A stretch of DNA of 64,000 nucleotides from an uncultured Flavobacteriales bacterium (GTDB lineage Bacteria > Bacteroidota > Bacteroidia > Flavobacteriales > Flavobacteriaceae), in contig CAJWBA010000002.1 in the NCBI GenBank assembly GCA_913020155.1, positions 62,001-126,000 on the forward strand, in the 5' to 3' direction. Position numbers and translations under genes: made by a program. The notes beneath the pieces are model-generated. The model was not told where the DNA came from, did not search any database, and saw nothing but the letters and a program-made list of their open reading frames with translations. This document shows positions 1 to 64,000 of the stretch, piece after piece (the stretch's first letter is position 1; the number at the start of each line of letters is the position of its first letter).

Positions 1-337
1 CATCTTGAACAATCCGAATACCAACACTTCCATTTTCAGCTTTTAAATCTGCTGCAACTCCTCTCACATTGGGGTAAATTACAGTGGTTGGTTTGCTTGC
101 TAAAGCAATTTTTTTGATGTCATCCTCTAGTTTTCCTGTAAGTAGTTCAAGCATTTCAAAATCCGAAACTAGGCAGATTAAAGCTTTAACATCTTTTCTT
201 TTTTTTAAGCTATACACTTTTTTGATTGACTCAGAATTTGTGGCATCGCATCCAATTCCCCATATGGTATCAGTAGGGAAGAGGAGTGTACTTCCTTGGG
301 CTAGTGCTTCGCAACCTTCATTTACAAAAGTTTTCAT
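1..337 (-). CDS. tsaC: L-threonylcarbamoyladenylate synthase (YrdC/Sua5 family), 3' part missing
   Basis: This open frame runs off the left edge of the window, so it is absent from the ORF track. Reading the minus strand from an ATG at 337 gives about 112 residues without a stop. The N-terminal part contains PTDTIWGIGCDATN, the typical YrdC nucleotide-binding signature, and later SVGIRI, which also fits the fold. The family makes threonylcarbamoyl-AMP from threonine, bicarbonate and ATP for the t6A37 modification of ANN-decoding tRNAs in the cytoplasm. The gene lies just downstream of dapD (14 bp), so it is probably cotranscribed with it. The missing C-terminus prevents a decision between the short TsaC and long Sua5 forms. 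Confidence 0.85.
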   Translation of the reverse strand, partial: MKTFVNEGCEALAQGSTLLFPTDTIWGIGCDATNSESIKKVYSLKKRKDVKALICLVSDFEMLELLTGKLEDDIKKIALASKPTTVIYPNVRGVAADLKAENGSVGIRIVQD

Positions 338-351
338 TTATTTTGAATAAA

Positions 352-1158
352 CTAAACAGCAACGTTGTGTTCTCTTAAAGCAACGTTTAAAGAGGTTTTC
401 TTATTGGTACTTTCTTTGCGTTTTCCAATGATCAAAGCACAAGGGACTTGGTATTCACCAGCATTAAATTGCTTTGGATAAGTACCCGGAATTACAACAG
501 ACCGAGCAGGTACTCTACCCTTGTATTCCACAGCTTCATCTAAACTTACATCAATTATTTTTGTAGAGGCAGTGAGTACAACATTTGCACCCAGAACAGC
601 TTCACGTTCAATGTGAACCCCCTCTACTACAATACAACGAGAACCGATAAAAGCATCGTCTTCAATGATAACGGGAGCAGCTTGAAGTGGCTCTAAAACT
701 CCCCCAATTCCAACACCACCGCTCAGATGAACATTTTCTCCAATTTGTGCACAACTTCCCACGGTTGCCCAAGTATCTATCATAGAACCCGAGTCAACAT
801 AAGCACCAATATTTACATAACTGGGCATCATAATAACTCCAGATGCTATGTAGGCTCCTTGTCTTGCAACAGCATGAGGCACTACTCGTATTCCTTTGGC
901 TGCATAATCTTTCTTGAGTGGCATTTTATCATGGAACTCCATAGGGCCAGCATGCAATGTTTCCATTTTTTGAATTGGAAAGTAAAGCACAACCGCTTTT
1001 TTTATCCACTCATTTACCTGCCAACCCTCCGAAGTAGGTTCGGCAACACGAAGACTACCCTCATCCAATTGGGTAATGATTGAACGGATTGCGTTTTGTG
1101 TTTCTTCTTGTTCCAGTAAGCTTCGGTCTTCCCAAGCCGCTTCTATAATTGCTCTCAT
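352..1158 (-). CDS. dapD: 2,3,4,5-tetrahydropyridine-2,6-dicarboxylate N-succinyltransferase
   Basis: DapD transfers succinyl from succinyl-CoA to tetrahydrodipicolinate in the succinylase branch of lysine and meso-diaminopimelate synthesis. The 268-residue product has the left-handed beta-helix hexapeptide pattern (YVNIGAYVDSGSMIDTWATV, then CAQIGENVHLSGGVGIGG), matching the family length and order. I start at the ATG at 1158 (MRAIIEAAWEDRS); the ORF-track start 26 codons upstream adds a basic non-homologous stretch and would lie over the TAAATTTG promoter box. The divergent neighbour is ruvX. dapB of the same pathway lies far away at 39867, so the lysine genes are scattered. Confidence 0.95.
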   Translation of the reverse strand: MRAIIEAAWEDRSLLEQEETQNAIRSIITQLDEGSLRVAEPTSEGWQVNEWIKKAVVLYFPIQKMETLHAGPMEFHDKMPLKKDYAAKGIRVVPHAVARQGAYIASGVIMMPSYVNIGAYVDSGSMIDTWATVGSCAQIGENVHLSGGVGIGGVLEPLQAAPVIIEDDAFIGSRCIVVEGVHIEREAVLGANVVLTASTKIIDVSLDEAVEYKGRVPARSVVIPGTYPKQFNAGEYQVPCALIIGKRKESTNKKTSLNVALREHNVAV

Positions 1159-1181
1159 GAAATTGATCTTAAATTTTTGCA

Positions 1182-1189
1182 CAAATTTA
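1182..1189 (-). promoter_or_regulatory. Candidate -7 box of the dapD promoter
   Basis: The minus strand reads TAAATTTG here, a perfect match to the Bacteroidota -7 consensus TAnnTTTG, ending 23 nt before the dapD ATG. I do not see a clear TTG -33 element at the usual 19-21 bp spacing, so the call rests on the -7 box and its position. Confidence 0.4.
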
Positions 1190-1254
1190 CGCCTTTTGCT
1201 CGACTTTATTTTGGTTTTTTTACACGAAGCCAACAAGGAGACGTATATTTACGC

Positions 1255-1680
1255 ATGGCAGAAATTATTGCAATTGATTTTGGAACCAAACGTACCGGAA
1301 TTGCCGCAACTGATCCTTTACAGATCATTGCATCAGGTCTGGTAATCCTTCCAAGTCAGGACGTAATCCCCTTCTTAGTCAACTACCTCAAGAGTCATGA
1401 GGTAGAAAGCTGTGTGGTTGGTCAGCCCAAAAGACACAACGGTACTTTCTCGGAAGTAGAAACTGAAATAAAGAAGTTTATACAAAATTTGAAAACCAAA
1501 ATACCTTCACTAGAAGTGAAGCGGTTTGACGAGCGTTTCACTTCAAAAATGGCTTTTCAAACCCTTATTGATTCTGGAGTGAAAAAGAAAACTAGAAAAG
1601 AGAAAGGTTTGATTGATAAAATTAGTGCAACTATTATCTTGCAGTCCTATTTAGAAGCACAAAACAATAATTGTTTATGA
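1255..1680 (+). CDS. ruvX: Putative pre-16S rRNA nuclease / Holliday junction resolvase-like RuvX (YqgF)
   Basis: The product is 141 residues, the normal YqgF length. It begins MAEIIAIDFGTKRTGIA, the RNase H-like first strand with its catalytic Asp, and carries RFDERFTSKMA and a C-terminal DKISATIILQSYLE with the last acidic residue. The family processes the 5' end of 16S rRNA. The ORF-track start at 1177 adds 26 residues unlike the family, so ATG 1255 is preferred. The stop overlaps the ATG of def by four bases (ATGA), indicating translational coupling in a ruvX-def-DUF5606-mazG operon. Confidence 0.93.
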   Translation: MAEIIAIDFGTKRTGIAATDPLQIIASGLVILPSQDVIPFLVNYLKSHEVESCVVGQPKRHNGTFSEVETEIKKFIQNLKTKIPSLEVKRFDERFTSKMAFQTLIDSGVKKKTRKEKGLIDKISATIILQSYLEAQNNNCL

Positions 1681-2264
1681 TATTACCCATAGAAGCATAC
1701 GGTACTCCCGTATTGAAAAAAGAAGGCAAAAACATAACACAAGATTATCCAGAACTCGATCAGTTCATAGCCAATATGTGGGAAACCATGTACGAAGCGA
1801 ATGGGGTAGGATTGGCAGCCCCTCAAGTTGGAGTTGGAATTCGTCTTTTTGTGGTTGATGCATCACCCTTTGCCGAGGGCGAAGAATTGAGAGATGAAGA
1901 AAGAGAACAACTGATTGAGTTTAAAAAAGTATTCATAAACCCTAAGCTTGAAGAATCGGGAGAAGAATGGGCGTTCAACGAAGGCTGTTTAAGTATTCCA
2001 GAAGTTCGCGAGGATATTTATCGTCAAGAAGAAATACACATCACCTATTTTGATGAAAACTTTAAAGAACATAAAGAATTTTTTACAGGATTACCTGCCC
2101 GAGTGATTCAACATGAATACGACCATATTGAGGGCATATTGTTTACAGATAAACTATCCCCACTCAAAAAAAAATTAATCAAAGGAAAATTAAATAATAT
2201 TGCAAAAGGAAACATTCAAGTAGATTACAAAATGCGTTTTCCTTTAGCGTCCAAAAAAAGATAA
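1677..2264 (+). CDS. def: Peptide deformylase
   Basis: Peptide deformylase removes the formyl group from the initiator methionine of new proteins. All three motifs are present: GVGLAAPQ, EGCLSIP with the metal-binding Cys, and HEYDHIEG with two His ligands and the catalytic Glu. The product is 195 residues from ATG 1677; the track's TTG at 1671 is two codons upstream and unnecessary. An acidic insertion (EGEELRDEEREQ) between motifs 1 and 2 is common in Bacteroidota enzymes. The start overlaps the ruvX stop. Confidence 0.96.
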   Translation: MILPIEAYGTPVLKKEGKNITQDYPELDQFIANMWETMYEANGVGLAAPQVGVGIRLFVVDASPFAEGEELRDEEREQLIEFKKVFINPKLEESGEEWAFNEGCLSIPEVREDIYRQEEIHITYFDENFKEHKEFFTGLPARVIQHEYDHIEGILFTDKLSPLKKKLIKGKLNNIAKGNIQVDYKMRFPLASKKR

Positions 2265-2272
2265 ATACCCCT

Positions 2273-2707
2273 ATGGAATTAGATAAAATAATAGCAATTT
2301 CAGGTCGGCCAGGCCTCTATGAAGTTCAGGTTCAAACCCGAAGTGGGTTTATTGCACATTCATTGACCGATGGAAAAAAAGTCACGTCATCTCTTCGAGA
2401 TAAAGTAAGTATGTTATCTGAAATTAACATCTATGGATTGCAAGCAGAAGTTCCTTTAGCAGAGGTTTTTCAAAAAATGATCACTCATGAAAATGGGGCA
2501 AAATGTACTATAAAGCCCAAAGATCCTGCATCGGATTTAGAAGCTTATTTTTTTGAATTATTTCAAGATTATGATGAGGAACGTGTGTACCCAAGCGATA
2601 TCAAAAAAATCATTCAATGGTACAATATTTTGATTGATAAAGGACTTCTTACCGCAGAAGCATATGAGGTTCAAGAAGAGTATAACTCCACAACAAAAGA
2701 ACAATGA
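2273..2707 (+). CDS. DUF5606 family protein
   Basis: This 144-residue protein starts ELDKIIAISGRPGLYEV, the hallmark opening of the Bacteroidota family DUF5606. It has no signal peptide or membrane segment, so it should be cytoplasmic. The C-terminal part (YPSDIKKIIQWYNILIDKGLL) is predicted helical. The function is unknown. It starts 8 bp after def and its stop overlaps the mazG ATG (ATGA), so it belongs to the ruvX-def-mazG operon. Confidence 0.85.
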   Translation: MELDKIIAISGRPGLYEVQVQTRSGFIAHSLTDGKKVTSSLRDKVSMLSEINIYGLQAEVPLAEVFQKMITHENGAKCTIKPKDPASDLEAYFFELFQDYDEERVYPSDIKKIIQWYNILIDKGLLTAEAYEVQEEYNSTTKEQ

Positions 2708-3480
2708 ATACTAGAAGTCAACAGCTCGATTCCATAGACCGTTTGCTAACCATCATGGACGAATTGCGTGAGCAATGCATGTGGGATAAGAAGCAAACTT
2801 TTGAATCCTTACGCCATTTGACAATTGAAGAAACCTATGAGCTGAGTGATGCGATCTTGGATCATAACTTGGAGGAGATCAAAAATGAATTGGGAGATTT
2901 ATTGCTCCACATTGCATTTTACTCCAAATTGGGAAGCGAAGAAAAATCTTTTGACATTGCCGATGTAGCGAATAGCATATCCGAGAAATTGATTAACAGA
3001 CATCCCCATATTTATAGAGACGTGCAAGTACAAGACGAAGAAGAAATAAAAAAAAACTGGGAAGCCCTAAAACTCAAGGAAGGAAAAAAATCTGTATTGG
3101 AAGGAGTACCCAAAGGACTCCCAGCCCTAGTAAAAGCCGAACGCATTCAGGATAAAGCAGCCGGGATAGGTTTTGACTGGGAACAAGCCGAACATGTATG
3201 GGAGAAGGTGCAAGAAGAGCTGTCTGAGTTCAATACAGAAGTTAAAAACGGTTCTTCAAAAGATCGAGAAGCTGAATTTGGAGATCTGTTATTTTCTATG
3301 ATCAATTACGCTCGTTTCCTAAAGATAAACCCTGATACTGCCCTTGAACGAACCAACCAAAAATTCACCAAACGCTTTCAATATCTCGAAGCCAAAGCAA
3401 AAGAATTGGGAAAAAAATTACAGCAAATGACCTTGGCTGAAATGGATGTTTATTGGGAAGAAGCAAAGAAAGAAAATTAG
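2704..3480 (+). CDS. mazG: Nucleoside triphosphate pyrophosphohydrolase
   Basis: MazG hydrolyses (d)NTPs to NMP and pyrophosphate, cleaning the nucleotide pool. The 258-residue product shows two MazG repeats: the N-terminal one has LTIEETYELSDAI and EIKNELGDLLLHIAFYSKLG with the metal-binding Glu/Asp pattern, and the C-terminal one has KVQEELSEF and REAEFGDLLFSMINYARFL. The length fits the two-domain enterobacterial form. It is the last gene of the operon; a 16-bp perfect inverted repeat begins 14 bp after its stop. Confidence 0.94.
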   Translation: MNTRSQQLDSIDRLLTIMDELREQCMWDKKQTFESLRHLTIEETYELSDAILDHNLEEIKNELGDLLLHIAFYSKLGSEEKSFDIADVANSISEKLINRHPHIYRDVQVQDEEEIKKNWEALKLKEGKKSVLEGVPKGLPALVKAERIQDKAAGIGFDWEQAEHVWEKVQEELSEFNTEVKNGSSKDREAEFGDLLFSMINYARFLKINPDTALERTNQKFTKRFQYLEAKAKELGKKLQQMTLAEMDVYWEEAKKEN

Positions 3481-3494
3481 GATTTTAATAAAAC

Positions 3495-3541
3495 AATCTG
3501 TTTTTTAATAACCCTTAAACCTTAGTATTAAAAAACAGATT
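3495..3541. terminator. Perfect 16-bp inverted repeat downstream of mazG, terminator-like
   Basis: AATCTGTTTTTTAATA at 3495-3510 is exactly complementary to TATTAAAAAACAGATT at 3526-3541, with a 15-nt loop. It directly follows the mazG stop, so the simplest reading is a transcription terminator. The stem is AT-rich with no strong GC base and only a short T-run follows, so it is not a textbook intrinsic terminator. The right arm also touches the beginning of the HlyD relic. Confidence 0.5.
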
Positions 3542-4020
3542 TTCCCAGAGGAGCTTCTAGAAAATACTTACGAAGTTCATCAGTTCAGGCTCAGCAAAAA
3601 GAGTAAGCGGATTTATGTAGGTATCCTTCTTTTGATTTTTGGTATCCTTTGCAGTCCCCCTTTATCTAGGTTGACCTCATTACTTCTGTTCGCGGTATAA
3701 TTAAAAACTTAACAAGAGCCTATTCCTATACTTATCACCTAATCTGGACAGGTAGTATTTACACAATAAGATTCGCACAGAACCGTTGCAAAAGGCGATA
3801 CATTACTCAAAATTACCTATCATGTATTGGATGAAAAGAAAAAATTCATGCTGGAAAAATTAAAAGAATACCTTTTTTTAATTGAAAATTTAAAGTAACG
3901 GATTCAAACCACCAACTCCAAAATACAAGGTCTAAAAACAGTGGGCATTTTTTTGCAAGGTCAAGAGGAGTTACAAACCCTACTGCATCAGGCAACAACT
4001 GCCAGAAAATTTGAGCAATT
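3527..4020 (+). pseudogene. Relic of a HlyD-family secretion adaptor (membrane fusion protein)
   Basis: No intact ORF exists here, but conceptual translation with frame changes gives a recognisable adaptor. The first segment reads PEELLENTYEVHQFRLSKKS followed by the hydrophobic RIYVGILLLIFGIL, as in an N-terminal transmembrane anchor. After a frame change comes LITSVRGIIKNL, then back in the first frame SGQVVFTQ, a TAA stop, and TVAKGDTLLKI, the biotinyl-lipoyl hairpin of HlyD proteins. A coiled-coil-like stretch (LDEKKKFMLEKLKEYLFLIE) follows, broken by another TAA. At least two frame changes and two stops make it nonfunctional. No partner transporter gene is nearby. Boundaries are approximate. 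Confidence 0.6.
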
Positions 4021-4039
4021 AATCTTTGATTTCTTCTGT

Positions 4040-5938
4040 CTATTCTTCCGAAAAAACCTCAGGATCAGGAGCTTGATTTTGCTTTTTTAAAGTTCTAGAA
4101 AGACTTTTGATTTGGTTGAGTTTGGTTTTCCATTGCTCAATTTTATTATTTAACTTTTCAATCTTAGAGTTGACTTCCTGGACCAGTGGATTTTCACTTG
4201 ATGTAGAACTGAAAAAGGCTAAATTATTTTGAAGTTGAATCAATTCTGTATTGGATTCTTCAATTTTTTTGTTAAGCAAAATTTGTTCTTTATTCAACCC
4301 ATCTTGGTTGTTTTTGAGTAAAATTAGATCAATTTTAAAACGAGCTGCTTGTTTTTCTTCATCAATTAGTTTGGTTTGATCCCAAAGACCACTCAAGAAA
4401 TTCTTGTACTCATTGTCTAATATATAGTTTACTCCTTGCGATGGATTCCCTATTTCTTCCCATTGAATAAATGCGTGATTAATGTATTCAGTTAAAGCTT
4501 CTGTCTCTGTAGGAGCGACTTGTGTTTTGAAAGCTTCAAAATAGTTTCGCTTTGCTTTTATGATTGCCTGGTCTTCTGGAGTAAAAGCTTCTTCTTTGTT
4601 TTTTAAGCGATCAAAATAAAGATCCGTAGATTTTTTGAATTCCTCCCATAGTTGGTTAGAAAGTTTTCGGGATATTCTCCCTGTCTTTTTCCAATCAGCC
4701 TGTATGGCTTTCATTCTATTAATGTACGATCGCCAATCTGAACTTACAAGTATGGACTTCACTTCTTCAATTAAAGCACTTTTTTGTTCGATATGAACTT
4801 TTTCTTCCTTCTTCTTTTCTTTGTAAAACTGATTCTTTTGATGGTTAAAATTTTTTAATACCAAGCGGAATTGATTCCAATTGTCTTTATTTTGAGCTCT
4901 GGGAATCCTTCCTATGCTGTAGAACTCTTTTTTAAGTGTGTTTACTTTTTTTAAGGCATTTTGCCATGCATTATGATTATTGAGATTGTTGGCGTAGAGC
5001 TCTTGAATATTGACCAGTATTACTCTTTTTTTATCCAGATTTTCTTGAAGAATGGCATCAATATTCTTGTTATACTCGTTTTTAAGCTCGTGAATTTTTG
5101 AAGTCGCTTTTTGAAAGCGTTTCCAAAGTTCTTCGCGGTGCTCTCGGGGAACAGGGCCTAAATCATTTTTCCAGTTACGGTGTAAGATATTTAATTTTCG
5201 AATGGCTACAATGATATCTGGATGATCGACCAGTGTTTCTGCGTGTTCTATTAATTTCAACTTTTCTTGGTAATTGTATTTGAAATCTTTGTCTCTAAGG
5301 GCACGATCTAAATGCAGGAAGTCATAGAAACGCTCTACATGATGCTTGTAGGTTTCCCAAATATTATTGCTTTCTTCTCTGGGAACAGGACCTGTATTAT
5401 GCCAACTTTCTTGAAGGACTCTAAATTCCTTATAATTATTGGAGTTGTTTTCACTTATTCCAATCAATGCTTTGATGTGTTCTATAATTTCAAGACGCTT
5501 TTCTAGGTTTTCTTTTTGACTTTTTTTTTGAGCTTTGAAATGAATACTTTTATTTTTTTTGTAATCTCGGTGGAGTGCGTAAAATTCTTTTTTGTAGTTC
5601 GGGCTAAATTCAAAATTAAGATCATTCCCTTCTCGATCGATGTATTCCTTTCTTTTCTTCCCTAAAATTTTTCCAAAACGAGTGTCAAACTGGGAAATAA
5701 TTTCTTGAATTTCTTTTCCTTTTTTTGTCCACTGGTCGGAATTAATAAATTTCTTTAAAACTTCTGGATAGGCTTCAAGTTCGAGTACTTCAAAATTGAT
5801 TTCTTTTTTGACCGTTTTTGGAACAGCTTCAGATTTACTAGCTTGTTTTTTTTCACTGGAGTTCGTGTTGTTATCAGAAGACTTATTGAGCCCCTCTTCT
5901 AAATTAGATTTATTAGGTTCAGTAGGTTTTTCCATCAT
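4040..5938 (-). CDS. DUF349 domain-containing coiled-coil protein
   Basis: This 632-residue, highly charged cytoplasmic protein contains four clear DUF349 repeats, marked by GPVPREESNNIWETY, GPVPREHREELWKRF, GRIPRAQNKDNWNQF and GRISRKLSNQLWEEF, each in a helical W-rich bundle. The first about 45 residues are a Ser/Lys-rich linker and the C-terminus is a long heptad-like coiled coil (about residues 550-620). The function of DUF349 proteins is not established. It lies at the end of a long minus-strand run after aroE. The start ATGATG is ambiguous by one codon. Confidence 0.85.
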   Translation of the reverse strand: MMEKPTEPNKSNLEEGLNKSSDNNTNSSEKKQASKSEAVPKTVKKEINFEVLELEAYPEVLKKFINSDQWTKKGKEIQEIISQFDTRFGKILGKKRKEYIDREGNDLNFEFSPNYKKEFYALHRDYKKNKSIHFKAQKKSQKENLEKRLEIIEHIKALIGISENNSNNYKEFRVLQESWHNTGPVPREESNNIWETYKHHVERFYDFLHLDRALRDKDFKYNYQEKLKLIEHAETLVDHPDIIVAIRKLNILHRNWKNDLGPVPREHREELWKRFQKATSKIHELKNEYNKNIDAILQENLDKKRVILVNIQELYANNLNNHNAWQNALKKVNTLKKEFYSIGRIPRAQNKDNWNQFRLVLKNFNHQKNQFYKEKKKEEKVHIEQKSALIEEVKSILVSSDWRSYINRMKAIQADWKKTGRISRKLSNQLWEEFKKSTDLYFDRLKNKEEAFTPEDQAIIKAKRNYFEAFKTQVAPTETEALTEYINHAFIQWEEIGNPSQGVNYILDNEYKNFLSGLWDQTKLIDEEKQAARFKIDLILLKNNQDGLNKEQILLNKKIEESNTELIQLQNNLAFFSSTSSENPLVQEVNSKIEKLNNKIEQWKTKLNQIKSLSRTLKKQNQAPDPEVFSEE

Positions 5939-6014
5939 CAGTTTTTTTTTTGTACGATTTAAAGTAAGCGACTGTTCTGATTACAGGTAGAATTTACAAA
6001 AAAAAATATTAAAC

Positions 6015-6770
6015 TTAGATTTCTGTCCAGATATTCCAGGATTTTTCGGCCTGCTGTTCAAGCATATGTAAACCATTTTGAGTTGTACATCCAATTTCGA
6101 TACCTTTCCTCAAAAACTGTGTTTTTTCTGGATTGTAAATTAAATCAAACAAAAAATGATCCTTTTTTAGAAGGTCATATGGAATGCTTGGTGCTTTGTT
6201 TAGATCAGGATGCGTTCCAATAGGGGTACAGTTTATGATCAATAGATGGGATGTCATAATGCGGTTATCAATTTCATCGTAGCTTATTTGACCTTCTGAG
6301 GGTTTTCTGGACACGAACAGGGGTTTAATATCCATTTTCTTAATTACATACTCAATTGCTTTTGATGACCCACCTGTCCCTAATATTAGGGCTTTTTTAC
6401 TGTGATTATTCCATTTTTTGAGTAATGCAGCCTTAAATCCAAAGGCATCTGTATTGTGGCCTTCAGTAGTTCCGTCTTCTAAAAACCGGATGGTATTTAC
6501 TGCCCCAATAATTTGGGCATCTTCTGAGAGCCTGTCCAAATAATTGATAATTGATTCTTTGTAAGGAATTGTTACGTTCAGACCTTTTACATTTTCTTTT
6601 TCTAAAATTGTTTTAATTTTTTCAATGGATTCCAAATCAAAATTTTCATAGGAACAGTTTTCAATTTTATCCTTATTAAATTTTTCAGCAAAATAGGATT
6701 GAGAAAAAGAATATTCTATGTTTTTCCCAACAAGTCCATAACGGTTAATTTTCTGTTCTTCTTTTCCCAT
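6015..6770 (-). CDS. aroE: Shikimate dehydrogenase
   Basis: AroE reduces 3-dehydroshikimate to shikimate with NADPH in the chorismate pathway. The 251-residue product has the substrate-binding SFSQSYF (about residue 21), GLNVTIPYKE with the catalytic Lys, GAVNTI, HNTDAFGF with the catalytic Asp, the dinucleotide-binding ILGTGGSSKAI and NCTPIGTHP. The C-terminal GLHMLEQQAEKSWNIW is also typical. Its start overlaps the 3' end of the upstream DUF368 gene by 26 bp, which suggests translational coupling; no other ATG close by gives a complete N-terminus. Confidence 0.94.
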   Translation of the reverse strand: MGKEEQKINRYGLVGKNIEYSFSQSYFAEKFNKDKIENCSYENFDLESIEKIKTILEKENVKGLNVTIPYKESIINYLDRLSEDAQIIGAVNTIRFLEDGTTEGHNTDAFGFKAALLKKWNNHSKKALILGTGGSSKAIEYVIKKMDIKPLFVSRKPSEGQISYDEIDNRIMTSHLLIINCTPIGTHPDLNKAPSIPYDLLKKDHFLFDLIYNPEKTQFLRKGIEIGCTTQNGLHMLEQQAEKSWNIWTEI

Positions 6771-7734
6771 AAATTTCTAGTAATGTAACAATTCCATAGC
6801 CTAAAAACATGAAAAGGATTACATAGATGTTTTCTGATTGATCGAACTTAGGCCAAAACAGTTCATGACGATCGAGATTCAACTCATTATTACTCTTTTT
6901 AACGACTCTTTTCCAAGGCCATAATGCATTTAATGACCCCAAAATAAAACCTACCAGAGTTGAAATAATTTTTTCTTTGTGGTTCAATAATAACCACCTC
7001 AATACTTTTGATAAAACAAGAAGTCCTGTGAGTGATCCTAGAGCAAATACAAGCATTACTCCCAAAAGCTCCATGCGATTGGAGTCATCAGTAAAGCTGA
7101 AGTCAAAGGAAGCTAAATCGACTAATGTGAAGTAAAGTGCGTTAACAGAATCAACCAAAAGCAGGGTGTAATTTCCTAATATCAGAATCAAGAGGGAACC
7201 CGACAATCCTGGTAAAATCATTCCAGAAATACTGATCATTCCACAGAAGAAAACGAAAAATAGATTATCATTTTCTTGACCTGGAGTCAAAAAGGAAACC
7301 ATCAATCCAGCGATTGTCCCCAAAAGGGTAAGGATGTATTCTTGAAATGTGTGTCGTTTTGATTGCATCCAAATAAAGAAAACCGAAGCAAGAACAAACC
7401 CAAAAAAAATCCCCCATACATATCTGGGGTAGTTTTGAATCAATTGATCTAAAATTAGTGAAACACTGAAAAAACTAATAATTACACCAAAAAAAAGTAA
7501 GCTTAAAAAGGATCCGTTTACGTGATGATAAAAAATTCTAAATTCACGTTTCAGTAGAAGGGAAAATGCTGTTTTATTGAATTTTGAAAAAGAAAAAATA
7601 AGTTCTTCATAAAATCCTGCAACAAGAGCAACAATTCCTCCCGATACTCCTGGAATTTTGTTTGCAACTCCCATTCCAATTCCCTTACAAATCAACAGTA
7701 ATTTTTGAGATATATTTCTTTTTTTAAGCAGCAT
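6745..7734 (-). CDS. DUF368 membrane protein (PopT-type polyprenyl-phosphate transporter family), copy 2
   Basis: The 329-residue product has about eight hydrophobic segments and the DUF368 signature GVANKIPGVSGGIVALVAGFYE near the N-terminus, with a second inverted-type motif GLSGSLLILILGNY in the middle. DUF368 (PopT) proteins have been shown in other bacteria to recycle undecaprenyl phosphate across the inner membrane for wall and surface-glycan synthesis; that role here is inference. It follows a DUF368 paralogue by 10 bp on the same strand. The two differ clearly in sequence (NKIPGVSGGIVAL here, DVIPGVSGGTIAL in the other), so it is not a recent duplication. Confidence 0.88.
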   Translation of the reverse strand: MLLKKRNISQKLLLICKGIGMGVANKIPGVSGGIVALVAGFYEELIFSFSKFNKTAFSLLLKREFRIFYHHVNGSFLSLLFFGVIISFFSVSLILDQLIQNYPRYVWGIFFGFVLASVFFIWMQSKRHTFQEYILTLLGTIAGLMVSFLTPGQENDNLFFVFFCGMISISGMILPGLSGSLLILILGNYTLLLVDSVNALYFTLVDLASFDFSFTDDSNRMELLGVMLVFALGSLTGLLVLSKVLRWLLLNHKEKIISTLVGFILGSLNALWPWKRVVKKSNNELNLDRHELFWPKFDQSENIYVILFMFLGYGIVTLLEIYGKRRTEN

Positions 7735-7744
7735 TTTTTTTATT

Positions 7745-8692
7745 TTAATTTCGTTTTAGGAAATATAAAAAAAGAAATCCGGAAACCATCAATACCAAAG
7801 CTGTAAGAAGTTGGGGTTCTCCCTCAAAATTCCAAGGGGCGATGTATTCTGTTTTGAGGGCTACTATCTTATTTTTAGCAACAACTTCAAAAGATACTAC
7901 CTTTTTCCAGGGCCATATCTTGGGTAGAGCGCCTATCATAAATCCTGTCAAGACCGTCATGGTAGCAGGTTTTTGATTGTGAAATAGCCATTTGAGTATT
8001 TTTGAAAAAAGTTTCAGACCAATTACAATTCCAAGACCTATTACCAAAAGACGAGAATACACAAGCGTAAAATTTTCCCATTCAAAATTTAACAAAGCAG
8101 GAATACTGTTTTTTGAAGTGTGTATCACAACTTCATACGCCCCCAAAAGGATGTAGATTAATGAGCCAGAAATACCTGGAAGTATCATTGCGATAATTGC
8201 AATCATTGAACAAAAAAAGAGATACCCTAAACTGATTTCTCCACCATTTGTGGTTATTTGAGTAATGCCAAAGGCCACAATAAATCCTAGAATTAGAAAA
8301 AGTATTGATTTGAAATCTACGAGTTTAGTATCTTTCAGTAGTACTAGAATACTACAGCTGATTAATCCAAAGAAAAAGGACCACAACGGTATTGGGTATT
8401 CTTGGAGAAGGAAATGTATGATTCCCGAAAAAAGTATGATGCTGACCCCAATTCCGAGTATTAGAGGAAAAAGAAAGTTACCGTTAATACTTTTCCACAA
8501 GGATGTAAATCCTTCTTTTTTGAGTATCAAAAGCGAATGGATTCCTAGTTGATCTACCGTTGTAATTAATTCTTCATAAACACCTGTAATCAAGGCTATT
8601 GTTCCTCCAGAAACTCCTGGAATAACATCCGCTATTCCCATGGCTAAACCTTTGAAAAAGAGGCTTAATTTTGTATTTGAGTTTCTTTTCAA
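7745..8692 (-). CDS. DUF368 membrane protein (PopT-type polyprenyl-phosphate transporter family), copy 1
   Basis: This 315-residue polytopic membrane protein carries the canonical DUF368 motif GIADVIPGVSGGTIALITG and the second motif MILPGISGSLIYILLGAYE. Family knowledge (PopT) points to flipping of undecaprenyl phosphate back to the cytoplasmic face. It is the better match to the consensus of the two tandem copies. A loop with WPWKKV near residue 265 is shared with copy 2 (WPWKRV). It is followed 10 bp later by copy 2 and preceded by a TPR gene at 24 bp, all in one apparent operon with aroE. Confidence 0.9.
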   Translation of the reverse strand: MKRNSNTKLSLFFKGLAMGIADVIPGVSGGTIALITGVYEELITTVDQLGIHSLLILKKEGFTSLWKSINGNFLFPLILGIGVSIILFSGIIHFLLQEYPIPLWSFFFGLISCSILVLLKDTKLVDFKSILFLILGFIVAFGITQITTNGGEISLGYLFFCSMIAIIAMILPGISGSLIYILLGAYEVVIHTSKNSIPALLNFEWENFTLVYSRLLVIGLGIVIGLKLFSKILKWLFHNQKPATMTVLTGFMIGALPKIWPWKKVVSFEVVAKNKIVALKTEYIAPWNFEGEPQLLTALVLMVSGFLFLYFLKRN

Positions 8693-8716
8693 AAAATGAT
8701 TTTCAGTAATATGAAA

Positions 8717-10084
8717 TTAGTGGTTATTGAATATTCTTCTAAAGTCTGGAAAAAACTCTAGGAAGGATTCTGAAGGTTCTTTCTTCTTTTTACAGAGGTC
8801 TTGAATAAAAAAATCAGCTTCATTTAAACGACTTAATTTTTGATAACTGGCAGCAATCCGAAAATCTAATTCTTCCTCATTGGGATAAAATTCTTTCGCT
8901 TGAAGACCAACGGTAATCAATTTTTCCCATTCGTTTAAGAAGATGAGTGTATTCATCCACTCAATCCAAATTTTAAGTTCATAATTACCCAGTTCGATAG
9001 TATTTTGATATGCAATTTCTGCCTCAATGTATTTTCCGACAGTTTGAAGTAAAAGAGCATTTCTTTTGTTGTATTCTAAGCTATTTTCGTTTAGCAGAAG
9101 TGCTTTATCTGTATAGTGTAAGGCTTTTTTTACATCCTCTTTATTAATGTAAAAATCGATTAATGCGATCCAGCTTTTTTCATTTGAGGGATCTTCTTGC
9201 ACCGATTTTTTATAGTATTGAATTGCCAACATATCGTTTCCAAGTCTTTGATGACATTTTCCTATTCTCAAATAGGCATAAGCACTGGGATCGTCGATTT
9301 GAATTGAGATTTGATAATTTTCAATGGCCTCATTTGTTCTACCCATTTTTTCCAAAACTTTGCCTTTTTCAATATAGGCTCCTGTAAACTGATCCTCAGA
9401 AATGATTGCAAAATCAAAGGCATTCAGAGCATCTTTATCACGATCTAAGTTGAGATACTGCTTTCCGATTTCATGCCAAGCAATTTCGTTGTATGGGTTT
9501 TTTTCTAAAATTTTATTGAGTACCTCAATTGCCTGTTCGTACTCTCTGAGAAATTCGAAACAAAATAAAAGGTTGTAGAGTACTTGGTAATCTTCAGGAT
9601 CTTGTTCTATGCAAAGTTTAAAGTATTCTATTGCCTCACTGTACTTTTCTATGACCATGAACTCCATACCCAGAAGACACCATATCTCGATCAATTCTTC
9701 GGAGTGTTTTAGAGACTCCAGTAACAAATCAATTGCAGCTTGGTGATTTTTATTTTTTGAAAAAATCGTGGCCCTTTGCACAAAAGTTTCTTGATTTTTA
9801 GGGTCAATTTCTTCAATTGATTCTAGTAGAAGTTTGGCATCCTCATATGCTCCATCAAAAATCAAAAGTTCAGATTTTAAAAGCAGTAGTTCGCTGTGGA
9901 TGGGATGTTGTTTAGTTGCTAATTGTATCGCTTTTTTTGCTAAATTAATTTCGCCTGAATCAATGTAATATTGAACAATAGATTCGAAATCTTCAGCATC
10001 AAAGAAGTATATTTCATTGGTTTTGAGCATTTGCTCAAACCGCGGTATCGGTGAATCGGAATTATTCGAAAAAGGGTCCTGCAT
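8717..10084 (-). CDS. Tetratricopeptide-repeat protein
   Basis: The 455-residue product consists almost entirely of TPR-like helix pairs from about residue 45 onward; clear units include LFCFEFLREYEQAIEVLNKI, WHEIGKQYLNLDRDKDALNAF and AYLRIGKCHQRLGNDMLAIQYY. There is no signal peptide, so it should be cytoplasmic or bound to a partner. TPR arrays scaffold protein complexes, and the ligand cannot be predicted. It lies in the minus-strand run between the aminotransferase and the DUF368 pair, an order I recognise as common in Flavobacteria. Confidence 0.85.
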   Translation of the reverse strand: MQDPFSNNSDSPIPRFEQMLKTNEIYFFDAEDFESIVQYYIDSGEINLAKKAIQLATKQHPIHSELLLLKSELLIFDGAYEDAKLLLESIEEIDPKNQETFVQRATIFSKNKNHQAAIDLLLESLKHSEELIEIWCLLGMEFMVIEKYSEAIEYFKLCIEQDPEDYQVLYNLLFCFEFLREYEQAIEVLNKILEKNPYNEIAWHEIGKQYLNLDRDKDALNAFDFAIISEDQFTGAYIEKGKVLEKMGRTNEAIENYQISIQIDDPSAYAYLRIGKCHQRLGNDMLAIQYYKKSVQEDPSNEKSWIALIDFYINKEDVKKALHYTDKALLLNENSLEYNKRNALLLQTVGKYIEAEIAYQNTIELGNYELKIWIEWMNTLIFLNEWEKLITVGLQAKEFYPNEEELDFRIAASYQKLSRLNEADFFIQDLCKKKKEPSESFLEFFPDFRRIFNNH

Positions 10085-10163
10085 ATGAAAATGTTACTAT
10101 AATAAAGTTAAATAGAAGTCTGTCATTTTTTAGAGTTGTTCTGGATTGTTTTTAACAAAGTAA

Positions 10164-11363
10164 TTAACAGGATTCCCTTAGGATTTCATCAAATATCTCA
10201 TTTAGTATTGCACAACCTTTTTTAATTTCTACTATTGAAATATTTAAGGGTGGTGAAATTCGAATGGCTTTTTTTTCCCAAAGTAACCAAAATAGGAGTA
10301 AGCCTTTTTCCTTAGATTTTAGTACAACCTTATTGGCTATTTCTAAGGTTTCAAAGAGTGGAGCTAGCATCAGTCCTTTTCCGTTTATTTGCTTTACCAA
10401 AGGGTGTTTTAATAGTTTTCTAAATAGCTTTTCTTTTTCTGGGATGGTTTCAATTATTTTTTCTTTTTTTAGAACAACTAGATTTTCAAGTGCGGCAGCT
10501 GAAACAACAGGATTGCCACCAAAAGTAGTAATATGACCCAGCTTAGGGTTTTCACTCAATAAATTCATAAACTTTTCGGAACTGCTAAATGCTCCAATGG
10601 GCAGACCTCCTCCCATTCCTTTTCCCATTACTAAAATATCTGGAATAACTCCGTAATGTTCAAATCCAAATAGTTTTCCTGTTCTCCCGAATCCGGACTG
10701 AATCTCATCTAATATGAGAAGAGCTCCAACAGAGTCACATCGTTTTTTCACTTTTTTTAAATAGCTGTTTTTTGGGGTTACAAAACCTGCACCTCCTTGT
10801 ATGGTCTCTAATACTACAGCTGCAGTTTTAGTTGTTATTTTCTCAAGATCGTTTAGATCATTAAATTGTATGAATTGTACTCCAGTCAGTAAAGGGCGAT
10901 ATGCTTTTTTTTGTTGTTCTGCTCCTAGTAGGCTCAAAGCCCCGTGTGTGCTTCCGTGATAAGCATTATGAGCTGCAATTAATTCTGCTCTTCCAGTTAC
11001 TCTTTTTGCTAATTTTATTGCTCCTTCTATCGCTTCAGTTCCAGAGTTTACTAAATAGGTGACTTCTAATTTTTTTGGCAGTACGCCAGCAAGTTCTTTA
11101 GCAAGATTTACGCTTGGTTCTTGAGCAAATTCTCCATAGACCATAACATGTAAATAGCGGTTAGTTTGTTTTTTTATGGCGGCTACAATTTTAGGGTGAC
11201 AATGTCCTAGTGTACAAGCCGAAACACCAGCAATAAAATCTAAATAGGATTTCCCATCGCTATCATAGACATAACTTCCTTTGGCGTAATCAATTGTAAT
11301 TCCAAGAGGATAGGGGGTAGTTTTTGCCTGATATTTCAAAAAATCCTCTCTTAAACTTTTCAT
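10164..11363 (-). CDS. Class III aminotransferase (acetylornithine/aspartate aminotransferase family)
   Basis: This is a 399-residue fold-type I PLP enzyme. It shows LVNSGTEAIEGAIKLAKRVTGR, the phosphate-binding region, LILDEIQSGFGRTG with the PLP-contacting Asp, and VMGKGMGGGLPIGAF with the Schiff-base Lys. Class III enzymes transfer the terminal amino group of ornithine, GABA and similar compounds; the exact substrate is not clear and no arginine genes are adjacent, so I give no symbol. Its start overlaps the OstA-like gene stop by four bases, suggesting coupled translation. Confidence 0.85.
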   Translation of the reverse strand: MKSLREDFLKYQAKTTPYPLGITIDYAKGSYVYDSDGKSYLDFIAGVSACTLGHCHPKIVAAIKKQTNRYLHVMVYGEFAQEPSVNLAKELAGVLPKKLEVTYLVNSGTEAIEGAIKLAKRVTGRAELIAAHNAYHGSTHGALSLLGAEQQKKAYRPLLTGVQFIQFNDLNDLEKITTKTAAVVLETIQGGAGFVTPKNSYLKKVKKRCDSVGALLILDEIQSGFGRTGKLFGFEHYGVIPDILVMGKGMGGGLPIGAFSSSEKFMNLLSENPKLGHITTFGGNPVVSAAALENLVVLKKEKIIETIPEKEKLFRKLLKHPLVKQINGKGLMLAPLFETLEIANKVVLKSKEKGLLLFWLLWEKKAIRISPPLNISIVEIKKGCAILNEIFDEILRESC

Positions 11364-12982
11364 TCCTTAACATTAGGATTTACAGGAGTCATAGATTGTT
11401 CTACTTCATCAACTTTGAATAAGTCTCCAAAGGTTTTTGGTTTTTCATTTTCTCTCCATAAAAATCCTTTCAATTTTCTTAGATTTTTATCGATTTGTTT
11501 TTCAGGAAATACTTCTCCATCTGGACTTACATAAAAGGAGATTTCATTAATTTCATTGTTTAAGAACACGATATCCAAAGCACTACAAATGGTTTTGTTG
11601 ATTCCAATAAGCTCACCTTCTTCGGAGTACAAATAATAAATTACCATAGTATTCTTAATGACATCTAAATTTTTTAGGGCTCCCTCTTCAAAATTTCCAT
11701 AAAGCTCACTTCCAACTATTTGGTTGTAACCATCATTACTCAGAGTGTCTTTTTCAATGATGAAGGCATTTCCGAAAATCTGAAGGGAATCTAATTTTTT
11801 TTCAGCATTCTTTGTTAACAAATGAATTACCTCTCCACTCATTTGACTGGCACCAAACCATAGGACAGGATTTCTTATGTTTTTTTCATCATCGCTGAGA
11901 ATTTGAGCTTGTTTTTTGGTCAGAGGTCTTTTGTGTAATTCTATTTTTCCAATCTGATCGTCCAAATACAAAGAGTCTGATTTACCTCGAATGTCGGATT
12001 TAAAAATTTTGACTCCATAATAACCTCTTAATACTCGGTGTTCTGGAGGTCCAGTTCCAATCAACGTATCTGCTTTTATGAAGAGGGAGTCGTTTTGTAA
12101 AATGTTTATAGCGTATGCTTTTCTTGTGATTATTGCAGAATCTTTTGCCTTAAAAATTTCAGCAAAATTCCCGTAAATAATAGATTTGTTGATGGTATCG
12201 GTTATCGATACATCATAATTTGCCGATGCATATTCCCTATCATTTTCAAAATACAGGCTATCTCCTTCAATTATTTTTTGGTTGTAATTGATCAATGCGT
12301 TTTGTTTGAAATTCCCTCGCTGCGCATCTAAGTTGTAAAATCCCCGTTCGCAATAAATATCATAATCAGCTCCTACGATTTTTGTTGGTCCGTACAAAAA
12401 GGCTTTGTTTGTCTCAGTAAAATAATCTAATTGAGTGGAGGTTACGCAGTACTCTGGATTATTGATTCGTACATTAGAAATAAATTGATATTTTTTTTCA
12501 TTCATAAAATACTTTCCGCGATTACTTTTCAAAATACTGGCACTGTCAACTATTGTACCAGGGGTCTCATAATAGGCTACGTTTTTATTCCGATCGAGGT
12601 AAAGGGTGTCCGTTTCAAGGGTCATGTCAGGTTGTTTGAGAAAAACATTACCCCATGCTTTCGCTTTTCCATTTGCACCATCATATTCTAAGTATTCACT
12701 GGTCATGCGTAAGGTATCTCCTTGAGTAAAAACGACTTTACCTTCAGCTTCAAAAAAGTTTTTTTTGGAATAAAAGAAGGATTTATCCGAAACAACCAAC
12801 GCACCTTTGTGAAAAAGATGTACCCTCGTGTCTCCTATTTTTAGTAAAATATTCGCCTCAGGATATAAGGCTTCATCTTTTTCGAAAGAACCTGCTTGCC
12901 GAATTTCTACAATCTTAGGTTCTTGCGCAGTTGCATATTGGCTCATACAACCCAGTAAAAACAAAAAAACAAGTTTTTTCAT
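11360..12982 (-). CDS. OstA-like periplasmic protein (LptA/LptD N-terminal fold)
   Basis: The 540-residue protein begins with a signal peptide (MKKLVFLFLLGCMSQYATAQ, cleavage after AQ) and contains OstA/LptA-type beta-jellyroll repeats such as FEAEGKVVFTQGDTLRMTSEYLEYD and AWGNVFLKQPDMTLETDTLYLD. This fold shields the lipid A part of lipopolysaccharide during periplasmic transport; a role in LPS transport is likely but the C-terminal LptD barrel is absent. The middle contains more repeat blades with YSADYD-like spacing. It heads a group with the aminotransferase and TPR genes and follows purA by 30 bp. Confidence 0.85.
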   Translation of the reverse strand: MKKLVFLFLLGCMSQYATAQEPKIVEIRQAGSFEKDEALYPEANILLKIGDTRVHLFHKGALVVSDKSFFYSKKNFFEAEGKVVFTQGDTLRMTSEYLEYDGANGKAKAWGNVFLKQPDMTLETDTLYLDRNKNVAYYETPGTIVDSASILKSNRGKYFMNEKKYQFISNVRINNPEYCVTSTQLDYFTETNKAFLYGPTKIVGADYDIYCERGFYNLDAQRGNFKQNALINYNQKIIEGDSLYFENDREYASANYDVSITDTINKSIIYGNFAEIFKAKDSAIITRKAYAINILQNDSLFIKADTLIGTGPPEHRVLRGYYGVKIFKSDIRGKSDSLYLDDQIGKIELHKRPLTKKQAQILSDDEKNIRNPVLWFGASQMSGEVIHLLTKNAEKKLDSLQIFGNAFIIEKDTLSNDGYNQIVGSELYGNFEEGALKNLDVIKNTMVIYYLYSEEGELIGINKTICSALDIVFLNNEINEISFYVSPDGEVFPEKQIDKNLRKLKGFLWRENEKPKTFGDLFKVDEVEQSMTPVNPNVKE

Positions 12983-13012
12983 GAAATCTAAGTTGTTGTA
13001 ATTAATTATGGT

Positions 13013-14284
13013 CTAGCGGAAAATTGTTTGTTTACGATCGGGCCCTACAGAAACTATTTTGATGGGTGTTTCCAATTCTTTTTCAAGATAAACGATGTAG
13101 TTATTAAATTCTTCTGGAAACTGATCTTCAGAAGCTAATTTGGTAAGATCTTCTTCCCACCCAGGAAGTTCTAGGTACTCAGGTGTTACATGTTCCGGTT
13201 CTATACTAAAAGGCAAGTGTTTTATTGATCCTTCCTTTGTTTTGTATGATGTACATATTTTAATGGTTTTGAATCCAGAAAGTACATCTCCTTTCATCAT
13301 CATCAACTGCGTAACACCATTAATACGTATTGCATATTTGAGTGCAACTAGATCAATCCAGCCACATCTTCTGGCACGTCCTGTAGTAGCTCCAAATTCC
13401 ATTCCTACTTTTCCCATTCGTTCCCCATCTGCATCAAAGAGTTCAGTTGGAAAAGGACCGCTTCCTACTCGGGTAGCATAGGCTTTAAAAATCCCAAAAA
13501 CATCTCCAATTGAATTTGGAGCAATGCCCAATCCTGTACAAGCTCCTGCAGCTGTTGTTGAGGACGAGGTTACAAACGGATAAGTTCCAAAATCAATATC
13601 TAGGAGGGAACCCTGTGCACCTTCTGCCAAAACTTTTTTTCCTTGTTTGATGGCATTGTGTAGTAAGTTTTCACTGTCAACAATAGGTAATTTTTTCAAC
13701 TCTTCTATGGCGCTGAAAAAGACTTTTTCCAGTACGGGTAGGTCAAATTCTAATTTCCCTTCGTAGTATTCAAGCATTTTCAAATGCTTGGTTTTAAGGT
13801 TTTTATATCGTTCTTTCCAATCGGGAAGTAAGATGTCTCCAACACGTATTCCGTTTCGTCCAGTTTTATCCATGTAGGTTGGACCTATACCCTTGAGGGT
13901 TGATCCAATCTTGGCTTTCCCTTTTGAAGCTTCGGATGCTGCGTCTAACATGCGGTGCGTCGGAAGAATCAAATGTGCCTTTTTGGAGATAAAAAGCTTT
14001 TTTGGAAAGTCAATTTTAAATGGAATTAGTTTTTCAATCTCTGATTGGAAAATCACAGGATCAATAACAACTCCATTTCCAATTAAATTTAGTGCGGTAG
14101 GATGAAAAATCCCTGAGGGAATGGTGTGTAATACGTGAGAAAGACCATCGAATTTCAGGGTATGGCCTGCATTAGGTCCTCCCTGGAAACGAGCAATTAT
14201 ATTATAATTTTTGGTAAGGACATCTACAATTTTACCTTTTCCTTCATCTCCCCATTGGAGTCCTAGTAATAAGTCAACAGACAT
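13013..14284 (-). CDS. purA: Adenylosuccinate synthase
   Basis: PurA joins IMP and aspartate using GTP in the first committed step to AMP. The 423-residue product has the GTP/IMP loop LGLQWGDEGKGKIVD at the N-terminus with the catalytic Asp, NAGHT with the catalytic His, GSTLKGIGPTYMDK and the C-terminal GATTGRARRCGWID. The length and motif order are normal. It follows the Fur-family gene by 15 bp on the same strand, suggesting cotranscription. Confidence 0.97.
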   Translation of the reverse strand: MSVDLLLGLQWGDEGKGKIVDVLTKNYNIIARFQGGPNAGHTLKFDGLSHVLHTIPSGIFHPTALNLIGNGVVIDPVIFQSEIEKLIPFKIDFPKKLFISKKAHLILPTHRMLDAASEASKGKAKIGSTLKGIGPTYMDKTGRNGIRVGDILLPDWKERYKNLKTKHLKMLEYYEGKLEFDLPVLEKVFFSAIEELKKLPIVDSENLLHNAIKQGKKVLAEGAQGSLLDIDFGTYPFVTSSSTTAAGACTGLGIAPNSIGDVFGIFKAYATRVGSGPFPTELFDADGERMGKVGMEFGATTGRARRCGWIDLVALKYAIRINGVTQLMMMKGDVLSGFKTIKICTSYKTKEGSIKHLPFSIEPEHVTPEYLELPGWEEDLTKLASEDQFPEEFNNYIVYLEKELETPIKIVSVGPDRKQTIFR

Positions 14285-14299
14285 GTATGCGTATGTTAT

Positions 14300-14749
14300 T
14301 TAAGATTCTTTTTTTGTGCCGTAAAAGTATAAAGAATGATGATGAATGTCAAGATTAAATACTTCTTCTATTGTTTTTTTAATACTTTGAATTCTGGGAT
14401 CACAAAATTCTTTTACTTCTCCAGTATCTGTAAGTATTACGTGGTCATGTTGTCTGTCAAAAAAGGACTTTTCATACTGAGCTTGATTGTTTCCAAATTG
14501 GTGTTTTCTTACCAATCTAGAATCAAGTAGTAATTCAATTGTATTGTACAGGGTAGCTCTACTAACGCGATAATTTTTATTTTTCATCATTATGTAAAGC
14601 GACTCGATATCAAAATGATCTTTGCTCTCATATATTTCGTGGAGAATAGCAAAACGTTCAGGAGTTTTACGATGTTTATTTTGATCTAAAAATTTAATAA
14701 ACACATTCTTTACAATTTCTTGAGGATTCTGTGTTTCTATCATATTCAT
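14300..14749 (-). CDS. Fur-family transcriptional regulator
   Basis: The 149-residue protein (147 if it starts at the second ATG) has the Fur winged helix ([21 protein letters not shown], then [21 protein letters not shown]) and the dimerisation domain [18 protein letters not shown] with the metal ligands, followed by [10 protein letters not shown]. These fit a metal- or peroxide-sensing Fur/PerR paralogue. The usual paired CxxC structural zinc motifs are not evident, with only one Cys in view. It precedes purA and follows relA/spoT on the same strand. Confidence 0.9.
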
Positions 14750-14760
14750 GGTTTAAAATA

Positions 14761-14768
14761 CAAAGGTA
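14761..14768 (-). promoter_or_regulatory. Candidate -7 box of the Fur-family gene
   Basis: The minus strand reads TACCTTTG, a match to TAnnTTTG, 11 nt before the first ATG of the regulator. It lies in the 31-bp gap after the relA/spoT gene. No TTG -33 element lies at the usual distance, so support is moderate. Confidence 0.35.
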
Positions 14769-14780
14769 CCTTTTCTTTGG

Positions 14781-16982
14781 CTATTCTCGGGTAACTTTTT
14801 CAATTCCATTTATTTTTAACAGATTATTAACCAGTTTGTTTAGGGTTGTTTTGTTTTTCACATGAACATTTATACTTCCTTTGAAGAGACCTTCGTCAGT
14901 ATCAAAGTTAATTTTGTATATATCAACATTCATGTTGTTTGATATTACTCTGGTTACTTGATTGACTAGTCCAATATTATCAATACCACTAAGTTTTAGC
15001 TTGGCGCTAAAGCGTTGTTCAGAGGAATCGATCCACCATGCTGGTAATACCCGATAAGCGAAGTTTGATTGCAGAGAAAGTGCATTTGGACAATCATGAC
15101 GATGAACTTTAACTCCATCGTTGATTGTTAGAAAACCAAAAACTTTATCCCCAGCAATTGGTGTACAACATTTTGATAAGGAATAGGGTAGTTCTTCTTT
15201 GTTTTTACCAAAAACTAATTTATCGTAATTGGAGGTAAATTCATCTCTATCATTGATTTTGGTTCGAGTACTCGAACCAATTCTTTTTTTAATGAAATTG
15301 ATGAAGGTATTGCTATAACTAGCCGCAAACTCTTTAATTTTCTTGTTATCTACGGTACCAATTCCAACTCTGTAAAACAAATCCAAACTTGTGTTGACCT
15401 TAAAATAGCTAACAAGTCTTCTGGTGGTTTTATCGTTGAGGGTGATGCGGAGTTGTTTGAGTTTTCTTCTTAATAGTTCTTTTCCATCTTCAGCAATGCG
15501 TTTTTTTTCTTCGTTTATTGCTGATTTTATTCTGGAGCGCGCCCTTGAGGTAATAACGTGATCCAACCAGTTGGCGGTGGGTTTAGAATTAACTGAGGTG
15601 ATGATTTCTATATTTTCACCACTCTTGAGGGTTCTACTAAGGGGGACTAATTTTCCATTAATTCTTGCTCCTCTAGCTCTGTAACCAACTTCTGTATGAA
15701 TACTAAATGCGAAATCTAGAACCGAAGAACCATTTGGCAGTGACTTTAGTTCCCCTTGAGGTGTAAACACAAAAATTTCCTCTGAATACAAATTAAGTTT
15801 GAAGTCTTCAACAAAGTCTACTGCATTACCTTCTTTATTTTCTAGGACTTCTTGTATACGATTCAACCAAGATTCAATACCATTTTCTTTTTGTTCTCCA
15901 TGTTTGTATCGGAAGTGTGCGGCATAGCCCTTTTCTGCAATTTCATGCATTCGCTCCGATCGAATTTGTACTTCAATCCATTTGCTGTTTGGCCCCATTA
16001 CCGTAATATGAAGAGACTCATATCCGTTTGATTTTGGTGATGAAATCCAATCCCGGAGTCGAGTAGGGTTCGGTGTAAAGTGATCGGTTATGATGGAATA
16101 AATTTTCCAAGCCAAAAACTTTTCGTTTTTAGGAGTCGATTTGTAAACTATTCGGATTGCAAATTTATCAAATACTCCTTTGTAAGGAATATTTTGTTTT
16201 TGCATTTTTTTATGAATTGAAAATATAGATTTGCTTCGTCCTTTGATAAAATATTTAAGACGTTCTCCTTGGAGTGATTTTTCAACAAAGGCTGAAAAAT
16301 CTTTGATGTATTTTTTTTGTTCCTCTTGGCTTTCTTCAATTTTATCTTTAATTGCTTTAAAACGAAGAGGTTCTGTATATTTTAAACTTAGGTCTTCAAG
16401 CTCTGTTTTTATGTTGTACATTCCAATTCTATGAGCAATTGGAGCGTAGATGTAAAGGGTTTCGGAGGCAATTTTGACTTGTTTGTATTCCGGCATGGAA
16501 TCCATGGTTTGCATGTTGTGTAAACGGTCTGCAATTTTGATGATGATAACTCGAATATCATCATTGAGTGTCAAAAGCATTTTACGAAAATTCTCTGCTT
16601 GAAGAGAAATATCGGTATCTTTTTTGAGTCTTGAAATTTTAGTCAATCCATGAACAATCTTAGCTACGGTGTTTCCAAAAATACGTTCAATGTCATTTAA
16701 GGAATATTCGGTATCCTCTATGGTGTCATGAAGTAAAGCTGCGGCAATTGACGTTGCGTCTAACCCAATTTCTGAGGCTACTATTTTGGCTACTGAAATA
16801 GGATGGAAAATGTAAGCTTCACCCGATTTACGCCTTTGCTCTTTATGGGCATCAACGGCGGTGTCAAAAGCTAAACGAATTAGTTTTTTGTCTTCCTTAG
16901 TGAGTTGGAGGTAACTGATACGAAGAAGCTCCTTGTATTGCTTGGCAATTTCTTTATTTTCTAGTTGTTCATCAACAATCAT
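14781..16982 (-). CDS. Bifunctional (p)ppGpp synthetase/hydrolase (RelA/SpoT family)
   Basis: The 733-residue enzyme has the standard long RSH layout. It opens with an HD hydrolase domain (AALLHDTIEDTEYS about residue 80), then the synthetase domain with ISSPKSNGYESLHITV, followed by a TGS domain (VFTPQGELKSLPNGSSVLDFAF) and a C-terminal ACT domain with RVISNNMNVDIYKIN. Retention of the HD motif means it can both make and degrade the alarmone. It lies between the methyltransferase and Fur-family genes. Confidence 0.94.
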   Translation of the reverse strand: MIVDEQLENKEIAKQYKELLRISYLQLTKEDKKLIRLAFDTAVDAHKEQRRKSGEAYIFHPISVAKIVASEIGLDATSIAAALLHDTIEDTEYSLNDIERIFGNTVAKIVHGLTKISRLKKDTDISLQAENFRKMLLTLNDDIRVIIIKIADRLHNMQTMDSMPEYKQVKIASETLYIYAPIAHRIGMYNIKTELEDLSLKYTEPLRFKAIKDKIEESQEEQKKYIKDFSAFVEKSLQGERLKYFIKGRSKSIFSIHKKMQKQNIPYKGVFDKFAIRIVYKSTPKNEKFLAWKIYSIITDHFTPNPTRLRDWISSPKSNGYESLHITVMGPNSKWIEVQIRSERMHEIAEKGYAAHFRYKHGEQKENGIESWLNRIQEVLENKEGNAVDFVEDFKLNLYSEEIFVFTPQGELKSLPNGSSVLDFAFSIHTEVGYRARGARINGKLVPLSRTLKSGENIEIITSVNSKPTANWLDHVITSRARSRIKSAINEEKKRIAEDGKELLRRKLKQLRITLNDKTTRRLVSYFKVNTSLDLFYRVGIGTVDNKKIKEFAASYSNTFINFIKKRIGSSTRTKINDRDEFTSNYDKLVFGKNKEELPYSLSKCCTPIAGDKVFGFLTINDGVKVHRHDCPNALSLQSNFAYRVLPAWWIDSSEQRFSAKLKLSGIDNIGLVNQVTRVISNNMNVDIYKINFDTDEGLFKGSINVHVKNKTTLNKLVNNLLKINGIEKVTRE

Positions 16983-17025
16983 TCAGTAGTAAATTACGGA
17001 AACTAATTAAGCTTCCACAAATTTC

Positions 17026-17826
17026 TCATAAATTTCTTTGACGAATTGCTTCAAAAAGTATTATTCCGGCTGCTACAGATACATTTAACGAGTCATTTAA
17101 TCCTTTCATTGGGATTATGATATGATGCTCACTTTGGTTACACCAACTCTCTGAAAGACCAGTATCTTCAGTTCCAACTGCTATTGCAGTGGCCGTTGTA
17201 AAATCTTCTTTGGTGTAGAGTTTTGCTTCTTGTGATAGCGCTGCACTGTAAAGTTTTATTTTGTTGGATTCTAAAAATTGAAAAACTTCTTCATTACTTG
17301 TTATAGCAATTGGTATTGAAAAGAGACAACCTACACTGGATCGTATTACATTGGGATTGTACAAGTCAGTTTTGGGATTGGTAATGATCAATGCATCAAA
17401 TTTACCAGCATCTATAGTCCTTGCCAAGGCACCAATATTCCCTGGTTTTTCTGGGGATTCAGCAATTAAAATTAGAGGGTTTTCTTTAAGTTGAAGCTCG
17501 CATAGACGATGTTCTTTTTTTTGTGCGATCGCCAGTGCCTCACTGGTATTGGTTCGGTAACACAAAGATTTAAACAAAGGTTTAGCTAGTTGATGAAGCT
17601 CAACCTTTAGACCCATCAGTTTTTGTGTTAAAAGTTTTATCTTTTGGGATTGATATTCTTCAGGCACATAAAGTTCTTCTATTTTGTAGCCGGCACGAAG
17701 TGCATATTTGATTTCTTTTACACCTTCAATTACAAATTGATTGTTTTCTTTTCTTTTTTTAAGTTTTTCTTGTAAGGCTTTGAGGATTTTTATTTTAGGG
17801 TTTTGAGCACTCGAAATATATCCCAT
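17026..17826 (-). CDS. TrmH/SpoU family RNA 2'-O-methyltransferase
   Basis: The 266-residue protein carries the SpoU SAM-knot motifs in order: ESPEKPGNIGALARTIDAGK, NPNVIRSSVGCLFSIPI, VGTEDTGLSESW and IPMKGLNDSLNVSVAAGIILFEA. An N-terminal substrate-binding domain (about residues 1-90, KRKENNQFVIEGVKEIKYAL) is typical. It methylates ribose 2'-OH in rRNA or tRNA; the target cannot be told from sequence. It follows an amidohydrolase gene by 4 bp. Confidence 0.9.
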   Translation of the reverse strand: MGYISSAQNPKIKILKALQEKLKKRKENNQFVIEGVKEIKYALRAGYKIEELYVPEEYQSQKIKLLTQKLMGLKVELHQLAKPLFKSLCYRTNTSEALAIAQKKEHRLCELQLKENPLILIAESPEKPGNIGALARTIDAGKFDALIITNPKTDLYNPNVIRSSVGCLFSIPIAITSNEEVFQFLESNKIKLYSAALSQEAKLYTKEDFTTATAIAVGTEDTGLSESWCNQSEHHIIIPMKGLNDSLNVSVAAGIILFEAIRQRNL

Positions 17827-17830
17827 CTTT

Positions 17831-19123
17831 TTATTTCCTTGAATACTTTTCCATGTAGCGTTTCCACAGTTCAGTTTGGTGTGTCTCTAGAGAAATATTT
17901 TTACCATTGATAAACGCATGGGTTAATTGGTTTGTTCTCATGTCTAGCGCGTCTCCTAATGACAGGAATAAGGTTGCATCTTTACCAACAGTAAGGCTCC
18001 CCAAACGGTCTGCTACTCCAAGAATTTTAGCTGCATTCAGTGTGATTAATTGAACTGCTTTTTCTTTGGGTACACCATAGGCTGCAAAAGTTCCTGCATA
18101 AAATGGGAGATTCCGTGTATTCATTCGCTCCATTCGTCCACTTACATCTATGGTGATTGTAAGCCCAGCGTCCATTAGGATTTTAGCCATTTTGAAAGGA
18201 AGTTTAATGTCTTGATCTTCCAGCGTGGGTAAACGATGGGGCCTTGAGACAATAACAGGGATGTCGTGTTCCGTAAGAAAATCAGTTGTTAAATATGCTT
18301 CTTTTCCACCTACCAACACGATTTTTTTGACCTGATGTTCTTTTAAAAACTGAATTCCATCTACTATTTCCCTATGACCATCTGCATGAAGGTAAACGGT
18401 TTGGTTTCCTGTAAAAGCATTTTTCATTGCCGCAAAAGGGAGGTGTTTTGTTTTTGATTGGGTTTGGTTGTAGGCAAATGCCTCACTGATAAATTGATCT
18501 AAAGATTTAATTTTTTCTTCATAACTCTTTTGATTGTATTTCAATTCAGCTGTACTACTTCTTCTGCTAGAAGTGTATGCTCTTGGCCAATTGATATGCA
18601 ATCCTTCATCGGTTATTATTGCAGCATCTTCCCAATTCCAAGCATCAAATTGAACAATTGAAGAGCTTCCAGAAATTACCCCTCGTGTTGGAACTATCTG
18701 TGCTGATAAAATTCCATTGGGTCTGAGACTTTCCACTACTTTTGACTCTGCATTGTAGGCTATGATTGTTCGGATATGAGGTAAATACTCACCAATTTCA
18801 TTTAGATCATTTGTTGCACGAACAGCACCAATTTCGACCATCCCAACAGTAGCATTTGCAGCAATAAATCCAGGGTAAAGATGCTGCCCCTCAGCATTTA
18901 TGGTTTTATCGTATTGATTTTTAACAAGATCAGAAGTTGTTATTTCTACAATTTTTCCTTCCCGAATACCCAGGGCGCTATTTTCTATCAGGCTACCGTC
19001 TCCTATATGTGCCGTTGCTCCGATAATGAGTATGGCTTTATTTTGATCAACTGCAGGGGTTTGTTGAGCAAATCCTTTATTGCAGCTTAGTAAAACAATT
19101 AATGTACAAATGTAATTTTTCAT
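17831..19123 (-). CDS. Exported amidohydrolase-fold protein lacking the metal-binding HxH motif
   Basis: I start at ATG 19123 (MKNYICTLIVLLSCNKGFAQ, a signal peptide), giving 430 residues and a 10-bp gap to the preceding gene, instead of the track start that overlaps it. The amidohydrolase fold is recognisable: the C-terminal LITLNAAKILGVADRLGSLTVGKDATLFLS is canonical. However, the motif after the first beta strand reads YPGFIAANATVG where active members have GFIDxHxH, so two metal ligands are missing. It may be structural or a regulator of the neighbouring 994-residue enzyme. It is not a truncation. Confidence 0.85.
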   Translation of the reverse strand: MKNYICTLIVLLSCNKGFAQQTPAVDQNKAILIIGATAHIGDGSLIENSALGIREGKIVEITTSDLVKNQYDKTINAEGQHLYPGFIAANATVGMVEIGAVRATNDLNEIGEYLPHIRTIIAYNAESKVVESLRPNGILSAQIVPTRGVISGSSSIVQFDAWNWEDAAIITDEGLHINWPRAYTSSRRSSTAELKYNQKSYEEKIKSLDQFISEAFAYNQTQSKTKHLPFAAMKNAFTGNQTVYLHADGHREIVDGIQFLKEHQVKKIVLVGGKEAYLTTDFLTEHDIPVIVSRPHRLPTLEDQDIKLPFKMAKILMDAGLTITIDVSGRMERMNTRNLPFYAGTFAAYGVPKEKAVQLITLNAAKILGVADRLGSLTVGKDATLFLSLGDALDMRTNQLTHAFINGKNISLETHQTELWKRYMEKYSRK

Positions 19124-19133
19124 AAGTAATATT

Positions 19134-22118
19134 TTAATCGAGGGTTTCACAATGAAATTCTAGGCTCTTTTTTTGTTTTGGTTTTTGAGTGGGTACTCCA
19201 TCACTTTTGGCTAAAAGCATGTCTTGAATCAGTTTATTTTTTTCTTTGGTAATTTGATCTACTTGAGCAGTTGCCCGATCAAGATCATAGTAAAAAGCAC
19301 CATCAATCATGGTTTTTTCAACTATACTGTAAATAGACATGGGATGATCAGACCACAGAACAAGGTCTGCAGATTTTCCAACTTTAATACTTCCCACCTC
19401 ATCATCAATATGAAGTAATTTTGCAGGGTTTAGTGTCACAAATTTCCATGCATCTTCCTCAGATACCCCTCCGTATTTCACTGCTTTTGCAGCTTCTTGA
19501 TTCAGCCTCCTGGACATTTCAGAATCATCGGAGTTAAATGCAACTGTTACCCCTTGACTATGCATGATAGCACCGTTGTATGGTATTGCGTCATTAACTT
19601 CAAATTTGTAAGCCCACCAATCAGAGAATGTTGATCCTCCTACACCGTGGTCTTTCATTTTGTCGGCTACTTTGTACCCCTCTAAAATATGGGTAAAGGT
19701 GTTGATTCGAACTCCAAAACGATCAGCTACTTTCATGAGCATATTAATTTCACTTTGAACATAAGAATGACATGAGATAAATCGTTTTCCGTCTAAAATT
19801 TCAACTAGAGTTTCCATTTCAATATCATAACGAGGTGCATTTATTTTCGCTTTTATTTTTTTAGGCGAATTATTATATTTTCTCCAAGTTTCCTTATATT
19901 CTTTAGCTCTTTGAAAATAATCTGTAAACACTTGTTCAACTCCCATTCGAGTTTGGGGAAAACGTCCATAACTTTGCCAGTTGGATTGTTTTACATTTTC
20001 ACCTAGTGCAAATTTGATGTAGAGATCTGCATTAGGGTAAAGCAGTTTATCAGCACTTTCTCCCCACTTTGGTTTGATAATTGCAGAACATCCCCCTATT
20101 GGGTTAGCAGATCCATGTAAGATTTGTAAAGTGGTAACTCCTCCCGAAAGGTTTCGATAAAGGTTTATGTCATCTGGATTGATTACATCCTCGATAGCAA
20201 CTTCTGCGGAAGAATTTTGTCCTCCCTCATTAATACTTGATGCAGCAATATGCGAATGTTCATCGATAATTCCAGAGGTTAAGTGCTTTCCTGTTCCATC
20301 AATAATTTTTGCACCCTCGGCAGTATCAATTTTCCCTACTGCGTTTATTTTACCATTGACAACCCAAACGCTTGCATTTTCAAGAATACCTTCTTCTTCG
20401 TTAGTCCAAACAGTTACATTGGTAAAAAGAATGTTTTCTGAGGTGGGAAGGGTTTTAAATCCAAAACCATTGTTTGGATAGGTAATGGGAAGTATTTTTT
20501 GTAAAACCTCTTTTTTCTTTTTACTATCTTTTTTTTTGGTTTGCTCAACTTTATCAGCACTCCAGTTAACATAGGTTCCATCAAAGAAAATACCGTCACC
20601 TTTTAGATTATCTGCGTTGTTTATTTTAGTTTTAAGTTGCGCAAACTTTGCATTAGTGCTGTCAGAAAATCTAAGGGTTAACCATCCGTTTATGTATTTT
20701 GCTGTTGTTTTTAATTTGGTAGAGTCTTGGGTGATTTTTGCATTTATTTTGGATTTACTTTTTGAAAGGACAAGTTTGTATGAAGTTTCTTTTATATTTA
20801 GAGCATATTCTCCGTCAATTGATGTTTTAGGTTTTGATTTTGTAATGTGTTGATGTCCCTGAACCCAATTTTGTTCGATTTCAGTTTCTTTGTCAAATAG
20901 AGGGCCGTTGGTTATTATTAAGTTTGCCAAAGCTCCTTTTTTTAATTCACCTATTTTTCCTTCTTGGTTGATTAATTGTGCCGGGATTGTTGTTAGCGAA
21001 GCCAAAGCCCTTTCAGGAGATAATCCGTATTGAACAGCTTTTCGGATGTTTGGCAAAAAGTCTTTTACATTTTTTAAGTCACTGGATGTAAATGCAAATT
21101 TAATGCCTGCATTTGCAATTTGTTTGGGATTTGTTGGAGCTTGATTCCAATAGCGCATTTGATTTAAAGATAATTTTTGTGCTAAAAAGGGATCTTCAAC
21201 ATCATAGGCATCAGGGAAATTGACAGGAATCAACAGCTGTGGTTTTAATTTTTTAAGAGTATTGAGTTGTTCATACTCATTTCCATAGGCTTTGATAATG
21301 TATTTTTCTCCAAATTCATAACCGATTTTAGCAGCCCTAGCCACATCAAGTTTGTTAGAAGTTTCAAAAATTGAGGGAAGTGATTGGTTCTTTATTATGG
21401 CCTCTAAAGCCATATCCTTGTTTTTTGCACCCCCGTTTGCATACCATTTGGTATCGTGATAAACTTGGCGAATAAGCGCCATAGCTCCCATGATTGAACC
21501 AGGATAATATTGCCCTGAGGTATTACTTTTTTTAAAGGATAGATGTTGTGCTGCTCGATCTTCTAACATTCGGTGTCCATTGTTTTGATCGTCGTTTAGG
21601 GCAACCAATAGACTTGTTCCTCGATGAATCCCTTCTTTCCGGTGACTGTTTACCACTCCAAACCCAGATGCTCGTAATTCTTTTGCTTTCTTTGGGTCGT
21701 ATTTAAAATCCTGATGACTGTTGTAGTCAGCAAGGATATGATCGTTCCAATAAAACCCTTTTCTGTTTGAATGGTATTGGATACTCCTGCGCCCACTTGG
21801 ACTTCCTTTGAGGGCAGGAACTCCAAAATTCGAATGTAGCTCTATGAAAGAAGGATAAATGTGCTTTCCTTCAAAATTGTAAACTACAGCATTACGAGGA
21901 ATAGCAATTGAGTTTCCAACATTCGTTATTTTCCCGTTTTCAATTAGAATCATTCCCTTTTCTAATTGCCTCAGTGGATTGATGTGTAGGACTGCTCCAG
22001 TAATTAAAATTTGTTTTGAATTTAAAGTTTTAACTCCCGTGTTGGTAGGAAAGTATTCTTGTGCTACCAGAGAACTAAAAGAAATAAAAAAAGTGAAAAT
22101 CAAGTGAATTGGTTTCAT
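19134..22118 (-). CDS. Exported double amidohydrolase-domain protein
   Basis: The 994-residue product has a signal peptide (IHLIFTFFISFSSLVAQ) and two amidohydrolase-like halves. The C-terminal half (about residues 555-970) is complete, with EHSHIAASSINEGG (HxH), ISCHSYVQ, NTFTHILEG and AFNSDDSEMSRR plus the terminal LNPAKLLHIDDEVGSIKVGKSADLVLW. The N-terminal half is degenerate (YPSFIELHSNFGVP, one His only). Between them is a Lys/Ser-rich linker. It belongs to the imidazolonepropionase-like hydrolases, substrate unknown, and is paired with the metal-motif-less paralogue downstream. Confidence 0.85.
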   Translation of the reverse strand: MKPIHLIFTFFISFSSLVAQEYFPTNTGVKTLNSKQILITGAVLHINPLRQLEKGMILIENGKITNVGNSIAIPRNAVVYNFEGKHIYPSFIELHSNFGVPALKGSPSGRRSIQYHSNRKGFYWNDHILADYNSHQDFKYDPKKAKELRASGFGVVNSHRKEGIHRGTSLLVALNDDQNNGHRMLEDRAAQHLSFKKSNTSGQYYPGSIMGAMALIRQVYHDTKWYANGGAKNKDMALEAIIKNQSLPSIFETSNKLDVARAAKIGYEFGEKYIIKAYGNEYEQLNTLKKLKPQLLIPVNFPDAYDVEDPFLAQKLSLNQMRYWNQAPTNPKQIANAGIKFAFTSSDLKNVKDFLPNIRKAVQYGLSPERALASLTTIPAQLINQEGKIGELKKGALANLIITNGPLFDKETEIEQNWVQGHQHITKSKPKTSIDGEYALNIKETSYKLVLSKSKSKINAKITQDSTKLKTTAKYINGWLTLRFSDSTNAKFAQLKTKINNADNLKGDGIFFDGTYVNWSADKVEQTKKKDSKKKKEVLQKILPITYPNNGFGFKTLPTSENILFTNVTVWTNEEEGILENASVWVVNGKINAVGKIDTAEGAKIIDGTGKHLTSGIIDEHSHIAASSINEGGQNSSAEVAIEDVINPDDINLYRNLSGGVTTLQILHGSANPIGGCSAIIKPKWGESADKLLYPNADLYIKFALGENVKQSNWQSYGRFPQTRMGVEQVFTDYFQRAKEYKETWRKYNNSPKKIKAKINAPRYDIEMETLVEILDGKRFISCHSYVQSEINMLMKVADRFGVRINTFTHILEGYKVADKMKDHGVGGSTFSDWWAYKFEVNDAIPYNGAIMHSQGVTVAFNSDDSEMSRRLNQEAAKAVKYGGVSEEDAWKFVTLNPAKLLHIDDEVGSIKVGKSADLVLWSDHPMSIYSIVEKTMIDGAFYYDLDRATAQVDQITKEKNKLIQDMLLAKSDGVPTQKPKQKKSLEFHCETLD

Positions 22119-22153
22119 TGAGTTTAAATTTAGTTATTCAATTTACGCTTTTT

Positions 22154-23218
22154 TTAATTTAAAAACTCAAATTCATTTTCATTGTAAAACGCCACTAATA
22201 AAGCTACTATTTGATTGTAGCTCTTAATTCCAGATTCCTGACCATTTAATTTTAAATAGTTGTCATAGGAACTTTTGAATAAAGGTTCAAAAGGATTTTT
22301 GTATTTCTCCCAAAAAATTTGGTTTTCCCTTAAATTTTTAAAAATCCCAGCATTCAATTCTTGAAGTAATTGTTTAGCTTGATCTGGTTTTCTTTTGTTG
22401 AGGTCGCTGAAACAATGTCTTAGCGCAAAGAGTGCGGCGGTATATTTTAGAAAAAGATCCTTATTTTTCAGTGTGTTTACTAGAGCGATAAAATTGGCTT
22501 CGTTTTCTGCAGCATAACCCAGTTGATGTGCCATTTCATGTGCAATTGTAACGGGTAAATTGACTTTGGGTATCAGCATATTAACTTGGGCTTCTAATGT
22601 AAAAGGATTGAGATAACCTGCATATCCCATATAACTTAAAGGTAAACTGAAAATTGAACCTTTTACTTTTGGAATTTTTATGGAACTGTCCCACAAATCT
22701 GAATAGTTGTTGTGTACTTTATCAACTATTTTTTTTTTGGAATAGGGAATAATAATTGCCAGGGTATCAGATTCACTCAGCTGATTGTGAAGATTGTTGC
22801 TCAAAAGTACGAAACGACACGTTAAATCAATTAGTAAAGAATCTGAGTATTGTTTTTGAACATTTAGTTTTTTTGCCAAAGGAACTCTATAATAATTTAG
22901 GCCCCAATTTAACTGAAAGATGAAAAAAATTAAGCTCGTGGTTATTCCAAGATTGATTAAACTTTTGAAACTGAGATTTCTGTGTTTAAAAATGAAATAA
23001 ACTATTGAGTAACTAAGGTAAATGCCTAGAGTCAAATACAAGCAGTCTCCCAAAGAGAGGGGGATGTGTTTGAATAAAAATTGATTAACATTGAAAAGAA
23101 TTGGGAATATTTTTTGTGAAAAATAAAACTCAACTTTTTCAGGATAATGACTTAATATTCTTACCACAAGTATTTGAGGAAGGAAGCTAAGTGCCAAAAG
23201 TACTTTCAATGTTTTCAT
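22154..23218 (-). CDS. DUF3810 membrane protein with a zincin-type HExxH motif
   Basis: The 354-residue product has two to three N-terminal membrane segments (for example LINLGITTSLIFFIFQLNWG) and a C-terminal domain containing TIAHEMAHQLGYAAENEANF, which matches the HExxH of zinc metallopeptidases plus a downstream Glu. DUF3810 is a Bacteroidota family of unproven function; a membrane-bound peptidase is inferred. It lies 35 bp upstream of the amidohydrolase pair. Confidence 0.85.
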   Translation of the reverse strand: MKTLKVLLALSFLPQILVVRILSHYPEKVEFYFSQKIFPILFNVNQFLFKHIPLSLGDCLYLTLGIYLSYSIVYFIFKHRNLSFKSLINLGITTSLIFFIFQLNWGLNYYRVPLAKKLNVQKQYSDSLLIDLTCRFVLLSNNLHNQLSESDTLAIIIPYSKKKIVDKVHNNYSDLWDSSIKIPKVKGSIFSLPLSYMGYAGYLNPFTLEAQVNMLIPKVNLPVTIAHEMAHQLGYAAENEANFIALVNTLKNKDLFLKYTAALFALRHCFSDLNKRKPDQAKQLLQELNAGIFKNLRENQIFWEKYKNPFEPLFKSSYDNYLKLNGQESGIKSYNQIVALLVAFYNENEFEFLN

Positions 23219-23375
23219 TTTACCAATGCAAAGTGAAGAAGGCTTAACAATTCTTATTTTCTTCTCGCTTTACACTTATGGAAGAAGAAATGACAAGAAG
23301 TAAAGATGTTTTATCAGGATTTTTTTAGGGGTTGTGCTTGTTTTTTTTGGGAACAATTTCACCAATATTGTTTTT

Positions 23376-24455
23376 TTACTTAATAATCTCAACTATTTCA
23401 AGTTCAAAAATTAAGTTAGATTTTGGAGGAATTCCTTGTACTCCTTCCTCTCCGTATGCAAGGTTGTAGGGTACAAAAATAGTTGCTTTATCACCCAGCC
23501 TTAAAAGTCTTAGACCTTCTTTGAAACCTTCAATCATTTTTGCTTCTGGGCTACAATCAGCCTCAATGGGGCGATAAGCATTGGCAATTTTACGTTGCTC
23601 GTTTACTGCTTCCAAAGCTTCTGCAATTTCGAGTTTACTGGTTTCGAGTAAATTTCCGTCTTCAAAGTAAACAGCGTAATGTGCTCTTACTTTGTTAGTG
23701 GTAGTAGCTTTTGGTCCCGATCCATTTTCTGTAATAATATATTGAAGTCCTGAAGCTGTAGTTGTTGCTTTTGCTTTTTGCTCCTCAAACTTGTCTGATG
23801 TGTTTAACCCAATGACTTGTCGTCTTTCTTCCTTTTCTACTTTTTCAGTTTCAATTTCTTGAAAGTGTTCTTTGAAAATCTTGGGAGCATCAAAGTTTTT
23901 TGCATCAGAACCTTTACGGATGATTGTTACTTTTTTGATAGTGTCGTTTTGTGCAATACTATCAACAACATTCTGACCGATTACAACTTTCCCAAAAACG
24001 GTGTGTTTTCCATCCAACCAAGGGGTTGCTTTGTGAGTAATAAAAAATTGACTTCCGTTGGTACCTGGCCCTGCATTTGCCATCGATAAAATTCCAGGTC
24101 CACTATGACTCAGGTCTTCATTAACTTCATCGTCGAATTTGTATCCAGGCCCACCAGATCCCGTTGCAGTTGGGTCACCTCCTTGAATCATAAAGTCTGT
24201 AATAACTCTATGAAATAGGATACCATCGTAGTATTTTTTATTTAAAAAATTCTGACTTACCATTTCGTTTTCTCCTTCACTGAGTGAAACAAAATTAGCA
24301 ACTGTTACAGGTGTTTTTTCGAGTTCCAAAGAAACAACTATGGATCCTTTATTGGTTTCAATGTTAGCATAAAGTCCTGAATCTAATTCTGGGTATTGAG
24401 ATGCACAGCCAACAAGAATGAGTAATGATAGGATTAAATGGGTGATTTTATTCAT
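23376..24455 (-). CDS. Cyclophilin-FKBP fusion peptidyl-prolyl isomerase lipoprotein
   Basis: This 359-residue protein starts with a lipoprotein signal ([13 protein letters not shown]). It has a complete cyclophilin domain (residues about 30-185, with [15 protein letters not shown] and [17 protein letters not shown]) and, after a charged linker, an FKBP domain (residues about 235-359, with [13 protein letters not shown] and [15 protein letters not shown]). Two unrelated PPIase folds on one lipoprotein suggest a periplasmic folding helper for secreted proteins. The next gene in the same direction is gldI, another FKBP lipoprotein. Confidence 0.92.
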
Positions 24456-24492
24456 GGAATTAATTTAAGATATTGATGCAAAGATGCACATT

Positions 24493-25038
24493 TTAATTTT
24501 TAATTGAATGTGAGACTAATTTTATTGTAAAACGCAGGGGTTGATTAATGTCAACTTTTTCGTCATCTCCCTTGTATCCGTAGCAAAGGTGTGATGGAAA
24601 AAGAAATGTGGCGACTTCATTAACACTTAAAACCTTAACAGCTTCTCGTAATGCAGGTAACAATTCTTCTTTATCTACCAAATAACTAACTGTTCCGAGT
24701 TCCATTTCATCGTACAGAACTTTTCCATCTAGAGCTTCTATTTTGTAATCAAAACCAACCATGTCTCCTCTTTTGGGTCTTACTTTTAATGAATCTGTTT
24801 CAACTAAATAGGCATACCAAAAACCTGTAGAAGAAGCAATGTAATTGCGTGTTGAATCTCGAAATATGATTTTTTTAAATTGTAGCTGCTGTTGGTTGAT
24901 TATATTTTTATTTCGCTCGACCGATCCTTTTAAAAAAGATTCTTTTTTTATGTTAATGGGTTTACGTGGTTGGTGTTGTGTACAACCGATGGCTAAAAAA
25001 AGTAGAATAAAATTAAATTGTAATTTGTGCAAACTCAT
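24493..25038 (-). CDS. gldI: Gliding-motility associated FKBP-type isomerase lipoprotein GldI
   Basis: The 181-residue product has a lipoprotein signal (FILLFLAIGCTQHQ) and one FKBP domain at the C-terminus (RPKRGDMVGFDYKIEALDG, then VATFLFPSHLCYGYKGDD). The length, Cys-start lipoprotein and sequence resemble GldI, a chaperone lipoprotein needed for gliding and linked to type IX secretion. The ATG overlaps the stop of the DHH gene (ATGA). Gliding motility is not proven by this gene alone. Confidence 0.85.
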   Translation of the reverse strand: MSLHKLQFNFILLFLAIGCTQHQPRKPINIKKESFLKGSVERNKNIINQQQLQFKKIIFRDSTRNYIASSTGFWYAYLVETDSLKVRPKRGDMVGFDYKIEALDGKVLYDEMELGTVSYLVDKEELLPALREAVKVLSVNEVATFLFPSHLCYGYKGDDEKVDINQPLRFTIKLVSHSIKN

Positions 25039-26045
25039 TTCAATTGGTCTTTGTATTGTAAGATGGTTTCATGAACTTTTTGAGTTGTCATCTCCAAGTT
25101 TTCGTATGAAACCCCACCAGCTGCATTGTGGTGCCCACCTCCATTAAAATGTTTTCTAGCAAACTGATTTACATTAAATTCTCCTTTTGAACGGAATGAC
25201 ATTTTAATGATTTTTTCTTGCGTATTTTCTATTAAGATGACAGCAAATTTTATGCCATCTAAACTGAGACCATAGTTTACAAAACCTTCTGTATCTCCTT
25301 TTTTAAAATCAAATTGGGTAAGCTCTTTTTGGCTTAGGGTAATGTAAACTGCATTGAGTGGTTCAACTTTCACCAAGTTGGTTAGTGCTTTACCTAAAAG
25401 TTGTAGCCGACCAAAACTGTAGGTATCGTAAATGTTAATATGGATCTGAGTATGATTGATACCCATATCCAAGAGGTTCGATACAATACTATGGGTAACA
25501 CCGGTGGTTGATTTAAAGCGGAATGAACCTGAATCCGTCATGATACCCGTATAAATACAGGTTGCGATGGTTTTATTGATTAGAGAAACGTCTAGTGCTT
25601 CAATAAGGTTGTAAACCATTTCACAAGTAGAACCAAGACTGGGATCAGAATACATCAAGTCGGCATAATCATCGGGTTGCTCATGATGATCAATCATAAC
25701 TTTTATTGCCCTACAATTGTCAATGACTTCATCCATAGGTTTAATTCTACTCAAACTATTAAAGTCCAAAGTAAAAATGAGATCAGCTTCTAGGAGTAAT
25801 TTTTCACTCTCTTCTTCTGATTTGTTGTATTTTATTATTTGTTCTTGACCTGGAATCCATTCTAAAAATTCAGGATATTCGTTTGGCGAAATAACCGAGC
25901 ACGAATGACCCATTAAATCAAAAAAATGCTTCAATCCTAAACAACTCCCAAGGGCATCTCCATCGGGGTTTTTATGTGGAATAATCACGATTTCCTTTCG
26001 GTTTGAAAGCTGTTCTTTCAGAGTGAGGATAAAGTTGTTTTTCAT
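25035..26045 (-). CDS. DHH-family phosphoesterase (oligoribonuclease/pAp phosphatase NrnA-like)
   Basis: The 336-residue protein shows the DHH motifs: IPHKNPDGDALGSCLGL (motif with GDALGS), TLDFNSLSRI, MIDHHEQPDD (DHH itself) and the C-terminal GGHHNAAGG (DHHA1). NrnA proteins degrade nanoRNA and dephosphorylate pAp; bifunctional activity is family knowledge. Its 3' end overlaps gldI, which places it as the first gene of a dhh-gldI pair, divergent from ndk. Confidence 0.9.
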   Translation of the reverse strand: MKNNFILTLKEQLSNRKEIVIIPHKNPDGDALGSCLGLKHFFDLMGHSCSVISPNEYPEFLEWIPGQEQIIKYNKSEEESEKLLLEADLIFTLDFNSLSRIKPMDEVIDNCRAIKVMIDHHEQPDDYADLMYSDPSLGSTCEMVYNLIEALDVSLINKTIATCIYTGIMTDSGSFRFKSTTGVTHSIVSNLLDMGINHTQIHINIYDTYSFGRLQLLGKALTNLVKVEPLNAVYITLSQKELTQFDFKKGDTEGFVNYGLSLDGIKFAVILIENTQEKIIKMSFRSKGEFNVNQFARKHFNGGGHHNAAGGVSYENLEMTTQKVHETILQYKDQLK

Positions 26046-26196
26046 ACCCTGCTAAGATACCAATCCTTTCTCAAAAAATTCTATTGTTTCTACAATTAAA
26101 GTATTCACTATTTATAAACAAACCAAAGGATCAAGCTTATTTTCCTTGATGTAATTAAAAAAAGGTCTTTCTAACTAAAGTTTCGACTCCTTTTGA

Positions 26197-26204
26197 TAAA
26201 TTTG
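26197..26204 (+). promoter_or_regulatory. Candidate -7 box of the ndk promoter
   Basis: TAAATTTG matches TAnnTTTG, 18 nt before the ndk ATG. The box overlaps the spurious TTG start used in the ORF track (26193), which supports the later ATG. A -33 TTG is not evident at the expected spacing. Confidence 0.45.
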
Positions 26205-26222
26205 CATCACAAAAAAAATTCT

Positions 26223-26642
26223 ATGACAACGAATCGTACATTCACGATGATTAAACCTGATGCTGTTGAAAACGGTCATATCGGATCTATCCTTGAAAAA
26301 ATAACTTCTGCGGGTTTTAAAATTTTAGCACTAAAGAAAACCCAATTGACCCTTAACGAAGCCCAAGCATTTTACAGCGTTCATTGCGAACGTCCTTTTT
26401 TTGGAGAGTTGGTAAAGTTCATGACTAGAGGCCCGATAGTTGCTGCTATTCTTGAAAAAGATAATGCTGTAAATGATTTTCGAGTATTGATAGGAGTAAC
26501 AAATCCAGCGGAGGCTGCCGAAGGAACAATCCGAAATTTGTATGCTATCTCAATGGGGGAAAATGCTGTTCATGGATCTGATAGTGATGAAAATGCTGCC
26601 ACAGAAGGTGCTTTTCATTTTTCGCAAAGAGAGATCTTTTAA
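26223..26642 (+). CDS. ndk: Nucleoside diphosphate kinase
   Basis: Ndk transfers a phosphate from NTPs to NDPs through a phosphohistidine. The 139-residue product starts [21 protein letters not shown], with the active-site region [22 protein letters not shown] containing the phosphorylated His (NAVHGSDS). ATG 26223 is chosen over the track's TTG 26193 because of family length and the promoter box between them. Its stop TAA shares the palindrome TTAA with the convergent DUF721 stop. Confidence 0.97.
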
Positions 26643-26941
26643 CGAAGTACCAGTTTGGTAATAAGATTTGCGCCGAGTGTTTCGTTTAAGTGGAGCAAAA
26701 TCTTTTCATATCCATAAGAAAGTTCCTCTCTCAGTGCCGCAGAGTTTAAATTTACAAATAGGGTAGTACCTCTGTAAGTAACCTTTTGAGTGTATTGAGC
26801 AACACTTTTTCCCATTGTGGTGTTCCACGCTTTTTCAACGCGAATTTTTGTAATTCCACTTTTTATATTTTTTTGATCGATCAACTCGCCAAGCACTTCT
26901 GAGATGGATTGTGGTTCAAAAGATCTTTTTTTCTTTGTCAT
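26639..26941 (-). CDS. DUF721 family protein (DciA-like)
   Basis: This 100-residue protein fits DUF721, with an N-terminal [57 protein letters not shown] and a basic end. In other bacteria, DciA proteins of this family help load the replicative helicase; that activity here is inference, but recF lies in the same run. It ends convergently on ndk with shared TTAA stops. Confidence 0.85.
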
Positions 26942-26944
26942 GGT

Positions 26945-27364
26945 TTACAAACTTATCTTTTTATGGCGAATGTATCGGTAGGTTTTTCCGCTGTGCTCCA
27001 ATTCTAAATTATTCTCAGAAATTTTTACAATTTTTTCTTTCCATGGTTTCAAGGCGTTGTCGTAGGATAGATAAAAATTCCCTTCAATTTGTTCAATAAT
27101 AAAATCAAATCGATCTTCTGAGCTAAAATAATTTTTTCTAAAACTAGGGGTTAATTTTTTTCGATACCCAAGATTAGCATCTATTTTATAAAAATCAACT
27201 AAAATAGCTCCTTTTTTTGGATTAAATATTTCTCCGTGAGATTGAACTTCTTCAATTTCCCAAGTTCCATTCAAAAGGGTTAAGTCTTTCTGTGAAACAC
27301 TAGAACAGCTGGTTAATACTTCGGTAAATATTAAAAAAAGTAAAGAAACTATTTTCTTTTTCAT
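26945..27364 (-). CDS. Small lipocalin-like lipoprotein, function unknown
   Basis: I use ATG 27364 (MKKKIVSLLFLIFTEVLTSC), giving 139 residues; the track start is TTG two codons earlier. The N-terminus is a lipoprotein signal with lipobox LTSC. The mature part (LLNGTWEIEEVQSHGEIF, then LPPWKEKIVKISENNLELE-like strands) has the beta-rich LNGTWEI opening of the lipocalin-like families in Bacteroidota. No catalytic motif is visible. It lies between recF and the DUF721 gene and is probably cotranscribed. Confidence 0.65.
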   Translation of the reverse strand: MKKKIVSLLFLIFTEVLTSCSSVSQKDLTLLNGTWEIEEVQSHGEIFNPKKGAILVDFYKIDANLGYRKKLTPSFRKNYFSSEDRFDFIIEQIEGNFYLSYDNALKPWKEKIVKISENNLELEHSGKTYRYIRHKKISL

Positions 27365-27407
27365 GCTCAATACGAATAAAATTAATATGTTTCTAAAGAT
27401 AAGAATC

Positions 27408-28490
27408 TTAACTGAGATTAAAAATCTTGTACGATGATTGCGTTGTTTCTAAAGCTTGTAAGGTTCTTTCTTCATGGGTATCCGAAAGAAAGAGTTGTCC
27501 AAAGTGTTTGTTTTCTATCAATTGCATAATAAGACTGACACGTTGTTGATCGAGTTTATCAAAAACATCATCTAAAAGAACAATAGGAGCAACTCCTGCT
27601 TGTTTTTTTATGAAATCAAATTGAGCAAGTTTTAGTGCGATCAAAAAAGATTTTTGCTGTCCTTGACTTCCAAACTTTTTTATGGATTCTCCGCTAATTG
27701 AGAAAAATAAATCTTCTTTATGAATACCCGTACTGCTAAATTGTAACATGCGGTCTTTAGCTAGTTGGCTTTTTAGAAGTTCATCAAAAGATTTTTTTAG
27801 TAAGGTACTTTCATATGAAAGGGTGACTTCTTCTTGCGATTTACTTATGCTTTGATAATGTTGTTCAAAAATTGATGTAAACGTTTCTAGAAAGGTTTTG
27901 CGTTTTTCATGAATTGGAGTTCCCAAAGCAATCATTTGTTGATCGTAAATTTCTAATGTTTCTGAATCAAAAGTTTGATTCACAGCAAAATATTTTAAAA
28001 GGGCATTACGTTGACTTACAATTTTTGTGTAATCAAGTAAATTATTTAGATAAACGGGATCGGTCTGACCAATAACCCCGTCCATGAATTTTCGTCTGAT
28101 GCTACTTCCTTCATTAATTAGGTTCCGATCTGAGGGTGAAATGATCACAAGTGGCAATAGACCAATGTGGTCTGATATTTTTTCGTAAACCTTACCGTTT
28201 CGCTTAAGGGTTTTTTTATGCCCACGCTTGAGGCTACATAAGATTTTTTCGGTTCGTTCATTTTTTTCAAAAACAGCATCTAAAACAAAATAGTCTTTGT
28301 TGAATTGTATGTTCTGTACAGCAGTTGGATTAAAATATCCTTTAGCAAAACACAAATGGTAGATTGCATCTAAAATATTAGATTTTCCAACTCCATTATT
28401 TCCGATAAAACAATTGATACGCGTGTCGAATTCAAAGTTTTTGGAGGTAATATTTTTGTATTGGGTTAGCGAAAGGCTTTTTAGTTTCAT
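27408..28490 (-). CDS. recF: DNA replication and repair protein RecF
   Basis: RecF is an SMC-like ATPase that helps load RecA at gapped DNA. The 360-residue product has Walker A FIGNNGVGKSNILDAIYHL, the ABC signature-like GSQGQQKSFLIALKLAQ and Walker B PIVLLDDVFDKLDQQRV. I use ATG 28490 (MKLKSLSLTQYKNI); the GTG two codons upstream is unnecessary. Two TATCTTTG boxes lie upstream, one only 5 nt before the ATG and one 46 nt before. Confidence 0.95.
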   Translation of the reverse strand: MKLKSLSLTQYKNITSKNFEFDTRINCFIGNNGVGKSNILDAIYHLCFAKGYFNPTAVQNIQFNKDYFVLDAVFEKNERTEKILCSLKRGHKKTLKRNGKVYEKISDHIGLLPLVIISPSDRNLINEGSSIRRKFMDGVIGQTDPVYLNNLLDYTKIVSQRNALLKYFAVNQTFDSETLEIYDQQMIALGTPIHEKRKTFLETFTSIFEQHYQSISKSQEEVTLSYESTLLKKSFDELLKSQLAKDRMLQFSSTGIHKEDLFFSISGESIKKFGSQGQQKSFLIALKLAQFDFIKKQAGVAPIVLLDDVFDKLDQQRVSLIMQLIENKHFGQLFLSDTHEERTLQALETTQSSYKIFNLS

Positions 28491-28536
28491 GAACACAAAG
28501 ATAAAAACTTAGAGCTTCCCGATTAGAGTTTTTTAA

Positions 28537-28544
28537 CAAAGATA
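28537..28544 (-). promoter_or_regulatory. Candidate -7 box of recF (distal of two)
   Basis: The minus strand reads TATCTTTG, a TAnnTTTG match. A second identical box at 28496-28503 lies only 5 nt from the recF ATG and would give a nearly leaderless transcript. Neither has a TTG at the normal -33 spacing; both are weak predictions without transcript data. Confidence 0.35.
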
Positions 28545-28644
28545 TAAATATGTGTTTAGAAGATAATTTCAATTTTCAGCTTATCTAGAATTACTAGATT
28601 AATAAAAGTATTAATAGCTTTAGAGTTGTGAATTCTTCTTAATT

Positions 28645-30696
28645 TTGAAAAAAAAGCATTTGAAAAATTTCTTGTATATCTTCCTTTTTTCTTTGGGAAG
28701 TCAGTTTCCTATTTTTGCCCAAATTGATTCTTTACAGACCGTTAAATTAGAAGTCGTTGAGGTTTCTGTAGCCAGATATGATCACCCGATTAATTCATCA
28801 ACTTGGTCTGTCTCTAAATTGGATTTTAAAGATTCTCAAAAACAAATTCAACAGTTGTATTTCAGTGATTACCTCAATGGTGTTCCGGGTTTATTTACTT
28901 TGAATAGTAATAATTTTTCTCAAGATTTAAGAATTTCAATTAGAGGGTTTGGTTCTCGAGCTGCTTTTGGAATTCGGGGGATAAAAATTTTGGTGGATGG
29001 TATTCCCGAAACTACTCCTGATGGTCAGGGACAAATTGACAATTTGTCTTTGGGAAGTATCGAGTCTGTTGAAGTTATTCGGGGGCCTGCATCCATACTT
29101 TATGGGAATGCTTCAGGGGGAGTAATCAGCATACAAACTCAGAGTGAATTGGATCGTAATTATTTGAAAACAGGAATAACGATGGGTGCCTATGGGATGC
29201 AGGACATTCAAATAGGAGCTGGAGTTAAGAAAGAAAAAACGTCACTCATTTTACTAGCCAATAGAATGAAGACCAATGGATATCGAGTACACAGCGGTTT
29301 TAAAAGTAGTGGACTAAATGCCCGAATAAAACATCGATTCAATCAAAAGGCTGAATTGAATGTGTTGTTGAATTTTACAGATAGCCCAATAGCCGAAGAC
29401 GCTGGGGGTCTGAATTTTGAAGCAACACAAACGCAACGTTTCCAGGCTCGAGACCGCAATATTCAGTTTATGACTCAAGAGGCTGTTCAGCAATTTAAAT
29501 CGGGTATTTCTTTTAGCCAGCAATGGAATTCTAGGTTTTCTTTTTCTACTTATGGTTTTTATGCTACCCGAGCTTTTAATACATCATTGCCTTTTGAGTT
29601 TGGAGGACAAGTTGAATTGGATCGAGTGTATTTTGGGCAAGGGTCTCAACTCAGTTTTCAAGGGGGAACATCATTTCGACATCAAGTTCAATTGGGTTAC
29701 AGTTGGGCAAGCCAATCGGATCACCGAAAACGCTTCATGAACATGCAAGGGGTTCGAGGGGATCTTACCTTAGATCAATACGAAAAATTTGATGCATTGG
29801 GCTTCTATCTGTTGGATGAACTTTCTTTTGGAAATTTAAAAATTGTTGCAGGATTTCGATATGACACCAACAAACTAGAAGCTTCAGATCGGTACTTGGC
29901 TAATGGGAATGATAGTGGATCACTTTCTTTGAATGCTTGGAGTTCTTCTCTAGGAGTCAATTATCAGTTGAATGAGAAGCAATATTTGTTTGCATCTTCT
30001 GGAACAAGTTTTGAAACCCCTGTTTTGAGTGAATTATCGGCAAATCCGATAGGGATGGGAGGTTTTAACACCGATTTGTCTCCCCAAAAAGCAAGAAATA
30101 CAGAGCTTGGATTTCGTTCAATTGGACAAAAATCACAATTTGAAGTTGTCTTGTTTAACACCCAAACCAAAAATGACCTTGTTCCCTATGAATTAGAAGC
30201 ATTTCCCGATCGAAATTTTTATAGGAATGCTGGGAAGACCAATCGCAAGGGCTTGGAGGTTTCTTATTCATTGAAAAGATCCGTCTATTTGGAAACAAAA
30301 ATTTCTTACACTTATTCAGATTTTACTTACGAATCTTTTGAAAAACCCAATGGCGATTTTAGTGGAAACCAACTCCCTGGAATACCAAAACACATGTTTT
30401 TTGTTCAATCAAATTTCACTAAAGGAAATTGGAAAGTTGTTTTTAATAGTCGTTTCCAAAGCAGTCTATTTGCCGATGATTCAAATGAAACGAAAGAAGA
30501 TTCTTATTTACTTTCTAACTTAAACATGAGTTATGTTATTAAGAGGGGAAATTTGGTTTGGACTCCTTTTTTTGGTATCAATAATATATGGAATTCTATC
30601 TACAACGATAATATTCGAATAAATGCTTTTGGAGGGCGTTATTATGAACCTGCTCCAACACGACATATTTATTCTGGGTTACGTTTAACTTTGTAG
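28645..30696 (+). CDS. TonB-dependent outer-membrane receptor
   Basis: This 683-residue protein has a signal peptide (LKNFLYIFLFSLGSQFPIFAQ), a plug domain (LRISIRGFGSRAAFGIRGI, IESVEVIRGPASILYGNASG) and a 22-strand-like beta barrel ending GGRYYEPAPTRHIYSGLRLTL, with an aromatic end typical of outer-membrane insertion. The length suits a siderophore, vitamin or metal receptor; substrate unknown. No ATG precedes the signal peptide: an in-frame TAG stands at 28621, and starts are TTG 28645 or TTG 28660. The first lies inside a TAATTTTG promoter-like sequence, so 28660 is a real alternative. It is divergent from recF with no SusD neighbour. Confidence 0.9.
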   Translation: MKKKHLKNFLYIFLFSLGSQFPIFAQIDSLQTVKLEVVEVSVARYDHPINSSTWSVSKLDFKDSQKQIQQLYFSDYLNGVPGLFTLNSNNFSQDLRISIRGFGSRAAFGIRGIKILVDGIPETTPDGQGQIDNLSLGSIESVEVIRGPASILYGNASGGVISIQTQSELDRNYLKTGITMGAYGMQDIQIGAGVKKEKTSLILLANRMKTNGYRVHSGFKSSGLNARIKHRFNQKAELNVLLNFTDSPIAEDAGGLNFEATQTQRFQARDRNIQFMTQEAVQQFKSGISFSQQWNSRFSFSTYGFYATRAFNTSLPFEFGGQVELDRVYFGQGSQLSFQGGTSFRHQVQLGYSWASQSDHRKRFMNMQGVRGDLTLDQYEKFDALGFYLLDELSFGNLKIVAGFRYDTNKLEASDRYLANGNDSGSLSLNAWSSSLGVNYQLNEKQYLFASSGTSFETPVLSELSANPIGMGGFNTDLSPQKARNTELGFRSIGQKSQFEVVLFNTQTKNDLVPYELEAFPDRNFYRNAGKTNRKGLEVSYSLKRSVYLETKISYTYSDFTYESFEKPNGDFSGNQLPGIPKHMFFVQSNFTKGNWKVVFNSRFQSSLFADDSNETKEDSYLLSNLNMSYVIKRGNLVWTPFFGINNIWNSIYNDNIRINAFGGRYYEPAPTRHIYSGLRLTL

Positions 30697-30700
30697 ACGT

Positions 30701-31249
30701 TTATTCCTCAGTAAAATGACTTGTTCGTTTTAGTTTTGAAAGTCGTTCTTTGTTGTAGGCTTCTGATTTTCAAAAAGGAATGGATAGGGATTTCCAATTT
30801 TCTCTTATAATCATTTTTCCAATAAAAACTATTTGACCCACATGATAGCTATAATGGCACAATAGTCGGTTCAATAGCTGCCCGAACGCTCTGTCCCACA
30901 TTCCTTATGAATAACTCTTTTTCTAAATCTTTTTGACTTAACCCTTCTAAGGCATGAAACAAACAAGAACAGCCCGACTCCAAGAGTTTAAGAAGTTCAT
31001 TTTTGGTTTTTTGAGGCTCAATAAATTCCTGATCTCGATTTCTCCATTTTTTTCTCCATCAGAATTTAGGAAATCGGTCCAACGAGATTGCATATTTCCA
31101 TTAAGATGTTTTATAATTAAAACAATACTAGTTGAATTTGAGTTCGGTTTCCAAAGGATTTATTTTTCATTCAGTTGTTTAAAAGTAATGTCTCCAACTG
31201 ATTTGTAATAAAAAAATTCCTTTTGTATATTTTTGATTTTTTTTAACAT
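30701..31249 (-). pseudogene. Decayed DUF1572 (DinB superfamily) gene
   Basis: No intact ORF exists, but a minus-strand translation with two frame changes reads as a DUF1572 protein. It starts MLKKIKNIQKEFFYYKSVGD, has FKQLNE then an in-frame TAA, continues IIKHLNGNMQSRWTDFLNSD, shifts frame in a run of seven A's to WRNRDQEFIEPQKTKNELL, shifts again after GQSVRAAI to CHYSYHVGQIVFIGK and NWKSLSIPF, meets a TGA, and ends HFTEE. The conserved GNMxSRWTDFL and YHVGQIV blocks identify the family. The total span of 183 codons is normal for it. Two frameshifts and two stop substitutions mean it is dead. Confidence 0.7.
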
Positions 31250-31270
31250 TTTAAAGGCCTTGTTTTGATT

Positions 31271-31300
31271 AAAAAAACCTAAAAAAACCTAAAAAAATCT
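31271..31300. repeat. Three phased 10-bp A-tract repeats
   Basis: The plus strand has A7CCT, A7CCT, A7TCT in direct succession, so an A-tract starts every 10 bp, one helical turn. Such phasing is known to bend DNA. It lies about 155 bp upstream of the TPR-like gene at 31455, in a gap otherwise free of genes between the DUF1572 relic and that gene. Confidence 0.75.
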
Positions 31301-31427
31301 ATGAATAAGCACTTTTTTAGTAGCGGATTTTCCTTAAAAATGTTAAGTATAAAGATAAGAAAAAATTAAAATTATTGTTTTCTTTTAAAATATAAAAAAT
31401 GAGCTTTATGAATTAGAATAAAAAGGT

Positions 31428-31435
31428 TATTTTTG
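31428..31435 (+). promoter_or_regulatory. Candidate -7 box for the TPR-ribH operon
   Basis: TATTTTTG matches TAnnTTTG and ends 19 nt before the ATG at 31455. No clear TTG -33 element is visible. It would drive the TPR protein, ribH and possibly the small protein and mutL. Confidence 0.35.
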
Positions 31436-31454
31436 GGGACTTTAAAAAACTACG

Positions 31455-32219
31455 ATGGCCACATACAAAAAACGCGGAGCAAAAAAATCAGTAACTAAGG
31501 CTGAAGTTAGCGAAAATCAAACGGATAGTACAACAGCTGAGGTATTTGAAACACTCGATACATCAGCATCTAAGGCAGAAGAGTTTGTTGCAAAGTATCA
31601 AAACGTAATTTTGATTGTAATTGGTGTTGTGACAGTTGGAGTTTTGGGTTCTTTGGGATATCAATCTTTTATAGTTGAACCGACTTCTAAAGAAGCTATT
31701 GGGGAATTGAACCAAGCACAATATTATTTTAATCTAGCGGTTAATGGACAAGATAGCGATTCACTTTATGCTCGCTCGATTCGAGGTGGAGAAGGAAAGT
31801 ATGGTTTTAAGGATATTATTGAAAACTACAGTGGTACTCCTGCTTCAGATCTTGCATCATTTAGTGCAGGAATGGCCTACCTCAACATGAAAGATTACAA
31901 TATGGCCATAGAGTATTTGAAGGACTTTAGTTCAGATGATATTTTGTTGAGTGCTATTGCCAACGGTTCTATTGGAGATGCACATGCACAACTCGAACAA
32001 GAGGATGATGCACTGGATTATTACATCAAAGCGATCAAGGCTAGTGAAAACGACTACACAACTCCTAAATATTTATTTAAAGCTGGATTGCTAAGCAGTA
32101 ATTTAGAAAAAAACAGTCAAGCACTATCTTACTTTAAGCGTATTAAAGACGAATATCCAAATTCTACTGAGGCTGTTCAAGTGGACATTCAGATCGGACG
32201 TTTAGAAAACCTTAAATAG
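31455..32219 (+). CDS. Single-pass membrane TPR protein
   Basis: The 254-residue product has a Lys/Thr-rich cytoplasmic N-terminus (about 50 residues), one transmembrane helix (VILIVIGVVTVGVLGSLGY) and a soluble C-terminal region with TPR-like units such as FSAGMAYLNMKDYNMAIEYLKD and DALDYYIKAIKASENDY. This layout resembles the YfgM/ancillary SecYEG family TPR proteins; the partner is not determined. It is followed by ribH at 5 bp. Confidence 0.8.
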   Translation: MATYKKRGAKKSVTKAEVSENQTDSTTAEVFETLDTSASKAEEFVAKYQNVILIVIGVVTVGVLGSLGYQSFIVEPTSKEAIGELNQAQYYFNLAVNGQDSDSLYARSIRGGEGKYGFKDIIENYSGTPASDLASFSAGMAYLNMKDYNMAIEYLKDFSSDDILLSAIANGSIGDAHAQLEQEDDALDYYIKAIKASENDYTTPKYLFKAGLLSSNLEKNSQALSYFKRIKDEYPNSTEAVQVDIQIGRLENLK

Positions 32220-32224
32220 TATTT

Positions 32225-32707
32225 ATGGCAACGGTTAATTCTAACTTATCCGTTTATGACCCCGGACAACTGCCTTCGGGTGAAGATTTATTGGTAGCTC
32301 TTGTTGTTTCTGAATGGAATACTCAAATTACTGAATCACTTTTTGAGGGAGCTTATGATACCTTGCGAAACCATAAAGTTGAGGAGAAGAATATTTCCCG
32401 AATTAATGTCCCGGGAAGTTTCGAGTTGATTTACGGAGCAAAACATGCCCAATCTAAAGGCTTTGATGTTGTTATTGTAATTGGAAGTATGATTCAAGGC
32501 GAAACCAAGCATTTTGATTTTGTTTGCCAAGGAGTATCTCAAGGAATAAAAGATTTAAATATTCAATCTAAGATTCCTGTGATTTTTTGTGTTTTAACAG
32601 ACAACACGCTTCAACAAGCTATTGATCGATCTGGTGGTCAGTTTGGTAACAAAGGTATTGAGGCTGCTGTTGCTGCACTTAAAATGGCTTTTCTTTCCAA
32701 ACAATAA
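32225..32707 (+). CDS. ribH: 6,7-dimethyl-8-ribityllumazine synthase
   Basis: RibH condenses 5-amino-6-ribitylaminouracil with 3,4-dihydroxy-2-butanone 4-phosphate in riboflavin synthesis. The 160-residue product contains VSEWNTQITESLFEGAYDTL, VPGSFELIYGAK, VIGSMIQGETKHFDFV with the catalytic His and GVLTDNT-like CVLTDNTLQQAIDRSGG. It is the second gene of a plus-strand operon; no other riboflavin genes are near. Confidence 0.95.
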   Translation: MATVNSNLSVYDPGQLPSGEDLLVALVVSEWNTQITESLFEGAYDTLRNHKVEEKNISRINVPGSFELIYGAKHAQSKGFDVVIVIGSMIQGETKHFDFVCQGVSQGIKDLNIQSKIPVIFCVLTDNTLQQAIDRSGGQFGNKGIEAAVAALKMAFLSKQ

Positions 32708-32792
32708 GTTTTCAACATTTCACTTAGTTCTGAGGAATCAAATTTGGATTTTAGTAAAATCAATGTATTTTTATGTTTTAAGGGAAATGCTA

Positions 32793-33083
32793 ATGTTCAA
32801 AACAAATCTTTTTAAAGTTAATCGAAATAAACGTTACAATTACACACCTCGATATTATCAAGGCAAAACGATTGAAAACCTTTATGATTTTGATTCTAAG
32901 TTTGTAAAATACCGTGAGACATACAATTCCAATGATTTAGGGAAGAAATGGGAAGAGGCGCGTTTGGATAGTCGAAACCGTTCCAATCGGTCAGTTAATC
33001 CTACATTATTGGTTGTTATAGCGGTTTTATGCCTTATTTTTTTGTGTATTATTGATTTTGATTTATCAATCTTTTCTACCTAA
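32793..33083 (+). CDS. Small membrane-anchored protein, function unknown
   Basis: The real coding part is about 96 residues from ATG 32793 (or ATG 32787); the track's 153-residue ORF starts inside ribH in another frame. It opens with basic FKVNRNKRYNYTPRYYQG, contains a charged middle and ends with one hydrophobic helix (NPTLLVVIAVLCLIFLCIIDF). I recognise no domain. Similar small proteins sit before mutL in Flavobacteria as far as I recall. The ATG of mutL is 3 bp after its stop. Confidence 0.65.
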   Translation: MFKTNLFKVNRNKRYNYTPRYYQGKTIENLYDFDSKFVKYRETYNSNDLGKKWEEARLDSRNRSNRSVNPTLLVVIAVLCLIFLCIIDFDLSIFST

Positions 33084-33086
33084 CCC

Positions 33087-34880
33087 ATGGGAGATGTCAT
33101 AACATTATTACCGGATCATGTGGCTAATCAGATTGCGGCTGGAGAGGTTGTTCAACGGCCAGCCTCTGTTGTCAAAGAGTTGTTGGAAAATGCCATTGAT
33201 GCAGATTCTAGTTATGTTCATTTGATTATCAAGGAGGGAGGAAAAACACTCATTCAAGTTATTGATGACGGAAAAGGGATGAGTATTACAGATGCTCGAA
33301 TGGCATTTGAGCGTCATGCAACCTCTAAAATAAAATCAGCTTCTGATCTTTTTGAATTACACACCAAGGGATTTAGGGGTGAAGCTTTGGCATCTATTTC
33401 TGCCGTTGCCCATGTTGAAATGTTGACCCGTACCTCAGAAGACGAAGTAGCTACCCAAATAAAAATTGTTGGAAATGATATTCAAGAACAAGAACCCGTT
33501 GTTGCTTCCAAAGGAACTTCTATTGCGGTTAAGAATTTGTTTTTTAACATTCCTGCGCGAAGAAATTTTTTAAAATCCAATGCTGTTGAATTACGACACA
33601 TTATTGATGAATTTCATAGGGTCTCCCTAGCTCATCCACAAATTGCATTTACTTTTTTTCAAGGAGGGAACGAGATATTTGACTTACCGGCAACCAACCT
33701 GCGAAGAAGAATCAGTCATATTTTTGGTTCTAAGATGGATGAAAAGCTAGTTCCAGTTGAAGAATCAACATCGGTCTCATCTGTTTCTGGATTTGTTTTA
33801 AAACCAGCTGCTGCTAAGAGAACACGTGGGCATCAATTTTTCTTTGTAAATAACAGATTCATTAAAAGCCCATTTATGCATCACGCCATTATGAACGCTT
33901 ATGAAGGTTTACTGGCTGAGGGAACTGTTCCTGGTTATTTTATCTTTTTTAATCTAGATCCCAAGACTATTGATATTAATATTCACCCAACTAAAACAGA
34001 GGTTAAGTTTGAAGATGAACAAAGTTTGTATGCCATTTTACGGTCTTGTGTAAAACACAGTCTGGGTATGTTTAGTGTTGCACCAACGCTAGATTTTGAT
34101 CGCGATCCCAATTTGGATATGCCCTACAATCAAATCACAAAACAAGCTGAAACCCCAAATTTAGAAGTAGATTCCAACTTCAATCCGTTCAAAAATCCAG
34201 ATGCACCTCGTTTTTCAAAACCCAAAGAAGCCAGTTGGGAAAGTTTGTATGTACAAGTTGAATCTCAACCAGTCCCCAAACTTTTAGAGCATGAAAGCAT
34301 TGAAGGTAAAAGCTTCGATGCTGTAAAACTTTTTCAATTGATGAATCGTTTCATCGTAAGTTCTATTGGGTCAGGACTTTTAATAATTGATCAACAACGA
34401 GCACATGAGCGAATTTTGTATGAGCAATTTTTAAAAACGATTACTCAAAAACAAACTGCAAGTCAGCAATTATTATTTCCATATTCATTAGAATTGAACC
34501 CTAGTCAACAAGTATTTTTGTATGATTTAGAGGATGTTCTTTCGGAAGCAGGTTTTGTTTTTGAACGGAATTCAAAAACGGATATCATCATAAAAGGGAT
34601 TCCAGTTTCTAGTTCTGAGAATGAAATTCCATATATTTTTGAAAATCTATTTGCTTCATTAGAAAGCGATTTACCTGCCGATAGTTTTAGTCAATCTGAT
34701 GTGTTGTCTAAATCTTTAGCCAAAACCTTATCAATCAAAAGGGGTGTACCTATGAAACCCGAGGAACAACGGGGACTTTTAGATGATTTATTTGCATGTA
34801 AAGAAACTCAAGTATCTCCATTTAATCAACAGATTTTTGTTACTTTAACTCAAGAAGAACTAGAAAAAAAATTGAATTGA
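33087..34880 (+). CDS. mutL: DNA mismatch repair protein MutL
   Basis: The 597-residue protein has the GHKL ATPase motifs VANQIAAGEVVQRPASVVKE, ENAIDADSS, IDDGKGM, FERHATSK and GFRGEALASI. A linker (about residues 345-405) and C-terminal dimerisation domain follow. The C-terminal sequence reads DQQRAHERILYE at the position of the endonuclease motif DQHAxxE, so its His is replaced by Gln, and the terminal segment ACKETQVSPFN does not carry the usual C-P-H-G-R-P motif; endonuclease activity is therefore doubtful. The start of rhomboid 1 overlaps its stop by one base (TGATG). Confidence 0.95.
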   Translation: MGDVITLLPDHVANQIAAGEVVQRPASVVKELLENAIDADSSYVHLIIKEGGKTLIQVIDDGKGMSITDARMAFERHATSKIKSASDLFELHTKGFRGEALASISAVAHVEMLTRTSEDEVATQIKIVGNDIQEQEPVVASKGTSIAVKNLFFNIPARRNFLKSNAVELRHIIDEFHRVSLAHPQIAFTFFQGGNEIFDLPATNLRRRISHIFGSKMDEKLVPVEESTSVSSVSGFVLKPAAAKRTRGHQFFFVNNRFIKSPFMHHAIMNAYEGLLAEGTVPGYFIFFNLDPKTIDINIHPTKTEVKFEDEQSLYAILRSCVKHSLGMFSVAPTLDFDRDPNLDMPYNQITKQAETPNLEVDSNFNPFKNPDAPRFSKPKEASWESLYVQVESQPVPKLLEHESIEGKSFDAVKLFQLMNRFIVSSIGSGLLIIDQQRAHERILYEQFLKTITQKQTASQQLLFPYSLELNPSQQVFLYDLEDVLSEAGFVFERNSKTDIIIKGIPVSSSENEIPYIFENLFASLESDLPADSFSQSDVLSKSLAKTLSIKRGVPMKPEEQRGLLDDLFACKETQVSPFNQQIFVTLTQEELEKKLN

Positions 34881-35620
34881 TGGGAAGAATTACCGATACC
34901 ATAAAACACTTACTGATCATCAACGGAATTTTTTTCCTAGCGGTCAATCTTTTAGGCGATGAAGCTTACAATTGGTTTGCATTACACTATTTTAAAAACC
35001 CTCGCTTTGAATTTTGGCAGCCTCTTACTCATATGTTTATGCATGGAAGTTTTAACCATATTTTATTCAATATGTTTGGATTGTACATGTTTGGTTCTCC
35101 TCTAGAGCAGTTGTGGGGCAAAAATAAATTCATCTTTTTTTACTTATCTGCTGGTTTTGGTGCTGCAATAATTCAATTATTTGTCTATCACTTTCAATTT
35201 AGTTCGGTTTACTCAGAGTTGACAAGTTTAGGTTATGGTCGAGACGCAATTGAAACAATTCTCAACAGCGGACAATATCGTAGTTCAATATTAGATAGTA
35301 TTGGTGAAGATCAATTGTCTGGATTTTACCAATCTTATTATGCCTCAATGGTTGGTGCCTCTGGTGCCTTGTATGGTATTTTAGTTGCTTTTGCAATGTT
35401 GTTTCCTAATGCCGAGTTGTTTTTGATGTTCATTCCTGTTCCCGTTAAAGCTAAGTATTTGATTCCTTTTATGATATTGGGCGACCTTTTCTTTGGATTT
35501 AGTTCTTTCTCAATTGGACCTATTGCTCACTTTGCTCACTTGGGAGGAGCAATAACGGGTTTTATTATGATGCGTTATTGGAAAAGGGGTCAGTTCAATA
35601 AAAACAGATGGGACTTATGA
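34880..35620 (+). CDS. Rhomboid-family intramembrane serine protease 1
   Basis: The 246-residue product has about six membrane segments and the rhomboid motifs HGSFNHILFNM (oxyanion-hole His and Asn), GASGALYGILVAFA with the nucleophile Ser, and AHFAHLGGAITGF with the catalytic His. A roughly 60-residue loop (YSELTSLGYGRDAIETILNS) separates the early and late membrane segments. The substrate is unknown. ATG 34880 overlaps the mutL stop by one base; the track's TTG 34877 is unnecessary. It forms a pair with rhomboid 2. Confidence 0.92.
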   Translation: MGRITDTIKHLLIINGIFFLAVNLLGDEAYNWFALHYFKNPRFEFWQPLTHMFMHGSFNHILFNMFGLYMFGSPLEQLWGKNKFIFFYLSAGFGAAIIQLFVYHFQFSSVYSELTSLGYGRDAIETILNSGQYRSSILDSIGEDQLSGFYQSYYASMVGASGALYGILVAFAMLFPNAELFLMFIPVPVKAKYLIPFMILGDLFFGFSSFSIGPIAHFAHLGGAITGFIMMRYWKRGQFNKNRWDL

Positions 35621-36486
35621 ATACTTTTAATAACTTTAAATATAAATTTAAAAGATTTTCAATTGCTGAAAAACTGATTGTAGTTAATGTCTTTTTTTTC
35701 GTTGTTCCTTTCTTTCTTCAAACTCTTTTTTATCTTTTTAAAATCCCAAGTGCATCTTTTTTTTCATGGTTTGAATTGCTTCCAAATCTCGATTTGATTT
35801 TCTATCGTCCATGGACGCTAATAACTTATGGTTTTTTGCATGGAGGTTTTAGTCATATTCTTTGGAATATGTTACTTCTATTTTTTGCATCTCGCTTGTA
35901 CTTGAATTTATTTTCGGAGAGGCAGTTTCTTAAAAATTTTTTTCTTGGAATTATTACAGGAGGTTTAGTTTTTTTAATAAGCTACAATGTGTTCCCGGTT
36001 TTTAATGGAATATTTCCGCCATTGGTAGGGTCTTCGGCTGGGGTTATGTCAATTTTAATTTTTGTTGCAACCTACACTCCCAATCAAGAGGTTAGAGTTG
36101 TTTTCTTTAATATCAAACTACAGTACATTGGAATTGCGCTAGTGATTCTCGATGTTCTTCAAATACCCAATGGAAATGCTGGTGGTCGATTAGCTCATTT
36201 GGGCGGTGCTTTAATTGGTTTTATCTATGCAAATCAATTGCAAAAAGGGAATGATATTGGTGCTGTTTTGGACCGTATGTGGGGTTATGTTAATTCATTT
36301 TTTGTTCTAAATAAAAAGAACAATTTGCGAACCGTTCATCGGTCAAAAAATAGGTCAAAACAAAATCCTAGTAATTTGCAGCAAGAAGAAATTGATACAA
36401 TTCTTGATAAAATAAGTAAATCGGGTTATGAGAGTCTAACACAAAAAGAAAAAGACTTTTTATTTAAAGCAGGGAAAAATAATTAA
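35617..36486 (+). CDS. Rhomboid-family intramembrane serine protease 2
   Basis: This 289-residue protein starts at ATG 35617, which overlaps the stop of rhomboid 1 (ATGA); ATG 35608 is the alternative. The membrane domain has HGGFSHILWNMLLL, LVGSSAGVMSI with the nucleophile Ser, and AHLGGALIGFIYA with the His, so it looks catalytic. A basic, Asn-rich C-terminal tail of about 70 residues (KNRSKQNPSNLQQEEIDTI) is extra and resembles the tails of other Bacteroidota rhomboids. Substrate unknown. Confidence 0.9.
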   Translation: MNTFNNFKYKFKRFSIAEKLIVVNVFFFVVPFFLQTLFYLFKIPSASFFSWFELLPNLDLIFYRPWTLITYGFLHGGFSHILWNMLLLFFASRLYLNLFSERQFLKNFFLGIITGGLVFLISYNVFPVFNGIFPPLVGSSAGVMSILIFVATYTPNQEVRVVFFNIKLQYIGIALVILDVLQIPNGNAGGRLAHLGGALIGFIYANQLQKGNDIGAVLDRMWGYVNSFFVLNKKNNLRTVHRSKNRSKQNPSNLQQEEIDTILDKISKSGYESLTQKEKDFLFKAGKNN

Positions 36487-36503
36487 AACTCCACAATGAC
36501 AAA

Positions 36504-37511
36504 ATGAAATTAACCTTTTTTGAAAAAATTGTGCTTCTGATTAACATTCCGTTATTGATTTTTCAATTGATGTTGATGGGAAGTATTCCCTCTTTTTTTG
36601 AGTTTTCAATTTTAAACTTGTTTGTTCCAGCTTTAGTATTGATTAATGTTGGCTTCTTTGTATACTGGCTTCTAAAAATGAAATGGGCCTTTTTATTATT
36701 TATGCTAACCTTTCTGATTGGTTATGGGGAATGGGGTCTTTTGTATCAATTTCCAAGGAATGCTGAGCGTATGGATGCCAATACACTTAGAGTAATGACC
36801 TATAATGTGCGTCTTTTTAATCGATACGGATGGATAAAAGAGGTTGATGTTCCAGAGAGAATTGAAAATTTTATTGATCAAGAACAACCCGATATTATTT
36901 GTTTGCAAGAATATTCAAGAAAAGAGGCACCTGAGTTTTCTTCCTATCTTTATCGTTACATCCAGCCAATTCAGTCAAATGGAAAATCTGGAGTTGCAAT
37001 ACTTTCTAAATTCCCAATTGTCAATAGCGGATATATCAATTTTGACAATTCTACTAACAGTGGTATTTTTTCAGATATTGAACATCGTGGTAAAAAGGCT
37101 CGCGTTTATAATTTACATTTAGAGTCTTTGAGAATCGATTTTCAGGATACCCTTATTACTAGAGTCAATTCTGAGGAGCTACAGGTAAAGTTTAATCAGG
37201 TTTTTAAAAAGCAATTGAAACAAATAAAACAGTTTCAGGAGATTGATATTGAAAATAATCACCCCACTATCATATGTACAGATCTAAATAATTCTCAGTT
37301 TTCTAAAATTTACAGGACATTAAAAGAAAATCATTTAGATACTTTCGTTGAGGCAGGGACTGGGCTTGGTACTACCTTCAATTTTTATTTTTTTCCTTTA
37401 CGAATCGACTTTATATTTACAGATCCCAGTTTTAAAGTCAACACTTTTAATTCCTATGACATTGAATTATCGGATCATTTACCCATAATTACTACTCTAG
37501 CATGGGACTGA
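36504..37511 (+). CDS. Membrane-anchored endonuclease/exonuclease/phosphatase family protein
   Basis: The 335-residue protein has two or three N-terminal hydrophobic segments (LLINIPLLIFQLMLMG, FVPALVLINVGFFVYWLL, FLLFMLTFLIGY) and then an EEP domain. Motifs visible are MTYNVRLFNRYG, DIICLQEYSR with the catalytic Glu, YNLHLESLR, CTDLNNS and LSDHLPIITTL with the terminal Asp-His. The family cleaves phosphodiesters or phosphate esters; target unknown. Its 3' end overlaps the convergent wbqC by 20 bp. Confidence 0.88.
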   Translation: MKLTFFEKIVLLINIPLLIFQLMLMGSIPSFFEFSILNLFVPALVLINVGFFVYWLLKMKWAFLLFMLTFLIGYGEWGLLYQFPRNAERMDANTLRVMTYNVRLFNRYGWIKEVDVPERIENFIDQEQPDIICLQEYSRKEAPEFSSYLYRYIQPIQSNGKSGVAILSKFPIVNSGYINFDNSTNSGIFSDIEHRGKKARVYNLHLESLRIDFQDTLITRVNSEELQVKFNQVFKKQLKQIKQFQEIDIENNHPTIICTDLNNSQFSKIYRTLKENHLDTFVEAGTGLGTTFNFYFFPLRIDFIFTDPSFKVNTFNSYDIELSDHLPIITTLAWD

Positions 37512-38142
37512 TATCAATAAGATTTAGATAAGAAGAACTTTCAGGACCTAAATTACTTACAAGATCCAAAATACTTAAGTTTGGTAAAAAGCCAAATTTA
37601 TTATCGAATACTTGAGTGTATTTTGGAAAGGCTAAAGGAGGAACTTCCTTTGAGGATATGAGCATATTTGTGGTTGGATGGAAAATAACTTTTTCTTGAC
37701 TCATTGATATTCTAACTTCTATTTCACACCATTCTAAAAATAAATAGAGCAAGCTTGTATTGAAATCAATTAAGTTGGATTTATGTGTAAAAAATACTTC
37801 TTTCAGACCATTTTCATAATACTCAAAAAAAGGAGAAGAGCTGTATGCACTTTTAAATGATTTCCAATGGTTATTTTGCCATTGTTCATCGTAATTGATA
37901 CTAACCTCATTATCTTTCAAACGGACTTCTTTTGAGCTTCGGTTGACAGGAATACTTAAATTTATGATTCCATTCGCTCCAGCAATAGTGGTGCGATTTC
38001 TGTAGGTTTGTTTTTGATAAAAAGCATCAGTTTGAATTACTGCTTTTTCCTGTCTTGATAGAAACGCCATAGTGGCAATATTGGGAATATAGGAACTGAT
38101 GATTTCGATTGACACACTATGCTTTTCTTCGTTTTTGTACAT
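37492..38142 (-). CDS. WbqC family protein
   Basis: I place the start at ATG 38142 (MYKNEEKHSVSI), giving 216 residues; the track start adds seven residues overlapping lepB further. The pattern IISSYIPNIATMAFLSRQEKA, QKQTYRNRTTIAG and NYDEQWQNNHWKSFKSAYSSSPFFEYY matches the WbqC family, found in glycan and glycosyltransferase contexts. Its exact reaction is not established. It follows lepB in the run, an order familiar in Flavobacteria. Confidence 0.88.
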   Translation of the reverse strand: MYKNEEKHSVSIEIISSYIPNIATMAFLSRQEKAVIQTDAFYQKQTYRNRTTIAGANGIINLSIPVNRSSKEVRLKDNEVSINYDEQWQNNHWKSFKSAYSSSPFFEYYENGLKEVFFTHKSNLIDFNTSLLYLFLEWCEIEVRISMSQEKVIFHPTTNMLISSKEVPPLAFPKYTQVFDNKFGFLPNLSILDLVSNLGPESSSYLNLIDISPMLE

Positions 38143-39811
38143 AAATAAAAATCTGCCATCCAATAATTAGAGCCATTACATAAGGAAAAAACGAAGTGGG
38201 TTTTCCACTTCCACTTACGGTTGTCATGAGTCGATCCCAGCGAATTTTCCAGTTTTTAATTCCATCATTAATTCCGTCAATACTAAACCATATCAGTATC
38301 GGTTTTCCTAGAACATGATCATCTGGAACATACCCCCAGTAACGACTGTCTTCAGATCGATGGCGATTATCTCCCATCATCCAAAAGTAGTCTTTTTTAA
38401 AGGTGTATGTCGTGGTCTCCTTTCCATTAATATAAAGAGATGAACCTTTTTTGGTTAAAGTATTGTTTTCATACTCGCGAATAATTTTTTTGTAGAGTGG
38501 GAGATTACTCTTATTGAGTTCTACAGTCATCCCAGATTTTGGGATTAAGATTGGCCCAAAGTTGTCTTCATTCCAGTCGAAAGGAATTTCATTTGGGAAA
38601 AAGTTAGAATTCGCTGTTTTTGTTTTGGTTATTTTTCTGACAATACTATCTAAAATTCCTTTTTCTTGAAGTTCTCGAGCTTCTTTTAGGGTCAGGGTAA
38701 GTTCTTTCTGAATATCCAAAAGTTCTTTGGCTCTCAATCTTAGTTTACCGAGTAACCTAGGAGGTAAACCAGCCGATGGAGTTATTACTATAAAATTATT
38801 GATATCATTTGTTATTCTCCCTAATATGTAGGGGGCTATTGCGTCATAACTTTCTTGAGTAATATTTTCAACCCTATATTTTCTGGTGAAATTTTTATAG
38901 CCATTATCTAAAAGCATTTTAGAGGACACTCCTTTTTTGTTGAAACCAAAATGAGAGTATTGCGTTCTGGCTCGTTCTGGAAGTTTATTTTGTATTCCAT
39001 TGATATGCACAAAACCATTAATGATTTCAAGAGTGTCTCCAGGAATTCCAACACATCTTTTTACATAGTTGGATTTTTTGTCAATTGGTTTTTTTATTCC
39101 TTTTTCTTTTACAAAAAACTTCCTAACTGTATCAGCAGGCCAACTAAAAACAACAATGTCGTTTCTTTTTACTTCTTGAAATCCTGGAAGCCTAAAGTAT
39201 GGGAGTTGTGGTTTTTTTAGATATGATCTTGTTTTGATGATTGGTATGGTGTCGTGTACCATAGGAAAAGAAACAGCAGAGGTAGGGGTGCGGGCACCGT
39301 AATGGAATTTACTTACAAATAAAAAGTCTCCAATCAACAAAGTTTTTTCGAGTGATCCAGTAGGTATGATGTAAGGTTGTATGAAGTAGTTGTGTACCAA
39401 TGTTGCAGCTATGATAGCAAACAATATCGCATTTACCCATTCTCCAAACCAAGTTTTGGGGCTAAGATCACGATCCTGATTGTAAGTTGTTTTTGGATCA
39501 AAATTTACCACAAATAGGTAGAACCCTAAAGTTAAAATGCCTAGTAAAGCGTCTTTTGAAGTATTTTTACCAAAACTTCTAAGCGTTTCAACCCATACAA
39601 CAGGAAACATTAGCAAGTTGATGATTGGTATAAAAAGTAAAATAACCCACCATTTAGGTCTTCGGATAATCTGCATTAATACAATAGCATTGTAAATAGG
39701 TATGATTGCTTCCCAACTTTTTCTTCCAGCTTTTTTGTACAATTGAAAGGTTCCCAAGAAATGAATTACTTGAATAATTAGGAAGAATAAAAACCATTGG
39801 AATGTTGTCAT
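38117..39811 (-). CDS. lepB: Signal peptidase I
   Basis: LepB cleaves Sec signal peptides at the outer face of the inner membrane. The 564-residue protein is the long Bacteroidota form, with several N-terminal hydrophobic segments, the catalytic-Ser segment IIPTGSLEKTLLIGDFLFVS, the catalytic-Lys segment NYVKRCVGIPGDTLEI, then a large insertion, and YFWMMGDNRHRSEDSRYWGYVP. All catalytic residues are present. It lies between dapB and wbqC on the minus strand. Confidence 0.94.
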   Translation of the reverse strand: MTTFQWFLFFLIIQVIHFLGTFQLYKKAGRKSWEAIIPIYNAIVLMQIIRRPKWWVILLFIPIINLLMFPVVWVETLRSFGKNTSKDALLGILTLGFYLFVVNFDPKTTYNQDRDLSPKTWFGEWVNAILFAIIAATLVHNYFIQPYIIPTGSLEKTLLIGDFLFVSKFHYGARTPTSAVSFPMVHDTIPIIKTRSYLKKPQLPYFRLPGFQEVKRNDIVVFSWPADTVRKFFVKEKGIKKPIDKKSNYVKRCVGIPGDTLEIINGFVHINGIQNKLPERARTQYSHFGFNKKGVSSKMLLDNGYKNFTRKYRVENITQESYDAIAPYILGRITNDINNFIVITPSAGLPPRLLGKLRLRAKELLDIQKELTLTLKEARELQEKGILDSIVRKITKTKTANSNFFPNEIPFDWNEDNFGPILIPKSGMTVELNKSNLPLYKKIIREYENNTLTKKGSSLYINGKETTTYTFKKDYFWMMGDNRHRSEDSRYWGYVPDDHVLGKPILIWFSIDGINDGIKNWKIRWDRLMTTVSGSGKPTSFFPYVMALIIGWQIFIYVQKRRKA

Positions 39812-39866
39812 AATCTAAGTTTTGCATTTAGTTGTTTAGACGATAGTTTTACTTTTTTGTTACGTT

Positions 39867-40571
39867 TTATATAAGACTGAGTACATCGTTCATAGAAAAA
39901 ACACCTTTTTTATTTTGTATCCATTCAGCAGCAATAACTGCCCCAAGTGCAAAGCCATTCCGCGAATGGGCTTCGTGTTCTATAGTAATAGAATCAACAC
40001 TTGACTCATATTTAATAGCGTGATTACCAGGCACTTCTCCAGTCCGCTCAACTTCAATGGGGAGCATGTTTTCTTTTGTTGCTTTATCAAGTGTCCATTG
40101 TGTATAATCTGATTGGTCAACAATTCCTTCGGCTAGAGTTATGGCAGTTCCACTTGGTGCATCAAGTTTGTGTATGTGGTGAATCTCTTTCATTGTGATC
40201 TGATATCTTTTGTGAGAGGACATTAGTTTGGCTAAAACTTCATTGAGTTTAAAAAACAGATTTACTCCTACACTAAAATTTGAAGCATAAATAAATGCAC
40301 TTTCTTTAGCTTTACAAAAATCCTCTACTTCTTTCAGTTGATCTAGCCATCCTGTTGTTCCACATACTACAGGGATGTTAATTTTTAAAGCAGTTTTGAT
40401 ATTTTCAGCTGCTGCTTCTGGAATACTGAAATTAATCGCAACATCAGCATCAGAAAGATTGCCATAGGTTTCGTCTTGATCGATTTTTGCAACCACATAA
40501 TGTCCTCGTTCAACGGCTATTAGTTCTATGGCCTTTCCCATTCTTCCATATCCTAAAAGTGCTATCTTCAT
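39867..40571 (-). CDS. dapB: 4-hydroxy-tetrahydrodipicolinate reductase
   Basis: DapB reduces the dipicolinate precursor with NAD(P)H in lysine and diaminopimelate synthesis. The 234-residue product starts MKIALLGYGRMGKAIE, with VCGTTGWLDQ and EIHHIHKLDAPSGTAITLAE (catalytic His and the KxDxPSGT motif). It is somewhat shorter than the E. coli form but complete for this phylum. It ends 4 bp before DUF5683 in transcription order. Confidence 0.95.
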   Translation of the reverse strand: MKIALLGYGRMGKAIELIAVERGHYVVAKIDQDETYGNLSDADVAINFSIPEAAAENIKTALKINIPVVCGTTGWLDQLKEVEDFCKAKESAFIYASNFSVGVNLFFKLNEVLAKLMSSHKRYQITMKEIHHIHKLDAPSGTAITLAEGIVDQSDYTQWTLDKATKENMLPIEVERTGEVPGNHAIKYESSVDSITIEHEAHSRNGFALGAVIAAEWIQNKKGVFSMNDVLSLI

Positions 40572-40574
40572 GAT

Positions 40575-41129
40575 TTAAAGTTTTATATTTAGCGTAAGAC
40601 CATAATTTAGATTGGAATCTAAGAAATCAGGTTCAAGATGAGGCCGGAAAGTCAATTTATTGTCGACGTTGAATTGCATTAAATGTGCTCCAACATTCGC
40701 GTCCAGTATGTTTAAAAGATAAAATCCCATAAAAAATAAAACCGATAAATCTCTGTATCGTTTATGAAAATTCATTCCTTGAATTAGTTGGTCGTTCTGA
40801 AAAATACGTCTTGCATAGATATCATCTGTGTAACCTGCAATTCTTCTTTTATAAACATCTCGAAAGACTTTCATTTTTTTACTTTGGTAAAAATAGTAAT
40901 ATCCCGAGGTTCCCAAAGCTCCATAAATAATGGGTAGTTTCCAGTATTTTCGGGTGTAAATTTGTCCTAATCCCGGAACTACAGTGGAGTAAAATGCTGC
41001 TTTAGAAGGTGTCAAGGGGTCTTTGATTAAAAGTTGTTTCCGTGTTAAAGTATCCTTTTGAGTCTTTTGTGCAAAAACAAAACTAAATGAAAAAAGTAGT
41101 ATTAAGATTAAAGTAATTTTATTTTTCAC
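40575..41129 (-). CDS. DUF5683 family envelope protein
   Basis: This 184-residue protein has a signal peptide (LILILLFSFSFVFAQ) and the DUF5683 core DPLTPSKAAFYSTVVPGLGQIYTRKYWKLPIIYG, followed by a second hydrophobic region (LSVLFFMGFYLLNILDANVGAHL). The function is unknown. Members of this family occur in the same parA-parB-dapB-lepB arrangement in Flavobacteria. Its start overlaps parB's stop by 11 bp. Confidence 0.88.
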   Translation of the reverse strand: MKNKITLILILLFSFSFVFAQKTQKDTLTRKQLLIKDPLTPSKAAFYSTVVPGLGQIYTRKYWKLPIIYGALGTSGYYYFYQSKKMKVFRDVYKRRIAGYTDDIYARRIFQNDQLIQGMNFHKRYRDLSVLFFMGFYLLNILDANVGAHLMQFNVDNKLTFRPHLEPDFLDSNLNYGLTLNIKL

Positions 41130-42009
41130 GATTCAACAACTTTTTCATGCGACTGAAATCTTGTTGAGAATCAAAAGGAATTTGAATAATCCCTTTGCCA
41201 TCTTGTTTGTAGCTGATGGAAACTTTTGAATTGAAATAATTCCCAAAATCATCAATACCCTCTTGAATAAATAAGGGTTTGTGGGTAACTTTCTTAGAAG
41301 TTCCTTCTTTTAAACCTTTTACAATTGCTTCGGTTTTTCGAACACTTAATTCTCCTGTGATTATTCGTTCGTAAACTGTTAACTGATCATCTCTTTCTTC
41401 TATAGCTAGCAAGGCTCTACCATGCGCCATTGAAAGGAATCCATCGCGAATACCTGTTTGTATGATTGGATCAAGTTTTAATAACCGCAGATAGTTTGTT
41501 ATTGTAGATCTTTTTTTTCCTACTCGCTCACTAAGCGCTTCTTGTGTAAGTTTAATTTCTTCGATTAAACGTTGATAAGACAAAGCAATTTCAATGGAAT
41601 CTAGATCCTGTCTTTGAATATTTTCAACCAATGCCATTTCTAATGATTCCTGATCATTAGCTAACCTTACAAATGCGGGAACCGAAGAAAGGCCAATTAA
41701 CTTGGCAGCACGGAATCTTCGTTCTCCTGAAACCAGCTGATATTGATTCGAGTTTATTTTTCGAACCGTTATGGGTTGAATAACTCCGAGCTCTTTGATT
41801 GATGAAGCTAATTGCTTCAATGCTTCATCGTTGAATTGTGTTCTTGGTTGAAATGGATTTACTTCAATTAGATTTAGTTCCAAATTAATTACATTGCCAA
41901 TGACTTGATCTGTATTTTTATCACTTGCAGACTTGATGTCGTTTTTTGAATCTTGAAGTAAAGCAGATAATCCACGACCTAAAGCTTGTTTTTTATTTGT
42001 TTTGGACAT
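41119..42009 (-). CDS. parB: Chromosome partitioning protein ParB (Spo0J)
   Basis: ParB binds parS and spreads to organise the origin region. The 296-residue product has the typical N-terminus ALGRGLSALLQD, the CTPase region NPFQPRTQF and GERRFRAAKL, the helix-turn-helix area ALSERVGKKRSTITNYLRLLKLD, and a C-terminal dimerisation segment. It is adjacent to parA, matching a chromosomal par locus. I did not find a parS site in a visual scan of this region. Confidence 0.95.
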   Translation of the reverse strand: MSKTNKKQALGRGLSALLQDSKNDIKSASDKNTDQVIGNVINLELNLIEVNPFQPRTQFNDEALKQLASSIKELGVIQPITVRKINSNQYQLVSGERRFRAAKLIGLSSVPAFVRLANDQESLEMALVENIQRQDLDSIEIALSYQRLIEEIKLTQEALSERVGKKRSTITNYLRLLKLDPIIQTGIRDGFLSMAHGRALLAIEERDDQLTVYERIITGELSVRKTEAIVKGLKEGTSKKVTHKPLFIQEGIDDFGNYFNSKVSISYKQDGKGIIQIPFDSQQDFSRMKKLLNREK

Positions 42010-42011
42010 TT

Positions 42012-42782
42012 CTATTTTTCTTTATTTTTTTTGAGTACTTCCTGTGCTAAACTGAGGTAATTCTGAGCTCCTTTGCTTGTTGCGTCATACTGGATAATAT
42101 TTTCTCCAAAACTAGGTGCTTCGCTTAGTCTAATGTTTCTTTGAATGATTGTCTTGAAAACCATTTTACCAAAGTGTTTTTTAACTTCTTCTACCACTTG
42201 GTTGGATAAACGAAGTCTAGAGTCATACATCGTTAACAACAAACCTTCAATATCAAGGTTTTTATTGTGAATTTTTTGAACACTTTTTATGGTGTTTAAA
42301 AGCTTTCCTAAACCTTCTAATGCAAAATATTCACACTGAATGGGAATCAATACAGAGTCGGCAGCAGAAAGAGCATTCAAAGTAATCAATCCTAAAGAAG
42401 GAGCACAATCAATAAAAATGTAATCGTATTGATCTCTCACTCTTTCAATTGCTTTGCGAAGCATGTATTCTCGTTCATGTTTGTCAACTAATTCAATTTC
42501 AATGGCAACCAAATCTATGTGAGAGGGAATTAAATACAGATTTGGAGATTCAGTTTTGATGATAGTCTCCTCAACTTTAGCAGTGTGTTCGAGTAACTCA
42601 TATGTGCCTTTTTTTTGTTTTTCAACATCAATGCCAATACCAGATGTGGCATTTGCCTGAGGATCGGCATCAATTAAAAGTACTTTTTTCTCCAGTACAC
42701 CAAGGGCTGCAGCAATATTTACCGATGTGGTCGTTTTGCCAACGCCACCTTTCTGATTTGCTATCGCTATGACTCTACTCAT
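42012..42782 (-). CDS. parA: Chromosome partitioning ATPase ParA (Soj)
   Basis: The 256-residue deviant Walker ATPase opens with AIANQKGGVGKTTTSVNIAA, and has LLIDADPQANATSG and the Walker B-type DYIFIDCAPSLGLITLNAL. It drives ParB-bound origin segregation. The following gene parB begins 2 bp after its stop. The length is normal for chromosomal ParA. Confidence 0.96.
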   Translation of the reverse strand: MSRVIAIANQKGGVGKTTTSVNIAAALGVLEKKVLLIDADPQANATSGIGIDVEKQKKGTYELLEHTAKVEETIIKTESPNLYLIPSHIDLVAIEIELVDKHEREYMLRKAIERVRDQYDYIFIDCAPSLGLITLNALSAADSVLIPIQCEYFALEGLGKLLNTIKSVQKIHNKNLDIEGLLLTMYDSRLRLSNQVVEEVKKHFGKMVFKTIIQRNIRLSEAPSFGENIIQYDATSKGAQNYLSLAQEVLKKNKEK

Positions 42783-42853
42783 CTTCGACTATTTAAGAAT
42801 TTAAAAATACGATTATTTATTACTATCTGAAAGTAAATTTTCATGTCAAAATT

Positions 42854-43183
42854 TCACTTTTCTTCATCAACAGAGGAAGTGTCGATTAGAAAAATTTTTT
42901 CATTTTCTTTTTTATGACCATAATATTCTCTAGCAAAACGTTCTAAGCTATCAATGTCTTCAAGTTGATTAATCATTTTTTGATCTCTATTGATTGCTTT
43001 TTTTAATTGTTTCTTTTGATGTTCTAACTTTTCAATTTCCAAATTCAATTCTCTTTGGGTCATCCAAGAGTTGGCATCCAGAAATAGAATCCAAATGATG
43101 AATAGAAACGCAATTGCAATGTAGGACAATACATAGGTTTTATTTTTTCTTCTGAGGAAATTTAAAAACGCTCTAAAAGGCAT
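42854..43183 (-). CDS. FtsB/DivIC-type septum formation initiator
   Basis: The product from ATG 43183 is 109 residues: a short basic cytoplasmic end, one transmembrane helix (VLSYIAIAFLFIIWILFL) and a heptad-like coiled coil (LNLEIEKLEHQKKQLKKAINRDQKMINQLED) ending SLERFAREYYGHKK, which is the DivIC/FtsB signature. This protein supports division-site assembly with FtsL and FtsQ. ATG 43189 is an equally possible start. Both overlap the end of the cytochrome c gene. Confidence 0.82.
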   Translation of the reverse strand: MPFRAFLNFLRRKNKTYVLSYIAIAFLFIIWILFLDANSWMTQRELNLEIEKLEHQKKQLKKAINRDQKMINQLEDIDSLERFAREYYGHKKENEKIFLIDTSSVDEEK

Positions 43184-43589
43184 ATTCATTTTTTTGAACT
43201 TCAGCAACCTGAGTAATACTTATTTGTTCTTTTGCTTTATTACTCCAGCTATTTAAAATGAAATTCATTACATCAGCAACTTCATCATCATCAAGACCTT
43301 GTTGAGACATTATTCCATTGTAGTCTATTCCATTTACTGTTATTTTACCTCGCTGACCATATTTAATTCCACGAATACTTGCCTCGATATTGTTTTGCAG
43401 ATAATCAGACTTTGCGAGTGGAGGAAATGTTCCTGAAACTCCTTTTCCATTGTCTAAATGGCATTGGACACAAAAATCTTGATAAATTTCTTTTCCGTCA
43501 GAAATACTTTTTTTCAGAGTTTTTGGTGGTTGTAAATAACTTATGAATCCAAATAAACCAATACAATAGATGTAAAATAGATGTTTCAT
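43173..43589 (-). CDS. Single-heme c-type cytochrome
   Basis: The 138-residue protein has an N-terminal signal (FYIYCIGLFGFISYLQPP) and one CxxCH motif (DFCVQCHLDNGKG) with a downstream Met in NGIMSQQGLDDDEVADVMNFI as likely distal ligand. It is periplasmic. The gene lies 7 bp after a PQQ-type sugar dehydrogenase, so it is probably the electron acceptor of that enzyme (inference). Confidence 0.9.
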   Translation of the reverse strand: MKHLFYIYCIGLFGFISYLQPPKTLKKSISDGKEIYQDFCVQCHLDNGKGVSGTFPPLAKSDYLQNNIEASIRGIKYGQRGKITVNGIDYNGIMSQQGLDDDEVADVMNFILNSWSNKAKEQISITQVAEVQKNEYAF

Positions 43590-43596
43590 AACAATA

Positions 43597-44727
43597 TTAT
43601 TTTGTGGGTGGCTTGGGAATAATTTTTAAAACACCTTTTCCCTCAACACCGATGTAAATCAAACCATCTGGGCCTTGTTTTACGTTCCGTATTCGTCCAA
43701 TTCCCTCTAAGATCTTGTGACGCTCTCTAACTTTGTTGTTCTCAATTACTAGAAGTTCAAGATATTCAAACTTCAATGAACCTACCAAGAGATTATTTTT
43801 CCATTTTGGATAATTTTCAGATGTAGAAAATACCATGCCCGATGGTGCAATTGAAGGAATCCAATAATAGAATGGTTGTTCAAGACCAAGAAGATCTCTA
43901 TCTTTAGTTATCGGAGTCCCACTGTAATTGATACCGTACGTTATTTTAGGCCATCCATAGTTTTTTCCTGCACTAATGATGTTGATTTCATCTCCACCTC
44001 TTGGGCCGTGTTCATGAACCCAAATTGCACCAGTTTGGGGGTGTTTTAACATTCCTTGGGGATTGCGGTGACCGAAAGAGTAAATAGCTTTTTTACTCGC
44101 TTCTTCGTTGTAAAAGGGGTTGTCTGTCGGAATACTTCCGTCTAGATTGAGTCTGTAAATCTTTCCACCATCTCGAGTAATGTCTTGCGGGTTAACTTCT
44201 CTGTTGCCTCGGTCTCCAATAGAAAAATAAATATATCCTTTGTTGTCAAAGGCTATTCGAGAACCCCAATGTTGTCCTTTTTTTGAGTTTTCATTTCCCT
44301 TGTACAATTTTTTTAGATTTGTGAGTGTGTCAGCATCCAACTCTGCAGAATACAGAGCCGTATTCCCACCAGGGCTCTCACCATCTGAAGAACTTGCTGT
44401 AAAAAAGATGAGTTTTGAAGTTTCGAAATCTGGAGCAGTAGCAACATCTAAGAGTCCACCCTGACCACGTACATATACTTCTGGTAGACCTGAAACCTCT
44501 GTTTTTTCTCCTTTAAAAACCCTGTATAGAATACCTGATTTCTCAGTCACTAGAATTTCATCTTTCGAAATGAAAGCCATGCCCCAAGGGATATCGATAC
44601 CGTCTACAACAGTTTCAGTGATGTATTTAGGACTTTGTTCGTTTTTAATTTCTGGACCATGATATTGAGCACAACTTGAAATAAAAAATAGATAACATAT
44701 GAGGCTTAGGAAACGAATTTTTTTCAT
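43597..44727 (-). CDS. PQQ-dependent sugar (aldose/sorbosone) dehydrogenase lipoprotein
   Basis: The 376-residue protein has a lipoprotein signal (LSLICYLFFISSCAQYHG) and the glucose/sorbosone dehydrogenase propeller: LPEVYVRGQGGLLDVATAPDF, HWGSRIAFDNKGYIYFSIGDRG, YSFGHRNPQGMLKHPQTGAIW and WVHEHGPRGGDEINI, which includes the catalytic His and Arg. The family oxidises sugars at the periplasmic face with pyrroloquinoline quinone and needs the cofactor to be supplied; no pqq genes are in the window. A cytochrome c follows. The substrate is unresolved. Confidence 0.9.
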   Translation of the reverse strand: MKKIRFLSLICYLFFISSCAQYHGPEIKNEQSPKYITETVVDGIDIPWGMAFISKDEILVTEKSGILYRVFKGEKTEVSGLPEVYVRGQGGLLDVATAPDFETSKLIFFTASSSDGESPGGNTALYSAELDADTLTNLKKLYKGNENSKKGQHWGSRIAFDNKGYIYFSIGDRGNREVNPQDITRDGGKIYRLNLDGSIPTDNPFYNEEASKKAIYSFGHRNPQGMLKHPQTGAIWVHEHGPRGGDEINIISAGKNYGWPKITYGINYSGTPITKDRDLLGLEQPFYYWIPSIAPSGMVFSTSENYPKWKNNLLVGSLKFEYLELLVIENNKVRERHKILEGIGRIRNVKQGPDGLIYIGVEGKGVLKIIPKPPTK

Positions 44728-44931
44728 GCTGCGTATTTAATTTTAAAAATACAAAAAAAGAAATATTTACAAGATGAGTTGGTTGAAAAATTGAAATCCA
44801 AATAATTTAAAAAAAATGATTTTATTATTACATCAAATTTAGCTATGATTTTACTCTTAATTTTCCATCGATTTGTCATTTCGAGTTTTAATTCAAATTA
44901 AAAGCTGATTATTTTATTGTTGTGTATGAGT

Positions 44932-44958
44932 AAAAAAGAGGAACTTAATAGCTCCTCT
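44932..44958 (-). terminator. Intrinsic terminator of the tRNA-Pro unit
   Basis: On the minus strand AGAGGAGCT pairs with AGTTCCTCT around an ATTA loop (one G-T wobble), giving a nine-pair stem, and five T's follow. It lies 27 bp after the 3' end of tRNA-Pro(GGG), in the right orientation. The remainder of 44728-44931 shows nothing I can name. Confidence 0.75.
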
Positions 44959-44985
44959 AAATAAAAACATTAACATATAAATTAG

Positions 44986-45059
44986 TCGGGATGACAGGAT
45001 TTGAACCTGCGACCCCACGCCCCCCAGGCGTGTGCGCTACCAGGCTGCGCCACATCCCG
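44986..45059 (-). tRNA. tRNA-Pro (anticodon GGG)
   Basis: Minus-strand sequence of 74 nt folds as a cloverleaf: acceptor CGGGATG with CATCCCG, D stem GCGC/GCGC, anticodon stem CACGC/GCGTG with loop CTGGGGG giving anticodon GGG, T arm GCAGG-TTCAAAT-CCTGT. Discriminator is A. CCA is not encoded. It lies 36 nt downstream of tRNA-Pro(UGG) in the same transcription unit. Confidence 0.95.
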
Positions 45060-45095
45060 TAAATTGTGCTAAAGGCTCATGAAATTAGTTTATTG

Positions 45096-45170
45096 TCGGG
45101 GTGGCAGGATTCGAACCTGCGACCTCCTGCTCCCAAAGCAGGCGCGATGACCGGGCTACGCTACACCCCG
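45096..45170 (-). tRNA. tRNA-Pro (anticodon UGG)
   Basis: Minus-strand 75-nt cloverleaf: acceptor CGGGGTG with CACCCCG, anticodon stem CCTGC/GCAGG with loop TTTGGGA, anticodon TGG, T arm GCAGG-TTCGAAT-CCTGC. CCA is not encoded. It is the first gene of a two-tRNA unit, 14 nt after its -7 box. Confidence 0.96.
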
Positions 45171-45184
45171 AAAAATTCGGTACG

Positions 45185-45214
45185 CAAATATAGTACTTAT
45201 CCGCTTTCTGACAA
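45185..45214 (-). promoter_or_regulatory. Complete Bacteroidota-type promoter of the tRNA-Pro unit
   Basis: On the minus strand TTG (45212-45214) is followed after 19 bp by TATATTTG (45185-45192), a perfect TTG-N19-TAnnTTTG promoter. It ends 14 nt before the first tRNA base. This is the strongest promoter match I find in the window. Confidence 0.75.
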
Positions 45215-45277
45215 GCAATTTCTCAATCATATCTAACTCTTTTTTAAACAATGATAACCCCTTGTTTTTTTAGGTTT

Positions 45278-46945
45278 TTAATTTTCCAAACTATTGAATT
45301 TAATTCCTTCTTCACTAATGTTCAGCTCAAAGTTAGTTTCATCATCCGATACTTTAATTTGAATATGATCCTCATCATTCACTATTTTTTTATCCTCAGA
45401 AACACAGTTTTGGCAAATTAATATTCCATTATCCATTTTCCATAGATGTCCAGCAACTTTTTTTCTGGAATAATTTTGATCATTTTTTATTCTTCTCTGC
45501 ATGTAAGGGCCAAATTCATAATCAATAAAAAAGTATTGTCCATTCGATACACTTAAATTTAATTTTAACTTTTGTTCATTTCTACTTTCCGTTACTGAAG
45601 TAATCCATTTATCATTTAGGAATAGATTTTTGTTGAAGTACTCGTGGTGGTAGTTGATCTTGTTTGCATTAGTTCTTGCTCTTTTTTGACTGAAACCTTT
45701 GGCTTCTTTTTCTATTTTTAATTCTGTTGTTTGATCAGGACTTTCAGAAATGTTTAGCCGAAGGTCATCATTAAGTAGTTTTAACTCATCTTGATCATTG
45801 TAAATTAAATTAGTTGTATTAAAAATCAAAATTTCATTATCATATTCAACTCTATTCATACTTACCTTTAATGTATCTTTAAGTTTGATGTCAATTCGCT
45901 CGGTGAGAGAATTCTTTGCGGTAAATGCTTTTGATCTGAATTCACTAGCTACTGTGAATGCAATGATTAAAAGTGTAGTCATCCAAATTACACCTAAAGT
46001 GTATTTGGTTGTGTTACTCATTAATTTACGTTTTGAGGTGAGCATTCTAAGTCCAAGAACAAAAATAAAGACAAAGGGAATACCAACTTCTAATAATGTC
46101 AATATGGAGAATCCCCATCGTGGTAAGCTTGAATTTATCGACACAAATAAAAGTTCATGTGGGAGCTCCATTGAGCTTATGAAACCAAATATTGCTAAGC
46201 TAAAAAATAAGCAAATCAAAACGATACTTGATATGAATATCATAAAAAAACCAATTATTCTAGTAAAAATCTTTATTAATACCTGAGCTATCTTTTCTAG
46301 CACCTCTGAAAATTTTACGGAGTTTTTTTTTAAAGAATCTACCGTTATAGAATAATCTGCATTTTTAACTTTGTCAGTCACATCAACCAGACCTTCTTTG
46401 ATTTTTTTTTCGATGTTGGAGATGTTAACAGGTTTCCCTTTCATTCTTAATTTCTCCGAGGTAGTATTCGCCTCTGGTACAATTGCCCAAAGTAAGAGAT
46501 AGATGAATATTATTCCTCCAACAGATGAAAGTATGAGAAGTATTATTATTAATCGTATCCAGACCCGCTCAATTCCAAAGAAATGTCCAAGTCCGCTTGC
46601 AACTCCAACAATAATTCTATTCTCTGAATCTCGATACAGTTTTTTTTGAGACTCTGATTTAGTGCTTTCTTCAACAGGATCTTCATCAGCGATATCTTCT
46701 GGAGTACCGAGGGTTTTAACGATATCTTTTACATTTTGCTCCGAAATGACATATCCTTCTGTAATTGTATATTGTAAAAATAATTCAGCGATTCGTACCT
46801 CGATATCTTCAAGAATTTCTTGTATTCCTTCGGTCTTGGCAAAGCTTTTTTCTAATTTTTTTAAATAGTTTTTTAGTAGATCATAAGCGTCGCTATCAAT
46901 ATGAAATAAAATATGTGCAAGATGAATTGTTTCAGTTGTGTTCAT
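45278..46945 (-). CDS. PspC-domain membrane protein
   Basis: The 555-residue protein has an N-terminal soluble region (about 100 residues, with LEDIEVRIAELFLQY), a PspC domain (KKLYRDSENRIIVGVASGLG then ERVWIRLIIILLILSSVGGI) and further membrane segments (MIFISSIVLICLFFSLAIFG, GIPFVFIFVLGLRML), then a large exported C-terminal domain. PspC proteins sense envelope stress in other bacteria. It directly follows a PadR gene (3 bp), so the pair is probably one operon under PadR control. Confidence 0.9.
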   Translation of the reverse strand: MNTTETIHLAHILFHIDSDAYDLLKNYLKKLEKSFAKTEGIQEILEDIEVRIAELFLQYTITEGYVISEQNVKDIVKTLGTPEDIADEDPVEESTKSESQKKLYRDSENRIIVGVASGLGHFFGIERVWIRLIIILLILSSVGGIIFIYLLLWAIVPEANTTSEKLRMKGKPVNISNIEKKIKEGLVDVTDKVKNADYSITVDSLKKNSVKFSEVLEKIAQVLIKIFTRIIGFFMIFISSIVLICLFFSLAIFGFISSMELPHELLFVSINSSLPRWGFSILTLLEVGIPFVFIFVLGLRMLTSKRKLMSNTTKYTLGVIWMTTLLIIAFTVASEFRSKAFTAKNSLTERIDIKLKDTLKVSMNRVEYDNEILIFNTTNLIYNDQDELKLLNDDLRLNISESPDQTTELKIEKEAKGFSQKRARTNANKINYHHEYFNKNLFLNDKWITSVTESRNEQKLKLNLSVSNGQYFFIDYEFGPYMQRRIKNDQNYSRKKVAGHLWKMDNGILICQNCVSEDKKIVNDEDHIQIKVSDDETNFELNISEEGIKFNSLEN

Positions 46946-46948
46946 TAT

Positions 46949-47278
46949 TTAAGATTTTTTTGTTAATGATGTAACTGCTTTGTTTAGATCACTCCAGGAG
47001 GAGTGAAGTTCTTTGAGAAATTGTTTTCCTTCTTCTGTGATGGAATAATATTTTCTCGGAGGACCTGAGGATGACTCCTCCCATCGGTATTCCAAAAATC
47101 CCCCATTTTTTAATCTTGTAAGAAGCGGGTACAAGGTCCCCTCAACCACCAATAATTTTGACTTTTTTAAGGTTTCTATAATTTCAAATGCATATTTGTC
47201 TCTGGTGCTGAGTATTTTGAGGATACAAAATTCTAAAATCCCTTTTCGCATTTGTGCTTTGGTGTTTTCAATTTTCAT
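46949..47278 (-). CDS. PadR-family transcriptional regulator
   Basis: The 109-residue protein contains the PadR winged helix: RKGILEFCILKILSTRDKYA, then LVVEGTLYPLLTRLKNGGFLEYRWEESSSGPPRKYYSITEEGKQFL, with the classic GPPRKYY wing. It represses target genes until an effector or stress relieves it. It is followed by the PspC gene and preceded by a near-perfect palindrome over its promoter, so autoregulation is likely. Confidence 0.93.
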   Translation of the reverse strand: MKIENTKAQMRKGILEFCILKILSTRDKYAFEIIETLKKSKLLVVEGTLYPLLTRLKNGGFLEYRWEESSSGPPRKYYSITEEGKQFLKELHSSWSDLNKAVTSLTKKS

Positions 47279-47332
47279 AGTTTTTTACGTTAATCATTCA
47301 GTGTTTTATGCTTAGCAAAGTAATATATTATA

Positions 47333-47375
47333 CAAATATATATCTTTTAAATAGTATTATGCAATGCATACTACT
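47333..47375 (-). promoter_or_regulatory. PadR promoter and overlapping operator palindrome
   Basis: The minus strand has TTG (47362-47364), 21 bp, then TATATTTG (47333-47340), a good promoter for padR. A 23-bp palindrome at 47353-47375 (AGTATTATGCA-A-TGCATACTACT, 10 of 11 pairs) is centred on the -33 TTG. A repressor bound there would block RNA polymerase. The promoter ends 55 nt before the padR ATG. Confidence 0.6.
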
Positions 47376-47444
47376 AATTTTAACATTTTTTTGACATCTA
47401 CTTTAATAATTTCAAATTAAATTTAGTAAAATTTATAATTGGAT

Positions 47445-47627
47445 ATGACTAGTTATCAGTATTGTATTTTGGTTTTGAAAAAAGTAAGTTTTGACTCCAA
47501 TTTATTTTTCAAGGAATACTGGAAAGCGACAAAAGTTGTTGATGTTGAAGATCTTGAAAAATTACAAAATTGGTGCCGTTGTTTCGTGGCTCAATCCCCT
47601 CACCTTCAATCTGAAATGTCATTTTAA
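47445..47627 (+). CDS. Small uncharacterised protein (60 aa)
   Basis: The start is ATG 47445 (MTSYQYCILVLKKVSFD); the track adds two residues from a TTG. The product is acidic-basic mixed, with FFKEYWKATKVVDVEDLEKLQNWC that reads like a folded helical domain, and no signal or membrane segment. Weak recollection suggests similar short proteins in Flavobacteria, but no named domain. Its stop shares TTAA with the oxyR stop, and it is divergent from padR, so the PadR operator could also affect it. It may be spurious. Confidence 0.5.
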   Translation: MTSYQYCILVLKKVSFDSNLFFKEYWKATKVVDVEDLEKLQNWCRCFVAQSPHLQSEMSF

Positions 47628-48553
47628 GGTACGATTATCTGAACATCTTCGAATGTTATTGCTCCGCGAACTACTCCGCATATACTTTCTTTAAGCGCTT
47701 CAATGATTTGAAGTTTAAGCTGGCTTTTGGGATAAATAATACTTATTTCTCTGGCAGGAGAGGGTGCAGGAAAATTTCTGATATTTTCAGAATTTTTCTC
47801 AGATAAATTAATTGAATTTAAATAAGGTATTAAGGTCATTCCTAAATCTTCGTTGGCTAAATTCACAAGGGTTTCAAAACTTCCACTTTTAAGATTAAAT
47901 TGCCTATTGACTCCACTTTTTGTTAAAGTGCACATTGACAACACTTGATTTTTGAAGCAGTGCCCATCCTCTAGTAATAGAACGTTTTCATTTTCAATGT
48001 CATCAACACTAATTTTTTCACTTTTAGCTAGTCTGTGTCCTTGTGGGATGTAAGCTACAAATGGTTCATAGTAAAGGGGACGCTCTATGATAGTTTCATG
48101 TTTTAGTGGGGTTGAGGCTATTCCAGCGTCAAGTTTATTTTCTGCTATTCGTTCAATAATACTCACCGTTGTAAGTTCTTCTATTTTTAGGTTGACTTTA
48201 GGGTAGCTCTTTAGGAATGTATTCAAAAACATCGGAAGTAAAGTAGGCATAACGGTCGGGATTATTCCAAGAGTAAATTCACCTCCAATAAATCCCTTTT
48301 CTTGAGCAACCACATCTTCCATTCGTTTTGATTCCGATATGATTTTTCGGGCTTGAATAAGAATTTCTGATCCAATTTTGGTTAATCGTATGGGCTTTTT
48401 TTTTCTGTTAAAGATTTGAACTCCTAATTCTTCCTCTAGTTTTTGTATTTGCATACTCAAAGTAGGTTGTGTTACAAATGATTTTTCGGCAGCTACTGTA
48501 AAATTTCCAGCTTCAGCAACTGAAATCATATATTTAAGTTGGGTAAGTGTCAT
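47624..48553 (-). CDS. oxyR: Hydrogen peroxide-sensing LysR-type regulator OxyR
   Basis: The 309-residue product has the LysR helix-turn-helix (LTQLKYMISVAEAGNFTVAAEK) and a regulatory domain with GHCFKNQVLSMC, where two Cys lie nine residues apart as in the C199/C208 pair of E. coli OxyR. Oxidation of such a pair turns on catalase and peroxidase genes. Its 3' end meets the convergent 60-aa gene. A TATATTTG box lies 24 nt before the ATG. Confidence 0.92.
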   Translation of the reverse strand: MTLTQLKYMISVAEAGNFTVAAEKSFVTQPTLSMQIQKLEEELGVQIFNRKKKPIRLTKIGSEILIQARKIISESKRMEDVVAQEKGFIGGEFTLGIIPTVMPTLLPMFLNTFLKSYPKVNLKIEELTTVSIIERIAENKLDAGIASTPLKHETIIERPLYYEPFVAYIPQGHRLAKSEKISVDDIENENVLLLEDGHCFKNQVLSMCTLTKSGVNRQFNLKSGSFETLVNLANEDLGMTLIPYLNSINLSEKNSENIRNFPAPSPAREISIIYPKSQLKLQIIEALKESICGVVRGAITFEDVQIIVP

Positions 48554-48576
48554 TATTTGATAATCTTATTATTATT

Positions 48577-48584
48577 CAAATATA
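48577..48584 (-). promoter_or_regulatory. Candidate -7 box of oxyR
   Basis: The minus strand reads TATATTTG, a full TAnnTTTG match, 23 nt before the oxyR ATG. No TTG is found at the usual -33 spacing. Confidence 0.4.
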
Positions 48585-48625
48585 ATCATAATATCTTATA
48601 CTAATTTAAAATCTTAACTTTTATT

Positions 48626-49293
48626 TTAATGTTTTTGATTGGATTTTTCTTTATTATCAACCGGTTGTGAGCAAATTATATCAACTACGTCCATTCCTCT
48701 AATTACTTTTCCGAAAGGAGTAAAGTTCTGATCCAAATGGTATGCGCCTCCTTTTTGTTGTACGATAAAGAATTCATAAGGAGATGCTAGTTTATGAGGG
48801 TTCTTTTATTCGCTGTTGGGAATTGAAAGTATTCCACGATGGTGTTTATATCCTTTATCCTTATTCTGAGGTATTAGATATCGTCCGATTTTTCTTCTTT
48901 TAACCAAGTGTTGGGGTGATCAGAATTACCACCCTGGATTATAAAATCAGGAACAACTCTGTGAAAAAAGGTGTCATTGAAGTAGCCTAATTTTGAAAGG
49001 TAGATGAAGTTTGCTCTATGATAGGGTGTGTTATCAAAAAGAATTAGGTCAATATTTCCGAAAGTTGTATTAATTCTAACTTTATTTTCCTTGTTTTTTT
49101 GTTGGTAATCAAATAGAAATGGGATTGCTGTTTTTTCATCCAAAATAAGTGATGGTTCTTCCAAAAGAATTTTCTTTTTAACAATTTTCTTTTTGCGTTC
49201 AACTTTTTTTTCAATACTTTTTATTTTCTTTGGTGCTTCATTACAGCCCACAACAATTAACATTACAACAATAAAAAAGATCTTTTTTTTCAT
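48626..49293 (-). pseudogene. Frameshifted cyclophilin-type peptidyl-prolyl isomerase lipoprotein gene
   Basis: The track shows only a 139-residue first half: lipoprotein signal (VMLIVVGCNEAP), a Lys-rich linker and a cyclophilin start (FFHRVVPDFIIQGGN), ending at TAA after EEKSDDI. A frame change in the GAAAAATC run re-opens the reading frame: KIGRYLIPQNKDKGYKHHRG, ILSIPNSE, a TAA, then ASPYEFFIVQQKGGAYHLDQ and FGKVIRGMDVVD, typical cyclophilin C-terminal blocks. So the gene has a frameshift and a stop and is probably inactive. It lies between oxyR and a NUDIX gene. Confidence 0.8.
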
Positions 49294-49299
49294 TTGATT

Positions 49300-49950
49300 A
49301 TGCTATTTACAAAATTTGAATTTCTTCTTCCAAAATTAATCGATTTACCTTTACCAGGAATTGAAGCTCAAAAAAAAATGGCACCTATGTTTCGTATTCA
49401 AGAATTGATCGATACTCCTTCAAATAAGAAAAAGGCAAAGATGTCTGCAGTTTTAATTTTATTTTATCCAAGTGCGGAAGGTCAAACTCATTTTGTATTG
49501 ATTCAACGTTCTGTTTATTCTGGGGTTCATTCGGGTCAAATTAGTTTTCCAGGAGGTAAAATGGATTCGTCAGATAAATCGTTTTGGGAAACTGCGTTGA
49601 GAGAGGCGAATGAGGAAATTAATGTACCTTCAACAGATATCAATAGAGTAATAGCTTTGACAGATTTTTATATTCCTCCTAGTAATTTTATGGTCTATCC
49701 TTTTGTTGGAGTAATGAAAAATAAATTTTTATTTGAAAGAGAGATTAAAGAAGTTGAAAAGATTATTGAAGTACCTCTTTCGGACTTGTTGTCTTCTTCT
49801 AATGAGACTAGAGGAACGGTTTTAACCTCTTATGTTGGTGAAGTAATTGTTCCTATGTATATCTTTGATGATGACATTAAGGTATGGGGAGCAACTGCAA
49901 CAATTCTCTCTGAAATGAAGGAACTTATTCTTACTGCTCTTAAAGAATAA
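49300..49950 (+). CDS. NUDIX hydrolase, CoA pyrophosphatase type
   Basis: ATG 49300 (MLFTKFEFLLPKL) gives 216 residues; the track TTG is two codons earlier. The Nudix box is GGKMDSSDKSFWETALREANEEI, and just before it lies the CoA-specific VLIQRSVYSGVHSGQISFP. The family cleaves CoA and acyl-CoA to phosphopantetheine and 3',5'-ADP. The gene is divergent from the broken isomerase gene and followed by the acyltransferase at 26 bp. Confidence 0.9.
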   Translation: MLFTKFEFLLPKLIDLPLPGIEAQKKMAPMFRIQELIDTPSNKKKAKMSAVLILFYPSAEGQTHFVLIQRSVYSGVHSGQISFPGGKMDSSDKSFWETALREANEEINVPSTDINRVIALTDFYIPPSNFMVYPFVGVMKNKFLFEREIKEVEKIIEVPLSDLLSSSNETRGTVLTSYVGEVIVPMYIFDDDIKVWGATATILSEMKELILTALKE

Positions 49951-49976
49951 TGTTATCTTTAAAAGATTTTTAAATT

Positions 49977-50774
49977 ATGGGAATACTAAAAAGAAATCCT
50001 TTTGGTCATATACTTTTTTTAAAAAAAATGTTGATTCGATATTTGGGTTTTATGTCGCACAGACGATACAGAAGCTTCAATGAGTTGAAAATTGAAGGTT
50101 CTGATATCATTAAAAATTTAGCTGAACAAAATGTACTTTTTGTTTCCAACCACCAAACTTATTTTGCCGATGTGGTTGCTATGTTTCATGTTTTTAATGC
50201 GAGTTTAAGTGGTCGAATAGACAGTATTAAGAATGTTGGTTATTTATGGAACCCCAAGTTGAATATCTATTATGTTGCTGCAAAAGAAACAATGAAATCG
50301 GGAATACTTCCCAGAATACTTGCCTATGCGGGTTCTGTTTCAATTGAACGTACTTGGCGAGAATCGGGAAAGGATGTAAACCGTCAAGTTAAACTTAGTG
50401 ATATCTCGAGTATTGGGAAAGCATTAGATGACGGTTGGGTCATTACTTTTCCTCAAGGAACAACCAAACCGTTTCATCCCATGAGAAAAGGAACTGCATT
50501 CATAATTAAAAAATATAAACCTATTGTAGTTCCTATTGTAATAGACGGTTTCAGAAGATCTTTTGACAAGAGAGGGTTGATGATTAAGAAAAAAGGAATT
50601 CTTCAATCTATGGTTATTAAGGAACCACTAGAAATAGATTATGATGGTGAATCGGTTGATTCTATTTTAAAGAAAATTGAATTTGCTATTGAGCAACATT
50701 CTTCATTTCTAAAAGTTCTATCTCCCATGGAAATTAAAGAGCAAGAAGAATTAAATAAAGAGCGCGAGTGGTAA
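49977..50774 (+). CDS. 1-acyl-sn-glycerol-3-phosphate acyltransferase family protein (PlsC type)
   Basis: The 265-residue protein has the PlsC motif 1 VSNHQTYFADVV (HX4D) and motif 3 VITFPQGTTK with the substrate-binding Pro-Gly region. It should acylate lysophosphatidic acid or a related lipid at the inner membrane. No signal peptide is clear; the N-terminus is amphipathic and basic. It ends 5 bp before the convergent anti-sigma-like gene. Confidence 0.9.
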   Translation: MGILKRNPFGHILFLKKMLIRYLGFMSHRRYRSFNELKIEGSDIIKNLAEQNVLFVSNHQTYFADVVAMFHVFNASLSGRIDSIKNVGYLWNPKLNIYYVAAKETMKSGILPRILAYAGSVSIERTWRESGKDVNRQVKLSDISSIGKALDDGWVITFPQGTTKPFHPMRKGTAFIIKKYKPIVVPIVIDGFRRSFDKRGLMIKKKGILQSMVIKEPLEIDYDGESVDSILKKIEFAIEQHSSFLKVLSPMEIKEQEELNKEREW

Positions 50775-50779
50775 ATACC

Positions 50780-51406
50780 CTAGGCCTCTAATTCTTTAAT
50801 AAGTTTTTTCAATCGATAAAAATATCTTCCGTAGATAATGTAATAAAAAACAAGTAATACTGACAATACCATTATCATAATCACAATTATTGCAATTACC
50901 ATTTTTACAATTGCCCCATCATTTAATGTGGATCTAAAACTCAGGAGTTCAATGTAATTTTCATCGTACTTAAATGCGTTAATTAAAACAACAATAATAA
51001 ATAAAAGAAACAAACTGATGTTGTAAGCAACGTATTTATTTACTGATTTTCTGGAAGCAATAATAGTTTCAATTAAAAAGGCAATAGAGTTTGAGATTTT
51101 AATTTTTCGATAATTCAGATAAAACTGCACCATAAAATAAGAGAGTATAATGTAACCAAGAGTATTTACTAGGATCGAAAAATTATAAAGATGTATGCTT
51201 CTGTAGTATTCAAAAGCTTCAAAATAATCTGGAATAAAAAACGGAAAAAGTAGATAAGCAAAAAACTCAAAACAGCTGAATATAAAAATCCATTTGATTG
51301 AAGAAACCGACTTTTTTTGTATTAGTTGATGTAATTCACCTTTGGATAACTGTATGTCAAATTTTTGATTTTTCCACTCTTTCTTTAAAGCATCTAGTTT
51401 ATTCAT
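50780..51406 (-). CDS. Membrane protein partner of the ECF sigma factor, function unknown
   Basis: The 208-residue product has a soluble N-terminal region (about 35 residues) and four or more hydrophobic segments (WIFIFSCFEFFAYLLFPFF, ILVNTLGYIILSYFMVQFY, SLFLLFIIVVLINAF, MVIAIIVIMIMVLSVLLVFYYI). It follows the sigma gene by 4 bp in the same direction, as expected for a cognate anti-sigma factor, but no zinc-binding anti-sigma (HxxxCxxC) motif is visible. The role is inferred from context. Confidence 0.65.
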   Translation of the reverse strand: MNKLDALKKEWKNQKFDIQLSKGELHQLIQKKSVSSIKWIFIFSCFEFFAYLLFPFFIPDYFEAFEYYRSIHLYNFSILVNTLGYIILSYFMVQFYLNYRKIKISNSIAFLIETIIASRKSVNKYVAYNISLFLLFIIVVLINAFKYDENYIELLSFRSTLNDGAIVKMVIAIIVIMIMVLSVLLVFYYIIYGRYFYRLKKLIKELEA

Positions 51407-51410
51407 GATT

Positions 51411-51902
51411 TTATTGCTCCAGCATGGTTTTTAATTTTCTTTTTAATCTACTAATTTTGACTCGGGAATTGATTTCTGATATCCCCATGGTTTCAGCTAT
51501 TTCTGAATATTTTTTATCTTCCAGATACAACAAAATGAGGGCTTTCTCTATTTCAGAGAATGTATTTATTTTTTGGTACAACCACTTGATCTGATTCTCT
51601 TTGGTTTCATCATATCCGTCATCAGCTTTTAATTCTAAAAGTTTTGAATAGTCCTCTCCATGAATAGTTTTTTTATTTTTTCTGTAAAGTGTTATTGCAG
51701 TATTTAAACCAACACGATACATCCAAGTTGAAAATTTTGATTTCCCTTTGAAAGTTGGATATGATTTCCATAGTTGAATACTGATTTCTTGAAAGAGATC
51801 TTTCTGATTTGAGTTATCATATGCATAGATGCGACATATTTTATGAATAATGTTTTGATGCTTTTCGAGCAATTGCAAAAAATCATTTTCATTTAAGCGC
51901 AT
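51411..51902 (-). CDS. ECF-type RNA polymerase sigma factor
   Basis: The 163-residue protein has region 2 (IQLWKSYPTFKGKSKFSTWMYRVGLNTAI) and region 4 (SEIEKALILLYLEDKKYSEIAETMGISEINSRVKISRLKRKL) of ECF sigma factors. It would direct polymerase to an envelope- or stress-related regulon. Its gene precedes a membrane protein that could restrain it. No matching promoter motif can be identified here. Confidence 0.92.
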   Translation of the reverse strand: MRLNENDFLQLLEKHQNIIHKICRIYAYDNSNQKDLFQEISIQLWKSYPTFKGKSKFSTWMYRVGLNTAITLYRKNKKTIHGEDYSKLLELKADDGYDETKENQIKWLYQKINTFSEIEKALILLYLEDKKYSEIAETMGISEINSRVKISRLKRKLKTMLEQ

Positions 51903-51954
51903 CTAGATTTATATACTTAGTGGGTTTTAATTATTTTTTTAATGGGGGAGTTTT

Positions 51955-52692
51955 TTATTTTATGATACCAGCACAACTAACTCTTGCGCCAGCTGCACCA
52001 GAGGGCTGAGAGGTTAGATCATCTTCGCCTTGATGTACGATTATTGCCTTTCCCATGAGATTTTTTTCTTTGTCATCACAACCAAGACACCATAGGTCTG
52101 TTTTAAATGTAATCATACCGTGACCGTTAGTATCAGCAATAAAGTTACCAATATCTCCACGGTGAAAACCGTTTGCGTCACCCCAGGCTCCATGAGCTTG
52201 AAACGTGGGATTCCAATGTCCTCCAGCTGATTTTCCATTATCAGCACTACAATCGGCTTTTTCGTGGATGTGTATAGCATGAATGCCCTTATCCAAACCA
52301 TTAATGTGTGCCTCTAAGGTTACATACCCTTCTTTTTCAGATAAATTTATGATTCCACTTGTGTCACTTCCGCTTTTTGCTTCAAGTGAAAATTGTAATT
52401 TCTTCTCTACTTTTTGATGAATTTGATGAGGTTTGTCATGCAAAACTTTACTTTTATGCTCTTCAAATTTCGCCTTTACTACCCCGGGAGTACCCTCAAT
52501 TACTTTAACCTCTTCTGTTGCATTCCCATCTTTATCCATAACAGTTGTTATGGTTGCTCGGAGGAGTGTATCATTAATTTTTTTCATTTCAACGGAAACT
52601 TCTGCATGTTTTTCTTTTTTGGGTTTTGTATCACATGAAATTAGAAAGACAACTAATGATAAATTTACGATAAGAATGAATAGTGTTTTCAT
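51955..52692 (-). CDS. sodC: Cu/Zn superoxide dismutase lipoprotein
   Basis: The 245-residue protein has a lipoprotein signal (LVVFLISCDTKPKKEK), a 70-residue linker and a SOD_Cu domain with HAIHIHEKADC, GGHWNP, FHRGDIGNF and IVHQGEDDL, plus GARVSCAGII. All metal ligands and the disulfide Cys pair appear to be present. It removes superoxide in the periplasm or at the cell surface. It is divergent from the DUF3089 gene. Confidence 0.95.
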   Translation of the reverse strand: MKTLFILIVNLSLVVFLISCDTKPKKEKHAEVSVEMKKINDTLLRATITTVMDKDGNATEEVKVIEGTPGVVKAKFEEHKSKVLHDKPHQIHQKVEKKLQFSLEAKSGSDTSGIINLSEKEGYVTLEAHINGLDKGIHAIHIHEKADCSADNGKSAGGHWNPTFQAHGAWGDANGFHRGDIGNFIADTNGHGMITFKTDLWCLGCDDKEKNLMGKAIIVHQGEDDLTSQPSGAAGARVSCAGIIK

Positions 52693-52832
52693 AAAATTTT
52701 TTTTAATGATTAAAGTTAAGAAAAACTATGTTAGAAAATGTTGCTGCTGCTTTTATCTTATGTTTTTTAGAATTATTTCAGTAAAAAACACCTGAAATTA
52801 AAATTTAAAAAACACTATATTTATAAAAAAAA

Positions 52833-53846
52833 TTGCGAATCAAAATATCACTTTTTTTTTCAATGATTTTATTACTTAGTTGTAAAACTTCGTATAAAAC
52901 TCTTCCATTCTCAGAAACTCCGATACCCGAAGCACCCGATTATTCAAATTTAGATTCTTGGGCTGTTCTTCCAGGACAATACCCTGAAGCATTAAAAGAA
53001 ATAACTGGAGAACCTAAACTTCATAATGCTGATGTTTTTTTCATTTATCCAACCCTATTGACTGACAAAAAGGATTCACTTTGGAACGCAGATCTAAGGC
53101 GTAAAGATTTAAGGGAAGATGTTCTTATGAAATCTGTTAAATTTCAAGCCTCTAGTTGGGCAAAAGCGGGTAATATTTATGTTCCATATTACAGACAAGC
53201 CCATTATAAATCTTATGTGGCTCCTTATGACGAGGATGGTCCGGCTTCATGGAAGGTTGCTTATCATGATGTGTCAAGAGCTTTTGAGTTTTATTTGAAA
53301 AATTATAATAATGGCAAAGCAATAATCATTGCCGGTCACAGTCAGGGAAGTATTATGGCAAAGGAGTTAGTCAAAGATTATTTTGACGAGAAAGACCTTC
53401 AAAGTCGCTTGATAGCTGCTTATCTTCCTGGGATTCGAGTGAAGGTTGAGGATTTTAAAACCATAAAACCGATGACCCAACCCGATCAAATAGGTGGATT
53501 TGTAAGTTGGAATACCTACAAGCGAAAGAATTTTCCTAAAACCTATGAGAAATGGTACAAAGGCGGAGTTACAACAAACCCCATTTCATGGAATGATGAA
53601 ATAAAAACCTCTAGAGAAAGCCATCTTGGAACTCTTAATGCTGATGGTGTTATCTATGAAAATGCAATTGACATCGAAGTAATAGATGGTTTACTATGGT
53701 CCTCTGTACCCAAAATCCCGAAGCGTTTTTGGCTTTCATTTATAAAAAGTTATCACTTTGCTGACGTAAATTTATTTTGGAAAGATATCGAGTTAAATGC
53801 CCAACTCAGAGTAAGGAAATGGGAGAAACTTAATAATGCTAATTGA
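52833..53846 (+). CDS. DUF3089 family lipoprotein (alpha/beta-hydrolase-like)
   Basis: The 337-residue protein starts at TTG 52833 (MRIKISLFFSMILLLSCK, a lipoprotein signal); the next ATG would lose the basic n-region. The core has DVFFIYPTLL, IYVPYYRQAHYKSY and the esterase-like IIAGHSQGSIMAKELVKDYF with a GxSxG nucleophile. DUF3089 is otherwise uncharacterised; a lipase/esterase role is inference. It overlaps the following FMN-binding gene at TGATG. Confidence 0.85.
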   Translation: MRIKISLFFSMILLLSCKTSYKTLPFSETPIPEAPDYSNLDSWAVLPGQYPEALKEITGEPKLHNADVFFIYPTLLTDKKDSLWNADLRRKDLREDVLMKSVKFQASSWAKAGNIYVPYYRQAHYKSYVAPYDEDGPASWKVAYHDVSRAFEFYLKNYNNGKAIIIAGHSQGSIMAKELVKDYFDEKDLQSRLIAAYLPGIRVKVEDFKTIKPMTQPDQIGGFVSWNTYKRKNFPKTYEKWYKGGVTTNPISWNDEIKTSRESHLGTLNADGVIYENAIDIEVIDGLLWSSVPKIPKRFWLSFIKSYHFADVNLFWKDIELNAQLRVRKWEKLNNAN

Positions 53847-54382
53847 TGCTCTATCGAATACTCAATAATTGCGATCAGGAGTGGACTCGTGCATTGAATG
53901 AAAAAAAGCATAGTTTTCGTTTTTTTAACTTAGCAACTTCAAATAGTAACATTCCTGAGCTTAGAGTGGTTGTACTCAGAGATTATGATTCCAAAAAAAA
54001 GGAATTTACTATTTATACAGATGCGCGTTCTCAAAAGGTTTTGAGTTTAGAAAACAATAAAAATGTAGAACTGCTTTTTTATGACCCTGAGAAACTAACG
54101 CAAATTCGTGTTCAAGCAACCTGTATTCAAATGACTGAAGACAATTCTTTATTCAATCAACAACCTACCGCATCTCAGAGGGACTACACCACACGATTAG
54201 CTCCGGGGACTTTAATCGAATCAGATGTTTCTGTTGATTTCTTGAAAGGAAATCATTATTTCTTGAAAATTATTTTTGAGGCTACACAAATAGAATATCT
54301 TCAATTAAAACGCCCTTCACACATTCGAGTTTTGTTCAAAAAGCAGGAATCTAAATGGCTTGGAAAATTTAGAACACCTTAA
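53846..54382 (+). CDS. Pyridoxamine 5'-phosphate oxidase-like FMN-binding protein
   Basis: ATG 53846 overlaps the stop of the DUF3089 gene (TGATG); the product is 178 residues. The beta-barrel pattern (FRFFNLATSNSNIPELRVVVLRDY, TIYTDARSQKVLSLENNKNVELLFYDPEK, RVQATCIQM) matches the FMN-binding split-barrel family. The exact substrate is not evident; it could be an oxidase or a reductase of a small molecule. Confidence 0.8.
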   Translation: MLYRILNNCDQEWTRALNEKKHSFRFFNLATSNSNIPELRVVVLRDYDSKKKEFTIYTDARSQKVLSLENNKNVELLFYDPEKLTQIRVQATCIQMTEDNSLFNQQPTASQRDYTTRLAPGTLIESDVSVDFLKGNHYFLKIIFEATQIEYLQLKRPSHIRVLFKKQESKWLGKFRTP

Positions 54383-54433
54383 TCTCTTATCTCTTATTTT
54401 TTTTTTGTACTTTTTTATTTTAAAAACATTTAT

Positions 54434-55882
54434 ATGAAATCAAAAAATTCCAAAAACAATTCAAGAAGAACCTTTCTCAAAAAAGGAATTCTTGCGTCAT
54501 CAATCATGATTGTTCCTCGTCACGTTCTAGGTGGTCAAGGTTTTTTAGCTCCTAGTGATCAACTCAATATTGCTGGAATAGGAGTTGGTGGAAAAGGGCG
54601 TAGTGATATTATCAATGCTTCAGTAAATGGAAGAGAACGAGTAGTTGCCCTATGCGATATTGATCCTCAAGGAAAACATGGGGTTTTGGACACAATTAAA
54701 GATTTTCCCAAAGCAAACTTTTATGATGATTTCAGAAGGCTTTTCGATACAGAGAAAAATCTTGATGCAATAACAGTTTCAACTCCCGATCATACCCATG
54801 GTATAATTGCAATGGAAGCTATGAGTCGAGGAATTCATGTTTATATTCAAAAACCATTGACCCATAATATTAGGGAAGCTCGGTTATTAACTGAAAAAGC
54901 GCGGGTTAATAAAATTGTCAGTCAAATGGGAAATCAAGGAGCTTCAAATCCAGCTCAACTCAAGGTTCAAGAATGGATTGATTCTGGTTTAATTGGAAAA
55001 GTATCGGAAGTAAAAGTATGGACAAATCGTCCAGTTTGGCCTCAAGGTATTCCAAAACCTCCATCAGATCCACAAAACAAACCTGATCAGCTGGCTTGGG
55101 ATTTATGGTTAGGTCCCGCAAAAAAAAGTCCCTTTAGTTCTTCATTACATCCTTTCAATTGGAGAGGCTGGTGGGAGTATGGAACTGGAGCTTTGGGGGA
55201 TATGGGATGCCATATTATTGATATTCCATTTCGTGCCTTAGGTTTGCATTATCCAACTGCCGTAGAATGTAGTGTTGGAAGTGTTTACACCAAAATGTGG
55301 ACTCCAGAATATATCCCAGAGGGATGTCCTCCATCTTCTTCAGTGACTATTAACTTTGACTCTACTGAAAAAAACGATATTCCAATGGTTATGACTTGGA
55401 CCGATGGAGGAATTCGCCCTGCCCGCCCAGATTTAATTCCAATTACAGAGGATATTGGGGAACCTGGAGGAGGAAATGGAGTAATGATGATAGGAGAATA
55501 CGGAGTTATTACTACTGGAGTTTACGGGTATAACCCTAAATTATTTAGGAAAGGTGAGCCTACCTTAACATTTGACCAACCCAAACAAACATTACCCGAT
55601 TTTGGACATCAGCAGCAATGGATTGATGCCATAAAGTCAGGTTTCAATAGTGATCTACATAGGTCATTAACTTCTTCTTTTGATTATTCTGGTCCTTTAA
55701 CCGAAACTGTTTTAATGGGAAATATTGCAATTCGGAGTTATCTGCTTCGAAAAGGAACCAAAAGTATGGAGTATTACGGACGCAAGAAATTACTTTGGGA
55801 TGGAGATAATATGCAAATTACCAATCTGAAAGATGCTAATCAATTTGTTGGGCGTGATTACCGTGAAGGTTGGGAGTTGTAA
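54434..55882 (+). CDS. Tat-exported Gfo/Idh/MocA-type oxidoreductase
   Basis: The 482-residue protein has a twin-arginine signal (NNSRRTFLKKGILASSIMIVP) and a Rossmann dinucleotide fold (LNIAGIGVGGKGRSDI) with DAITVSTPDHTHG and IQKPLTH, the Gfo/Idh substrate-loop motif with the catalytic Lys. The C-terminal half carries GWWEYGTGALGDMGCHIID. Family members oxidise sugars or myo-inositol with bound NAD(P). Location outside the cytoplasm implies the cofactor is folded in before export. It heads the SDR and isomerase-like genes. Confidence 0.92.
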   Translation: MKSKNSKNNSRRTFLKKGILASSIMIVPRHVLGGQGFLAPSDQLNIAGIGVGGKGRSDIINASVNGRERVVALCDIDPQGKHGVLDTIKDFPKANFYDDFRRLFDTEKNLDAITVSTPDHTHGIIAMEAMSRGIHVYIQKPLTHNIREARLLTEKARVNKIVSQMGNQGASNPAQLKVQEWIDSGLIGKVSEVKVWTNRPVWPQGIPKPPSDPQNKPDQLAWDLWLGPAKKSPFSSSLHPFNWRGWWEYGTGALGDMGCHIIDIPFRALGLHYPTAVECSVGSVYTKMWTPEYIPEGCPPSSSVTINFDSTEKNDIPMVMTWTDGGIRPARPDLIPITEDIGEPGGGNGVMMIGEYGVITTGVYGYNPKLFRKGEPTLTFDQPKQTLPDFGHQQQWIDAIKSGFNSDLHRSLTSSFDYSGPLTETVLMGNIAIRSYLLRKGTKSMEYYGRKKLLWDGDNMQITNLKDANQFVGRDYREGWEL

Positions 55883-55894
55883 AATAAAAACAGA

Positions 55895-56677
55895 ATGAAT
55901 CAAGTCATATGGATTACAGGAGCATCATCTGGGATTGGTGCAGAACTAGCAAAGCAATATTCTAAACAAGGAAAATTATTGATTTTGTCATCTCGTCGTG
56001 ATGCTGAACTAAAAGCGGTAAAAAATTCCTGTGATTATCCAGAGAATATAAAAGTACTTCCCTTGGATTTAAAAAATTTTGATTTAATGGAAAATTACGT
56101 AAAAAAAGCACTGGCATTCTTTGGATCAATAGACCTTTTAATAAATAATGGAGGAGTAAGTCAAAGATCCTTGATTGCCGAAACAAAATTTCATGTTTAC
56201 CAAGAACTAATCAACATAAACTACCTTGGAACTTTAGCTTTAACCAAAGCGTTGCTTCCCCATTTTATTGACCAAGGAAAAGGTCACTTTGCAGTAGTTA
56301 CAAGTGTCATGGGGAAATTTGGGTCACCTTTTCGATCGGGTTATTGTGGAGCAAAACATGCGCTCCATGGCTTTTTTGATGTGCTCCGCATGGAACATCA
56401 AAAGGATAATGTGGACGTTACACTTATCTGTCCGGGTTTTGTTCAAACTCAAGTAACAGTCAATGCATTGACTGGAACAGGAGAGCCTCTAGATCACGAT
56501 GATCCTGGTACTCAAAACGGCTTGGAAGTGGCTCATTTTTGCCAGAAAATGATTCGTGCAATACGAACCAAAAAATGGGAAATTTCATTTGGGAAAAAGG
56601 AAAAAATTGGAGTGTTTGTTAAAAGATTTTCTCAAAAACTTTTGCATGCGATTGTCATTCGATCCGACGTTCGCTAA
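55895..56677 (+). CDS. Short-chain dehydrogenase/reductase
   Basis: The 260-residue SDR has ITGASSGIGAELAKQYSKQG (TGxxxGIG), LINNGGVSQRS (NNGG), VVTSVMG with the catalytic Ser and YCGAKHALHG (YxxxK). The C-terminal region with DHDDPGTQNGLEVAHFC is compatible with a DHRS7-like SDR. The substrate could be a sugar or lipid alcohol. It follows the Gfo/Idh gene by 12 bp, suggesting a shared pathway. Confidence 0.93.
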   Translation: MNQVIWITGASSGIGAELAKQYSKQGKLLILSSRRDAELKAVKNSCDYPENIKVLPLDLKNFDLMENYVKKALAFFGSIDLLINNGGVSQRSLIAETKFHVYQELININYLGTLALTKALLPHFIDQGKGHFAVVTSVMGKFGSPFRSGYCGAKHALHGFFDVLRMEHQKDNVDVTLICPGFVQTQVTVNALTGTGEPLDHDDPGTQNGLEVAHFCQKMIRAIRTKKWEISFGKKEKIGVFVKRFSQKLLHAIVIRSDVR

Positions 56678-56711
56678 ACTGTACACATATTTAAATGATT
56701 AAAAAAATAAT

Positions 56712-57581
56712 ATGCAAAGACGAGACCTTATTAAAACATTAGCTGCAAGTGCGCCAACTGTATTCATAGGATCAACAGGATTTTCCAAACAAGAGGCTAA
56801 CGAGGTGTCAAGTCAATTGAAAGGAAATATCAACCATTCCGTATGTCAGTGGTGCTATCCAGATTTAAGCTTGGAGGAGTTGTGTGTCGTTGCAAAAGAA
56901 TTTGGTCTGATGGGTATTGATTTAATAGGCCCAGAAGGATGGGACACCTTGAAAAAATACGGTTTAGAATCTACTATGTGTAATGGAGCTGAAATTAGTT
57001 TGACAAAGGGTTTTAATGACCCAAAATATCATCCATTACTCATAGATAACTACACCAAGCACATCAATCAAGTTGCTCAGGCTGGTTTTTCTAATCTTAT
57101 TTGTTTTAGTGGAAACAAGAGAGGAATGGATGATGAAACGGGTCTAGAAAATTGTATTACTGGCTTACAAAAAATATTGCCATTGGCAGAAAAATTGGGT
57201 GTCATGATTCAAATGGAATTGTTTAATTCCAAAATCAATCATCCCGATTACATGTGCGACAATACCCGTTGGGGAATTGAATTGTGCAAACGTCTAGACT
57301 CTCCAAACTTTAAGTTACTTTATGATATTTATCATATGCAGATTTCTGAAGGAGACATCATCAGAACCATAACAAATGATCATCAATATTTTGGACATTA
57401 TCATACAGCAGGTGTTCCCGGAAGAAATGAAATTGATGAAACTCAAGAACTTTTTTATCCAGCAATAATGAAAGCTATTGTTGACTCAGGCTACAATGGT
57501 GTGGTGGCTCAAGAATTTATTCCAAAGAATGATAAACCTTTATATTCTCTTAAAAAGTCCATATTGATTTGTGATGTTTAG
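56712..57581 (+). CDS. Hydroxypyruvate isomerase-like TIM-barrel protein
   Basis: The 289-residue protein starts with a Tat-like signal (QRRDLIKTLAASAPTVFIG) and then an AP-endonuclease-2-type TIM barrel: ELCVVAKEFGLMGIDLIGPE, MIQMELFNSKINHPDYMCD, KLLYDIYHMQISEGD and GVVAQEFIPKN, matching hydroxypyruvate isomerase with its Glu and His metal ligands. It could interconvert hydroxypyruvate with tartronate semialdehyde, or isomerise an aldose. The Tat-type start is unusual. It ends the plus-strand run. Confidence 0.85.
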   Translation: MQRRDLIKTLAASAPTVFIGSTGFSKQEANEVSSQLKGNINHSVCQWCYPDLSLEELCVVAKEFGLMGIDLIGPEGWDTLKKYGLESTMCNGAEISLTKGFNDPKYHPLLIDNYTKHINQVAQAGFSNLICFSGNKRGMDDETGLENCITGLQKILPLAEKLGVMIQMELFNSKINHPDYMCDNTRWGIELCKRLDSPNFKLLYDIYHMQISEGDIIRTITNDHQYFGHYHTAGVPGRNEIDETQELFYPAIMKAIVDSGYNGVVAQEFIPKNDKPLYSLKKSILICDV

Positions 57582-57842
57582 CATGTTTGATTATTTGGTT
57601 AGATATTCTATCCACGGATTTTGTAGAATTGATGTGAATGTGTTTGACATTACTTTTCAGTTAAGCCAAGTATAGTTAGTGCACATAGAAAAACAAACTA
57701 TTGAATTTATTTATTAGTTTACGACTCTTAGTTTCGAGAAGAATAACCTTTTATTTTTAACCTACGAGTTTACCACTTAAAATACGGATTAACTAGAGTT
57801 AATTAATCCAGGAAGCAAATAATTTATATCTTAAAAAAAAAT

Positions 57843-58460
57843 ATGAAAAAAATAAGTTTAACTTTTTCAATTACTTTTATTCTATTCACATTTATTTCTG
57901 GTTGTTCCTTGGATAAAGGTATTTCTTTGGATGAATTGATAATTGAAACAGTGGATAATAAATCTATTCATTATTTAGATGGAAAACCATATTCTGGTAT
58001 GGTTTATAAATTTGCTGAGGACGGTGAGAGCCTATTGATGGAATTTAATCTTCTTGAAGGACTAATTCATGAAGGGTATTCAGAATACAACCTTAATGGA
58101 TCTTTGGTTCATAGTATGTTTTATCAAAATGGAGTTCTTAACGGTCTGGAGGAGAAGTACTATGATAATGGACAGCTTTATGAATCAGTTAATTACATTA
58201 ACGGAAATTTTCAAGGGAAAAGGATGGTTTATTGGAGCAATGGTATTTTAAAAGAACAAAATTATTTTTCAAAAGGAATTTTAGGTGGCGAAAATTTATT
58301 TTATTTTTCCAATGGTAAATTACGAAAGAGATTCAAGTTTGATTTACAGGGAAGAAAAGACGGTGTCTGGGAAGACTTTTTCTCCAGTGGAGCACTTAAA
58401 CAGCAAGTTGTGTATAAAAACGGAAAGATTTTAGAAACTACTGATTCAAACGAAAACTAG
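57843..58460 (+). CDS. MORN/YwqK-type repeat lipoprotein
   Basis: The 205-residue protein has a lipoprotein signal (ITFILFTFISGCSLDKG) and YwqK-like MORN-variant repeats: YSEYNLNGSLVHSMFYQNGVLNGLEEKYYDNGQLYESV, FQGKRMVYWSNGILKEQNYF and GVWEDFFSSGALKQQVVYKNG. Such repeats are in proteins often annotated as toxin-antitoxin YwqK antitoxins; that label is unsupported by a toxin gene. It is preceded by a 261-bp gap with no feature I can name. Confidence 0.8.
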   Translation: MKKISLTFSITFILFTFISGCSLDKGISLDELIIETVDNKSIHYLDGKPYSGMVYKFAEDGESLLMEFNLLEGLIHEGYSEYNLNGSLVHSMFYQNGVLNGLEEKYYDNGQLYESVNYINGNFQGKRMVYWSNGILKEQNYFSKGILGGENLFYFSNGKLRKRFKFDLQGRKDGVWEDFFSSGALKQQVVYKNGKILETTDSNEN

Positions 58461-58475
58461 GAAGCCACCCCAAGA

Positions 58476-61400
58476 TCAATTACACACTTTAGTTGTTATT
58501 ACTGTAAAACTTCCTTGACTAATTGATATTGAGTTATTTAAGTGGCAAAAAATAAATGTTTTCCCTTTTGGAACATAAACATCATAATCTCTACAATTAC
58601 ACCCTTTATAAGTAAAGACAACGCCATTACTTCCTCCTTCAATAGTAGATTCTGTACAAGGTGAACAGGTTAATGCTATCGTAACAGAAACAACATTGCT
58701 ATCCAATGCACCGTCATTTGCTTTGTAAGAAAAACTATCACCACCATTCATCACTCCACCTTGTACATAACTGAAAGTACCTCCGGGGTTAAGAGTAATT
58801 GTTCCAAAACTAGCAGATGAGACAAGTGTTGCTGATAATACATCACCATCAGTGTCAGTATCATTCAGTAATACGTTGTTTGTTCCATCTGACAATAAGG
58901 AGATTGTTGATCCTAAACCAACAATTATACTATCTGGATAAGCAATAGGAGCGTCATTTGTATTTGATACTGAAATAGTCACCGTGGTAGGTAAACCGTA
59001 ACCTTTTAAATCAAAAGGTATGTAGGTAAAACTGTCTGTGAAGTTTTCTGTATCATCATGGGTATAAACAAATGAACCGTCTGAGTTTAATAGAAGAGTA
59101 CCAAAAGCAGGACTTGTAGCAATAGCAGCTGTTAAATTTGCTGCATCTCCAGCATCTGTGTCTGTATCATTAGATAAAACACTGGTTGATGCATTTGTTG
59201 TTACAGTCGCAGTACCTCCCTCAAACACTTGAATAGTTTCTGTTACCCCAACAGGTAAATTATTAATATATATTGTTACTGTTGTTGTATTTCCAATACT
59301 AAATCTATCTCGGGGTGTATAGGTAAAACTATCTGTTATAGTTGCAGTTCCATCATGTGTGTAAGTAAAGTTTCCATTGCTTGAGAATGATGTTAATGTT
59401 CCATTAATTGGGTCTGTAACTTTGACTGCAGTCATGGAATCACTCTCAGGATCAGTATCATTATTTAATACTGAAAATATTCCATCATTAAGTTGACTTG
59501 TGGTTCCTCCATTTACAACACTAATAATATCAGATGCTCCTGTAGGTGGATCATTTACTTGAACTACACTAACATTAAATATATCATCAATAGTACAAGA
59601 AGCAGTTCCATCGTCTACTGATAAGACAATAAAAGTACTTCCGTTTTGATTAAGTAAAAAATCTATAATTAAAGCTGTTGAAGTAATACTTGTTGCAATC
59701 AAGCTTGGATCCCCTGGTGTAGCGGTGTAGGTTAGAACATCTGCTACATCAACATCTGAAAATATATTAGCCAGTGGAATGTATCTATCAGGATCATCCT
59801 CAGTTACTGAAATATCTGGTAATGCATTATCGAGTGTAGGGCAATCATTAACAGGTGTTATTGTTATGCTTATGGGTTGGTATATTTTACATGTTAAGTC
59901 GTCGATGGTTATTGTACCGGTAGAGCTTCCATTTTGATTAGGGATGCTTGTGTAACTCAAACGTCCAGAACCATCTAGTGTTATAGAAACAATATCGCTA
60001 TTGGTATAGGACACCGTAATTGTGTGTGAGATGTGATCTGGATCTGTAATGTAATTTTGTATTGGAGTTGCCCAATTGAATGCGGTAAACTCCTCATTCC
60101 TTGTAACTGTATTAATTTGAGTTGCAAATGTAGCATCATTCCAAACAGGGCAATCATTCACTGGATTTATTGTTATGCTTACTGTAACTGTATTCCCATC
60201 ATCAATTTCATCATTCGCTTTATATTGAAAGGAATCTGTTGTAGTTTCCGACCCGTTATGAACATACTGAAACGTACCTGAAGAAAGTAATGTTAAGCTA
60301 CCATTTACAGGAGGTGTTACAAGTATTGCTTTTAAGGTTTCGCCTTCTGGGTCTGTGTCATTATCTAATAAGCTTGAGAATCTACTTGTAGTGGTTGTGA
60401 CTGTGCCTCCCTCATCTACAATAAGTGAATTACCGGTTGAGACAGGCACATCATTTACATCTGCTACATTAACAATAAAAACATCTTGAGTGGTATTACA
60501 ACCCTGCGTGTCATCTACAAATATGGTTATTGTGGTTGTTCCATTTTGCTCAGGGATATAATCGATTGTTAAAGATGCCGATGACAGAGTTACAGTAGCT
60601 AGACTTGTATCGTCATTTATAAATGAATATGATAAAGGATCATTTTCAGCATCAGTGAAATACGAGTTTAAATTTCTAACAGTGTCTGCAGCATCTTCAA
60701 GTACATTAATATCAGGAATAGGTGGACTAGTAACTGATGGGCAGTCATTAACTGGAATTATATTAATTGTAACAAGTACATCTGTGGTGGTGAAAGTATC
60801 AGTGAGTCGATATGTAAAACTATCAGTTGTTGTTTCACTGGCATCGTGGGTATAAATAAAAGTTCCACTAGATTGTAAAGTAAATCCACCCCCTAAGTGC
60901 CACATGGGATCGGTTAACTTAGTTACTGTTAAATTATCTCCCTCAGTATCTGTGTCATTAGCGATTACAGAATTACCAGCTGTAGTGGTCGTAACTGAGC
61001 TTCCTTCAAAAACGTTGATAGTGTCAGCAACACCAACTGGAGTGTCGTTTTCAGCTACTACAGTAATTACAAAGCTAGAACTGACTAAAGATGAGCATTC
61101 GATTGTATTATCTGTTGCATACAATATTATTGTACTACTACCTGTCATATCATCAACGTAATCGATTGTTAAAGTGGTAGCTGAGGATTTTGTTGCAGAG
61201 AGTAACCCTAAATTTGTACTGCTTACGGTTAATGTAATTGCATCATTTTCTTCATCGGAAAACACAGAACTAATATCAATATTATCGTCCGGATCATCTT
61301 CAATTGCGCTGAAGTCATTGATTGGTATATTTACGATTGGACAATCGTTGGTATGGAAAATTTGAATAGTGACCGTTGTTGTATTCCCAAAACCCTGTGT

Positions 61401-64000
61401 ATCAAAAGGACGATAAAGAAACGAATCGTTAGTGGTAATATCTCCTGGATTTTGTGTTCCATCATGAGTGTATGAAAATGTTCCATTATTTAATAAAGTT
61501 AAGGAACCTTTGGAAACAGATGGAGCAATGGCACCAAAACCATTTCCTATTGTAAGATTACCTCCATCTACATCAGTATCGTTAAAGAGGACAGAGGTAG
61601 CTAAAGCCGTTGTTGTTGTTACTGTACCTCCTTCAGTAACTGTTACTGTATCTGAAACTCCAATAGGTAGGTCATTATCAGGATTTACAGTTACAAGAAA
61701 TTCGTGAGGAACAAGTGACCCGCATCCAGAATCATTTGCAAAAATTGTAATTGTTGCGGTTCCTGTTGCATCAGATGCATAATCTAGTGTTAAAGTAGTT
61801 GTATTGATACTTGCAGTTACCAATGCAGCATTTGTATTCGTTACTGTATAGGTTAATACATTACTCTCAGGGTCATTAAATACATTGGTAAATGGAATAA
61901 CGGAATCTGAGGCGTCCTCTGTAACCGACACATTGGAAAGAGGGTTTTGAACGATCGGGCATTCTTCAACAGGGGTAATGTTTATGGTTACAGAAACTGT
62001 GTTTCCAAAAACGGAACCATCATATGCTCTATACCAAAAGGTGTCTGTTGTCGTTTCTGTATCGTCATGGGTGTATGTAAATGATCCAGTACCGCTGGGT
62101 GCTAGATTTAAAGTACCATTTAATGTAGTAGAAACAATCCTAGTGGTTATAGTGTCTCCATCAGGATCACTATCATTCGATAATACAGATGTAGCCCCTC
62201 CAGTGGTTGTGGTTGCTGTTCCTCCCTCAGCAACTAGAATAGAATCTGCAACAGTTAATGGTGGATTGGAAGATGATGTGAAAGATCCTACAAAAACACC
62301 TCTCCCGTATGAGGCAGCTAAAACACGATTATCTAAAGCTGAAACGCCTCTATAATCTAAATCGCGCACAGCAACATCCTGCATTCCTTCGTATGCGGGA
62401 GTCCAATTGGGATTAGCTGCACTAAAATTTGCTGTTCTCCAGACTCCTAAATCTGTTCCTACAATAACCTCATCATCTTCAAATGGATTATTTAGTATGG
62501 TCAAAACGGGTATATCAGGTAAATCACCTTCCTTGTTTGATGATAGCCCACCTGCAAAGCCGTCATTAGTGTATCTTATGTTACTATTATTAGCTGCATT
62601 TAAACCGTAGTTATAATATGTTAAATAAATTTCATTTTCATTATCCCCAAACTGAATATCTGAGACACTTCCTGATTGGCTATAAACTGGGGTTATTACA
62701 TGTGAACCAAGATTTTGAGCATTAGTTATTTTTTTTACTTCACCACTTTTCAAGCCCACAAAAAGAGTCGTTCGATCAGTTGTAAAAGGAGAAACCTCTA
62801 AAGCAGTAACAAAATCAGCACCAGTAGATACCGATGGGATAAGAAAAGTGGCTGGAGTACCACCTCTTTCGAGGCCAGTTATAACTCTGATTGAATTCGC
62901 ACCGAATCGATCTCCAGCATTTGAAAAATATACATCTTGATTAGAATCTAATGCTGCAGGATTTATAAAACTCCCTTCATTACTGGGAATTGATAAGTCC
63001 GAGGTTAAATTATCGATTCCACTATTATCTGCTCCCCGTTCCCATCCTAAATCAATAGTTATATTTCCTAATGCATCAAATTCACCTCTCAGGATTGTAT
63101 TATTTTTGACGTAATTTGAAATGTAATAATCTCCACCTACTTGATCAAAGAAAGTATCACCTCCGTCTCCACCTTGAATTTCAGTACCATCAGTCTTATT
63201 TTGATTTGAGTTTATTAGAGAATAAGTTCCATTATCTTGAGTTCCTCCAATAATCCAATCTGCTCCTGCAAAATCAGGTGGAGATTGGGCAACAGCATAA
63301 AACTGGGTCGTTATCATGTTTTTTTCCATCTCAGTAAAAGTACTTGTGTCGGATGCTGTTGATAAACTCGAGGAGTAGTATACACCTCCATCATTCACTA
63401 CAATAGCTTCATTAGAATTACCTGGTCCTGGTTTAAAATACAATCCATGTTGGTCAGCATGCACAATTGAGCAATTTAAATTGAAAAGGTTGTTGTTATT
63501 GGACCATTTTGTAATTTGAGACCAATCAGAACCACCATTTTGACTTCTAAACCAATCAATACCCCCCACATATAAAATTTCATCATTGAATGGATCAACT
63601 TCAATTTCGAGATCATAAAAAGATTGTCCTCTAGTGTAATCAAAATTTGGAATTCCTGTATCAACATCCGCTGGGGGTACAATGTATGAAAAGCTTGTAA
63701 AATTATCTGTAGTTTTATAGATAATCGGGATTTGTGGATATGAAGCTGTTGAGCTACTTGTATTAGATGTATTAATAATTATATAATGAGTGTCTGTATT
63801 TTGATGACTAGAAGCAATTTCTGTTCTAAGTCTGTCATTGCGCGTAGTTGTTGGAAACGCAGGAAATGTTGGGTTTGATTTAGTAAAAGTTATACCATCG
63901 TCACTATACCAAAACCTACCACCGCGTCCAAATGAAGTTCCTAGAGCACTTTTCTGAGTACTTAACCATATTCTATTGGAAACTTCTTGAACCTCAATAT
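58476..64000 (-). CDS. Giant secreted modular adhesin-like protein, N-terminus outside the window
   Basis: The frame is open to the right edge, so the track's start (GTG at 63569) is internal: 143 more codons bring the visible part to 1840 residues. The first roughly 580 residues form BNR/VPS10-like repeats (FWYSDDGITFTKS, WFRSQNGGSDWSQI). Then 12 modules of 80-105 residues follow in the order A B A B A B A B B A A A. A modules have EGGTATTTT, LSNDSDPDGDT and FTYTHDDTETTTDSF; B modules open with NDCP and carry a second Cys. NDTDxDGD loops probably bind calcium. A Cys-rich tail of about 65 residues ends VCN. Adhesion or surface display is inferred; no signal peptide is in view. Confidence 0.85.
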   Translation of the reverse strand, partial: IEVQEVSNRIWLSTQKSALGTSFGRGGRFWYSDDGITFTKSNPTFPAFPTTTRNDRLRTEIASSHQNTDTHYIIINTSNTSSSTASYPQIPIIYKTTDNFTSFSYIVPPADVDTGIPNFDYTRGQSFYDLEIEVDPFNDEILYVGGIDWFRSQNGGSDWSQITKWSNNNNLFNLNCSIVHADQHGLYFKPGPGNSNEAIVVNDGGVYYSSSLSTASDTSTFTEMEKNMITTQFYAVAQSPPDFAGADWIIGGTQDNGTYSLINSNQNKTDGTEIQGGDGGDTFFDQVGGDYYISNYVKNNTILRGEFDALGNITIDLGWERGADNSGIDNLTSDLSIPSNEGSFINPAALDSNQDVYFSNAGDRFGANSIRVITGLERGGTPATFLIPSVSTGADFVTALEVSPFTTDRTTLFVGLKSGEVKKITNAQNLGSHVITPVYSQSGSVSDIQFGDNENEIYLTYYNYGLNAANNSNIRYTNDGFAGGLSSNKEGDLPDIPVLTILNNPFEDDEVIVGTDLGVWRTANFSAANPNWTPAYEGMQDVAVRDLDYRGVSALDNRVLAASYGRGVFVGSFTSSSNPPLTVADSILVAEGGTATTTTGGATSVLSNDSDPDGDTITTRIVSTTLNGTLNLAPSGTGSFTYTHDDTETTTDTFWYRAYDGSVFGNTVSVTINITPVEECPIVQNPLSNVSVTEDASDSVIPFTNVFNDPESNVLTYTVTNTNAALVTASINTTTLTLDYASDATGTATITIFANDSGCGSLVPHEFLVTVNPDNDLPIGVSDTVTVTEGGTVTTTTALATSVLFNDTDVDGGNLTIGNGFGAIAPSVSKGSLTLLNNGTFSYTHDGTQNPGDITTNDSFLYRPFDTQGFGNTTTVTIQIFHTNDCPIVNIPINDFSAIEDDPDDNIDISSVFSDEENDAITLTVSSTNLGLLSATKSSATTLTIDYVDDMTGSSTIILYATDNTIECSSLVSSSFVITVVAENDTPVGVADTINVFEGSSVTTTTAGNSVIANDTDTEGDNLTVTKLTDPMWHLGGGFTLQSSGTFIYTHDASETTTDSFTYRLTDTFTTTDVLVTINIIPVNDCPSVTSPPIPDINVLEDAADTVRNLNSYFTDAENDPLSYSFINDDTSLATVTLSSASLTIDYIPEQNGTTTITIFVDDTQGCNTTQDVFIVNVADVNDVPVSTGNSLIVDEGGTVTTTTSRFSSLLDNDTDPEGETLKAILVTPPVNGSLTLLSSGTFQYVHNGSETTTDSFQYKANDEIDDGNTVTVSITINPVNDCPVWNDATFATQINTVTRNEEFTAFNWATPIQNYITDPDHISHTITVSYTNSDIVSITLDGSGRLSYTSIPNQNGSSTGTITIDDLTCKIYQPISITITPVNDCPTLDNALPDISVTEDDPDRYIPLANIFSDVDVADVLTYTATPGDPSLIATSITSTALIIDFLLNQNGSTFIVLSVDDGTASCTIDDIFNVSVVQVNDPPTGASDIISVVNGGTTSQLNDGIFSVLNNDTDPESDSMTAVKVTDPINGTLTSFSSNGNFTYTHDGTATITDSFTYTPRDRFSIGNTTTVTIYINNLPVGVTETIQVFEGGTATVTTNASTSVLSNDTDTDAGDAANLTAAIATSPAFGTLLLNSDGSFVYTHDDTENFTDSFTYIPFDLKGYGLPTTVTISVSNTNDAPIAYPDSIIVGLGSTISLLSDGTNNVLLNDTDTDGDVLSATLVSSASFGTITLNPGGTFSYVQGGVMNGGDSFSYKANDGALDSNVVSVTIALTCSPCTESTIEGGSNGVVFTYKGCNCRDYDVYVPKGKTFIFCHLNNSISISQGSFTVITTKVCN

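Follow-up and report, generated by a model that had tools for sequence, protein, structure and literature searches.

INTRODUCTION

Bacterial arrays of cadherin-like and Big_9 domains (PF17803, PF17963, PF17892, and NF012211) form giant extracellular proteins in which beads of about 98 residues are joined at N-D-x-P. Stalks of tandem beta-sandwiches reinforced against unfolding by additional bonds are also found in Gram-positive pilins and adhesins, which carry isopeptide or ester bonds, and in the calcium-clamped extenders of MpAFP and MhLap (PMC8382745, PMC5380327). For such extender domains of bacterial adhesins, parallel terminal strands are a named source of high mechanical strength (PMC5380327). 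In animals, EC1 of the tip-link and intermicrovillar cadherins PCDH15 and CDHR5 contains a disulfide that links the N-terminal strand A to the opposite side of its own repeat and keeps the strand tucked; the partner lies on strand F, at a distance of 68 residues in CDHR5 (PMC8691648).

Here, we analyzed a window of 64,000 nucleotides from an uncultured flavobacterium. The host genome groups with Candidatus Arcticimaribacter (NS5 marine Flavobacteriaceae), which includes the cultured A. forsetii AHE01FL. This genus is one of four in the NS5 marine group, for which free-living, nongliding cells have been described (PMC9122927). The window encodes most of a giant protein, P0001, whose stalk modifies a bacterial stalk design that is already known. 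It shares module families (with highly significant scores), bead length, and junctions with the bacterial cadherin-like arrays. Unlike the giants examined elsewhere, which are homogeneous arrays of A or B modules, P0001 alternates two module types in a fixed order, and only one of the two carries cysteines. We consider it moderately probable that P0001 is a surface stalk protein in which each B module is stapled by its own cysteine pair, acting as a mechanical lock. A literature search for cysteine-coded cadherin-like arrays in Bacteroidota found none.

RESULTS

Organization of the giant gene. The gene lies on the minus strand and crosses the window edge to approximately position 64946, so that the window covers the C-terminal 1840 residues of the protein. 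The contig continues past the window, and the complete gene, which the first-pass annotation had advised obtaining, could be recovered as an open reading frame of 2156 amino acids (L002:5477-11947:-). P0001 begins with a hydrophobic, signal-peptide-like N terminus and consists of an N-terminal head of approximately 890 residues, twelve modules of 97 to 109 residues each, and a 63-residue C-terminal domain with six cysteines. The features within the window are as follows (residue numbers of P0001 in brackets).

58476..64000, minus strand: coding sequence of the giant protein in the window (residues 317-2156 and stop)
62274..63998, minus strand: in-window part of the head (317-891), predicted GH74-like tandem beta-propeller
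61968..62273, minus strand: module A1 (892-993), no Cys
61677..61967, minus strand: module B1 (994-1090), Cys 996 and 1075 (codons 61959-61961 and 61722-61724); domain match
61350..61676, minus strand: module A2 (1091-1199), no Cys
61050..61349, minus strand: module B2 (1200-1299), Cys 1202 and 1284 (codons 61341-61343 and 61095-61097)
60750..61049, minus strand: module A3 (1300-1399), no Cys
60456..60749, minus strand: module B3 (1400-1497), Cys 1402 and 1483 (codons 60741-60743 and 60498-60500); fold model
60159..60455, minus strand: module A4 (1498-1596), no Cys; fold model
59850..60158, minus strand: module B4 (1597-1699), divergent B subtype, Cys 1599 and 1686 (codons 60150-60152 and 59889-59891); fold model
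59556..59849, minus strand: module B5 (1700-1797), Cys 1702 and 1784 (codons 59841-59843 and 59595-59597); fold model
59262..59555, minus strand: module A5 (1798-1895), no Cys
58959..59261, minus strand: module A6 (1896-1996), no Cys
58668..58958, minus strand: module A7 (1997-2093), no Cys
58479..58667, minus strand: six-Cys C-terminal domain (2094-2156), with CxPC, CxC, FCHL, and a terminal C

On the plus strand at 57843-58460, a gene for a small lipoprotein that has MORN-like repeats is convergent with the giant gene and ends 15 bases from its stop codon. Comparable small lipoproteins adjoin several orthologues of the giant gene.

Two cysteines per B module. The module order is that of the first-pass annotation, A1-B1-A2-B2-A3-B3-A4-B4-B5-A5-A6-A7. 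The regular alternation of two types described there holds in the head-proximal part; the array ends in B-A-A-A followed by the six-Cys tail and is therefore no simple alternation. Each of the five B modules contains exactly two cysteines and the A modules contain none, as had been noticed. The first cysteine stands at module position three. It is preceded by the expected Asn-Asp in B2 to B5, which begin with NDCP, but not in B1, which begins with EECP. The spacing to the second cysteine is 79, 82, 81, 87, and 82 residues in B1 to B5, respectively, so that four modules fall within the proposed 75 to 85 and B4 lies above it. For ten stalk cysteines scattered at random over twelve modules, the chance of two landing in every B module and none in an A module is about 2e-6, by our own arithmetic from module lengths and with the fixed positions of the cysteines left out of the count. 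A bias toward even numbers of cysteines among the exported proteins in the window was uninformative. The head has a single cysteine in its approximately 890 residues. That each B module of an otherwise cysteine-poor protein has exactly two suggests that they pair within the module.

Predicted fold of the stalk modules. Both A and B modules match the same cadherin-like/Big_9 Pfam families in profile searches. P0001 scores 303 bits against PF17803 (cutoff, 25.1) and 262 bits against PF17963 (cutoff, 23.6), and the NCBIfam tandem-95 repeat NF012211 gives 249 against a cutoff of 90. Among PDB sequences, B-module profiles matched repeats of animal cadherins as well as domains of an endofucoidanase. 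An AlphaFold2 model of residues 1390-2156, computed with eleven orthologues, has a mean pLDDT of 85 and repeats a cadherin-like seven-strand pattern in each module; its pTM of 0.34 is too low to fix how neighboring modules are angled, so that the stiff stalk envisaged in the first-pass annotation would go beyond this model. Foldseek matched the stalk model to cadherin ectodomains, the GhpA base, and S-layer proteins. Acidic motifs in the array are candidate calcium sites at the module junctions, and the calcium binding that the first-pass annotation assigned to A modules is putative.

In the models of B3, B4, and B5, the first cysteine precedes the first short strand (strand A) by two residues, and the second stands 0 to 3 residues before strand G, at the F-G turn. 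In a seven-strand cadherin sandwich, the N terminus and the F-G turn lie at the same pole. This placement at one pole is a judgment of topology from strand positions and not of distance; it would fit a bond within the module. The first cysteine also sits where an A module meets a B module, which is in keeping with another reading, bonds between modules or chains that would give cross-linked bundles. We consider such bundles quite unlikely: each B module has exactly two cysteines at what is predicted to be the same pole, and B5, which comes directly after B4, retains the pair just as do the B modules that come after an A module. A disulfide within the B module is likely.

The predicted bond would resemble that of PCDH15 and CDHR5, whose strand-A type of disulfide fits the positions and conservation of the P0001 cysteines in sequence and model. 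The likeness concerns the way of working only, since those are animal proteins in which the bond is limited to EC1 and reaches strand F. In P0001, the predicted bond goes to the F-G turn, and every B module would have one.

Conservation across the genus. Relatives of the whole protein are present in most genomes of Candidatus Arcticimaribacter, and the full-length orthologues share the architecture of P0001. Arrays were annotated with an A profile and a B profile in which the cysteines had been masked to avoid selecting for them. Nine arrays, including a copy from the sister genus (L066), read A-B-A-B-A-B-A-B-B-A-A-A; three are one A-B pair shorter, and two of these three begin at contig ends. 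Exactly two cysteines were found in all B modules of the annotated arrays (57/57), and none in any A module (79/79). Such constancy of module number and order throughout a genus is an argument for the importance of length or arrangement. Two orthologues have broken frames, one between head and stalk with two in-frame stops (L004 in G008) and one inside the array (L067 in G013), through either gene decay or assembly error. No relatives were found in the viral contigs searched.

When distinct B modules of the genus and its sister genus were scanned with the masked profile, both cysteines were present in 72/72, and the pairs that had been predicted to be conserved in homologues were so without exception. 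The same scan found neither cysteine in 95/95 B-like modules sampled from other Bacteroidota, and no module on either side had one cysteine only; the loci compared came from searches with an unmasked alignment, so that sampling, if anything, was tilted toward cysteine-bearing modules. This both-or-neither pattern (72/72 versus 0/95) suggests that the pair behaves as one character. Because the pair arose in one clade, 72/72 represents strong conservation and not 72 independent events. In the collections searched, the variant occurs in a single marine genus and the sister genus only.

By sequence comparison, the stalk modules are old. B modules within one protein are mostly 23 to 44% identical, rising to approximately 65% in neighboring pairs, and B4 falls to 26% identity between species. 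In one orthologue (L009), the A1B1 and A2B2 units are 93 and 98% identical at the protein level, which reflects recent duplication or homogenization; the array can thus grow or homogenize by whole A-B units. This last case, together with the restriction to a single clade, suits a reading in which the cysteines are reduced or without special function and were simply kept by descent from one cysteine-bearing B ancestor. We judge this unlikely, since neither cysteine has been lost in 72 distinct modules despite divergence to 23 to 44% identity, both are among the very few conserved positions, and the rest of the stalk is free of cysteine.

Oxidizing machinery. The same reading gains from the complement of thiol oxidases. 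None of 19 genomes, those of the host and 18 congeners, gave a match to DsbB or VKOR, and no match to the DSBA or Thioredoxin_4 family was detected in any genus member searched; the control genomes were positive for all four families. Against it stand regular cysteine pairs on other surface proteins of the genus. Type IX secretion system (T9SS)-type proteins of these genomes contain extended series of thrombospondin-3-like repeats in which the cysteines are regularly paired, and surface proteins such as L135 and L134 have 51 to 65 cysteines, mostly in regular pairs. These thrombospondin-3-like pairs suggest that an oxidizing route exists: either another route forms disulfides in the genus or oxygenated seawater suffices. 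No literature on Dsb-less Flavobacteria was found. A Cu,Zn superoxide dismutase-like lipoprotein is also encoded in the window (51955-52692, minus strand); it has the two usual cysteines, which we take to form the disulfide normal for this enzyme, and an extra CLGC pair.

Comparison with other giants. The first-pass annotation regarded the cysteine-coded alternation as unusual for cadherin-like arrays. The related giants examined are indeed homogeneous, but the claim has to be softened in view of a 3555-residue open reading frame from the same family (L117 in G030), which mixes Cys-paired A-type cadherin-like modules with Cys-less ones. Its second cysteine is at the start of strand G, as in the B modules of P0001. 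However, its two cysteines are 8 residues apart on the F-G hairpin (ICDDGTPxLCDTA), whereas the partner in P0001 is N-terminal and approximately 80 residues off. With a different bond position, this arrangement means that the idea of a cysteine code is not wholly unprecedented. Other Bacteroidota (L111-L115) encode giants of up to 7500 amino acids with homogeneous, Cys-free B-like modules, and several of these reading frames have T9SS-like tails.

The head. The propeller head anticipated from the in-window sequence is borne out as a prediction. An AlphaFold2 model (pLDDT, 74.9; pTM, 0.69) was matched best by GH74 xyloglucanases in Foldseek, over its whole length (E value, 2e-20; TMq, approximately 0.5 to 0.55), with weak sequence support from a profile search against the PDB (xyloglucanases at 8e-10). 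The fold is thus predicted to be a GH74-like tandem seven-bladed double propeller. The head is, however, only about 14% identical to these enzymes, and an enzymatic role is putative. No Pfam family exceeded its cutoff for the P0001 head; some of its relatives have weak BNR and Sortilin-Vps10 matches. The head is probably the ligand-binding or enzymatic part of the protein. Relatives of the head outside the genus carry other tails, and three of them (L018-L020) end in type-A-like T9SS sorting domains. The stalk and six-Cys tail occupy the place of these tails in Arcticimaribacter.

The six-Cys tail. The 63-residue C-terminal domain was absent from the first-pass annotation and is added here. 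Among 150 relatives, it was found in Candidatus Arcticimaribacter and one sister genus only, and the whole genome collection contained 13 loci. No credible family was found for it in NCBIfam, Pfam, or PDB sequences, the best PDB match being ribosomal L33 (E value, 0.09). The sister genus lacks tail Cys 3 and Cys 5, and their joint loss had suggested that the two pair; this idea was dropped, as another genome has lost Cys 3 yet keeps Cys 5. P0001 contains neither a T9SS type A C-terminal domain (Por_Secre_tail, TIGR04183) nor any other NCBIfam sorting domain, and the TIGR04183 matches in the host genome fall in other genes. The T9SS translocon protein SprA is present in 19/19 genomes of the genus. 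We infer that the giant protein is secreted and displayed on the surface; SprA favors this reading, and the lack of a recognized T9SS C-terminal signal counts against it. Our guess for the tail is a role in sorting or anchoring.

DISCUSSION

We favor the reading in which every B module is closed by its own staple. The entrance cysteine (ND-C-P, before strand A) would bond the F-G-turn cysteine (before strand G) of the same module. When the stalk is pulled, force would enter at strand A and leave at strand G, and the staple would remove approximately 80 of approximately 98 residues from the force path, so that a B module could peel strand G only. The N-terminal strand of the B module would stay tucked in where the module adjoins the A module before it. 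B modules would then be nearly inextensible, and A modules would still be able to unfold. As stapled B and unstapled A modules would alternate over the two thirds of the stalk nearest the head, this part would stretch to a limited and graded extent; beyond it, three A modules without a lock would lie beside the six-Cys tail. The bond would differ in chemistry and fold family from those of the Gram-positive pilins and adhesins and of the calcium-clamped extenders, being a putative disulfide.

The mechanical role of the staple is an inference from this geometry. The staple could also exist in a stalk that is a mere spacer, with the cysteine pairs serving stability against proteases and heat in open seawater, and the free-living habit described for NS5 cells (PMC9122927) agrees with that. 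We hold this to be possible though not probable. The predicted position of the bond bypasses most of the force path, and only one of the two module types would have it, a restriction not expected from general stabilization. The stability reading shares the bond within the module with the mechanical lock and differs from it in the benefit only, and our estimates for the two overlap.

A bolder proposal, which we regard as rather doubtful, is that a disulfide code sets locked against stretchable beads and that a lineage without DsbA, DsbB, and VKOR uses an undescribed oxidizing route, perhaps coupled to the T9SS.

The six-Cys tail sits where the head relatives outside the genus carry T9SS sorting domains, making it a candidate for a new sorting or anchoring domain. 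If the staple within the B module is real, the stalk of Candidatus Arcticimaribacter would be a natural block design, with lockable and unlockable beads in one stalk and intact homologues to compare. The sharper question would then be how disulfides are made on the surface of bacteria with no detectable DsbA, DsbB, or VKOR.
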